Positions 1-43,256 of a stretch of DNA of 43,256 nucleotides are shown in pieces. The notes under the pieces are model-generated. The model was not told the origin of the DNA. It made no database searches and saw only the letters and a program-made list of their open reading frames with translations. How positions within the stretch are numbered: position 1 is the first letter of the stretch; the number at the start of each line of letters is the position of its first letter. Made by a program: the position numbers and the translations under genes. The DNA is from an uncultured Pelagibacteraceae bacterium (GTDB lineage Bacteria > Pseudomonadota > Alphaproteobacteria > Pelagibacterales > Pelagibacteraceae): positions 1 to 43,256 of the forward strand of contig CACHQZ010000007.1 in assembly GCA_902582165.1 (NCBI GenBank). Direction: 5' to 3'.

Positions 1-790
1 CTACAGTAACAACATCATCAGCTGTTATCATTCCAACCAATTTATTTTCTTTGTTTACTACTCCAGCTGAAACTAAATTATAGTTTTCGAAGGTAAGACC
101 GACTTCTTCTTTATCCATATTAACTGAAATTAACACTGGCATTTCAGTCATTATAGAGTTCATTTTTAAATCTCTCGCTGTTCTTAAGACTCTAGATGAT
201 GGTACAGTTCCAATAGGTTTAAAATCATTATCTACAATAAATATTTCTAAGAAATCCTCTGGTAAGTCATTATCCTCTCTAAGATAATCTATAGTTTGTC
301 CAACAGTCCAATCACTAGGAACTGCAGTAAATTCTCTTTGCATTATTCTTGCTGCTGAGTCTTCTGGATAGCTTAATCCCTCTTGCAAAAGAAACTTGTC
401 TTTTGGAGGAAGTTTTTCTAAAACTTTTTCCTTTGTTTCTTTTGGTAAATTTTCAAGAATTTTTATTGCGTTATCTGACTCTAATCTTTTGATTATTTTT
501 ATAAGAGATTCTATAGATAGTAATTGTAAAACTTCACTTTGGATTGACTCATTTAATTCTATAAATATCTCTGGATCTATATTAAAAGATTCAATTTCAA
601 TTAATTTTGTCCTAGTTTCTGGATCTAAATTTTCAATTAAATTAGCGATATCAGCTTCGTGTAAATCTTTGAGCGTCTGATTAATAAAATTAACATTTCT
701 GTTCTCAATATTTTGTGTAAAAGTGCTAATAAATTCCTTATTAAAATCTAAATTGACTTTTTTAGTTTCTGATGATTTTGGCAAAGTCAT
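1..790 (-). CDS. mgtE: Magnesium transporter MgtE, 5' part (3' end outside window)
   Basis: The reading frame starts at an ATG complementary to 788-790 and stays open to the window edge (263 codons). The visible part has the MgtE layout: an acidic, helical N domain (roughly residues 30-130, with Leu-rich PKETKEKVLEKLPP-type repeats) followed by a CBS region from about residue 140 (motif SYPEDSAARIMQ, then a second CBS with VGMITADDVV). In the family the N and CBS domains sense cytosolic Mg2+ and gate a five-helix membrane pore; that pore would lie outside the window. The start is supported by an AGAGG ribosome binding site 6-7 nt upstream. It is divergent from lipB across 59 bp. The family call is confident; ion specificity is inferred from the family. 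Confidence 0.88.
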   Translation of the reverse strand, partial: MTLPKSSETKKVNLDFNKEFISTFTQNIENRNVNFINQTLKDLHEADIANLIENLDPETRTKLIEIESFNIDPEIFIELNESIQSEVLQLLSIESLIKIIKRLESDNAIKILENLPKETKEKVLEKLPPKDKFLLQEGLSYPEDSAARIMQREFTAVPSDWTVGQTIDYLREDNDLPEDFLEIFIVDNDFKPIGTVPSSRVLRTARDLKMNSIMTEMPVLISVNMDKEEVGLTFENYNLVSAGVVNKENKLVGMITADDVVTV

Positions 791-849
791 AAATACCTCT
801 ATAAGTTTTTTGAGACTATTAGTCTATAAAATGCTAAATTTCAATTCAA

Positions 850-1461
850 ATGAGCATAGAAATTAAAATCTCTAAAAAACGTATTTCCTATAAAATGGCG
901 ATGCTTTATCTCAATAAAAGAGTTGAGGCAGTGAAAAATGGTAAAAATAAAGAATTATTGTGGATCTTGGAACATCCTACCACTTACACAGCAGGTGTAA
1001 GTTTTAAAACAAAAGAAATATTAGACAAAGAAATAGAAATAGTAAAATCAAACAGAGGTGGTAAAATTACCTTACACAATCCTGGTCAAAAAGTTATTTA
1101 CTTTGTTATCAATCTTAATAATAGAAAAAAAGATATAAGAAAATTTATAAACATAATAGAAAATAGCATTATGGAATTTTTAGATAATTATGAAATCAAT
1201 GGTAAAAAAGATAAAAAAAATATTGGTATTTGGGTAAATGAAAAAAAAATTGCAGCAATCGGAATAAGAGTATCGAGGTGGATTGCATATCATGGATGTT
1301 CAATAAATATATCTAATAATCTAGATGAGTATTTTAAAATTGTTCCATGTGGTTTAAGTAATAAAAAGATAACATCAATATTAAAAGAAAAAAAAATTAG
1401 ACTAAAAAACTATGAAAATTTCTTGGCCAAGATTTTTATTAAGAATATTGATAATATTTAA
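850..1461 (+). CDS. lipB: Octanoyl-[ACP]:protein N-octanoyltransferase LipB
   Basis: LipB transfers octanoyl from acyl carrier protein to the lipoyl domains of 2-oxoacid dehydrogenases and GcvH, the first step of lipoate assembly in the cytosol. At 203 aa it has family length. Visible motifs are RGG at 69-71, HNPGQ at 76-80 (usually HGPGQ), the KIAAIGI block with the catalytic Lys at 133, and PCG with the catalytic Cys at 167. The HNPGQ variant replaces a usually conserved Gly by Asn, but the catalytic Cys/Lys pair is intact. No clear Shine-Dalgarno precedes the ATG. Its stop overlaps the convergent rluC stop by 3 nt. Confidence 0.95.
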   Translation: MSIEIKISKKRISYKMAMLYLNKRVEAVKNGKNKELLWILEHPTTYTAGVSFKTKEILDKEIEIVKSNRGGKITLHNPGQKVIYFVINLNNRKKDIRKFINIIENSIMEFLDNYEINGKKDKKNIGIWVNEKKIAAIGIRVSRWIAYHGCSINISNNLDEYFKIVPCGLSNKKITSILKEKKIRLKNYENFLAKIFIKNIDNI

Positions 1462-1472
1462 ATATTCTTTTT
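1441..1472 (+). terminator. Possible terminator at the lipB/rluC convergent ends
   Basis: A perfect 9-bp inverted repeat, AAGAATATT (1441-1449) with AATATTCTT (1461-1469), flanks an 11-nt loop that contains both stop codons. On the plus strand it is followed by a short T run, fitting termination of lipB. On the minus strand the downstream bases are A-rich, so it is a poor rluC terminator. The stem is AT-rich and weak. Confidence 0.4.
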
Positions 1473-2357
1473 AAGAAAATCTTCAAATGTTTTGCTGTAT
1501 TTTGCTTTAAAATTATATTGAACATTATTAATCATGAACTTTATTTTAAATGCATGCAACATCAAATTTTTATATCTAATTCTCTTTTTATTATTTAAAA
1601 AATATTTATCGTCACCTACTATTGGATTTCCAATATTTAACAATTGTTTTCGTAATTGGTGTTTTCTGCCAGTAATTGGGTTTAGCTCTAAAAAAGAGTA
1701 ATTTTCATTAGATTCTTTTATCTTTAAATTAGATATTGATTTTTGAAAAATTTTTTTATTCTTTTCATATTGAATAAGATTATCTTTCATTGTTTTTATT
1801 GAGTTACTGACTCTGCCATATACAATAGCTAAATAAGTTTTGTGGATTTTTCTTATTCTAAATAAGGAAGTAAAAAGTTGGGCAAATTTTCTATTTTTCG
1901 CTATTATTAAAACTCCTGAAGTTTCCTTATCAAGTCTATGTACTACAAAAGGTTTAGAGTTTTCAAAATATTTGGTTTTTTTTAATATATCAATAATGTT
2001 TTTAAACGATTTTGTACCTGATTGAACTGGTATGCCAGCTGGTTTGTTGATCACAATAAAATTTTCATTATCTTCTAGTACATAATCACCATAAGAACCA
2101 ACCTCCTCTTTTTTTGGTTGATATTTTATTTTTATTTTTTTATCTGTAGGTTTAAAATTAGAAATATCAAATATCTCTACAATATCACCAGTTTGTAATC
2201 TATAGGAAGATTTAGTTTTTTTCTTATTAACTTTAATCTTATTTTTTCGAATAATTTTTTCTATTAAGGAGTGAGGTAAGCTTATTATTTTATTTTTAAA
2301 CCATTTATCAAGTCGTGAATCGTTATAATCGTCATCCACAATAAAAGATTTTGACAT
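1458..2357 (-). CDS. rluC: 23S rRNA pseudouridine synthase, RluC/RluD family
   Basis: The family isomerises uridines in 23S rRNA to pseudouridine. At 299 aa it carries an N-terminal S4 RNA-binding domain (about residues 13-70, with DSRLDKWF and LQTGDIV) and then the RluA-type catalytic domain with the signature VVHRLDKETSGVL (HRLD at 140-143, catalytic Asp143) and the C-terminal GRKHQLRKQL block. It starts 11 nt after rplQ ends and is probably the last gene of the alpha-operon transcript. The choice of RluC over RluD rests on overall form, so site specificity is not certain. Confidence 0.9.
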   Translation of the reverse strand: MSKSFIVDDDYNDSRLDKWFKNKIISLPHSLIEKIIRKNKIKVNKKKTKSSYRLQTGDIVEIFDISNFKPTDKKIKIKYQPKKEEVGSYGDYVLEDNENFIVINKPAGIPVQSGTKSFKNIIDILKKTKYFENSKPFVVHRLDKETSGVLIIAKNRKFAQLFTSLFRIRKIHKTYLAIVYGRVSNSIKTMKDNLIQYEKNKKIFQKSISNLKIKESNENYSFLELNPITGRKHQLRKQLLNIGNPIVGDDKYFLNNKKRIRYKNLMLHAFKIKFMINNVQYNFKAKYSKTFEDFLKKNI

Positions 2358-2368
2358 TTAAGCTTTAA

Positions 2369-2818
2369 TTATTTACTAGCTATTTTAGACGGTTCTTGAG
2401 GCTCTTTAGTCTTATCCTTTGCTGGAGTTTTTTTAGGTTTATCAATTTTTTTAGCCTCAGGATTTCTATCAACAAGTTCTATCACAGCCATAGGTGCGTC
2501 ATCACCTGTTCTAAAACCAGCTTTTAATACTCTTGAATAACCACCTTTTCTTGAAACATATCTCTTAGATAATTCTCCAAATACCTTCGTAACTGATTTT
2601 TTGTCCTGTAATTTTGAAAAAAGTTTTTTTTTATTGCTCAAAATATTTTTCTTACCAATCGTTATTACTTTATCTATTTGTGGTTTAAGCTCCTTTGCTT
2701 TAGGTAATGTGGTAATTATTTGCTCATATTTAATAAGAGAATTTAGCATATTTTTAAAAAGAGCTTTTCTATGCTCAGTCGACTTATTTAATTTCCTATA
2801 ACTTAAACCGTGTCTCAT
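2369..2818 (-). CDS. rplQ: 50S ribosomal protein L17
   Basis: L17 is a primary large-subunit protein near the exit-tunnel surface. The start [20 protein letters not shown] is the highly conserved L17 N terminus, and DDAPMAVIELVDR ends the core. At 149 aa it is about 20 residues longer than the E. coli form (127 aa); the extra part is a Lys/Pro/Glu-rich tail from about residue 120 that looks disordered. The ATG overlaps the rpoA stop by one base (TAATG), indicating translational coupling in the alpha operon. Confidence 0.98.
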   Translation of the reverse strand: MRHGLSYRKLNKSTEHRKALFKNMLNSLIKYEQIITTLPKAKELKPQIDKVITIGKKNILSNKKKLFSKLQDKKSVTKVFGELSKRYVSRKGGYSRVLKAGFRTGDDAPMAVIELVDRNPEAKKIDKPKKTPAKDKTKEPQEPSKIASK

Positions 2819-3852
2819 TAGTAATTATTTTCTTCTAGTTTTTTTGAAAGTTCAGCAATATTGTCTGGAGGCCAATTAGGAATTTCCATACCTAAATATA
2901 AAGACATGGTGTTTAATACTTCTTTTATCTCATTCAAAGATTTTCTTCCAAAATTAGGTGTTCTTAACATTTCAGGTTCTGTTTTTTGCACTAGATCTCC
3001 TATATAAATAATATTATCATTTTTCAGACAGTTCATTGATCTAACTGAAAGTTCCAATTCTTCAACTCTTTTTAATAAGTTTCTATTAAATTCTGGCTCA
3101 GAAGATTTAACCTCTTTAACAATTTCCTGAGGGTCTTCAAAGTTTACAAACATAGATAGTTGATCTTGAAAAATTCTTGCTGAATATGCAATTGCATCCT
3201 CAGCATCTACTGTTCCATTAGTCTCTACAGTCATAAGTAATTTATCATAATCTAAGGCACTACCAGCTCTAGTATTTTCAACAGAGAAAGAAACTTTTTT
3301 AACAGGGCTAAAAAGCGAGTCTATTGATATCAAGCCTAATGGACTTTCATCAGATTTATTTTTTGGAGCTTGCACATAACCCTTCCCTGTACTAACCATT
3401 AATTCCATATGAAAGTTTGTTTTTTCGTCTAAGTTACAAATTGTTTGGTCTGGATTTAAAATTTCTATTTCTGGAACTAATGTAATATCTTTTGCTTTTA
3501 CTTCTTTAGGACCTTTAATATCTAAGATAATTTTTTTGGGACTTGAGGAAGAGGACTTTATTGCTAAGTTTTTTACATTAAGCACTATATCGGTTACATC
3601 TTCTCTAACTCCTTTAATTGAGGAAAACTCATGTAAAACTCCATCTATTTGTATTGCAGTAACTGCAGCTCCTTGAATTGATGATAATAGTATTCTTCTT
3701 AATGAATTTCCGATAGTTTGCCCAAAACCTTTTTCAAGTGGTTCAGCAATTATTTTTGCTATAGTTTTATCATCATTGCTTGTAATTTCTAATTTATTAG
3801 GTTTAATTAGGTCTTTCCAATTTTTATCTATTATATTTGACGAAGTTTGCAT
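2818..3852 (-). CDS. rpoA: DNA-directed RNA polymerase subunit alpha
   Basis: The alpha dimer nucleates RNA polymerase assembly, and its C-terminal domain contacts upstream promoter DNA and activators. At 344 aa it shows the N-terminal assembly domain ([20 protein letters not shown] near residue 40, then [15 protein letters not shown]) and an alpha-CTD with the helix-hairpin-helix segment [16 protein letters not shown] near 300-320. It follows rpsK directly and overlaps rplQ. rpsD, found between rpsK and rpoA in enterobacteria, is absent here, as is usual for alphaproteobacteria. Confidence 0.99.
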
Positions 3853-4299
3853 TTAAACTCTCCTTCTTTTTGGTGGTCTTGCGCCGTTATGTGGCATCGG
3901 TGTCGTATCTTTTATTGATAAAATTTTAAATCCTCTTGATTGTAAAGATCTTAATGCTGTTTCGCGACCAGAACCTGGTCCTTTTACTTGTACCGTTAGA
4001 GTTCTCAAACCTTGTTCAAAAGCTTTACTACCTGCATCGTCAGCAGCAACTTGTGCTGCATACGGTGTTGATTTTCTAGAACCTTTAAAACCTTTAGCAC
4101 CTGCAGAAGACCAAGATACTACATTTCCATTTTCATCCGCAATTGAAATAATTGTATTGTTAAATGTTGAATAAACATAGGCTATTCCAGAAGTAATATT
4201 TTTTTTAATTTTCTTTTTTTTTTTAAAAGTACTTATTTTTTTCTCTTCTAACTTAGGACTTTCTTTTTTCTTTATAGTTTTTTCGTTTTTCTTATTCAT
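3853..4299 (-). CDS. rpsK: 30S ribosomal protein S11
   Basis: S11 sits on the small-subunit platform next to the E site. The core from about residue 35 is canonical: [46 protein letters not shown] and the C-terminal [11 protein letters not shown]. At 148 aa it is about 19 residues longer than E. coli S11 because of a very Lys-rich N-terminal extension. The start ATG lies only 3 nt after the rpsM stop, and no internal ATG sits closer to the core, so the extension appears genuine. Confidence 0.98.
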
Positions 4300-4302
4300 A
4301 TA

Positions 4303-4686
4303 TTATTTTTTAAGCGGTGTTAGTTTTTTTCCAGCAATGGCAATAGCTTTACCCTTACGTGTTCTTGCATTACATTGAGTTCTTTGGCCTCTAACAGGAA
4401 GTTTTTTTTTATGTCTTGTACCTCTATAACATGCTAGATCAACTAATCTTTTGATATTTACTGAAACTTCTCTTCGTAAATCACCTTCAACTTTATGATT
4501 TGCATCAATGTATTCTCTTATTTTTAAAACTTGATCTTCAGTCAATTCATTAACTCTTTTTGAAAAAGGTATATCTAATTTTTCACATATTTTTTTTGAT
4601 GAATGTAAACCTATACCGTGGATGTAAGTTAGGGCAATACTAACGACTTTATTTTGTGGAATGTTAATTCCTGCTATTCGAGCCAT
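4303..4686 (-). CDS. rpsM: 30S ribosomal protein S13
   Basis: S13 is a head protein that contacts the P-site tRNA and forms subunit bridges. The N terminus [13 protein letters not shown], the helix-two-turn-helix region [14 protein letters not shown] and the basic tail [13 protein letters not shown] are diagnostic. At 127 aa it is slightly longer than E. coli (118) through its C-terminal tail. It is the first gene after a 46-nt gap holding a promoter-like element and heads the rpsM-rpsK-rpoA-rplQ alpha operon. Confidence 0.98.
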
Positions 4687-4708
4687 AAATTTAAGAGTTT
4701 TCTGCGTA

Positions 4709-4736
4709 TTTATATTGAGTAATCATTTAAAGTCAA
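4709..4736 (-). promoter_or_regulatory. Predicted sigma-70 promoter of the alpha operon
   Basis: On the minus strand TTGACT (complement of 4731-4736) is separated by 16 nt from TATAAA (complement of 4709-4714). The expected start near 4702 gives a leader of about 16 nt before rpsM. The -35 hexamer overlaps the TGA stop of adk. Both hexamers are one base from consensus, which makes this among the best promoter matches in the window. Confidence 0.6.
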
Positions 4737-5305
4737 CCCTTGATAGTGTCAATTATCTCGCTAATTTCACTATTAATTTCCACTATTCCAGCTTCACCAT
4801 TAACAACTCTAAGTAAATTTGATTTCTTGTAATAATCTAAAACCATTTGGGATGATTTTTCATAATTTTTAAATCTTTTTATAGCAATATCCTTATTATC
4901 ATCTGCTCTGTTTTCTAATTCTTTTCGATCTAAAATTCTTTTTATTACTGATTTTAGAGAGACTGACAATTTTAATACTATATCAATTTTTTGATTATAT
5001 TTTTTCAATAACTCATCTAAATTTTGTGCCTGACTTAAACTTCGTGGGTACCCATCAAAAATAATTTTATTTTTAAAAACTTCATTTGATATAAATTTTT
5101 CTATTAGGTTGCTAACTATTTCATCTGAAACTAAATCACCAGAATTCATAATTGATGAGATTTTTAAGCCCAGCTCGGTATTGTCACTAATTTCCTTCCT
5201 CAAAAGATCTCCAGTTGACAGTTGATGTAATTTATATTTATTAACTATAAACTTGGATTGAGTTCCTTTTCCTGCACCAGGAGGGCCAAAAATAACAATA
5301 TTCAT
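4733..5305 (-). CDS. adk: Adenylate kinase
   Basis: Adk interconverts ATP + AMP and 2 ADP. The P-loop GPPGAGKGTQ (residues 7-16), the AMP-binding segment LSTGDLLR, the FDGYPRSLSQAQ block and the C-terminal RADDNKDIAIKRF segment are all present. At 190 aa it is the short-LID form without the zinc-type LID insertion, which is common in alphaproteobacteria. It lies 5 nt after secY, the usual spc-operon place in this class. Its stop codon is part of the -35 element of the following alpha-operon promoter. Confidence 0.97.
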   Translation of the reverse strand: MNIVIFGPPGAGKGTQSKFIVNKYKLHQLSTGDLLRKEISDNTELGLKISSIMNSGDLVSDEIVSNLIEKFISNEVFKNKIIFDGYPRSLSQAQNLDELLKKYNQKIDIVLKLSVSLKSVIKRILDRKELENRADDNKDIAIKRFKNYEKSSQMVLDYYKKSNLLRVVNGEAGIVEINSEISEIIDTIKG

Positions 5306-5310
5306 CGAAA

Positions 5311-6615
5311 TTATTTACCAAATTTTGTTTTTTTTATTAAAGACTCGTATTGAGAACTCATTAATCTTGTTTGTACTTGGGTTACTGTATCCATGGCAAC
5401 AACAACTACAATTAATATTGATGTTCCACCCAAATAAAAAGGAATTGGGTACTTAGCAATAAGAAATTCGGGCATTAAACATACAAAAGTTAAATATAAA
5501 GATCCAACTGTTGTTAACCTAATAAGAATTGTCTCTATATATTCAGCTGTTCTCTCCCCTGGTCTTATACCAGGCACGTAACCTCCATATTTTCTCAAGT
5601 TTTCAGCAGTTTCTTTAGGATTAAAAACTATAGATGTGTAAAAAAAGGAGAAAAAAATTATTCCTGATGCATATAATAACATATATAGGGGTTGCCCTTG
5701 CGTAAACATTGAAGATACTTTTAAAAATGTATCTGACTCAGCAAATCCAAAATTAGATACAGTAATTGGTAAAAGCAAAAGGGCTGACGCAAATATTGCT
5801 GGAATCACTCCGGCTGTGTTAATTTTTAATGGTAAGTGTGAAGATTCACCTCCGTACATTTTATTACCTACTTGTCTTTTTGGATAGTTTATTAAAATTT
5901 TTCTCATCGCTCTCTCAAAAAACACTATAAAAAGAACTGTGAAAATAACTAATAAAAAAATACCAACTATCATCAAAGCAGATAGTGCCCCGGTTCTTCC
6001 TAACTCAAAAGTCGAAGCCAATGCTCTAGGTATTTCGGCAACTATTCCAGAAAAAATTATTAAAGAAATTCCATTACCTACACCTCTTAATGTAATTTGT
6101 TCTCCCAACCACATAAGAAAAGTGGTGCCGGCTACTAAAGAAATCGTAGTTATAATCCTAAAAGATAAACCAGGCTCAATTACTAGGTTACCTGCATTTT
6201 CAAGACCTACTGATACTCCATAACCTTGCAAACAAGCAATTAATACTGTGCCATACCTTGTTATTTGCGTTATTTTTTTTCTTCCTATTTCACCCTGTTC
6301 TTTTAAATTTTTAAAATAGTCTGAAACTCCTGTTAATAACTGAACTATAATTGAGGATGAAATGTAAGGCATTATACCAAGTGCGAAAATAGCCATCCTC
6401 GTTACTGCGCCTCCAGAGAACATATTAAACATTCCTAATAAACCTTTCTGACTTGAGGCCATAATTTCTTTTAGAGCTAAAGGGTCAATACCTGCTAAAG
6501 GAACATAAGTTCCTAATCTGTAAATACTTAAAATTACGATTGTAAAAAGAATTCTGTTTTTTAAGTCTTTAGCTTGACTGAAAGCTCCCGCTGTGTTCAA
6601 TGTTTCACTAGACAT
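5311..6615 (-). CDS. secY: Preprotein translocase subunit SecY
   Basis: SecY forms the protein-conducting channel of the inner membrane with SecE and SecG. At 434 aa with about ten hydrophobic helices it has family length. Conserved segments include the N-terminal RILFTIVILSIYRLGTYVPL, the plug region GGAVTRMAIFALGIMPYI, GNGISLIIFSGIV, and the cytosolic loops around ERAMRKILINYPKRQVG and IRPGERTAEYI. It follows rplO by 6 nt. rpmJ (L36), often found right after secY, is not present; adk follows instead. Confidence 0.99.
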   Translation of the reverse strand: MSSETLNTAGAFSQAKDLKNRILFTIVILSIYRLGTYVPLAGIDPLALKEIMASSQKGLLGMFNMFSGGAVTRMAIFALGIMPYISSSIIVQLLTGVSDYFKNLKEQGEIGRKKITQITRYGTVLIACLQGYGVSVGLENAGNLVIEPGLSFRIITTISLVAGTTFLMWLGEQITLRGVGNGISLIIFSGIVAEIPRALASTFELGRTGALSALMIVGIFLLVIFTVLFIVFFERAMRKILINYPKRQVGNKMYGGESSHLPLKINTAGVIPAIFASALLLLPITVSNFGFAESDTFLKVSSMFTQGQPLYMLLYASGIIFFSFFYTSIVFNPKETAENLRKYGGYVPGIRPGERTAEYIETILIRLTTVGSLYLTFVCLMPEFLIAKYPIPFYLGGTSILIVVVVAMDTVTQVQTRLMSSQYESLIKKTKFGK

Positions 6616-6621
6616 ATTATC

Positions 6622-7074
6622 TTATTTTTTTATTATACTAAGTTTTCCACCTGCTTTTTCGATCTTTTTTGACGCTTCTTTTGATGCAAAATGAGCAGAA
6701 ATTTCAATGCTATTTTTTATTTCTCCCGAACCTAAAATTTTAAGTTTAGCAAATTTTTTATTAACAAGTTTTTTCTCTTTTAAAATCTTCAAATCTAAAT
6801 TACCTTTGAGGTTATTCTTTTTTTTGTCAAAAATTGTTTGTATTTTTGATAAGTTCAATATCGCAATTTTGTCTTTTTTTAACGATTTGAAACCTCTCTT
6901 AGGTAACCTCCTGTATAAAGGCATTTGACCACCTTCAAAGCTTTTAATAGCTACACCAGATCTCGATTTTTGTCCTTTGTGACCTCTTGATGAAGTTTTG
7001 CCTTTTCCTGAGCCAATACCTCGCCCTACTCTAATTTTTTTTTTATTAGTCTTCTCTAAATTATTTAAATTCAT
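6622..7074 (-). CDS. rplO: 50S ribosomal protein L15
   Basis: L15 is a late-assembling large-subunit protein that winds through 23S rRNA. The Gly/Arg/Lys-rich N-terminal extension (KKIRVGRGIGSGKGKTSSRG, then GQKSRSG) and the FEGGQMPLYRRLPKRGFK motif are diagnostic. At 150 aa it is close to the family norm. Its ATG overlaps the rpsE stop by one base, so the gene for L30 (rpmD), normally between rpsE and rplO, is missing from this locus. Confidence 0.98.
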   Translation of the reverse strand: MNLNNLEKTNKKKIRVGRGIGSGKGKTSSRGHKGQKSRSGVAIKSFEGGQMPLYRRLPKRGFKSLKKDKIAILNLSKIQTIFDKKKNNLKGNLDLKILKEKKLVNKKFAKLKILGSGEIKNSIEISAHFASKEASKKIEKAGGKLSIIKK

Positions 7075-7592
7075 TATTTAGCCTCTCTTTTTGAAACAAT
7101 TTCAGATATCTTTTTTCCTCTAATTGTTGATAAAATTTTTGGTGATATTTGAGATCTAAGGCCGTTCACACATGCTTTCAACACATTATGTGGATTCGCA
7201 GAACCTAAAGATTTAGCAACTACATCTTGAATACCCAAAACTTCACAGACTGATCTAATCGCTCCACCGGCTATTATACCTGTACCGGCTGGCGCAGCTC
7301 TTAAGAAAACTTTGCCTGACCCGTTTTTTCCTTTGACGTCATGATGTAAAGTTCTTCCATCTTTTAATGGTATCTTAATTATATTTCTTTTAGCAACTTC
7401 AGTAGCTTTTTTAATTGCGTCTGGAACTTGTTTAGATTTTCCTTGTCCTATTCCTATAGATCCTTTTTGATTTCCAACTACTACAAGAGCAGCAAAACCA
7501 AACCTACGTCCACCCTTCACAACTTTAGTAATTCTATTAATTGCGACTAGTTTTTCTTTTATATCACTCTCAATTTTTTTATTTTCAGCCAT
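7074..7592 (-). CDS. rpsE: 30S ribosomal protein S5
   Basis: S5 lies at the mRNA entry side of the small subunit and affects decoding accuracy. The double-stranded-RNA-binding fold with [18 protein letters not shown] and the C-terminal domain with [13 protein letters not shown] and [11 protein letters not shown] are canonical. Length is 172 aa (E. coli 167). It follows rplR with no gap and overlaps rplO. Confidence 0.98.
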
Positions 7593-7949
7593 TTAAAACT
7601 TTAATCCATTTTTTCTTAAAGTTTCAGCAAATATTTTGACTCTTCCATGAAACTTATAAGGTCCTCTATCAAAATAAACTTTTTCTATTTTTTTATCTTT
7701 AGCTCTTTTAGCTAATATTTCACCTATTAAACTTGATTTTTCAATCTTTTTAATTTTTTTTAATCTTATCTCTTTTTCATTTGAAGATGCTGAAACGAGT
7801 GTTTTTTTAAGTTTATCATCAATTATTTGGGCTGATAAGTTATTTAAAGATTTTGATACACTTATTCTAAATCTATTTAAATTAACATCTCTTAGCTTTT
7901 TTCTGTTTCTTAGTTTTCTTTTATTTTTTGTGTAAATTTTGTTCATCAT
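7593..7949 (-). CDS. rplR: 50S ribosomal protein L18
   Basis: L18 binds 5S rRNA in the central protuberance. The family features are the basic N terminus (RKLRNRKKLRD), FRISVSKSLNNLSAQIID and the C-terminal YFDRGPYKFHGRVKIFAETL. At 118 aa it matches the family. Two consecutive ATG codons open the frame; the first forms an ATGA overlap with the rplF stop, and an AAGG element lies upstream, so the first was chosen. The second would remove one residue only. Confidence 0.97.
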   Translation of the reverse strand: MMNKIYTKNKRKLRNRKKLRDVNLNRFRISVSKSLNNLSAQIIDDKLKKTLVSASSNEKEIRLKKIKKIEKSSLIGEILAKRAKDKKIEKVYFDRGPYKFHGRVKIFAETLRKNGLKF

Positions 7950-8488
7950 TTTTTCTTACCTTCTTTTCGTAGAACATATTGTCCTCTTTCTTTAATACCT
8001 TTTGCTTTATAAGGTTCAACGGGCTTTAAGTTTATAATATCTGCTGCAATTTTAGATACTAGTTCTTTATCAACTCCTGAAATTTTAATAACGGTTTGTT
8101 TTTCTACTGTGATCTTAATTTCTTTAGGTATTTTAAAGTTTACATCGTGACTAAATCCGATTTGTAAATTTAAAATCTCTCCTTTTAAATTCGCTCTAAA
8201 ACCAACACCATTTAATTCTAATATTTTTTCATGGCCCTCGGTAACACCTCTGACAGCATTATTTACTAAGCTACGATATGTTCCCCACATAATTGAGGTT
8301 TTTTTATCAATTTTTTTTTGTAACGGAGATAATTGAAATGTACCCTGATCTAGTTTAGATGAAAATATTTTATCGTCTATAGATAATTTCGTTGTACCTT
8401 TTGGACCTGATATAGTTAATAAAGGACCATCAACTTTTATTGATGAGTCTTTAGGTATGGTTATATTTTTTTTTCCAATTTTAGACAT
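7946..8488 (-). CDS. rplF: 50S ribosomal protein L6
   Basis: L6 sits near the GTPase-associated centre and contacts the sarcin-ricin loop. The duplicated RNA-binding fold is visible, with MSKIGKKNITIPKD at the start and the L6 signature near the C terminus (VEPYKAKGIKERGQYVLRKE). At 180 aa it has family length. The ATG overlaps the rpsH stop by one base (TAATG). Confidence 0.98.
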   Translation of the reverse strand: MSKIGKKNITIPKDSSIKVDGPLLTISGPKGTTKLSIDDKIFSSKLDQGTFQLSPLQKKIDKKTSIMWGTYRSLVNNAVRGVTEGHEKILELNGVGFRANLKGEILNLQIGFSHDVNFKIPKEIKITVEKQTVIKISGVDKELVSKIAADIINLKPVEPYKAKGIKERGQYVLRKEGKKK

Positions 8489-8886
8489 TAAAATATTCTA
8501 CAAATTATTTCTCCACCAACATTTTGTTTTCTTGCCTCGCTGTCGCTCATAACTCCCTTAGGTGTTGATAAAATAGCTAATCCGAGACCATTCATAACTT
8601 TTGGTATACTTGTTGCTCTTGAATACACTCTTCTTCCCGGTTTTGAAATTCTCTTTATCTCTTTAATTACAGGAAGTCCTTCAAAATATTTAAGGTTAAT
8701 TTTTAAAGTTGTTTTGTTGTTTTCTTTTTTTTCAATGAAGTAATCACTTATATATCCCTCATTTTTTAAAATTTCTAATATATTTTTTCTAAAATTTGAA
8801 GATGGAATCACAATTGAGCTGAGTGATCTTAGCTGTCCATTTCTAATTCTTGAAAACATATCTCCTATTGGATCTGTAAATGTCAT
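8488..8886 (-). CDS. rpsH: 30S ribosomal protein S8
   Basis: S8 binds the central domain of 16S rRNA early in assembly. MTFTDPIGDMFSRIRNGQ at the N terminus and SKPGRRVYSRATSIPKVMNG, then GLAILSTPKGVMSDSEAR, are the S8 hallmarks. At 132 aa it is standard. In E. coli S8 represses the spc operon by binding a site in rplE mRNA; whether that control exists here cannot be judged by eye. Confidence 0.98.
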   Translation of the reverse strand: MTFTDPIGDMFSRIRNGQLRSLSSIVIPSSNFRKNILEILKNEGYISDYFIEKKENNKTTLKINLKYFEGLPVIKEIKRISKPGRRVYSRATSIPKVMNGLGLAILSTPKGVMSDSEARKQNVGGEIICRIF

Positions 8887-8893
8887 TTTCCTC

Positions 8894-9199
8894 CTACCAG
8901 CTTGATTTTGTTACGCCAGGAATCTTTCCAGATGAGGCCATATCCCTTAACGCTATCCTTGATATTTTTAATTTTCTATACACACCGTGTGGTCTACCAG
9001 AAACTTCACAACGATTTCTTATTCTAATTTTTGCTGAGTTTTTTGGTAACTTATTAAGTTTTAATTGCGCGGCAAATCTTTCTGATAATTCCAACTTTTT
9101 ATTATTTATGATCTTTTTTAATGCTGCTCTCTTTTTAGCATATTTTTTTACCATTTTAATTCTTCTTAAATTTTTTTGAATAGCGCTGGTTTTAGCCAT
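8894..9199 (-). CDS. rpsN: 30S ribosomal protein S14 (zinc-independent form)
   Basis: S14 is a head protein near the A-site face. The length of 101 aa and the C-terminal [20 protein letters not shown] with [19 protein letters not shown] define it. It lacks the CXXC pairs of the short zinc-binding form, so it is the long C-minus type usual in Proteobacteria. It lies 7 nt after rplE and 7 nt before rpsH. Confidence 0.98.
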
Positions 9200-9206
9200 A
9201 ATGTCC

Positions 9207-9758
9207 TCAGTTCTTTTTATTAGTTATAGGAAAATTAAACTCCTTTAATAGTTCTAAAGTTCCCTTTTTATTTTTACTTGAAATTACTAAAGTGATGTCT
9301 AAGCCTCTTATTTTATCAACTTTATCAAAATTTACTTCTGGAAAAACAATATGCTCCTTGATTCCAAAAGAATAATTATTTGAGCTGTCAATCCCTTTTT
9401 CTGATAAGCCTCTAAAATCCTTAATTCTTGGTAAAGCTATATTTATCAATCTATCAATAAACTCATACATTCTATTAGATCTTAATGTTACCTTTACTCC
9501 GGCATTTCCTCCCTTACGTGTTTTAAAATTCGATATAGATTTCTTAAATTTCGTGATCACTGGTCTTTGACCTGAAATTAATGCCATATCATCTACACAG
9601 GCTTTAAGTTTTTTATTATCAGTTGCGTCTTCTCCCAAGCCCATGTTTAGAACAATTTTTTTAAATTTAGGAACTTCATGACGATTTTTTAATGAAAGTC
9701 TGCTCATTAAACTGGATATAATTTGTTTTTCGTAACTAATTTTTAATCTTGGTATCAT
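9207..9758 (-). CDS. rplE: 50S ribosomal protein L5
   Basis: L5 carries 5S rRNA into the central protuberance and contacts the P-site tRNA. The motifs [47 protein letters not shown] and [14 protein letters not shown] are canonical. At 183 aa it is standard. Its start overlaps the rplX stop by 4 nt (ATGA). Confidence 0.98.
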
Positions 9759-10009
9759 TTTTTATCTACCTTTTTTTTATTATCTTTTTTTTTAAGATCT
9801 ATGTTCACTACATTTGATTGGTGTATAAAACTTTCCTTTGAAATTATTCCACCTTTATTTTCTTTAGTTGGTTTTAAATGTCTTTTCACAATTCCTACTG
9901 ACTTAACTTTAACTTTATTCAGTTTTCTACTTATTTCTAAAATTTCACCTGTTTTACCTTTGTCTTTTCCCGAAATAACTTTAACTTGTGTCCCTTTTTT
10001 TAATATCAT
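9755..10009 (-). CDS. rplX: 50S ribosomal protein L24
   Basis: L24 initiates large-subunit assembly near the 23S 5' end and borders the exit tunnel. The KOW motif is clear (KKGTQVKVISGKDKGKTGEI, residues about 4-23), followed by VGIVKRHLKPTKENKGGI. At 84 aa it is short compared with E. coli (104 aa), ending in a Lys/Asp tail. It follows rplN by one base. Confidence 0.97.
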   Translation of the reverse strand: MILKKGTQVKVISGKDKGKTGEILEISRKLNKVKVKSVGIVKRHLKPTKENKGGIISKESFIHQSNVVNIDLKKKDNKKKVDKK

Positions 10010-10010
10010 T

Positions 10011-10379
10011 TTATAATACCTCCGGAGCTAGTGAAATAATTTTAGTATGCCCTTTTGACCTTAGTTCTCTTGTAACAGGACCAAATATACGAGTGCCAAT
10101 TGGTTCACCTTTATCATCTGTTAATACAACTGCATTACTATCAAATTGAACTTTAGATCCATCGTTTCTATAAATCTCTTTCCTTGTTCTTACTACCACT
10201 GCTTTATGGACTGCACCTTTCTTAACTTTGCCTTTAGGAATAGCGTCTTTCACACTTATAACTATAATATCACCTATTGAAGCATACCTTCTCTTAGATC
10301 CGCCTAGAACTTTTATACACTCTACTCTTTTAGCTCCGGTATTATCTGCAACCATTAATTCAGTTTGAATTTGTATCAT
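10011..10379 (-). CDS. rplN: 50S ribosomal protein L14
   Basis: L14 forms intersubunit bridges with 16S r[23 protein letters not shown] and the signature [15 protein letters not shown], plus [14 protein letters not shown], identify it. At 122 aa it is one residue off the E. coli form. The ATG overlaps the rpsQ stop by one base. It begins the genes equivalent to the spc operon, but there is no leader separating it from rpsQ. Confidence 0.99.
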
Positions 10380-10606
10380 TACTCAATTACCTGCCATGTT
10401 TTCTTTTTTGAAAAAGGTTTACTTTCAATTATCGAAACTTTTTCTCCCTCTTTAAATTTATTTTTTTCGTCATGTGCGTGATATTTTTTTGATCTTTTTA
10501 TTACTTTTTCATAAAAAGGGTGTTTGAATTTTCTCACTACTTCAACTACAATAGTTTTATTATTTCTTGCACTTGTAACAGTTCCTTTTAATATTTTTTT
10601 TGTCAT
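10379..10606 (-). CDS. rpsQ: 30S ribosomal protein S17
   Basis: S17 is an early-binding OB-fold protein of the small-subunit body. The core [18 protein letters not shown] and the segment [20 protein letters not shown] are diagnostic. At 75 aa it is shorter than E. coli (84 aa), mainly at the termini. It overlaps rpmC by 4 nt at its start. Confidence 0.97.
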
Positions 10607-10791
10607 TTTGAATTCTTTATTGTTGTATACAATCTAGCTATACTTTTTTTAATTTGATTATATTGAGCAGGATTATTTACCTGATTATTAATTTTCTTAA
10701 ATCTAATATTAAAAAGATCTTTTTTTAAAGCTAAAACTTTTTTTTCAGCCTGATCTTTTGTTAATTTTTTATCCTCTTTTTTCTTAGCCAT
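10603..10791 (-). CDS. rpmC: 50S ribosomal protein L29
   Basis: L29 lies beside the tunnel exit near L23 and contributes to the docking site for SRP and trigger factor. The 62-aa, two-helix protein ends in [20 protein letters not shown], the L29 signature. It overlaps the rplP stop by one base and the rpsQ start by four, typical of its slot between rplP and rpsQ. Confidence 0.96.
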
Positions 10792-11195
10792 TATCTTTTA
10801 ATAAATTTTGTTTTGATTGGTAATTTAGCTGAAGCCTTATATAAAGCTTCTCTCGCAGTTTCCTCACTTACTCCATCGATCTCAAATATTATTCTACCAG
10901 GTTTTACTCTACAAGCGTAATATTCTGGAGAACCTTTTCCTTTACCCATTCTTACCTCTGTAGGTTTTTTTGAAACAGGAATGTTTGGAAATATTCTTGT
11001 CCAAACTTTTCCAGTTCTTTTCATATATCTTGTTAATGCCACTCTTGCAGCTTCAATTTGCTTTCCAATTATTCTTTCAGGCTCAATTGCTTTTAAACCA
11101 AACTGACCGTAGTTTAATTTTATGGCTCTTGAGGCCTTTCCATGAATTCTTCCTTTGAACGCTTTTCTAAACTTAGTTCTTACTGGTTGTAGCAT
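10791..11195 (-). CDS. rplP: 50S ribosomal protein L16
   Basis: L16 contacts A-site tRNA and organises the peptidyl-transferase region. The N terminus [19 protein letters not shown] is diagnostic and fixes the start. [37 protein letters not shown] and ARAAL-like C-terminal segments follow. At 134 aa it is standard. Because the start is fixed, the first 23 nt of rplP truly overlap the 3' end of rpsC in another frame. Confidence 0.98.
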
Positions 11196-11859
11196 TTTTT
11201 ACCTTTTCTTTTTTTTCTTTTTCAACATCTTTAGCCATTAACTCGCCTTTATAAATCCAAACTTTTACTCCTATTATGCCGTATGTAGTTAATGCCTCTG
11301 CAAAACCGTAGTCTATGTCAGCTCTTAAAGTGTGAGAAGGAATACTTCCTTCTCTAAGCCACTCAGTTCTAGCTATCTCATTTCCTGCAAGCCTACCGCT
11401 TAACATTACTTTAATACCTTTAGCGTTAAGCCTCACAGCTGATTGCATTGCCCTTTTCATTGCTCTACGATATGCGACTCTTTTAACTAATTGTTGCGCA
11501 ATATTTTCTGCAACTAAATTTGAGTTTAATTCAGGTTTTTTTATCTCTTTAATGTTTACGTTGACCTCACTATCAGTGATTCTCATAATATTTTTTTTTA
11601 TTTTTTCAATATCAGCACCTTTTTTTCCAATTACGAACCCAGGTCTTGACGTATGAATTGAAACTGTACATTTTTTAGATGACCTTTCTATTATAATTTC
11701 TGAAACACCTGAATTTGTAATATTTTTCTTTATATATTTCCTTATTTTAAAATCCTCTATTAAATATCTACCAAAGTCTTTCTTCTTAGCAAACCAAGTT
11801 GAGTCCCACCCTCTATTAATACCTAATCTTAATCCAATTGGATTTATTTTTTGTCCCAT
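11173..11859 (-). CDS. rpsC: 30S ribosomal protein S3
   Basis: S3 lines the mRNA entry tunnel and has helicase-assisting basic residues. [20 protein letters not shown] at the start, the KH domain with [18 protein letters not shown], and the C-terminal domain with [19 protein letters not shown], then [10 protein letters not shown], are clear. At 228 aa it is close to E. coli (233). The last eight codons (Lys/Thr/Ser/Asn-rich) run into rplP. Confidence 0.98.
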
Positions 11860-12221
11860 TATTTTTTTTCCTTTTTATTTCTTTCTTCTAAAATTATTGT
11901 TAATCTACTGTATGGTTTTTTAATTGGACTAGCTCTTCCTTTTGCTCTTGGTCTAAATCTTTTCATTACGATTGATTTTCCAACATAGGCCTCTTTTACG
12001 AATAAGTTATCAATATCAAATTGATAGTTATTTTCTGCATTTGAGATGGCTGATTTAACAGTTTTTGTGACGTCTCTTGCAACTTTTTTTCTGGTAAATT
12101 CTAAATCTCTTACAGCTATATCGACTTTTTTACCCTTTATAAAATTACAAACTAAAGCCAGTTTCCTTGGACTTGATCTAATATTTTTATTTATAGCTTT
12201 TACTAAAACATTTTCAGCCAT
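11859..12221 (-). CDS. rplV: 50S ribosomal protein L22
   Basis: L22 sends a beta-hairpin into the exit tunnel, where stalling peptides and macrolides act. The helix segment [20 protein letters not shown] and the hairpin region [23 protein letters not shown] (shown in part) are canonical. At 120 aa it is slightly longer than E. coli (110). Both ends form TAATG overlaps, with rpsS upstream and rpsC downstream. Confidence 0.98.
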
Positions 12222-12538
12222 TATTTTTTATCTCCGGTTGCTGGTTTACTTTCCGATGCTGCTGCAGCTGCCTTTTTGTCAGCAGGTGTATGACCTTTAA
12301 ACGTTCTTGTTGGTGCAAACTCACCAAGCTTATGTCCAACCATTTCCTCTGAAATAGTAATGGGTATAAATGTTTTACCGTTATGTATCATAAAACTGTG
12401 TCCAACAAAATCAGGTATGATCGTTGAGTTTCTTGACCATGTTTTTATAGGTTTTTTATTTGGTGTGCTCTTTAATTTATCTATCTTCTTTAACAAACTA
12501 GGATGAACAAAAGGGCCTTTCCAAACAGATCTTGTCAT
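12221..12538 (-). CDS. rpsS: 30S ribosomal protein S19
   Basis: S19 is a head protein that contacts S13 and the A-site t[21 protein letters not shown] and the signature [25 protein letters not shown] (quoted here only in part) identify it. At 105 aa it is longer than E. coli (92) because of an Ala/Lys/Ser tail after [13 protein letters not shown]. It starts one base after the rplB stop. Confidence 0.98.
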
Positions 12539-12539
12539 T

Positions 12540-13373
12540 TTATTTATTCCTCTTCTTTCTTCTAGTTATAATTAACTTATCACTTCTTTTTGGTTTTCTA
12601 GTTTTTAAACCTTTGGCTGATTGTCCCCAAGGTGACACTGGACTTCTTCCTCCAGAGGTTTTACCTTCTCCACCTCCGTGCGGATGGTCAACAGGATTCA
12701 TCGCAACTCCTCTAGTTTGAGGTCTTTTTCCCCTCCATCTATTTCTTCCTGCTTTTCCTATTTTTATATTTTTTTGATCTGGATTTGATACAACTCCAAT
12801 AGTAGCCATACATGTACTGCTAACTTTTCTAGTTTCTCCTGAAGATAATTTTAGAATAGCGTAGTCATCGTCGTATCCGGATAATGTGACTGAGGATCCA
12901 GCTGATCTTGCAAGTTTACCGCCATTACCAGGTATTAACTCAACATTATGAATTGATGTACCCGGCGGTATATCTTTAAGTTCAAGTGAATTACCTAATT
13001 TAATTTCAACATTTTTTCCTGACTCAACGGTATCCCCTTTATTTAAACCTTGGGGACAAATAATATATGATTTCTCATTATCCTTATAAGTAATAAGAGC
13101 AATATACGCTGTTCTGTTAGGGTCGTATTCTATTCTATCAACAACACCAATCATATTTTTCTTTTTTCTGAAAAAATCTACTATTCTATATTTATGTTTT
13201 GAGCCTCCACCAGAGTGTCTGGATGTAATTCTTCCATTATTATTTCTCCCACCAGTAAAATTTTGTCCTTTTGTTAAAGGTTTGTAAGGTGCACCTTTCC
13301 ACAAATTACTTTTATCTATAACTACAGTACCTCTTGAGGACTTTGTGTAGGGTTTAAAAGTTTTTAATGCCAT
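12540..13373 (-). CDS. rplB: 50S ribosomal protein L2
   Basis: L2 is needed for subunit association and for the peptidyl-transferase centre. The RNA-binding OB and SH3-like folds are present, as is the C-terminal [15 protein letters not shown] motif with the conserved His, followed by [16 protein letters not shown]. At 277 aa it is standard. rplW precedes it by 3 nt. Confidence 0.99.
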
Positions 13374-13376
13374 AAT

Positions 13377-13670
13377 CTAAATTCCTGTTGTGAGGTCAAT
13401 GCTTTGACCTTTTTTAAGTGTAACTATCGCTTTTTTATAACCTGCTTTAAAAGATTTCTTTCCTTGCTTCAACTTCATTTTGGTTTTTTGATTTACAATA
13501 TTTATTTTAATTACATTTACTTTAAAAATTTTCTCTATATTTTTTTTAATTATCGTTTTATTAGCTTTACTGTGAACTTTAAAAACAGTTTTATTTTGCT
13601 CAGATAAGATTGTAGCTTTTTCTGTAATAATTGGATTTCTTATAGAGTCAATATAATTAATTTTTTTCAT
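13377..13670 (-). CDS. rplW: 50S ribosomal protein L23
   Basis: L23 at the tunnel exit is the docking site for trigger factor and SRP. IRNPIITEKATILSEQNKTV and the C-terminal QGKKSFKAGYKKAIVTLKKG define it. At 97 aa it has family length. The start lies 14 nt inside the 3' end of rplD, in a different frame. Confidence 0.97.
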   Translation of the reverse strand: MKKINYIDSIRNPIITEKATILSEQNKTVFKVHSKANKTIIKKNIEKIFKVNVIKINIVNQKTKMKLKQGKKSFKAGYKKAIVTLKKGQSIDLTTGI

Positions 13671-14292
13671 TTAAAATCCTATTTTGAATTTTTTTAATTG
13701 AAGAAGAAGTAATTATTACATTCTTATATTTAAATAAATCATAGATGTTAGTTCCTTCTTCTTTAATTAACTTTAAGTCTTTTATATTTCTTGCAGATTT
13801 ATTTATGTTTTTAATAGAATCAGTATCAGAAATTATTAATACATTAGCTAAATTATGTTTTTCAAGGAAACTATTAAATTCTTTTGTCTTTTTAATTTCT
13901 TTTTTGATATCTGCTAATATATACAAATTTTTATCAGAGGTTTTTTTAGATAATGTTTGTGCTAAAGCAAGTTTTCGTACCTTTTTATTAATTTTTTTTA
14001 CTTTATATACATTCCCTTTTGGACCGTGAGCTACTCCACCCCCAACAAAAATTGGAGCTTTCTTACTAGCATGTCTTGCTCCTCCGCTACCTTTTTGAGC
14101 AACTATTTTTCTTGTGGATCCTTTAATTTGATTTCTTTGTTTTGTTTTAGCAACTCTTGGTTTAGAATGATTTAATTGCCAGTCAATTACATATTTAATT
14201 AATTTATAATTTACCTTAAGTTTAAATACCTTATCTGAAATTTCCAGAGTCTCTTTATTTGATCCGTCAATATTTAATATAGGAAATTTCAT
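13657..14292 (-). CDS. rplD: 50S ribosomal protein L4
   Basis: L4 is an assembly initiator that reaches into the exit tunnel; in E. coli it also represses the S10 operon. The loop motif is clear: RGSTRKIVAQKGSGGARHAS-like sequence (GSTRKIVAQKGSGGARHAS, about residues 58-76) and FVGGGVAHGPKGN. At 211 aa it is somewhat longer than E. coli (201). The long S10 leader that L4 targets in E. coli does not exist here, since only 3 nt separate fusA and rpsJ. Confidence 0.98.
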   Translation of the reverse strand: MKFPILNIDGSNKETLEISDKVFKLKVNYKLIKYVIDWQLNHSKPRVAKTKQRNQIKGSTRKIVAQKGSGGARHASKKAPIFVGGGVAHGPKGNVYKVKKINKKVRKLALAQTLSKKTSDKNLYILADIKKEIKKTKEFNSFLEKHNLANVLIISDTDSIKNINKSARNIKDLKLIKEEGTNIYDLFKYKNVIITSSSIKKIQNRILNEKN

Positions 14293-14293
14293 T

Positions 14294-14998
14294 TTATTTT
14301 TTTCCTTTCTTTGCTGCAGCGGCTTTTAATCTTGCCTCATATTTTTCTTTTATTGTTTTTCTATTAATTTTTTTTATAGACTCTCTTAAATAAACTTTTG
14401 AATTCTTTGATCCAGGAATTGATCCTTTTAAATATAGAAGGCTATTTTCAATATCTGATTTTATAATTTCTAAGTTTAATATTGTTCTAAACTTATCTCC
14501 CATATGACCTGCCATTTTTTTTCCTTTAAATACTTTTCCAGGATCTTGTCTTTGACCGGTAGATCCGTGGGATCGATGAGAAACAGATACTCCATGTGAT
14601 GCTCTTAATCCTCCAAAGTTCCATCTCTTCATTACACCTGCAAAACCTTTTCCGATTGTTTTTGATCTGACATCTACAAATTTTTTATCTTTAAGTATTT
14701 CTAATCCTAATTCGTTGCCTTCTTTGTAAATCTCAATATTGTTAACTTTAAATTCTTTTAGGATTTTTTTAGGTTCTGTGTTTTTTTTAACAAAATAACC
14801 TTTCATTTGTTTTGTTAATTTTGAATTTTTAATTTTAAAAAAACCAACTTTTACAGCTTTATAACCTCTTTTATCTTCCGTAATAACATCCAGCACTCTT
14901 CCTTTTTCAACTTTTATTACTGTAACCGGCACCGATTGTCCTGTTTCCATAAACTCTCTTGTCATTCCAATTTTTGTTCCTATCAATCCAATGCTCAT
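14294..14998 (-). CDS. rplC: 50S ribosomal protein L3
   Basis: L3 binds near the 23S 3' end and reaches the peptidyl-transferase centre. [20 protein letters not shown] and the loop [20 protein letters not shown], with the Gln that PrmB methylates in E. coli, are visible. At 234 aa it is longer than E. coli (209), mostly through a Lys/Ala-rich C-terminal tail. It lies 3 nt after rpsJ. Confidence 0.98.
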
Positions 14999-15001
14999 AA
15001 T

Positions 15002-15310
15002 TTATATCTTTATTTCAATATCCACTCCTGAAGCTAAATCCAGTTTCATTAGTGCCTCTACAGTTTGTGGTGTTGGTTCAATTATATCAATTAAACGTTT
15101 ATGTGTTCTTGACTCAAATTGTTCTCTACTTTTTTTATCTATATGTGGAGATCTTAAAACTGTATATCTCTCTATTCTTGTCGGTAAAGGTATAGGTCCT
15201 TTCACCTGTGCTCCGGTTCTTTTAGCTGTATTAACAATTTCCTCTGTAGACAAATCTAGGATCTTGTTATCATATGCTTTCAAATGTATTCTTATGTTTT
15301 GATTTTCCAT
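15002..15310 (-). CDS. rpsJ: 30S ribosomal protein S10
   Basis: S10 is a head protein and also the NusE antitermination partner of NusB and Nus[21 protein letters not shown] and the signature [20 protein letters not shown], then [16 protein letters not shown], are canonical. At 102 aa it is standard. It starts 3 nt after fusA, joining the str and S10 gene sets with no room for tuf or for an attenuator leader. Confidence 0.99.
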
Positions 15311-15313
15311 AAA

Positions 15314-17386
15314 TTAAGCTAATTTTTTTGTTACCTCATCCTGAACATTTTGAGGTACTTTATCATAATGACTAAATTGCATTGTATATTGTGCTCTCCC
15401 TTGCGTAGAAGATCTCAAATTATTTATATATCCAAACATATTTGCTAAAGGAACTACTGCATTAATAGCTGTTGCGTTTCCCCTTGGCTCTGTTGAACCA
15501 ACCTGACCTCTTCTACTATTCAGGTCACCAATTACGTCGCCCATAAACTCCTCCGGAGTAACAACTTCAACTTTCATCATTGGCTCAAGTAGCTTTAAAG
15601 TAGCTTTTTGACATGCTTCTCTAAAACACGATCTACTAGCAATCTCAAAGGCTAATACACTTGAATCGACATCGTGATGTAATCCATCTAAAATTTTTAC
15701 TTTATAGTCAATAATAGGAAACCCAGCCAAAATACCATTGTCTGAAACACTTTGAACTCCTTTTTCAACACCAGGAATAAATTCTTTTGGAATAGCACCG
15801 CCTTTAATTAAATTTTCAACTTCTCTACCTTTACCAGCCTCTAGTGGTTCAACACTCAAACGAACTTTAGCAAATTGACCCGCTCCTCCACTTTGTTTTT
15901 TGTGAATATATTCCATCTCCGCTGATCCTAAGATTGTTTCTCTATAAGCTACTTGTGGTGCACCAATATTAGCTTCTACTTTAAATTCTCTTTTCATTCT
16001 ATCAACAATAATATCTAAGTGTAATTCCCCCATTCCTTTAATTATCGTTTGTCCGGATTCTTCATCGGAAGAAACTCTGAATGATGGATCTTCTTTTGCT
16101 AATCTAGCTAGAGCCTCTCCCATTTTTTCTTGATCTCCCTTAGTTTTAGGCTCAACTGCAATTTCAATAACTGGATCTGGAAACTCCATTGGTTCTAGCA
16201 AAACTGGATTTTTGTCATCGCATAAAGTATGACCAGTGATCGTATGTTTAAGACCTGCTAATGCAACAATATCCCCTGCTGTTGCAACTTTTATATCTTC
16301 ACGACTGTTAGCATGCATTAAGAGCATTCTACCGATACGTTCTGATTTGTCTTTGGATGAATTCAAAATCGAGGTGCCAGCATTAAGTGTTCCAGAATAT
16401 ATTCTTATAAAAGTGAGCGAACCAACAAATGGGTCGTTAGCTACTTTAAAAGCTAGTGCGGAAAATTTTTCTTTTTCATCAAACTTCATTATTACTTTTT
16501 CTTCTGAACCTACTTTAGTTCCTTCAATTGAATTTAAATCACTCGGACTTGGTAAATAATCGATTACTGCGTCTAATAATGGTTGAACACCTTTGTTTTT
16601 AAATGCGGAACCAGTTAATATTGGAACGAAATTAAATGATAAAGTGCCTTTTCTTATACATTTGATTAGATCCTCCTCGGAAGGTTCTTTCCCCTCTAAA
16701 TATAATTCCATTAATTTTTCATCTTCCTCAACTGCTGTCTCAACTAATTCTTTTCTGAATTTCTTCGCTTTTTCTTTAAGATCGTTTGGAATTTCAACGT
16801 ACTCCCATTTAGCTCCTAAGTCCTCGTTTTGCCATACAACACCTTTCATTTTTACTAAATCTATTATTCCCTTTAGATCTGCCTCAGATCCAATAGGTAA
16901 TTGTACGGGTAGAGGTTTGCAACCAAGTCTATCTTTAATCATATCAACACACCTATAAAAATCTGCGCCGGTTCTATCTAATTTATTGACAAAGCAAATT
17001 CTTGGCACTTTATACTTATCAGCTTGCCTCCAAACTGTTTCAGACTGTGGTTCAACTCCTGCGACACCATCAAAAACAGCTACTGCTCCATCTAAAACTT
17101 TTAAAGATCTTTCAACTTCGATTGTAAAATCTACGTGACCAGGAGTATCAATAATATTTATTCTATGATCTCTCCAAAAACATGTTGTAGCTGCTGAAGT
17201 AATCGTAATACCTCTTTCTTGTTCTTGTTCCATCCAATCCATTGTTGCAGCTCCATCATGTACTTCACCGATCTTATGACTTTTACCAGTGTAGTATAAA
17301 ATTCTTTCTGTAGTGGTAGTTTTACCAGCATCTATATGAGCCATAATTCCAATATTTCTATATTTGTCTAAAGTATATTTACTCAT
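15314..17386 (-). CDS. fusA: Translation elongation factor G
   Basis: EF-G drives translocation and ribosome recycling by GTP hydrolysis. The GTPase motifs are [19 protein letters not shown] (G1), [12 protein letters not shown] (G2), [16 protein letters not shown] (G3) and NKLDR (G4). Domains II to V follow, including the domain IV segment VAYRETILG. At 690 aa it matches alphaproteobacterial EF-G. It sits between rpsG and rpsJ; a tuf gene, which often follows fusA, is absent. Confidence 0.99.
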
Positions 17387-17389
17387 AAT

Positions 17390-17860
17390 TTACCACCTGA
17401 AATGGGCGAAAGCTTTATTAGACTCTGCCATTTTGTGTGTGTCCTCTCTTTTTTTAATTGCTGAACCTTTGTTTTGCGAAGCATCTAAGATCTCAGCATA
17501 TAATTTGTCAGCCATTGTTTTATTCTTTCTTTTTCTTGTAGCATCCATTATCCATCTCAACGCTAAAGCTTGCGCTCTTTTAGTTTTTACCTCAACAGGA
17601 ACTTGATATGTAGCTCCACCAACTCTTCTAGATCTACACTCAATATTAGGTTTGACGTTGTTTATAGCTGAATTGAATATTTTTAATGGATCATCATTAT
17701 TCTTAGTCTTAATTTTTTCTAAAGCATCATAAAGAATTTTTTCTGCGGTAGATCTTTTACCATCATACATTATTGAATTTATAAATTTTGAAATTACTTC
17801 TGAATGAAATTTTGGGTCTGGATAGATTTTTCTTACTGGTGCTTTTCTTTTTCTGGACAT
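17390..17860 (-). CDS. rpsG: 30S ribosomal protein S7
   Basis: S7 nucleates head assembly and contacts mRNA and tRNA at the E site. [20 protein letters not shown] and the signature [20 protein letters not shown], then [13 protein letters not shown], are diagnostic. At 156 aa it is the standard short form. It is 4 nt from rpsL and 3 nt from fusA, in classic str order. Confidence 0.99.
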
Positions 17861-17864
17861 TTGA

Positions 17865-18236
17865 TTATTTTGGTTTTTTTGCTCCGTATAAAGATCTTCT
17901 TTGTTTTCGATTAGCTACACCTTGGGTATCTAAGTTACCTCTTAGTATGTGATATCTCACACCAGGCAAGTCTTTCACTCTTCCACCTCTCAATAAAACT
18001 ACTGAGTGTTCTTGTAAATTATGTCCTTCGCCTGGTATATAAGCTGTGACCTCAAAACCATTAGAAAGTCTTACTCTCGCAACTTTCCTTAAAGCCGAGT
18101 TAGGTTTTTTTGGTGTAGTGGTGTAAACTTTTACGCAGACACCTCTTTTTAAAGGTTGTTTTTCCAATGCAGGAACTTTGTTTCTTGCTATAGGTTTAAC
18201 TCTTCCTTTTTTAATCAACTGATTAATTGTAGGCAT
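17865..18236 (-). CDS. rpsL: 30S ribosomal protein S12
   Basis: S12 sits at the decoding centre and controls accuracy. [32 protein letters not shown] and [20 protein letters not shown] with [12 protein letters not shown] identify it. The Lys residues whose substitution gives streptomycin resistance are wild type, and the Asp that RimO modifies is present. At 123 aa it is standard. It is preceded by the largest gap in the block, with a promoter-like element. Confidence 0.99.
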
Positions 18237-18383
18237 AATATATATTTTGAAGTCAAAATAAGGACAGCATTTAAATTTGTTAGTGTTTAAGGTTATAAAA
18301 GACCTTACTTCTAACTTTCAAAATGTGCCGTAAACTAACATCGAATCCATAAAAGTCAATATTTTAGGGGAATTTTGTTATTA
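18237..18383 (-). promoter_or_regulatory. rpoC-rpsL intergenic region with predicted str promoter
   Basis: This 147-nt gap is the longest non-coding stretch in the ribosomal block. On the minus strand TTGACT (complement of 18354-18359) is followed at 16 nt by TAGTTT, a partial -10. A start near 18322 would give a leader of about 85 nt. The leader contains a small 6-bp hairpin (TAAGGT at 18288-18293 with ACCTTA at 18302-18307) without a T run. No rho-independent terminator follows rpoC, so read-through from rpoBC is possible. Confidence 0.45.
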
Positions 18384-21300
18384 TTACGCGGGCTGTTCAG
18401 GCGCTGATGAAGCGGATTCTAGCTCTTGTTTTTTTAATTCCTCTAATCTTGCCTTGTCTAAATCCTTTGCCTGTTTGTCCCACTCAATTTTAGTTAGACC
18501 TGTACCTGCTGGAACTAATCTTCCTACAATGACATTTTCTTTTAACCCTTCTAATGAATCAGTTTTTCCCTTTATTGAAGCATCAGTAAGGACTCTCGTA
18601 GTCTCTTGAAATGAAGCTGCAGATATAAAAGAGTTTGTTTGTAAAGAAGCTTTTGTTATACCCAAAAGAACTCTTTCGAAAATAGCTGGTTTCTTTTTTT
18701 CTTCTTTTAATTTTTCGTTTATCACATTTATATCTAAAAGATCTATTACCTCTCCTGCCAACAATTCTGACTCTCCTGGATCCTTTATTTCTACCCTTTT
18801 AAGCATCTGTCTAACGATAGTTTCAATATGTTTATCATTAATCACTACACCTTGTAATCGATAAACTTCTTGAACTTCAGTAACAAAATATTCAGTTAAC
18901 TTCTCGACCCCTAAAATTCTCAAAATATCATGTGGTGCTGGTCTACCATCTAATAAATATTCTCCTTTTTTAATTTTTTCTCCCTGATTAAAATTTACAT
19001 GTTTTCCTTTTGGGATAAGGTAGTTCGATGACTCACCATTTGAAGAAACTATAGAAATTTTTTGTTTTCCTCTTACTTCCTTACCAAATTCTATTACACC
19101 ATCGTTCTCTGCAATTATTGCGCTATCTTTAGGTCTTCTTGCTTCAAATAATTCTGCGACTCTAGGTAGTCCACCAGTAATATCTTTTGTTTTTGAAGTT
19201 TCTTTTGGCAATCTAGCAAGCACATCACCTGCTGAAATTTTTTGTCCATCTTTAACCGATAAGATTGTATCAGGCACTAGATAATATCGTGCTTCATTTC
19301 CATCAGCCTTTTTAATAATTTCACCTTTTTCATTTCTTAAAGTAATTCTTGGTTTTAAATCTGCATTCTTTGAAGATGATTTCCAATCTGTAACGGATTT
19401 AGAAGATAGTCCTGTTGCATCATCTAATGTTTCTGTTAAAGAACTACCTTCAGTTAAATCCATATAGTTAACTATTCCTCCGGTCTCTGCAATTACAGGT
19501 AATGTATAAGGATCCCATTCTGCAATTTTTTTTCCTTTATCAACTATATCACCATCCTTAAAAAAAAGTTTTGAACCGTAATTTACTTTATAAATTGCAA
19601 GCTGCCTTGCATTTTCATCTTCAATACTTAACTGAGTGTTTCTTCCCATAACTATTATATTCTTCTTCGAGTCTTCAATTAAATTTTTGTTTATAATATT
19701 GAGTTTACCTTTTGTTTGAGAAATAATTTGTGACTCTTCTTTAATCTGAGCTGTACCTCCAACGTGAAAAGTTCTCATTGTTAATTGTGTTCCAGGTTCA
19801 CCAATTGATTGAGCTGCTATCATCCCAACTGCCTCCCCAACACTGACTAATTTTCCTCTAGCTAAATCTCTTCCATAACTCATTGCACAAACACCTCTAG
19901 TAGATCCACAAGTAATTACTGAATAAACATTTACTGATTTAACGCCAGCAGCATCTATTTTTTCACAATCATTTTCATCTATTAATTTTTCTTTTTTAAT
20001 AATAACTTCACCAGTCACAGGATTTTTTATATTTTCTGCTATAACTCTACCTAGAACTCGTTCAGATAAACTCACTAAAATATTTCCACCTTCAATAATT
20101 TCAGAAATAGTTACTGAAGATTTTGTTTTGCAATCGCATTCTTTTTTTGTTATTTGCACGTCTTGAGCCACATCGCACAATCTTCTTGTTAAATATCCTG
20201 AATTAGCAGTTTTTAACGCAGTGTCTGCTAGACCTTTTCTTGCTCCGTGAGTTGAGTTAAAATACTCCAGAACAGAAAGTCCCTCCTTAAAATTTGAGAT
20301 TATTGGTGTTTCGATAATTTCACCTGATGGTTTAGCGATTAATCCTCTCATACCAGCCAATTGCTTCATTTGTGCTTGAGAGCCTCTTGCACCTGAGTCT
20401 GCCATCATATAAACTGAGTTTGTTTCTATTCTATCATCATCGTAAACTTTTTCAGCTGAGGAAATTTCTTTCATCATTTCATTAGCGACTGTATCAGTAC
20501 ATTTTGACCAAACGTCCACAACTTTATTATATTTTTCACCTCTTGTTATTAGTCCATCTGAGTATTGTTTTTCATATTCTTCAATTTGTTTCTTTGTGCT
20601 ATTTATTAAATTTTCCTTTGTCTTGGGAATTAATAAATCATCTTTGCCAAAAGAGATGCCGGCCTTAAAGGCATGTTTAAAACCAAGTGTCTTAATTTTA
20701 TCACAAAAAATTACCGTTTCTTTTTGTCCACAATATCTAAAAATTGTATCTATTACTTCTGATACATTTTTTTTTGTTAAGAGTTTATTTACAAGATTAA
20801 ATTTAATATTGTGATTGACTGGAAGAACGTTAGCTAATAAAAATCTACCTGCAGTACTTGTATATTTTTCTTTTATTTTGTTACCTTTCTCATCAATTGT
20901 TATAAAAGTAGATATAATTTTTGAATGTAAGCTTATTGAATTATTCTCCAATGCCTGTTCTATTTCCTCTACGGATGAAAAAATTCCTTTTGGTTTTTTT
21001 TCACTCTCTTCAGCTTGAGAAAGATAATAAATTCCTAAAACTATATCCTGACTTGGTACAATGATTGGCTTGCCATTTGAGGGGCTCAAAATGTTATTTG
21101 TTGACATCATTAAAACACGAGCCTCTAATTGGGCTTCCAAACTTAATGGAATATGTACTGCCATTTGATCACCGTCAAAATCAGCGTTAAATGCAGCACA
21201 AACTAGAGGATGTAATTCAATAGCATTTCCTTCTATTAATTTTGCCTCAAATGCCTGTACACCTAACCTATGAAGAGTTGGTGCTCTATTTAATAATATT

Positions 21301-22571
21301 GGATGTTCTCTAATAATATGTTCAAGAGAGTCCCATACTTCACTTTTTTCTTTTTCAACTAGTCTTTTTGCTTGTTTAATAGTAGTTGCCAATCCTAGTT
21401 TGTCTAATCTAGCGTATAAAAATGGTTTAAATAATTCCAATGCCATTTTTTTTGGTAATCCGCACTGGTGTAGTTTTAATTCAGGACCTACAACTATTAC
21501 TGATCTTCCAGAATAATCAACTCTTTTTCCTAACAAATTTTGTCTAAATCTACCTTGTTTACCCTTTAACATTTCAGCAAGTGATTTTAGTGGTCTTTTG
21601 CCGGTACCAGTTATTACTCTTCCTCTTCTTCCGTTATCAAAAAGGGCATCCACAGACTCTTGAAGCATTCTTTTTTCATTTCTAACAATTATATCTGGCG
21701 CTTTAAGATCTAATAATCGTTTGAGTCTGTTGTTTCGATTTATAACCCTCCTGTATAAGTCGTTTAAATCGGAGGTCGCAAATCTTCCGCCGTCTAGTGG
21801 TACTAAAGGTCTTAGCTCAGGAGGAATTACTGGTACAGTTGTTAATATCATCCACTCTGGTTTATTTCCTGAAGATATAAAAGATTCTATCAATTTTAAT
21901 CTTTTTATTGTTCTTTCCTCTGTAACTTTAGATTTTATTTCTACTAAAGACTCTCTTAATTTTTTTTGTTCCTTTTTGAGGTCAAGATTTACTAGTATTT
22001 CTCTTACTGCCTCTGCACCGATACCTGCCGTGAACGCATCTTCACCAAACTCTTCTTGTGCTTTAACTAGAGCCTCCTCAGAAATGAGCTGACCTTTTTT
22101 TAAATTAGTCAAACCTGGTTCAATTATAATGAAGCTTTCAAAATAAAGTACCTTTTCAACTTCTTTAAGTTTCATATCTATGGCTAAGGAAATTCTGCTA
22201 GGCAGGGATTTTAAAAACCATATGTGGGCCACTGGACAAGCTAGATCAATGTGTCCCATTCTTTCTCTTCGAACATTAGACTTAGTTACTTCAACACCGC
22301 ATTTTTCACAAATAATTCCTCTAAATTTCATTCTTTTATATTTACCACAAAGACACTCATAGTCTTTTACTGGACCAAAAATTCTAGAGCAAAACAAACC
22401 GTCTTTTTCTGGTCTAAAAGTTCTATAATTAATTGTTTCGGGTTTCTTGATTTCTCCAAATGACCAAGATTTTATTTTTTCAGGACTTGCAAGAGTTATT
22501 TTGATGCTATCAAAATTGTTTTCTTGAACTTGGTTCTTATTATCGAAGGATTTTGTTAAATTTTTATCCAT
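18384..22571 (-). CDS. rpoC: DNA-directed RNA polymerase subunit beta'
   Basis: The beta' subunit carries the catalytic Mg2+ site. The [12 protein letters not shown] loop is intact, with Asp464, Asp466 and Asp468. Zinc site 1 is complete (Cys73, Cys75, Cys88, Cys91). Zinc site 2 has Cys814, Cys888 and Cys895, but the fourth ligand position (898) is Ser in the motif [11 protein letters not shown], where other bacteria have a Cys. The trigger-loop segment [13 protein letters not shown] is normal. At 1395 aa it is close to E. coli (1407) and ends in an Ala/Pro-rich tail. It begins 4 nt after rpoB. Confidence 0.99.
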
Positions 22572-22575
22572 AAGA

Positions 22576-25500
22576 TCAGTTTAATTCAATATTCAATCCC
22601 AAAGCTCTAATTTCTTTTACCAAAACATTAAATGACTCTGGAACTCCAGACTCAAAATTATTATTTCCCTTAACTATTGTTTCATAAACTTTTGTTCTAC
22701 CAGCTACGTCATCAGACTTTACAGTCAAAATTTCTTGTAATGTATATGATGCACCATATGCCTCTAATGCCCAAACTTCCATTTCACCAAATCTTTGTCC
22801 ACCAAGTTGAGCCTTTCCTCCTAGTGGCTGCTGTGTAACTAAGCTATATGGGCCTGTAGATCTTGCATGTATCTTATCTTCTACAAGATGGTTTAATTTT
22901 AACATATAAATTATCCCTACAGTCACTGGTCTATCAAATTTCTCTCCAGTTTGACCATTCCAAAGGTTTGTTTGACCGGAGTTAGGAAGTTTTGCTAAAT
23001 CAAGCATATGAGTAATATCTTTTGTGCTCGCACCGTCAAAAACTGGTGTAGCTATTGGAACACCATTTGATAGATTTTGTACAAGTTCAGCAGTTTCTTT
23101 ATTTGATAACTTCGAGACTATTTCATTGTAATAAGTATTTCCGTATATCTCTTTAAGTTTAGCTTTAATTTTTTCAATGTCTTTATCAAAATTTTTGTAA
23201 TATTCTTTTATTTGGTCGCCAAGTTCTGAACATGACCAGCCAAGATGAGTTTCTAATATTTGACCAACATTCATACGGCTAGGAACTCCTAAAGGATTTA
23301 AGACAATATCAACTGGCTTTCCGTTTTCCATATATGGCATGTCCTCTACTGGTACAATTTTACTTACAACACCTTTATTGCCATGTCTTCCTGCCATTTT
23401 ATCTCCTGGCATGAGTCTTCTTTTGACTGCAACAAATACTTTAACTACTTTCATAACTGTAGGCAAAAGATCATCACCTTGTTGAATCTTTGCTACTTTA
23501 TCTTCAAATCTTAATTTTATATCCTCAGAAGCATTGTCGAACTGATTTTTTAATTTTTCTAAATCATTATTAATTTCTTGTTTTTGTAAAACGAATTTCC
23601 AAAAATCTTTTAAAGAAAGACTTTCTAAATCGTTTTTATTCAAAGTTATTCCCGGTTTTAACTCTTTAAACTGTTTACTAATTTGTTGGCCATTAAGGAG
23701 GTCAATAGCTCTAAGTTTAATATTTCTTATAAGTATTTCTTCTTCTACTTTTTTATCTTCTTGAACAGCCTCGATCTCTGCTCTTTCAATAGCTATAGAA
23801 CGCTCATCTTTTTCAATACCATGTCTGTTAAAAACTCTAACATCAATAACTACACCAGTGCTTCCAGAAGGCAATTTGAGTGATGAATCCCTTACATCAG
23901 TAGCCTTTTCACCAAAAATCGATCTCAATAATTTTTCCTCAGGACTTGAGGACGTCTCACTTTTTGGAGTTACTTTACCCACTAATATATCACCTGGTTT
24001 TACTTCTGCACCAACATAAACTATCCCGGACTCATCTAGATTTCTTAAACTTTCCTCACTTACATTTGGAATATCTCTAGTAATTTCTTCAGCACCGAGT
24101 TTAGTATCCCTTGCCATTGACTCATATTCTTCTATATGTACTGAAGTGAAAACATCGTCTGTCACACATCTCTCAGAAATCAAAATTGAGTCCTCAAAAT
24201 TGTAACCTTGCCAGGGCATAAATGCGACGGTTACATTTTTACCAAGAGCTAGCTCGCCAAGCTTCGTTGCAGGACCGTCAGCAATTATATCTCCTTTTTT
24301 AATTTTATCACCAACTTTAACTAGTGGTTTTTGATTGATACAAGTATTTTGATTAGATCTTTGAAATTTTGATAAATTGTAAATGTCTACTGCAGATTGT
24401 GATAAGTCAGTAACATCAGTAGCTTTTACTACAATTCTTTTTCCATCTATTTTATCAACTACTCCGTTTCTTCTTGCCACAATCGTTACACCTGAGTCTA
24501 AAGCCACATCAGACTCTATGCCTGTTCCAACTAATGGAGACTCTGGCTTAAGTAAAGGAACAGCCTGCCTCATCATATTTGATCCCATCAAAGCTCTGTT
24601 TGCATCATCATTCTCTAAAAAAGGAATTAATGCAGCTGCAACAGATACTAATTGTTTTGGAGAAACATCGATAAAATCTATACTGTCTCTGTTAGATAGT
24701 TCAAAATTTAAATTTTTTCTACATGCAACTAATTCTTCAACAAATGATCCATCCTTATTAATTTGTGAATTTGCTTGAGCAATTGTATATTTTTCCTCTT
24801 CGATTGCCGAAAGATATTTAATTTCAGAAGTAACTTTTCCGTTTAAAACTTTTTTATAAGGACTTTCTATGTATCCAAATTTATTTACTCTGCAATAAGT
24901 AGCTAAACTATTTATTAAACCGATGTTAGGTCCTTCCGGAGTTTCAATTGGACATATCCTGCCATAATGTGTTGGATGAACGTCTCTTACTTCAAAACCT
25001 GCTCTTTCTCTAGTCAAGCCTCCTGGTCCAAGAGCTGAAACTCTCCTTTTGTGAGTTATTTCAGACAAAGGATTTGTTTGATCCATAAATTGTGAGAGCT
25101 GGGATGTAGCAAAAAAATCTTTTAAAGAAGTCGTAATAGGCTTTGCATTTATCAAGTCTTGAGGCATAGCAGACTCAATTTCAAGAAAAGTGGACATTTT
25201 TTCTTTAACTGTTCTTTCCATTCTTAAAAGTCCTATCCTAAATTGATTTTCAACTAATTCTCCTACCGATCTCACTCTACGATTTCCTAAGTGGTCAATA
25301 TCATCTACGTCACCTTTGCCATCTCTAAGATCTAACATAAACTTTATAATAGCTACAATATCTCCTGGCTCCAAAATTGTTTTTTTTGGACTAGTATTAA
25401 GATTTAATTTAGAGTTAAGTTTTACTCTTCCAACTTCAGACAAATCATATCTTTCTTTTTTAAAATAAAGATTGTCGAAAATTTCTTGTGCTATATCTAT

Positions 25501-26667
25501 TGAAGGGGCTTCACCAGGCCTTAACACCTTATAAATATCACTCAACGCTTCAGATTTTGAGGTATTTTTATCAATTTTCATTGTTTCTAAAATGTAAGGT
25601 CCTTTGTTGATAGGATCGATATTTACAATTTGAAGATTTTTTTCTCCAAGATTGATAATCTTCATAAGTTGCTCTTCTGTTATATCAAAACCAGCTCTTA
25701 CAATAGGTTCACCATTTTTATCCTTAATATCTTTAGCTAAATATCTACCAATTATTTGTTCATTGGGGATTGAAATCGTATTTAATCCTTTTTCAATTAA
25801 TTTTTTTGCTATCACCACATTAAGTTTTTCACCTTTTGATAAAATCTTTTTTTTATTTTTTCCATCAATTAAATCAAATGATAGTTTTATGGGCCTTTTG
25901 TAATCATCGGTATTAAAATTTGTTATCCAACTTTTAGAGCTATCATCATATGAGTATTTATTAGTTGTATAAAATGTATCAATAATCTTTTCTTTTGAAA
26001 AACCTATTGCATATAAGATTGTTGTTATGGGAAGTTTTTTCTTTCTATCAATTCTAAAAAACAAATTATCTTTAGGATCGAATTCAAAATCTAGCCAGGA
26101 GCCTCTACCCGGAATTATTCTACAATTAAAAAGGAGTTTCCCACTAGCATGAGTTTTACCTTTATCATGATCAAAAAATACACCTGGACTTCTATGCATT
26201 TGGTTTACGACAACTCTTTCAACTCCATTTGTAATAAACGTAGCGCTTGGAGTCATTAAAGGAAGATCTCCTATAAAAACTTCTTGCTCTTTTGCAGAAA
26301 GTATTTGCTTAGTATTATTATCTGCATCAATATCATAAACAACTAATCTCAAAGTTGCTTTTAAAGCTGCTGAGTAAGATAAACTACGCTGTTTGCATTC
26401 TATTACGTCAAATTTTGGTCTTTCCAGTTTGTATGAGATATACTCTAATGTGGATTTGTCATTTCCATCTTCAATTGGAAATATACTTTTAAAAACTTTA
26501 TCAATTCCCTTTGATAATTCATTTATTTGCTCATTTAAGGACTTAGACTCCAAGAACTCATTGTAAGAATTTTTTTGAACTTCAATAAGATTAGGTATTG
26601 ATAAACCTTCAACTAACTTTCCAAAGTTTTTTCTAATATGTTTCTTTTGAGTAAAAGATAATTGCAT
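22576..26667 (-). CDS. rpoB: DNA-directed RNA polymerase subunit beta
   Basis: The beta subunit forms one pincer of RNA polymerase and the rifampicin pocket. Key segments are [20 protein letters not shown] (rifampicin region), [19 protein letters not shown], and the C-terminal [18 protein letters not shown]. The frame can be extended one codon upstream to a TTG at 26670, but the adjacent ATG (complement of 26665-26667) gives the usual start [16 protein letters not shown] and 1363 aa, so that was chosen. The rplL-rpoB spacer holds a perfect dyad. Confidence 0.98.
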
Positions 26668-26681
26668 CAAGTATAAAATTC

Positions 26682-26703
26682 ATTGCAATATCAATATTGC
26701 AAT
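26682..26703 (-). promoter_or_regulatory. Perfect dyad in the rplL-rpoB spacer
   Basis: ATTGCAATA (26682-26690) and TATTGCAAT (26695-26703) form a 9-bp perfect stem with a 4-nt loop in the 54-nt gap between rplL and rpoB. There is no T run after it on the minus strand, so it is not a normal intrinsic terminator. In E. coli the same spacer holds a partial attenuator and an RNase III processing site that lower rpoBC expression relative to L7/L12; a similar role here is inferred from position. Confidence 0.5.
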
Positions 26704-26724
26704 AAATATGGTCTTAAATTTTGT

Positions 26725-27096
26725 TTACTTTAATTCTACTTTAGCACCAGCTGCTTCAAGTTTTTTCTTAAATTCTTCAGCTTCTTTTTTAGCTACACCA
26801 CCTTTAATTTCTTTCGGTGCTGCTTCGACTAAATCTTTAGCTTCTTTTAAACCTAAACCAGTTATGGCCCTAACTTCTTTAATAACATTAATTTTTTTAT
26901 CTCCAGCTGCTGCCAAAAAAAGAGAGAATTCTGATTTTTCTTCTCCAGCCGGTGCTGCTGCTCCGCCTGCCGGTGCTGCTGCAACTGGTGCAGCTGCTGT
27001 TACACCCCATTTTTCTTCAAGCTGCTTTGAAAGTTCAGCTGCTTCAACCACCGTGAGTGTAGAAAGTTCGTCAATTATTTTATTTAAATCTGCCAT
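26725..27096 (-). CDS. rplL: 50S ribosomal protein L7/L12
   Basis: L7/L12 forms the multi-copy stalk that recruits translational GTPases. The N-terminal dimerisation domain, the Ala/Pro/Gly hinge (about residues 34-50) and the C-terminal domain with [20 protein letters not shown] and the closing GAKVELK are clear. At 123 aa it is standard. It lies 15 nt after rplJ and is followed by the dyad-bearing spacer before rpoB. Confidence 0.99.
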
Positions 27097-27111
27097 TGTA
27101 ATTCCTATGAA

Positions 27112-27624
27112 TTAGTTTTTTAAACTCTTTGCGCGCGCTAAATTAGCAATTTTTGAGCCAGGTGCAAGTAAAATACTCACTAGTTTTTGTGCTGGGGAAG
27201 CTAAAATACCTACAATTTTAGCCCTTGCTTCATCAAGTGAGGGTAGTGTGGCTATAATAGACACCTCTTTTTCGTCCAAAACCTTGCCATCCATGAAACC
27301 AGCAACTATTTTTAGCTTGTTATTATTTTTTGAAAAATTTGTCAAAATCTTAGCAGTTGAAATTGGATCAGAGGAAATTGCAGCGGCAGTCGGTCCTACG
27401 AAGTATTTTTCTAATTCTTTTTTTGGAGTATCTTTTATAGCAATTTTGGTAATTCTATTCTTTGTTATTTTAAACAAAATACCTTTTTCCCTTAATTGTT
27501 TTCTTAATTCGTCAAGCTCATTAACGTTTAAACCTTGATATTGAGCAATCATTACGGACTCGTTAGCAGTGAAATTTTTTTTCATTTCTTCTACATAATT
27601 TTTTTTAGCTTCTTTATTCATCAT
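27112..27624 (-). CDS. rplJ: 50S ribosomal protein L10
   Basis: L10 anchors L7/L12 dimers to the ribosome at the stalk base. The N-terminal rRNA-binding domain (VEEMKKNFTANESVMIAQYQ, LRKQLREKGILFKITKNR) and the helical C terminus that binds L12 are present; length 170 aa. Two consecutive ATGs open the frame; the first was used. Only 5 nt separate it from rplA, so the long L10-binding leader known from E. coli is absent. Confidence 0.98.
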   Translation of the reverse strand: MMNKEAKKNYVEEMKKNFTANESVMIAQYQGLNVNELDELRKQLREKGILFKITKNRITKIAIKDTPKKELEKYFVGPTAAAISSDPISTAKILTNFSKNNNKLKIVAGFMDGKVLDEKEVSIIATLPSLDEARAKIVGILASPAQKLVSILLAPGSKIANLARAKSLKN

Positions 27625-27629
27625 AATTT

Positions 27630-28316
27630 TTATTTCCCACCAACTTTATATGAAATACCCATTGTTGAAGTTATGTAAGTATTTTTGATAAACTCACCTT
27701 TTATTGTATCAGGCTTTTCTTTTTTTATACTATCGATAAAATAATTATAATTTTCCTCAAGTTTTTCTGTAGAATAACTCTTTCTTCCAATAGATGAAGC
27801 TAGGTTACCATCTTTATCATTTCTAACTTCAACTAACCCGGATTTAATATCTTTAACCGCTTTGTTTATATCATTTGACACTGTTCCTAATTTTGGGTTT
27901 GGCATTAATCCTTTTGGACCTAAAACTTTTCCATGTTTACCTATTTTTCCCATCATAGCTGGAGTGCATATTAATTTTGTAAAATCAAATTTCCCTGAAG
28001 CTATTTTTTCAATTAAATCGTCTGATCCAACAATTTCTGCTCCACTTTTTTTAGAATCAGAAACTTTATCAGGCTCACAAAGAACAGCGATTTTTTCTTT
28101 TTTTCCTGAGCCGTTTGGTAATTTCACAGTAGTTCTCAAACTGAAATCTCCGCCTTTAGATTGTTTTAAATTTATTCTTATTGATACATCGATAGACTCG
28201 TCAAATTTAGTGGTAGAATTTTTTTTAACTAAATCTAAAGTTTCGCTAAGTTTAATTTTTTTTTCTATTTTTTTTGTTTTAATTAAATTTTGATATCTTT
28301 TTGATCTTTTTTTCAT
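27630..28316 (-). CDS. rplA: 50S ribosomal protein L1
   Basis: L1 forms the mobile stalk that escorts deacylated tRNA from the E site. The signature KVLGPKGLMPNPKLGTVSND and the C-terminal block NYFIDSIKKEKPDTIKGEFI place it firmly; length 228 aa (E. coli 234). It lies 2 nt after rplK in the usual rplKA pair. In E. coli L1 represses the rplKA mRNA; no leader space exists for that here. Confidence 0.98.
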   Translation of the reverse strand: MKKRSKRYQNLIKTKKIEKKIKLSETLDLVKKNSTTKFDESIDVSIRINLKQSKGGDFSLRTTVKLPNGSGKKEKIAVLCEPDKVSDSKKSGAEIVGSDDLIEKIASGKFDFTKLICTPAMMGKIGKHGKVLGPKGLMPNPKLGTVSNDINKAVKDIKSGLVEVRNDKDGNLASSIGRKSYSTEKLEENYNYFIDSIKKEKPDTIKGEFIKNTYITSTMGISYKVGGK

Positions 28317-28318
28317 AA

Positions 28319-28744
28319 TTATTCTTTTACCTCTATACCCATCGACCTAGCTGAGCCACAAATTATTTTGGTTGCTTCTTTTAGGTCAAAAGCATTCAGA
28401 TCTTTCATTTTTTCTTTTGCAATAGCTTCGGCTTGTTTCATTGTTATAGAACCTGCAACCACTCTACCGGGCTCACTTGATCCACTTTTAAGTTTTGCAG
28501 CCTCTCGTATAAAATGTGAGGCTGGGGGTGATTTAATTATAAAATCAAATTTTTTATCTTTGTAAACTGTTATTACTACGGGCACTGGTTTACCCATAAA
28601 AGATTTTGTTTTCTCATTGAAGGCTTTACAAAATTCCATGATATTTATCCCTCTTTGGCCCAAAGCTGGTCCAACTGGTGGAGCTGGATTAGCTTGACCA
28701 CCTTTAATTTGCAATTTCACATAACCTGTTATTTCTTTTGCCAT
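28319..28744 (-). CDS. rplK: 50S ribosomal protein L11
   Basis: L11 is part of the GTPase-associated centre and is needed for RelA activation. [23 protein letters not shown] with the proline hinge (quoted in part: [20 protein letters not shown]), then [18 protein letters not shown] and the C-terminal [12 protein letters not shown], are canonical. At 141 aa it is standard. It starts directly at the nusG stop. Confidence 0.98.
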
Positions 28745-29269
28745 CTAATTTTTCTCCACTTGATTAAATTCTAAATCTACTGGTGTTGGTCTACCAAATA
28801 TAGAAACTGAGACTTTAAGTCTAGATTTTTCTTCATCAATTTCCTCAATTAAACCGTTAAAAGAAGCAAAAGGACCGTCACAAACTTTGACTTTTTCTCC
28901 TATTTCGAAATTTATCGTATTTTTTTGTGTTACTGCATTTTCAGAAACTCTTCCAAGAATTCGCTTAATTTCATTATCTGATATAGGTGTAGGTTTATCT
29001 GATGAGCCTAAAAAACCACTTACCTTTTGAAGATTTTTGATTAGATGATATATTTCTTTAGTTAGGTCAACTTTTATAAGTACATAACCAGGAAAAAATT
29101 TTTTTTCTCGTTTTGATCTTTTTCCTTTTTTCACTTCTGTCACTTGATGAGTTGGAACGAGAATTTCATGCAAACTCTCTGAAAGTTTGTGTTTTTTCAG
29201 CTCATCTTTGATGGTTTCTACAACCTTTTTTTCAAATCCAGAGTATGCTTGAACAATATACCAATTCAT
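28745..29269 (-). CDS. nusG: Transcription termination/antitermination factor NusG
   Basis: NusG binds the RNA polymerase clamp through its NGN domain and links transcription to Rho and to the ribosome (via S10) through its KOW domain. NWYIVQAYSGFEKKVVETI opens the NGN domain, FPGYVLIKVDL follows, and the KOW is at about residues 122-150 (GEKVKVCDGPFASFNGLIEE). At 174 aa it is close to E. coli (181). It lies 2 nt after secE. Confidence 0.98.
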   Translation of the reverse strand: MNWYIVQAYSGFEKKVVETIKDELKKHKLSESLHEILVPTHQVTEVKKGKRSKREKKFFPGYVLIKVDLTKEIYHLIKNLQKVSGFLGSSDKPTPISDNEIKRILGRVSENAVTQKNTINFEIGEKVKVCDGPFASFNGLIEEIDEEKSRLKVSVSIFGRPTPVDLEFNQVEKN

Positions 29270-29271
29270 TA

Positions 29272-29463
29272 TTAAAAACTTATTGTTAAAATCATATTAA
29301 GTAAAAACCTTAAGAGTTGGTCTAGAATTAAAAAAAAAATTGCAGCGATTGTAGCAAGTGCGAAAACCATCACTGCGCCCATCAAAGTATCTTTCTTCGT
29401 AGGCCATGTGATTCTAAAAGTCTCTTGTTTAACTTCTTGAAAAAATTTTAGTGGGTTTTTCAT
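29272..29463 (-). CDS. secE: Preprotein translocase subunit SecE
   Basis: SecE clamps the two halves of the SecY channel. At 63 aa it is the single-helix form usual outside enterobacteria: an amphipathic N-terminal segment KNPLKFFQEVKQETFRITWP (with the conserved TWP) and one membrane helix (about residues 28-55). The ATG lies 15 nt after the CCA of tRNA-Trp, with no evident Shine-Dalgarno, so its mRNA 5' end is probably set by tRNA processing. Confidence 0.96.
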   Translation of the reverse strand: MKNPLKFFQEVKQETFRITWPTKKDTLMGAVMVFALATIAAIFFLILDQLLRFLLNMILTISF

Positions 29464-29478
29464 ACTTCAAATATAGTT

Positions 29479-29554
29479 TGGCAGGAGCGGAGGGACTCGA
29501 ACCCACAACCTCCGGTTTTGGAGACCGGCGCTCTACCAATTGAACTACGCTCCT
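29479..29554 (-). tRNA. tRNA-Trp (anticodon CCA)
   Basis: On the minus strand the acceptor arms AGGAGCG and CGCTCCT pair, the T-loop GGTTCGAGTCC is present, and the anticodon stem reads CCGGT-CTCCAAA-ACCGG, giving CCA. The discriminator is G and the 3' CCA is encoded. It lies 6 nt after the tuf stop and 15 nt before secE, the common proteobacterial place for this tRNA. Confidence 0.97.
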
Positions 29555-29560
29555 AAGCGT

Positions 29561-30760
29561 TTATTTAATTATTTTAGTTACTACTCCAGCTCCAACTGTT
29601 TTACCACCTTCTCTTATTGCAAAATTTAAGTTTTCATTCATTGCTATAGGCGTGATTAATTTAACAGTAAATTTTCCATCATCACCAGGCATAACCATTT
29701 CAGTTCCAGATGGTAAAGTGACTTCACCTGTTACATCTGTTGTTCTAAAATAAAATTGAGGTCTATACTTTGTAAAAAATGGAGTGTGTCTTCCACCTTC
29801 CTCTTTTTTTAAGATATATGCCTGACACTCAAACTCTGTATGTGGTGTAATTGAGCCAGGTTTACAGAGAACTTGTCCTCTCTCTACATCATCTCTTTCA
29901 ACTCCTCTTAAAAGTGCTCCAATATTATCTCCTGCTTCACCACTATCTAAAAGTTTTCTAAACATTTCTACTCCAGTGCATACAGATTTTTTTGTATCTC
30001 TAATTCCAACTATTTCGATTTCTTCACCAACTTTAATTACACCTGACTCTACTCTTCCAGTAACAACTGTTCCTCTTCCTGAAATTGAAAAAACATCTTC
30101 AACAGGCATTAGAAAAGGTTTGTCTTTTGGTCTGTCTGGTTGTGGAATAGTTTCGTCTACAGCTTTCATTAATTCCATTATTGCGTTCTTTCCAGTTGCT
30201 TCGTCTTTACCTTCAACTGCATTAAGGGCTGAACCTTTTACTATTGGAATTTTATCTCCTGGAAATTTATATGAAGTTAACAACTCTCTTATTTCTTCCT
30301 CAACTAAGTCTACAAGCTCTTTATCTTTTACAGTATCAATCTTATTCAAGAAAACAACAATTGCAGGGACCCCAACTTGTCTTGCTAAAAGAATATGTTC
30401 TCTTGTTTGTGGCATTGGACCATCAGCTGCATTTACTACTAAAATTGCTCCATCCATTTGTGCTGCACCAGTAATCATATTTTTCACATAGTCGGCGTGA
30501 CCGGGGCAATCTACGTGAGCATAGTGTCTTTTTTCTGTTTCATATTCAACGTGTGCAGTTGAAATCGTTATCCCTCTTTCTTTTTCCTCTGGAGCTTTAT
30601 CAATTTGATCATAAGCTACAAAGTTAGCACTGCTTGATCCTCCAGCTTCAGACAAAACTTTTGTAATTGCTGCAGTTAAAGTTGTTTTACCATGGTCAAC
30701 ATGACCTATCGTACCGATATTACAATGTGGTTTGTTTCGGTTAAATTTTTCTTTAGACAT
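29561..30760 (-). CDS. tuf: Translation elongation factor Tu
   Basis: EF-Tu delivers aminoacyl-tRNA to the ribosome. GTPase motifs [11 protein letters not shown] (G1), [13 protein letters not shown] (G2), [12 protein letters not shown] (G3), NKIDT (G4) and GSAL (G5) are intact, followed by the two beta-barrel domains ([28 protein letters not shown]). At 399 aa it is standard. It occupies the tufB position (tRNAs upstream, tRNA-Trp and secE downstream); no copy exists after fusA in this window. A GAGG ribosome binding site precedes the ATG. Confidence 0.99.
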
Positions 30761-30795
30761 CTATTTTTTCCTCACTTTATATTTTAATTTTTTTT

Positions 30796-30869
30796 TGGAG
30801 CGGGTAAAGGGAATCGAACCCTTACATCCAGCTTGGAAGGCTAGCGTTCTACCATTGAACTACACCCGC
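30796..30869 (-). tRNA. tRNA-Gly (anticodon TCC)
   Basis: Minus strand. Acceptor arms GCGGGTG and TACCCGC pair (one G-U), the T-loop GGTTCGATTCC is normal, and the anticodon loop CTTCCAA gives TCC. CCA is encoded. It lies 35 nt upstream of tuf and 44 nt downstream of tRNA-Tyr, matching the tyrU-glyT-tufB order of E. coli. Confidence 0.97.
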
Positions 30870-30913
30870 AATATCCAAACTTATCGCGCTCTTTATTATT
30901 AAATTTTTAAGCT

Positions 30914-30999
30914 TGGTGGAGGGGGAAAGATTCGAACTTTCGAAGACCGAAGTCAACGGGTTTACAGCCCGCCCCATTTGACCGCTTTGGTACCCCTCC
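30914..30999 (-). tRNA. tRNA-Tyr (anticodon GTA)
   Basis: Minus strand. Acceptor arms GGAGGGG and CCCCTCC pair perfectly. The anticodon stem GCGGG/CCCGT-like region encloses CTGTAAA, giving GTA. The long variable arm is that of a class II tRNA, as expected for Tyr. CCA is encoded (86 nt in all). It is the first gene of the long minus-strand block. Confidence 0.97.
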
Positions 31000-31052
31000 T
31001 TGATTATCCTTAGGGATACCCACTAACTTAAAAAGCATTTAACAACAAGGGT

Positions 31053-31080
31053 TTTATAAGCATTTGAGCAATAATTGCAA
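31053..31080 (-). promoter_or_regulatory. Predicted promoter for tRNA-Tyr/tRNA-Gly/tuf
   Basis: On the minus strand TTGCAA (31075-31080) and TATAAA (complement of 31053-31058) are 16 nt apart, placing a start near 31046, about 47 nt before mature tRNA-Tyr. The hexamers each differ from consensus at one or two bases. TTGCAA is palindromic and could also serve rlmB on the other strand, with TAAAAT at 31096-31101 (15-nt spacer). Confidence 0.5.
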
Positions 31081-31134
31081 TAAATCATTTTGCCATAAAA
31101 TATGCTAGTAATTTAAAAAAAAGGCTAAAAAACA

Positions 31135-31881
31135 ATGAAAAAAAGCACATTTTTGATCGTTGGTAAGCACGCAGTAACTGAAGCACTAAAAAACCCGTCA
31201 AGAAAAATAGAAAGAGTTTTCTTAACTGAAGACGCGAAAAAAAATCTTAATAGAGCAAATAATGATGCAAATCTTCTTAAAAATATAAATGTTTTTTATA
31301 AAACAAAAAAAGAACTTGATAATCTTTGTGGTAGAGATGATACCTCACATCAGGGATTGATAGCTGAAGTTGAACATCTAGAGAATATAACTTTGAAAGA
31401 ATACATTTTTAATGAAAAAAAAGAAAAAATAATTCTTTTAGCTTTAGAAGGTGTAACGGATCCTAGAAATATTGGTTCTATCATTAGAAGTGCAGCAGCA
31501 TTTAATATAGATGGTATTATAGTTAAAGAAAGATCCTATCCATCAAAAAGTAAATTATTGTACAAAAGTGCGAGTGGTGGAGCTGAACATATAAAAATAT
31601 TTAAAGTTTCTAATGTTAATACTGCTTTAAAATTTTTAAAAAGTAAAAATTTTTGGGTAAGTGCTTTTGATACATCTTCAAATAAAGACTTTACCAAAAA
31701 CAAATGGGAAGGTAAAAATGTTCTGCTATTCGGTTCTGAAGGTAAAGGATTAAAAAAAAATACTTTATCTAAAGCTGATTTTTACTTTAAAATAAGTATT
31801 AACAAAAAGGTTGAAAGCTTAAATATTTCAAATGCTATTGGAGTAGTTTGTCATTATATAAATTTAAATTTAAAAAATTAG
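31135..31881 (+). CDS. rlmB: 23S rRNA 2'-O-methyltransferase, TrmH/SpoU family (RlmB-like)
   Basis: RlmB methylates the 2'-OH of a guanosine in 23S rRNA domain V. The N-terminal substrate-binding domain (GKHAVTEALKNPSRKIERVF) and the SPOUT knotted domain are present, with the three motifs EGVTDPRNIGSIIRSAAAFN (motif 1), VLLFGSEGKGL (motif 2) and SLNISNAIGVVCHY (motif 3). At 248 aa it is standard. It is divergent from tRNA-Tyr and followed by tRNA-Thr on the same strand. The family is certain; the exact target is inferred. Confidence 0.93.
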   Translation: MKKSTFLIVGKHAVTEALKNPSRKIERVFLTEDAKKNLNRANNDANLLKNINVFYKTKKELDNLCGRDDTSHQGLIAEVEHLENITLKEYIFNEKKEKIILLALEGVTDPRNIGSIIRSAAAFNIDGIIVKERSYPSKSKLLYKSASGGAEHIKIFKVSNVNTALKFLKSKNFWVSAFDTSSNKDFTKNKWEGKNVLLFGSEGKGLKKNTLSKADFYFKISINKKVESLNISNAIGVVCHYINLNLKN

Positions 31882-31910
31882 TTGAAGAATAGTAAATTCT
31901 TATATATACG
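31882..31910 (+). promoter_or_regulatory. Possible promoter for tRNA-Thr
   Basis: TTGAAG (31882-31887), immediately after the rlmB stop, is 17 nt from TATACG (31905-31910) within the run TATATATACG. A start near 31917 would lie only about 5 nt upstream of the mature tRNA. The -10 match is modest, and cotranscription with rlmB is also possible. Confidence 0.4.
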
Positions 31911-31921
31911 AATAAAATTGT

Positions 31922-31997
31922 GCCCTCATAGCTCAATTGGTAGAGCAATTGATTTGTAATCAATAGGTTCGCGGTTCGAGTCCGTGTGAGGGCACCA
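31922..31997 (+). tRNA. tRNA-Thr (anticodon TGT)
   Basis: Acceptor arms GCCCTCA and TGAGGGC pair perfectly, the D arm AGCTCAATTGGTAGAGC and T-loop GGTTCGAGTCC are normal, and the anticodon loop TTTGTAA gives TGT. CCA is encoded. In E. coli the same isoacceptor heads the Thr-Tyr-Gly-tuf transcript; here it is on the opposite strand behind rlmB and converges on nadK with a 4-nt gap. Confidence 0.97.
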
Positions 31998-32001
31998 AAA
32001 A

Positions 32002-32766
32002 TTAATTTATTTCTTTTCTTAATTGCTCTAACTTTATTTTTTTATCTAGGCTTTTATTTTTGTCGTATAATAAATTATATTTGATTTTAGATTTAATTTT
32101 TACAATTATTTTCTTTGCATTTCTAATCTCAATATTGTCTGCAACTGCACTAATTGGTCTTTTTATGGGATCGATGTTACTTATTGTTATTGTAGACTTG
32201 TTACTAACTATTTTACCTTTCCATCTTCTTGGCCTGAATGCACTAATTGGAGCAATTGAAAATTTTTTCAGATTTAAATTTAATATAGGTCCATAGACTG
32301 ACATGTTGTAAGCTGTGCTGCCTGCTGGAGTGCAAACCAAGACTCCGTCAGAAATTAATCTTTTTATAATGTATTTTTTGCCATTTTTTATTGATAAATA
32401 TGCTGCCTGTCTACTCTGCCTTAAAATCGATACTTCGTTGATGGCTAAAAAATTTTTTGTCTTATCTAAAGTTTTTACACTCATTTCTAAAGGAGAAATC
32501 TTCGTTAATTTACTTTTTTTAAGATTTTTTAAAAAAGTTTTCTTTGAAAATTTATTCATTAAGAAACCATAATTTCCAGAATTAACCCCATAAAATAAAC
32601 TATCAAAATTTTTACTTTTTTTTAATATTTTTAACATAAATCCATCACCCCCGATTACAATATTTAAGTTTTTTTTAGGGTAATTTAATTTTTTAACTAA
32701 TCTCGCTATAGTTTTTTTTAAAAATTGAGATTTTTTATTTGTGTCTGAAATAATATTAATTTTCAT
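32002..32766 (-). CDS. nadK: NAD kinase
   Basis: NadK phosphorylates NAD to NADP in the cytosol. At 254 aa it has the GGDG motif (residues 39-42, with the catalytic Asp), NEVSILR, and the conserved VCTPAGSTAYNMSVYGPIL block, where TPAGSTAY is the usual alphaproteobacterial variant. It overlaps the upstream glycosyltransferase stop by one base (TAATG), so the two are translationally coupled although their functions appear unrelated. The promoter is probably upstream of tRNA-Leu. Confidence 0.94.
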   Translation of the reverse strand: MKINIISDTNKKSQFLKKTIARLVKKLNYPKKNLNIVIGGDGFMLKILKKSKNFDSLFYGVNSGNYGFLMNKFSKKTFLKNLKKSKLTKISPLEMSVKTLDKTKNFLAINEVSILRQSRQAAYLSIKNGKKYIIKRLISDGVLVCTPAGSTAYNMSVYGPILNLNLKKFSIAPISAFRPRRWKGKIVSNKSTITISNIDPIKRPISAVADNIEIRNAKKIIVKIKSKIKYNLLYDKNKSLDKKIKLEQLRKEIN

Positions 32767-33983
32767 TATTTAATGTATTCCTGTGGATTTCTAAATTTTT
32801 TATTAAATTGAAATGTAATTTTTAAGATTAAAAAAGGAAGATACCTTAAGAAAAAAAAACAACAGAAAATTATTTTTAATGTATTTTTAATAAACCCACT
32901 TTTATTGCAGTTTTTAAGTTGACTAAAAAATTCTTTAAAAAAAGTTATTCCCATTTTCCTTTTAAATCTCAACCTAAATGCTTGATTTAAAAATGCAATA
33001 TTATACCAGAATGGTGTTAAAAAATTTTTGTTCTCATGTGTTTTTATATTTTTAAAAAAAGAGTTAATAGTTTTAATATAATTGCTGTCCTCATAAATTA
33101 AACTTTTTTTTCTAAATATTTCTGTCTGTTTTTTTAATTCATCTGCGTTCTCTAAATAATATTTCACTAGTTCTAAACACTCTTTTTTTGTCCTAAAAAA
33201 AGGTAATTCACCCTTCTCATACATTAAGTTTATAGCTGGACTGTATTGAGTTATACATAAAGCATTGGATAAACCAGCCATTTGTATTCTTCCCTTGAGC
33301 TGATAAAAACTTTTAAATATTCTCAGATTATTAAATTTTCTATCTCCATTTGAAGATTCGGTAAAATTAAGTACAATTTTAGCTTGATTAATTAACTTGG
33401 CTAATTTTTCCATACTATCTGCCTCTACATCATAAGGCGAAACACTTTTTATATTTATTCCATTATCTTTTAAAAAACTAATATACTCTGACCTAATTGT
33501 TTTTTCTCTGCCAAAGTGTAAAACATCAAAAATTTTTTTTTGTTTATAATCTTTTAAAAGTTGACCGTTGCATTCGATCGGTACGAAAAGCCCGTCGATT
33601 CCAATTTCTTCAAATTTTAATGCTGAAATTGGACACGAAGATAATACAAAGTTGCAAGATTGCGCGGTTATTGCATTTAAATAATGCCAGACCATATCAT
33701 CACCTAAAAATAAACCTTTCTTTGTTTTTTTGTTAATTCTACTTACAAAATCATAATCAATGATGTGTGTATGGTCACCTTCAAACAAAACTATTGATAT
33801 GCTATTTTGCTCTATAAAATGGTTTATATTTTTAATTATTTCTTCGTTGGTAAGACTTAGATGATCATTAAGAAAAAATTGAAAAGTGTTATAACCTGTT
33901 TGGAATTTATCAGTCCAATAATCATTATTTTTGGTGACAGATTTTCTATCTTTAAATACTAAAAGTATATTATCTGAGAACAT
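32766..33983 (-). CDS. GT-B glycosyltransferase-like protein (CgeB / Glyco_trans_1_2 type)
   Basis: The 405-aa protein has a glycosyltransferase C-terminal half: a strand-loop start DVLHFGRE (153-160), then VSPYDVEADSMEKLAKLINQ and AKIVLNFTES (201-210), then QLKGRIQMAGLSNALCITQY (228-247), SPAINLMYEKGELPFF and KECLELVKYYLENADELKKQ. This pattern, with a region that selects a front-runner sugar-nucleotide pocket, fits the Glyco_trans_1_2 / CgeB-like families. A hydrophobic basic stretch (about 365-395) could bind membrane. Donor and acceptor are unknown; a surface glycan role is inferred. The ATG is 12 nt after tRNA-Leu with no clear Shine-Dalgarno. Confidence 0.7.
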   Translation of the reverse strand: MFSDNILLVFKDRKSVTKNNDYWTDKFQTGYNTFQFFLNDHLSLTNEEIIKNINHFIEQNSISIVLFEGDHTHIIDYDFVSRINKKTKKGLFLGDDMVWHYLNAITAQSCNFVLSSCPISALKFEEIGIDGLFVPIECNGQLLKDYKQKKIFDVLHFGREKTIRSEYISFLKDNGINIKSVSPYDVEADSMEKLAKLINQAKIVLNFTESSNGDRKFNNLRIFKSFYQLKGRIQMAGLSNALCITQYSPAINLMYEKGELPFFRTKKECLELVKYYLENADELKKQTEIFRKKSLIYEDSNYIKTINSFFKNIKTHENKNFLTPFWYNIAFLNQAFRLRFKRKMGITFFKEFFSQLKNCNKSGFIKNTLKIIFCCFFFLRYLPFLILKITFQFNKKFRNPQEYIK

Positions 33984-33995
33984 TTTTTTATCTTA

Positions 33996-34081
33996 TGGTG
34001 CCCTCGGCCAGACTCGAACTGGCACTCCCAAAAGGGCAAGGATTTTAAGTCCTTTGTGTCTACCAATTTCACCACGAGGGC
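33996..34081 (-). tRNA. tRNA-Leu (anticodon TAA)
   Basis: Minus strand. Acceptor arms GCCCTCG and CGAGGGC pair perfectly, the D loop has TGGTAGACAC, the T-loop AGTTCGAGTCT is present, and the anticodon loop CTTAAAA gives TAA. A long variable arm marks class II. CCA is encoded. It sits 12 nt upstream of the glycosyltransferase gene and is probably cotranscribed with it and nadK. Confidence 0.97.
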
Positions 34082-34186
34082 ATACCGTTTAATTATTGTT
34101 ATTGTTAATATATTAATACACAAGAGTTTTAAAGAAGTAAAAAAAAATTATTTCTGTCTTTATTTTTAGTCTATTCAAAATATCTA

Positions 34187-35500
34187 TTACATTTTACTTG
34201 GAAGCCAAGTCGCTAATTCCGGAAAAAAGGCAACTAAAAAAACTAAAATGATTAAGATGATCCAGTAAGGAATAGAACCCATAAATATTTTACCTAAAGT
34301 TGCCTCAGGATCTGATATACTTCCTTTCACTGTGTAAACGCATAAACCTAAAGGGGGAGTTAATAAGCCTGCCTCAATAGCAACAATTCCTATTATTGCA
34401 AACGCGATTGGATCATAACCTAATGTTCCAGCTATAGGAGTAAATAAAGGTACAGTAAGTAAAATGATTGAAACAGAGTCAATAAACATTCCTAGAACAA
34501 ACCAAGTCACAACCATTATTATTAAAATAGTATAAAAATCATTTCCAAAAAAAGTAAAAAAGTTTTGAACTACTTCGCTTATACCTCCCATAGCAAGAAG
34601 TCTAGCATACATTTGCGCGGCTATTAAAAGAAAGAGTATCGGCGCTGAGATTTTTCCAGTCTCTAAAACTGCTGAAGCTATATCTTTCCAGCTTGTTTTT
34701 TTTAACAAAGCTAATATTAAAGCAAACAATGCTCCCATTCCTGCTGACTCTGTTGGAGTAAATACTCCAAACCAAATACCTCCTAAAACTAAAAAAATTA
34801 ATGCAACTACTCCAATAGATCCTATTAATTCTGATTTAGTAGATTTATGTTTGATTTCTTTTAATTGCTGAGACTCTCCAAAAAGTTTTGGTTTTAAAAT
34901 TGCAAATATAACAATAAATACTCCAAACATTAATGCTAACAAAATTCCAGGGATAACACCTGCAACAAAAAGTTTACCGATCGAGATCTCTGCAATTACT
35001 CCCCAAACAATTAATAATATGCTAGGAGGAATTAACATCCCTAATGATGCGCTACCTGCTATCGAGCCTAATGCTACAGCTTTATTATAATTTTGCGCAA
35101 CCATTTCAGGATAAGCTATTCGAGAAAATGCAGCAGCAGACGCAATTGAAACACCAGTAACAGCTCCAAAAACTGCGTTACCAAAAACAGTTGCTAAAGA
35201 GAGCCTTCCTGGAAGTTTACTTAACGAACTATTTATTAATACATATAAATCCTTTGCTGCTCCTGATTTTGAGATTAACTCTCCCATCAGTACAAATAGT
35301 GGAATAACTGCAAAAACATAACTTCTAATTGACTCATATGCAGTGTTAGCAAGTAAAGAAACAGCAACATCAAAACTACCAACTAAATAAGCTAATCCAA
35401 AAAAACTTGCAGAACCTAAAGCTATGACTATAGGAACACTTAATAAAATTAAGATTAATAAAACTGCGATAATAGCAATAGCAAATTCTGGTCCACCCAT
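34187..35500 (-). CDS. dctM: TRAP transporter large permease subunit (DctM)
   Basis: DctM is the 12-helix, Na+-coupled translocating subunit of tripartite ATP-independent periplasmic transporters. At 437 aa it shows FAVIPLFVLMGELISKSGAA, the GNAVFGAVTGVSIASAAAFS core, GSASLGMLIPPSILLIVWG, FTPTESAGMGALFALIL and ITPPLG-like LLTPPLGLCVYTVKG. It overlaps the dctQ stop by one base and ends the minus-strand dctP-dctQ-dctM operon. No clear terminator follows. The substrate depends on DctP and is not readable here. Confidence 0.95.
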   Translation of the reverse strand: MGGPEFAIAIIAVLLILILLSVPIVIALGSASFFGLAYLVGSFDVAVSLLANTAYESIRSYVFAVIPLFVLMGELISKSGAAKDLYVLINSSLSKLPGRLSLATVFGNAVFGAVTGVSIASAAAFSRIAYPEMVAQNYNKAVALGSIAGSASLGMLIPPSILLIVWGVIAEISIGKLFVAGVIPGILLALMFGVFIVIFAILKPKLFGESQQLKEIKHKSTKSELIGSIGVVALIFLVLGGIWFGVFTPTESAGMGALFALILALLKKTSWKDIASAVLETGKISAPILFLLIAAQMYARLLAMGGISEVVQNFFTFFGNDFYTILIIMVVTWFVLGMFIDSVSIILLTVPLFTPIAGTLGYDPIAFAIIGIVAIEAGLLTPPLGLCVYTVKGSISDPEATLGKIFMGSIPYWIILIILVFLVAFFPELATWLPSKM

Positions 35501-36018
35501 TATTGGTTAACCTCTGAATTTTTAATTCTAATTTTTTTTAAAAAAATTATTGCTTTAAGAAGATAAGTAAAAGCTGCAAGTATAGAACATGAAAAGATAG
35601 CCATTCTTACTGGGAAAGTTGGAAAACGAAAAGAGGCATGACCTTCAAATTCATTTCTTACGTAAGCATTAATGGTTGGTTCAAATGATGAATATGCAAT
35701 TAAACCAAAAAAAATAATACCCAAAATACATGATAAAAATTCTATTAAGCACGCAATATTGTATGAGGCTTTTTTTAAAAGATATTCTGATCTGATCATC
35801 GCATTAATTGAAATTGTATATGCAATTTGAAAAAAAGCGATTATTACTAGAGAATTTCCTATTATTTCAGCTATTCCAATTACGGGTTTATTAATAAAAG
35901 ATCTCATTACTACGTCATAAAGGATCAGCATACCTATTATAATAAGTGCGAAAGAGGCTATATATTTTAATAAAGTTATTAATTTATTATTTATTTGAAT
36001 TATTTTTTCAATAGCCAT
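35500..36018 (-). CDS. dctQ: TRAP transporter small permease subunit (DctQ)
   Basis: The four-helix small subunit pairs with DctM in the inner membrane. At 172 aa it has four hydrophobic segments and the DctQ landmarks: LIIIGMLILYDVVMRSFINK (helix 1 with the VMR motif), VIGIAEIIGNSLVIIAFFQI and a C-terminal helix IFSCSILAAFTYLLKAI. It lies 84 nt after dctP, separated by an intrinsic terminator-like hairpin. Confidence 0.9.
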   Translation of the reverse strand: MAIEKIIQINNKLITLLKYIASFALIIIGMLILYDVVMRSFINKPVIGIAEIIGNSLVIIAFFQIAYTISINAMIRSEYLLKKASYNIACLIEFLSCILGIIFFGLIAYSSFEPTINAYVRNEFEGHASFRFPTFPVRMAIFSCSILAAFTYLLKAIIFLKKIRIKNSEVNQ

Positions 36019-36046
36019 TTTATCATTATAACGTTAATTCAATTGT

Positions 36047-36087
36047 TATTAAAAAAAAGGGCTAATTAAATGATAATTAGCCCTTTT
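36047..36087 (-). terminator. Intrinsic terminator between dctP and dctQ
   Basis: AAAAGGGCTAATTA (36055-36068) pairs perfectly with TAATTAGCCCTTTT (36074-36087): a 14-bp stem with a 5-nt loop. Read on the minus strand the stem ends in a run of eight T (complement of 36051-36058), the signature of a rho-independent terminator. It follows dctP by 15 nt and precedes dctQ, so it would make most transcripts end after the binding-protein gene. Confidence 0.85.
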
Positions 36088-36102
36088 AATTATTATATAA
36101 AA

Positions 36103-37161
36103 TTAATTAATTTTATATCTGTAAGGCCACTTATGACCAAGTCTTTCCATTTCAGCTATATAGAATTCTAAAATTTCACTACCTCTATAGCCTTTTTTGT
36201 TAAGTTCTTGAGCCATTTGATTAGGGAAATCTTTTAAAGATTTAGCCCAATCCTTTTTAGCTTTTGCAGATATCTCTTTAACGTTAACACCGAGGTCTTT
36301 GAGTTTAGCAATACCGTTCTTGTCATTTGCGTCGCAAACTTCAGCGGTTACCATTGCCCACTCTTTTCCTAGTTCTTCCACAATAGCCTGAACTTCTTTT
36401 GGAAGTTTTTTATAAGCATCCATATTTATTGTTACAGAATTAAAAAACTGTGCTCCAAAGTCAGTTTTTGTGTAATAAGGTGCAACTTCATTAAGTTTAA
36501 ATGCCCACCACCATGGTGATGCTGACAGATATCCCTCATAAACTCCTGTTTGGATAGATTGATATGCTTCATTTAAATTCGAAGCTACTGGAGTTGCTCC
36601 TCCTTTAATCCAATCTAAGTTTATTCCAGCACCTGCAATTTTTCTTCCTTTTAGGTCTGAAAACTTATTCCACTCGAAGTTTGTTCCTATACCATAATTA
36701 TTTAAACAAGATCCTCCAAGAAATTTCTGATTGAAATCCTTTTCAAAATAATCAGTTAATTCAGGGAATTTATCATAAGTTGCTAATGCAGCTTTTGTTA
36801 CAAGTTTTGCATCTGGTGAAGCAAAAGGAACCATTAATGTAAAGTTATTAATAAATCCATTTGAAGGTTCGAATATTAGACATGTAAAACCTATATCTAA
36901 TAGCCCGTCTCTAGTTGCCTCCAATACTTCAGTAACTTTGGCAACTTTACCAGCGTGAAGTTCTTGTATCACAACTGTATGATTTGTCCTGGACTCAATC
37001 CTCTTTTTAAGCTCTGGAGCAAACCAAGTGTGGGCTGTTTTAGTATAGCTTAACAGTCCAGTTGGGTGACCAGATCCTATTCTTAATTTTATCTCTATTG
37101 CATTCGCGCTCGTAGAAGCTACGAAAAAGAAAGCGAAAACAATCGCAATTATTTTTTTCAT
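36103..37161 (-). CDS. dctP: TRAP transporter periplasmic substrate-binding protein (DctP family)
   Basis: The 352-aa protein starts with a Sec signal peptide (MKKII then a hydrophobic core, cleavage after ANA at residue 21). The mature protein has the DctP two-lobe pattern: IGSGHPTGL, GLLDIGFTCL, the hinge segment FSDLKGRKIAGAGINLDWIK and EAYQSIQTGVYEGY. The Arg that normally follows K-I in this hinge and clamps a carboxylate is Ala176 here, so the ligand may differ from classical C4-dicarboxylates. A GGAGG ribosome binding site precedes the ATG. It is the first gene of its operon and is divergent from a second TRAP operon. Confidence 0.93.
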   Translation of the reverse strand: MKKIIAIVFAFFFVASTSANAIEIKLRIGSGHPTGLLSYTKTAHTWFAPELKKRIESRTNHTVVIQELHAGKVAKVTEVLEATRDGLLDIGFTCLIFEPSNGFINNFTLMVPFASPDAKLVTKAALATYDKFPELTDYFEKDFNQKFLGGSCLNNYGIGTNFEWNKFSDLKGRKIAGAGINLDWIKGGATPVASNLNEAYQSIQTGVYEGYLSASPWWWAFKLNEVAPYYTKTDFGAQFFNSVTINMDAYKKLPKEVQAIVEELGKEWAMVTAEVCDANDKNGIAKLKDLGVNVKEISAKAKKDWAKSLKDFPNQMAQELNKKGYRGSEILEFYIAEMERLGHKWPYRYKIN

Positions 37162-37346
37162 ATGTCCTCCAATTGTTTTAAAACATATTTAAACCTTTAT
37201 TTTAATCAAATGCAAAACAATAAAAGTGCAATACTAATTTGCAGATATATATTACAACCTTAGATAGTATAATTTCAAAAAGTCCTATATCTTTTTTGTC
37301 TTAATTGATCTAACTTTCTAAAAAAAAATAACTAAGAGGAGTTAAT
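37162..37346. promoter_or_regulatory. Divergent regulatory region of the two TRAP operons
   Basis: This 185-bp gap should hold both promoters. For the plus operon a TATAAT lies at 37268-37273, about 74 nt before the start codon, with no convincing -35. For the minus operon TAAAAT (complement of 37199-37204) lies about 40 nt before its ATG. Between them are repeated TGCAA half-sites: TGCAA at 37211-37215 and 37227-37231, and TTGCA at 37239-37243, the last two forming a dyad with a 7-nt spacer. This may be an operator; the assignment is tentative. Confidence 0.4.
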
Positions 37347-38324
37347 ATGAGAAGAATAATAGCTATTATTATTTCAACTTTATTTTTAAGCAACATTGCG
37401 TTTGCTAAAATAACAATGAAATATTCAGGATCGTTACCTGTTGGTCATCACTTAACTGGTGCTCAAAAATTATTTGCTGAAAAGGTTGCCAAAAAAACAA
37501 ACGGCGAAATTGAAATTAAAGTTTTTCCTGCTAAACAACTTTACTCAACAAAAGCTGTGCCTTCAGCGGTAGTTTCTGGTGCGTTAGAAATGGGATACAA
37601 TTTATTTGGTGTCTGGACAAAAGATACGATATCAGAAATTAACGATGTTCCGTTTCTAATTCAAAACGTGAAACAAGCTGGAAAGGCTTGGGATAACAAT
37701 GAGAGACTTTTTAAATATTACACAAAAGTAATGGAAAAAAGAAAAATGAAACCGCTTGGCGTAATTTTTTATGGTTCATTATTTGATTTAACAAGTCCTT
37801 CTCCAATTGTTAATCCGTCTGACTTTAATGGAAAAAAGATTAGAACTTATAGTGCTTTAGCATCTGAAGGTATAAGAGCTTTAGGTGGATCGCCAGTAAC
37901 AATGGCTCCAGGAGAAATGTATTTAAGTTTACAAAATGGAACTATTGATGCTGCCATCACGGGGTTAACTTCTATTCATAAAAGAAAATTATGGGAAACT
38001 GGTGAGAACGCTACTATAGCAGGCGCTGGTTTTGGAGTATTTGCAGTAAATATGAATTTAGATTTATTCAATAGTCTTTCAAAAGATCATCAAAAAGCAT
38101 TGTTAGATGCATCTAACGAAGTAATGAAATGGTCAGTGAAAGAAGCTGCGAAAGCAGACAAAGAAAGCATGAAATTTTTGAAATCAAAAATTAATGTTAC
38201 TGTCTTAAATAAAAATCAAAAAAAGGTTTGGGCTGAAAAGCTAGAGCCTGTGAAACAAAGCTGGTTAAAAAAAGCTAATAGCGAGGAAAAAGCGCTTTTT
38301 GACTGGGTTTCATCTTTAAGATAA
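37347..38324 (+). CDS. dctP: TRAP transporter periplasmic substrate-binding protein (DctP family)
   Basis: The 325-aa protein has a Sec signal peptide (cleavage after residue 20, NIAFA) and classic DctP features: MKYSGSLPVGHHLTGAQKLF, FPAKQLYSTKAVPSAVVSGA, and the hinge NGKKIRTYSALASEGIRALG with Arg166, the residue that in characterised DctP proteins salt-bridges the substrate carboxylate. GEMYLSLQNGTIDAAITG completes the pattern. An organic-acid ligand is therefore likely, but its identity is not readable. An AGGAG ribosome binding site lies 6 nt before the ATG. A hairpin separates it from dctQ. Confidence 0.94.
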   Translation: MRRIIAIIISTLFLSNIAFAKITMKYSGSLPVGHHLTGAQKLFAEKVAKKTNGEIEIKVFPAKQLYSTKAVPSAVVSGALEMGYNLFGVWTKDTISEINDVPFLIQNVKQAGKAWDNNERLFKYYTKVMEKRKMKPLGVIFYGSLFDLTSPSPIVNPSDFNGKKIRTYSALASEGIRALGGSPVTMAPGEMYLSLQNGTIDAAITGLTSIHKRKLWETGENATIAGAGFGVFAVNMNLDLFNSLSKDHQKALLDASNEVMKWSVKEAAKADKESMKFLKSKINVTVLNKNQKKVWAEKLEPVKQSWLKKANSEEKALFDWVSSLR

Positions 38325-38332
38325 CCAATATT

Positions 38333-38384
38333 AAGTCGGGACACTAAAATGTTATATTTTTTTGACAAATTAGTGTCTCGGCTT
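38333..38384 (+). promoter_or_regulatory. Hairpin spanning the dctQ start codon
   Basis: The 15-nt arm at 38333-38347 (AAGTCGGGACACTAA) pairs without bulges to 38370-38384 (TTAGTGTCTCGGCTT), with 13 Watson-Crick and two G-U pairs. The 22-nt loop contains the dctQ ATG (38349-38351). A pyrimidine-rich stretch (CTTTATTTTT type) follows the right arm. It could limit read-through into dctQM, block ribosome access to dctQ, or protect the dctP mRNA 3' end. Confidence 0.7.
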
Positions 38385-38846
38385 TCTTTATTTTTACAAA
38401 GTCTTGCTCTCCTAGCTTTTATAATTCTAACATGTTCAGTAATATATGAAGTCGTAGCAAGATCAATAATCAATAAACCAACTATTTGGTCTCTTGAAAT
38501 TGTGACCTACATGATATCTTGCGTGGCTTTTTTTGGTTCGGCCTATGTTTTGAGAATAAACAAACATTTAGAAGTAAATCTTTTTACGAATATTCTTCCA
38601 AAAAAAATTAAACTAATATTTAGTTTTTTTTCTAATTTAGTTGGTTTGATTTTTTGCTTCATAGCTTTTTACTACGGATGCAAGCTTATAAATTTATCTT
38701 ATATTTTAGGTGTTGTTTCAGTTAGTGAGCTTAGAACACCTTTATGGATTCCTCAACTAACGGTGCCTATTGGATTTTTTGCGTTAACTTTAGAATTCCT
38801 AATCAGAATATTAAAACTTTTTACTGCTCAAAATAATAAACAATGA
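38349..38846 (+). CDS. dctQ: TRAP transporter small permease subunit (DctQ)
   Basis: A 165-aa protein with four hydrophobic helices. The N-terminal FIILTCSVIYEVVARSIINK carries the DctQ helix-1 motif (VxxR), TIWSLEIVTYMISCVAFFGS follows, and the C-terminal half has TPLWIPQLTVPIGFFALTLE. It would form the membrane complex with the following DctM, whose start it overlaps by 4 nt (ATGA). Its start codon lies in the loop of a hairpin and has no accessible Shine-Dalgarno. Confidence 0.9.
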   Translation: MLYFFDKLVSRLSLFLQSLALLAFIILTCSVIYEVVARSIINKPTIWSLEIVTYMISCVAFFGSAYVLRINKHLEVNLFTNILPKKIKLIFSFFSNLVGLIFCFIAFYYGCKLINLSYILGVVSVSELRTPLWIPQLTVPIGFFALTLEFLIRILKLFTAQNNKQ

Positions 38847-40120
38847 TTGTATCAATTTTATTTTTAAGCATTGTTTTAATTATATTAACAGGAATACCTG
38901 TAGGTATAGGTTTAGGTGTAGTAGGTTTGGGGTTTTCGCTTATATTCGAGGGTCAAAGTGCATTTATTAGTCTCCCACAAACTATTTTTTCTTCGAATAA
39001 CTCATTTCTATTAACAGCAATTCCGATGTTTATTTTAATGAGTGAAATTTTAAGAAGAGCAAACGTTACTGAGATTCTCTTTGATGCGGTAACGAAACTA
39101 GTAGGTCATTTACCAGGTGGTTTAGCTGTTTCTACCGTAATTACTTGTGCCATTGGTGCAAGTATTACAGGAAGTTCGGTGGCTAATGCAGCAAGCATGT
39201 CAATTGTTGCAGCACCTTCCATGATATCGAGAGGATATGAGAGAAAGTTTACCTATGGATTAATAGCTGCTTCTGGAACATTAGGTATTTTAATTCCGCC
39301 CTCTATACCAATGCTTCTTTATGCGTCAATAACTGAGGAGTCTATAGGGAAACTATTTATTTCAGGTATAGTACCTGGTCTTTTGTTGGTATCTTTATTG
39401 TGTGCTTATGTAATCTTAAAAGAAAAATTTTTTGATAATAGTGATAGAAAAATTGAAAAGGCATCTTTTGGAGCTAGATTAAATTCTCTTAAAAAGGCTT
39501 TACCAGCACTTATACTACCAATAATAGTAGTTGGCGGTATTTATGCAGGATTTTTTACTCCGACTGAAGCAGCAGGTGTAGGAGTATTTTTCGCATTTGT
39601 TCTTGGTTTCTTTTGGTACCGAACTTTAAATTTATTGGATATTATACCAATTTTTAAAGATAGTTTGCATTCAACTTGTATGATCTTGCTTTTAATTGCT
39701 GGCTCAATGGTTTTAGGTCATGCTATTACAACTCTGCAAATAAGTGATCAATTAGTAAGTATGGTCTCTGCTTATGATGTGAGCAAAGTGATTTTCATAA
39801 TATTGATTATGATACTTTTATTTGTTCTTGGTTGCATACTAGAGGTAATATCAGTTATTTATATTGTGTTACCCGTATTATATCCAATAGTAATGGAACT
39901 TGGAATTAATTCAATTTGGTTTGCAATCATTTTTATTGTTAACATGGAAATAGCTCTTATAACTCCACCGTTAGGTATGAATTTATATGTAATCGGGGGT
40001 ATTTCTAAAAGGCCAATATCAGAAATTATGTTAGGCAGTGTTCCTTTTGTAGTAATATTTTTATTCTTTTTATTATTACTAATTTTGTTTCCAGGTATAA
40101 GTACAATTTTTGTAAGATAA
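38843..40120 (+). CDS. dctM: TRAP transporter large permease subunit (DctM)
   Basis: A 425-aa protein with about twelve hydrophobic helices and DctM landmarks: FLLTAIPMFILMSEILRRAN, GASITGSSVANAASMSIVAA, AASGTLGILIPPSIPMLLYA, FFTPTEAAGVGVFFAFVLGF and ALITPPLGMNLYVIGGIS. It is the translocating subunit of the second TRAP system. It overlaps dctQ by 4 nt, and its stop is directly followed by the ATG of the GAF gene with no spacer. Confidence 0.95.
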   Translation: MIVSILFLSIVLIILTGIPVGIGLGVVGLGFSLIFEGQSAFISLPQTIFSSNNSFLLTAIPMFILMSEILRRANVTEILFDAVTKLVGHLPGGLAVSTVITCAIGASITGSSVANAASMSIVAAPSMISRGYERKFTYGLIAASGTLGILIPPSIPMLLYASITEESIGKLFISGIVPGLLLVSLLCAYVILKEKFFDNSDRKIEKASFGARLNSLKKALPALILPIIVVGGIYAGFFTPTEAAGVGVFFAFVLGFFWYRTLNLLDIIPIFKDSLHSTCMILLLIAGSMVLGHAITTLQISDQLVSMVSAYDVSKVIFIILIMILLFVLGCILEVISVIYIVLPVLYPIVMELGINSIWFAIIFIVNMEIALITPPLGMNLYVIGGISKRPISEIMLGSVPFVVIFLFFLLLLILFPGISTIFVR

Positions 40121-40687
40121 ATGAGAGGTTATTTTGAACTTTTTCCTAGTCTAATTGATAAAATAGAAAGACAAAAATCGTTTGAAAAAGTATTGAAATT
40201 AATTACTAAATTTTCATATGAGAACTTAGGAAATAGATCAAAAGCTCGAAAAAAAACTAATCTTAAGAAAAAAGAAAAAAATCAATATGCTTGTGGTTCA
40301 TTTATTCTACTCAATCCTAAAAAACAAATTTTAATTGCTCCTCAAAATTATGCACGTGATCAAAAATATATGTTGCTTAATACAAATATTGGACACCCTG
40401 GTTGGGTGATTAAAAATAAAAGAAAATTAATATTAACTAACACTGATAAACATAAATCTTTTGTAAGAATATTAAAAACTTTTAGGGCTGGTTCAGCTAT
40501 TTACGCACCAATAATTTCTAAAAATAAATTTATTGGTCAAATCATTTGTGCAAGTCAGGCTAGAAATGTAATGGAAGAAATTGATCTTTCTACTTTATGC
40601 ATACTTTCAAAATTAGCTTCATGTTATTGGACAAAATTAAAAGGCAAACTGGAGATCAGGAAATTGTATTTAAAAAAGTACAAATAA
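40121..40687 (+). CDS. Stand-alone GAF-domain protein
   Basis: The 188-aa soluble protein has a GAF-like core from about residue 55: GSFILLNPKKQILIA, then NTNIGHPGWVIKNKRKLILT (the typical GAF helix-strand connection), then RAGSAIYAPIISKNKFIGQI and ICASQARNVMEEIDLSTLCI. A Lys-rich stretch occupies residues 42-54. No output domain (HTH, kinase, GGDEF) is present. GAF domains bind small ligands or act as dimer modules; some small ones are methionine sulfoxide reductases, but no clear catalytic Cys pattern is seen. Its zero-spacer link to dctM implies a role tied to the transporter or its substrate. Function unknown. Confidence 0.7.
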   Translation: MRGYFELFPSLIDKIERQKSFEKVLKLITKFSYENLGNRSKARKKTNLKKKEKNQYACGSFILLNPKKQILIAPQNYARDQKYMLLNTNIGHPGWVIKNKRKLILTNTDKHKSFVRILKTFRAGSAIYAPIISKNKFIGQIICASQARNVMEEIDLSTLCILSKLASCYWTKLKGKLEIRKLYLKKYK

Positions 40688-40706
40688 TTAATGCTTCATT
40701 TTGTTA

Positions 40707-40758
40707 ATATTTTTAAATAGCTTTTTTATTTTTTTTTTAATAAGATATTTAAAAATAT
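40707..40758 (+). promoter_or_regulatory. AT-only inverted repeat upstream of the cyclase gene
   Basis: A perfect 13-bp inverted repeat, 40707-40719 with 40746-40758, encloses 26 nt dominated by T runs, including ten consecutive T. The right arm ends just before the AAGGAG ribosome binding site at 40760-40765. It may be a weak hairpin affecting cyclase expression or a DNA operator. All pairs are A-T, so chance occurrence in this AT-rich DNA is a real possibility. The rest of the 84-nt gap shows nothing else. Confidence 0.35.
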
Positions 40759-40771
40759 AAAGGAGAAACAT

Positions 40772-41476
40772 ATGGCAAGAAAAATAATAGACTTAAGTTT
40801 AACAGTCGAAGATAATATGCCGGCTCATAAACTTTTTCAAAGCCCAATTTATATACCAGCGCTAACTCATGAAACTACTAAATCTTTTGGTTTAGGTGTT
40901 GAAGGTGATATCATGACTTTTCAGACAAATTATATTGGTATGTTGGACCATGTTGGAACTCACGTGGATGCGTTCAGGCATGTTAATCCAAAAGGCAAGC
41001 CAATTGATGAAATGCCTTTGGACTTGTTCATGGGAAAAGCTGTTACTTTTGATCTTACACATATTAAAGATCTTGAGGAAATAACTGAAAAACATATGGA
41101 TGAGGCAGAAAAAAAATCTGGTGTTAAAGTTGACGGTCACATTGTGCTTCTGTGTACTGGTTTCCATGCAAGAAACTACGCTGATAGAAAACAGATAGTA
41201 TGGGGGAACCCTCAGTTAACAGTAGGTGCTTCAGAGTGGTTATACAAAAGAGGATCTAAAATGCACGGAGTTGAAGGTCCATCAACAGATGCACCAACTA
41301 ATAATATTTTTGCTCAACATAGATACTGTAGAGATAAAGGTATCACTCATTTCGAATGGTTAGTTAATTTAGAGGCTACTATTGGAAAAGGAGAATTTGA
41401 ATTTATTGGTTTGCCAATTAAATTTAAAGGTGGTTCTGGATCTCCAGTCAGAGCAGTAGCATTACTAGACGAGTAA
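40772..41476 (+). CDS. Cyclase-family metal-dependent hydrolase (kynurenine formamidase / isatin hydrolase-like)
   Basis: The 234-aa protein has the metal-binding motif of the cyclase family, LDHVGTHVDAFRHV, with likely ligands His60, His64, Asp66 and His70 (family form HxGTHxDxPxH; the Pro is Phe here). IDLSLTVEDNMPAH at the N terminus and NLEATIGKGEFEFIGLPIKF with GGSGSPVRAVALL at the C terminus are also typical. Characterised members (KynB, isatin hydrolase) hydrolyse N-formyl or cyclic amide bonds with Mn2+ or Zn2+. A strong AAGGAG site precedes the ATG. Its place after a TRAP operon and before an amidase suggests catabolism of the imported compound. Substrate unknown. Confidence 0.85.
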   Translation: MARKIIDLSLTVEDNMPAHKLFQSPIYIPALTHETTKSFGLGVEGDIMTFQTNYIGMLDHVGTHVDAFRHVNPKGKPIDEMPLDLFMGKAVTFDLTHIKDLEEITEKHMDEAEKKSGVKVDGHIVLLCTGFHARNYADRKQIVWGNPQLTVGASEWLYKRGSKMHGVEGPSTDAPTNNIFAQHRYCRDKGITHFEWLVNLEATIGKGEFEFIGLPIKFKGGSGSPVRAVALLDE

Positions 41477-41487
41477 ACTGGATTTAA

Positions 41488-42882
41488 ATGGGATCTCTTC
41501 GCTTTTTAAATATTAAACAATTATCAAGTTTAATTAAAAAGAAAGAGATCTCTCCAGTAGAAATTCTCAAAGAAACACTTGAAAGTCTTGAAAACTTAGA
41601 GTCAAAGCTTAATTCTTTTGCTCACTTGGATGTTGAGGGAGCAAAAAAACTTGCCTCTGAGTCAGAAAAAAGGATGCTATCAAACAAATTAATTTCTGAT
41701 TTAGATGGCATCCCTACTTCAATCAAAGATCTTGTTGCGCAAAAAGATATGCCTCTTAGATTTGGCTCAAAAACTACTCCTGATAAAAATTGTGAAGTAG
41801 ATGCACCTTCAGTTGAAAGGCTAAGAGATGCTGGAGCTATCTTATTAGGAAAATCAACAACCAGTGAATTTGGTTGCAAGGCAGTTGGAGATAGTCCTCT
41901 TACCGGAATAACTAGAAATCCTTGGAATTTAGATTTAACAACAGGAGGATCAAGTTGTGGAGCAGCAGCAATGGTTTCTGCTGGTATAGTGCCTTACGCC
42001 ATAGGAACTGATGGCGGAGGATCTATTAGAATACCTGCCTCTTTAACTGGATTATTTGGAATAAAAGCAAATTTTGGCAGAGTTCCAGTTTATCCTGTTT
42101 CGGCTACGCCTACTTTAGCACATGTAGGACCATTATGTAGAAATGTTGAAGATGCATGTACAATTCTAAAAATCATTTCCGGATCAAACTGGAAAGATCC
42201 TTTTTCTGTATCTGAAAAAGTTCCAAATTTTAGTGAAGAAATTAAAAAGAAAAAAAAATTTAAAATAGCCTGGAGCCCAACGTTAGGATATGCAAAACCA
42301 GAAAAAGAAGTTTTGGAAAAACTTAATAAGGCTATTGATAACATCAAAACATTGGGACATGAAGTTGAATTAATAGATAATATTTTTGAGAAAGATCCTG
42401 TATATCTTTGGAACGCAGAATTTTATGCAGGTGTTGGTACAAAACTTAAACAGGTTATTGAGAAAAATCCTGATTTGATAGATCCTCCTATATTAGAAGT
42501 TTTAAAAGTTGCCATAACACAAGAAATGGGAAATTATTACGGATCAGTATTCGAAAGATACGCGTTAAGAGAAAAAATGAGAATATTTTTTGAGCAGTAT
42601 GATCTCTTGGTTACACCTACGCTTCCTTGTCCTGCTTTTAAAGCAGGATTAAATGTTCCAAAAGATTTTCCAGATAGAAATATCGTTTCTTGGGTATACT
42701 ATACATATCCTTTCAATCTGACAGGTCAACCAGCTGCCTCCATAAACTGTGGTTTTAGTAAAGATAACTTGCCTATAGGGATGCAAATCATTTCTAAAAC
42801 AAATAGAGAAATAGATATATTAAATTTAGCGAAACAATTTGAAGATAAATTTATTGATTTAAATAAAAAACCAAACATTTAA
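41488..42882 (+). CDS. Amidase-signature hydrolase (GatA/FAAH superfamily)
   Basis: The 464-aa protein has the Ser-cisSer-Lys triad at canonical spacing: Lys80 (TSIKD), Ser155 (GGSSCG) and Ser179 (GTDGGGSIRIPA), i.e. 75 and 24 residues apart as in fatty acid amide hydrolase. The GLFGIKANFGRVP block follows. Family members hydrolyse amides, ureas and nitrile-derived amides to acid and ammonia. It is not adjacent to gatB or gatC, so a catabolic amidase is more likely than glutamyl-tRNA amidotransferase. It follows the cyclase by 11 nt. Substrate unknown. Confidence 0.88.
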   Translation: MGSLRFLNIKQLSSLIKKKEISPVEILKETLESLENLESKLNSFAHLDVEGAKKLASESEKRMLSNKLISDLDGIPTSIKDLVAQKDMPLRFGSKTTPDKNCEVDAPSVERLRDAGAILLGKSTTSEFGCKAVGDSPLTGITRNPWNLDLTTGGSSCGAAAMVSAGIVPYAIGTDGGGSIRIPASLTGLFGIKANFGRVPVYPVSATPTLAHVGPLCRNVEDACTILKIISGSNWKDPFSVSEKVPNFSEEIKKKKKFKIAWSPTLGYAKPEKEVLEKLNKAIDNIKTLGHEVELIDNIFEKDPVYLWNAEFYAGVGTKLKQVIEKNPDLIDPPILEVLKVAITQEMGNYYGSVFERYALREKMRIFFEQYDLLVTPTLPCPAFKAGLNVPKDFPDRNIVSWVYYTYPFNLTGQPAASINCGFSKDNLPIGMQIISKTNREIDILNLAKQFEDKFIDLNKKPNI

Positions 42883-42967
42883 TTTATAAATAAAGAATTT
42901 CCTTAAAAAGAACATTAGTGCTATCTTAAATTTTGATAATTGATTAAAATATAAATATCAGAATTTA

Positions 42968-43256
42968 ATGAACAAAATTTTACTTTACAATTCGGGTGGT
43001 GGATTAGGGGATGCCATTCAGTTATTCCCTGTATTGCTAAGTCTAACAAATCATTATAAAAAATCTAGATTTTATTATTTAGGAGCCCATAATAATCATT
43101 TTAGAGATAAACTTAAAGAATTTAATTTTAAAATTGATACTATTGATTTAGATTTAAAATATTTTGGTTTTAGATGGTGGCATCTTTTTTTTGTTAAAAA
43201 AAAATATCGTAAAAAAAACCTTCAAAAATTTGATTTAATAATTGATTTACAAACAA
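42968..43256 (+). CDS. Glycosyltransferase family 9 / heptosyltransferase-like protein, 5' part
   Basis: An open frame of 96 codons begins at ATG 42968 and runs off the window. The N terminus MNKILLYNSGGGLGDAIQLF, then PVLLSLTNHYK, resembles the nucleotide-sugar-binding start of the ADP-heptose:LPS heptosyltransferase family (strand, GxxGD loop, helix). FDLIIDLQT near the visible end matches the family's D-x-Q/H region. A role in lipopolysaccharide or surface glycan synthesis is inferred. The 85-nt gap after the amidase shows no clear terminator or promoter. Confidence 0.65.
   Translation, partial: MNKILLYNSGGGLGDAIQLFPVLLSLTNHYKKSRFYYLGAHNNHFRDKLKEFNFKIDTIDLDLKYFGFRWWHLFFVKKKYRKKNLQKFDLIIDLQT

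Follow-up and report, generated by a model that had tools for sequence, protein, structure and literature searches.

Nearly every TRAP transporter operon surveyed in SAR11 carries a stable hairpin directly after the gene for its solute-binding protein (SBP). The example in the window (the whole stretch of 43,256 nucleotides analysed here), which spans the end of the dctP-dctQ gap and the beginning of dctQ, probably functions as an intercistronic mRNA element that favours dctP message over dctQM message. On the evidence of sequence comparison and predicted folding, its main action would be protection of the dctP 3' end, perhaps joined by partial termination of transcription, a reading held with moderate confidence. 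SAR11 cells, which rank with the most abundant organisms of the sea, depend on high-affinity uptake and have plentiful binding proteins. The question raised by such cells is how, with few regulators, they fix an excess of binding protein over permease, and a near-universal hairpin at the TRAP junction would be a simple and testable answer.

The genes of the operon and the parts of the hairpin are arranged as follows.

37347..38324, + strand: dctP-type gene, the upstream cistron, an open reading frame for a TRAP solute-binding protein of 325 aa (Pfam DctP PF03480, E 2.6e-50)
38333..38347, + strand: 5' arm of the hairpin, non-coding, between dctP and dctQ, starting at the 9th nt past the dctP stop codon
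38348..38369, + strand: inter-arm region of 22 nt, with the dctQ ATG at 38349-38351 and a predicted apical helix of 38350-38354 with 38363-38367
38349..38846, + strand: dctQ-type gene for the small membrane subunit, 165 aa (Pfam DctQ PF04290, E 5.6e-26)
38370..38384, + strand: 3' arm of the hairpin, within dctQ (codons 8-12), including the CGG codon at 38379-38381
38385..38395, + strand: interrupted U-rich stretch that follows the stem, with 9 T in 11 nt, a possible weak terminator tract
38843..40120, + strand: dctM-type gene for the large membrane subunit, 425 aa (Pfam DctM PF06808, E 1.7e-100), with a 4-nt overlap with dctQ

Downstream of dctM lie an open reading frame with a GAF domain, a putative cyclase and an amidase, neighbours which mean that the substrate of the transporter need not be a dicarboxylate. 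The cluster dctPQM-GAF-cyclase-amidase (37347-42882) looks rare in SAR11. Among named records the operon is shared by Candidatus Pelagibacter MED1116, whose dctQ start agrees in position with that of the window, and by a Lake Baikal Pelagibacteraceae genome, both of the same family as the window genome. Close homologues of DctP were found in 1 of 169 genomes of its own genus (its own genome) and in 1 of the 8 genomes of the genus of MED1116; searches of even samples from larger groups, in which further relatives may exist, gave 2 of 397 genomes for the order, 1 of 385 for the class (again its own) and 1 of 399 for the genus of the Baikal relative. With the junction DNA as query, 149 of 397 genomes in a sample of the same kind from the family matched at E 0.001, and beyond short stretches only the window genome, MED1116 and the Baikal genome did so. 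Genome contigs yielded two loci in the DctP search and none in the DctQ search, and viral contigs yielded none.

The sequence-only reading had described a stem of 15 pairs between 38333-38347 and 38370-38384, with no bulge and two G-U pairs. This is borne out, the G-U pairs being U38336-G38381 and G38339-U38378. Folding of 38320-38400, which had been proposed as a check, gives -25.7 kcal/mol (z -7.75) against a shuffle mean of -8.03, and none of 200 shuffles equals it. In a scan of both strands of the window for bulge-free hairpins of at least 10 bp with loops of at most 40 nt, overlapping ones included, the hairpin ranks first in stability among 186, with -18.7 on the bulge-free scale, while the best hairpin in each of ten shuffled windows ranges from -11.5 to -15.8. 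Two further statements of that reading are accurate in part. The start codon, placed by it in the loop, does lie between the arms, but its T and G are paired in the predicted apical 5-bp helix. The arms, said to be much more GC-rich than their surroundings, are so mainly relative to the region between them and to the downstream side and less so relative to the upstream side (47% in the arms, 14% between them, 28% in the 100 nt downstream, 36% in the 100 nt upstream and 31% in the window).

On the minus strand the fold at this site reaches only -15.5, both G-U pairs becoming mismatches there, which indicates mRNA as the molecule under conservation. The CGG codon in the 3' arm is the sole CGG among 573 arginine codons in window reading frames of at least 100 aa, where AGA accounts for 461; CGG makes up 4 of 180 arginine codons in stretch L100, from elsewhere in this genome, and 4 of 122 in stretch L059 of MED1116, so the codon is rare and not unique. 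A search of the window against Rfam at the gathering score returned five tRNA matches only, with no family match for the hairpin.

MED1116, with a DctP 88% identical and about 76% DNA identity across the junction, retains the stem in the corresponding position, with 13 bp (-23.5 kcal/mol, z -6.70). Its 5' arm starts at the 10th nt past the dctP stop and its 3' arm ends, as in the window, at nt 36 of dctQ. The arms are identical at 24 of 26 nucleotides (12 of 13 in the 5' arm), and the two differences turn U38336-G38381 into U-A and G38339-U38378 into A-U, so that pairing is retained in both. The synonymous background between the two sequences is considerably looser, with identical codons for the same amino acid at 48% of positions in dctQ (n=113) and 51% in dctP (n=270). 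In simulations without structural constraint, with rates set in three ways, all 13 pairs survive in 0.46, 1.1 and 5.8% of runs. The arginine in the 3' arm is encoded by a CGN codon in both sequences. The inter-arm region is longer in MED1116 (28 nt, against 22 nt in the window) and has a predicted apical helix of 6 bp.

In the Baikal relative, with 59% identity in DctP and 47% in DctQ, no strong hairpin is found at the 18-nt junction, where the best bulge-free hairpin has -3.4 and z -0.40. The hairpin is therefore not essential to this type of transporter. The sequence-only reading had taken a loss of pairing in close relatives as evidence against its proposal, and on this point the relatives differ, the stem surviving in MED1116 and being absent from the 59%-identical Baikal sequence.

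That the structure arose by chance or as a by-product of coding, and serves no function, is very improbable. Such a view could appeal to the fact that the hairpin of this type is carried by two sequences only (the window genome and MED1116) and by none in the Baikal relative, that Val-Ser-Arg-Leu might be retained for the sake of the protein, and that CGG is less exceptional in the other stretch of the same genome (the 4 of 180 given above). It would have to account for z values of -7.75 and -6.70 in two sequences that are some 24% apart, for arms better conserved than their surroundings, and for a hairpin at 59 of 60 SBP/dctQ junctions in SAR11. A DNA-level inverted repeat bound by a transcription factor is harder still to credit. 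An inverted repeat does also exist as a feature of the DNA, but in MED1116 the half-sites would be rotated against each other, since their spacing is 28 nt there and 22 nt in the window. The arms have 14 matches in 10 genomes when one mismatch is allowed, and 4 of the 14 belong to the two hairpins; the reversed control pattern has 17, which means that no scattered set of sites is present. A mobile or repeated hairpin was also considered and rejected, since the junction matches only itself in its own genome and the arm motif is no commoner than the reversed control.

The window contains a second TRAP operon, divergent from the first, and the junction between its SBP gene and dctQ has a hairpin as well.

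36055..36087, - strand: second SBP/dctQ hairpin, 14 bp with a loop of 5, followed by a T run

This is the second most stable hairpin of the window, and in MED1116 the corresponding site has a hairpin of 12 bp with a double change from A-T to G-C. Its presence led to a survey of TRAP junctions across SAR11. Loci were collected by protein similarity, blind to hairpins, and hairpins were scored bulge-free. From 92 SBP reading frames, 4 at locus ends without a neighbour were dropped, and the 88 with a DctQ-scored neighbour represent 60 distinct SBP sequences. A hairpin of -12 kcal/mol or below is present at 59 of these 60 junctions and one of -15 or below at 57 of 60; when SBPs are clustered at 60% identity, 12 of 13 clusters have a strong hairpin, the sole exception being the Baikal relative. 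Control same-strand junctions, which were taken from the same loci and from a complete relative (ten stretches of 20 kb), with gaps of -60 to 250 nt, and may include other transporter genes, reach -12 in 6 of 288 cases and -15 in 3 of 288; those with gaps of 30-120 nt reach -12 kcal/mol in 4 of 51. Immediately downstream of DctQ genes, 0 of 35 junctions have a hairpin at -12 kcal/mol. The window hairpin belongs to the group defined by the survey, being bulge-free, at -12 kcal/mol or below, and starting within 8-24 nt of the SBP stop.

The three controls at or below -15 follow a TAXI-type SBP gene, an ammonium transporter gene and recA. Scanning 263 kb for hairpins at -14.5 or below, on either strand, gave 14, of which 6 lie in SBP/dctQ junctions, so that all six such junctions in the scanned DNA are covered. 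Of the other eight, three are inside reading frames and one is in a broad gap between convergent genes; one separates a TAXI-type SBP gene from a DctM-fusion gene, one comes after recA, and two flank an ammonium transporter gene. Individual sites can be located in SAR11 relatives: in the complete relative, equally strong hairpins lie at 4782-4811 of stretch L090, between the TAXI-type SBP gene (Pfam NMT1_3) and the DctM-fusion gene, and at 14807-14843 of the same stretch, downstream of the ammonium transporter gene, and a hairpin of -17.1 lies directly after recA at 15658-15684 of stretch L098.

Position within the junction distinguishes between possible roles. In the 59 cases with a strong hairpin the foot of the stem lies 8-24 nt past the SBP stop (mean 15.6, sd 4.2). 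Relative to the dctQ start the stem is far less constant, its position shifting between 59 nt before that codon and 36 nt within the gene (sd 18.2; gene starts were picked by a simple rule, one chosen start being TTG, and some of these distances may be wrong). This arrangement, anchored at the stop and variable with respect to the start, suggests that the hairpin belongs to the SBP message as a 3' element. The emphasis that the sequence-only reading had placed on the start codon consequently looks secondary, since the group holds its distance from the dctP stop and not from the dctQ start. Comparison does lend support to its broader idea, a hairpin setting the binding protein to permease ratio: the stem is present in MED1116, and hairpins are in excess at SBP/dctQ junctions over controls (59/60 versus 6/288). 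The gaps between dctP and dctQ in the window (24 nt) and MED1116 (27 nt) are the shortest of the 59, the others being 42-113 nt. The short gap places the 3' arm in codons 8-12 of dctQ and causes the dctQ start to be enclosed by the hairpin. Only these two stems straddle the start codon, the other 57 ending at or before it, and only these two have 22-28 nt between the arms, against 3-7 nt in the rest.

Enclosure of the start raises the possibility of translational control, in which the stem would hide the dctQ initiation region so that dctQ translation would depend largely on ribosomes that open the stem as they finish dctP, giving less permease per mRNA. The predicted cost of opening the region from -18 to +15 of the dctQ start is 21.8 kcal/mol in the window and 20.7 in MED1116, compared with a median of 6.5 and a maximum of 17.3 for 269 control starts. 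The base of the stem is just 8 nt past the dctP stop, close enough for a terminating ribosome to reach. Set against this, the median cost for the 60 dctQ starts is 7.2, near that of controls, although at least 12 of the 60 cost 19.0 or more; together with the 57 of 59 strong hairpins that end at or before the start codon, this means that occlusion is not a shared property of the group. Nor are the G-rich letters ahead of the start exactly conserved (GGGA in the window, GAGA in MED1116). Translational control is improbable as the principal role of the hairpin, and hindrance of dctQ initiation is likely to be an added effect in the window operon.

A partial intrinsic terminator, or attenuator, would lead to almost the same result as protection of dctP, and as the main explanation it must be considered rather unlikely. 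In this case RNA polymerase would in some passes stop just beyond the stem, in the U-rich stretch, and fewer transcripts would reach dctQM. The stem is followed by UCUUUAUUUUU, a tail which is U-rich and interrupted and has 6 T in the 8 nt past the last G/C. Sibling hairpins, such as that at 36055-36087, run into a T stretch, and at least 5 T occur in the 8 nt past the last G/C at 55 of the 59 hairpins (7 or 8 T at 31 of 59). In reporter assays described for Clostridia, stem-loops after ABC transporter SBP genes terminate 20.7-96.1% of transcription, types with poor U tracts included (PMC9045158). The dimensions of the window hairpin speak against such a function, as 22-28 nt separate the arms in the window and MED1116, against 3-7 nt in 57 of the 60 junction hairpins. 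A long inter-arm region is unfavourable for quick folding behind the polymerase. Intrinsic terminators are marked by a GC-rich stem, a short loop and an uninterrupted U tract; the window hairpin has 47% GC, 22 nt between its arms and an interrupted tract, and a simple terminator scan made no call there, although hairpins with loops above 8 nt, such as this one, were outside its range. A weak or atypical terminator at the window hairpin is possible.

Gene ends elsewhere in SAR11 also count against attenuation. Convergent ends, scored on their own strand within 90 nt past the stop, are nearly without strong hairpins, with 1 of 72 at -12 kcal/mol and 0 of 72 at -15 among ends drawn from the window and from stretches L059, L100 and L090-L099, and the lineage may therefore not rely on intrinsic terminators. 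As an observation in its own right, this scarcity (1/72) suggests that strong intrinsic terminators are seemingly rare in SAR11.

Evidence on pairing comes from one sibling group as well, hairpin sequences varying among SBP groups. In its 12 distinct sequences 95.8% of cells pair, compared with 44-49% when partners are slid by one column, and changes on both sides occur in 6 of 14 pairs. Three of five measures exceed all 500 shuffles; the number of pairs with double changes (114 of 500 shuffles as high) and the number of further pair types (402 of 500) do not exceed shuffles, and several of the double changes trace to a single split of 8 versus 4 sequences. These results support, short of proof, the view that pairing is under selection in this group of 12, and they are not a test of the window hairpin itself.

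Protection of the dctP message, the preferred reading, could proceed as follows. The polycistronic mRNA would be cut downstream, or transcription would stop nearby, exposing the dctQM part. Exonucleases working from 3' to 5' would then degrade the dctQM part and stall at the stem 9 nt past the dctP stop, and owing to this stall the dctP mRNA would outlive the dctQM mRNA, as for malE-malF. In a secondary step, the stem enclosing the dctQ start would lead to poor initiation by new ribosomes, unless its lower part had been opened by a ribosome reaching the end of dctP. Among the points against protection are the T-rich tails, which fit termination equally well, and the melting of the window stem by any ribosome that translates dctQ. 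Protection, termination and hindered initiation can act jointly, and they share the prediction of more dctP than dctQM product. A wider and distinctly tentative proposal is that a hairpin anchored at the SBP stop is near-obligatory in SAR11 TRAP operons and might be their main fixed device for SBP excess over permease, in a lineage that keeps few strong hairpins at gene ends; the window form would join protection of the dctP 3' end to a ribosome-gated dctQ start by way of its short gap.

Indications that the pattern extends beyond SAR11 TRAP operons are weak. At 12 TRAP SBP junctions scored in other Alphaproteobacteria, a set that includes the window's own second operon, z values of -3 or below occur in 3 of 12 versus 2 of 24 controls, and -12 kcal/mol is reached in 8 of 12 versus 7 of 24. 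Among SAR11 ABC binding proteins of family 3, hairpins of -12 or below occur at 3 of 6 identifiable junctions between the SBP gene and the next gene, with 3 of 9 loci giving none identifiable. The SBP_bac_3 genes with such a hairpin before the next gene are those of loci L139, L140 and L147.

The TRAP junction hairpins form a group defined here by position and energy, and the prediction is that RNA 3' ends and drops in coverage will be found at the stems in SAR11 transcriptomes. The open-licence literature, consulted mainly as titles and the beginnings of abstracts, yielded no report of hairpins between SBP genes and dctQ as a rule in SAR11 TRAP operons and no hairpin straddling a start codon in a TRAP operon. 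A search for structured RNAs in Ca. P. ubique targeted long, GC-rich intergenic regions and would thus miss junctions of this length, and the term TRAP is absent from the main text of that paper (PMC2704228). A table in a Red Sea study has a SAR11 TRAP dctP gene among its entries and is silent on the ratio (PMC5069720). Values given for an ABC operon of P. ubique under iron limitation are 16-fold for sfuC, 10.36 for sfuB and 4.99 for sfuA, which is not a ratio of levels (PMC2864753). The principle is already known from operons of the malE-malF type, and the SAR11 TRAP pattern is sharp and, as far as this search reached, unreported.

Several known systems resemble the SAR11 junctions to different degrees. 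In the puf operon, which carries photosynthesis genes, hairpins lie between genes. This operon of Rhodobacter capsulatus, named in PMC5927463, is like the present one alphaproteobacterial, and it is subject to differential decay. The candidate structured RNAs of Ca. P. ubique are likewise SAR11 hairpins, one motif often being followed by poly-U (PMC2704228). Operons with selective RNA processing and stabilisation (SRPS) offer a parallel in that the stability of the 3' stem-loop is said to predict the subunit ratio, although these operons belong to Clostridium and Bacillus (PMC8219983). The internal terminators of cellulolytic Clostridia are similar in that stem-loops with long stems and low U content follow SBP genes, with folding energies of -38.3 to -10.1 kcal/mol; they differ in being intergenic, in serving ABC importers of Gram-positive bacteria and in their reporter-proven termination, whereas the SAR11 hairpin is known from sequence (PMC9045158). 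In E. coli, as reported for differentially decaying operons, hairpins protect upstream genes, SBP genes included; of 34 stabilised upstream segments, 26 have their 3' end immediately past a stable hairpin, and 17 of these 26 hairpins are inside the downstream gene (PMC5927463). Decay was measured in those operons, and structures within coding sequence average 107 nt into the gene, unlike the SAR11 TRAP stem, which is predicted and straddles the start (PMC5927463). The resemblance in position is nevertheless close, for in the SAR11 TRAP operon, as in malE-malF and other E. coli operons with differential decay, a stable hairpin stands directly after the cistron for the substrate-binding subunit and before the genes for the membrane subunits (PMC5927463).
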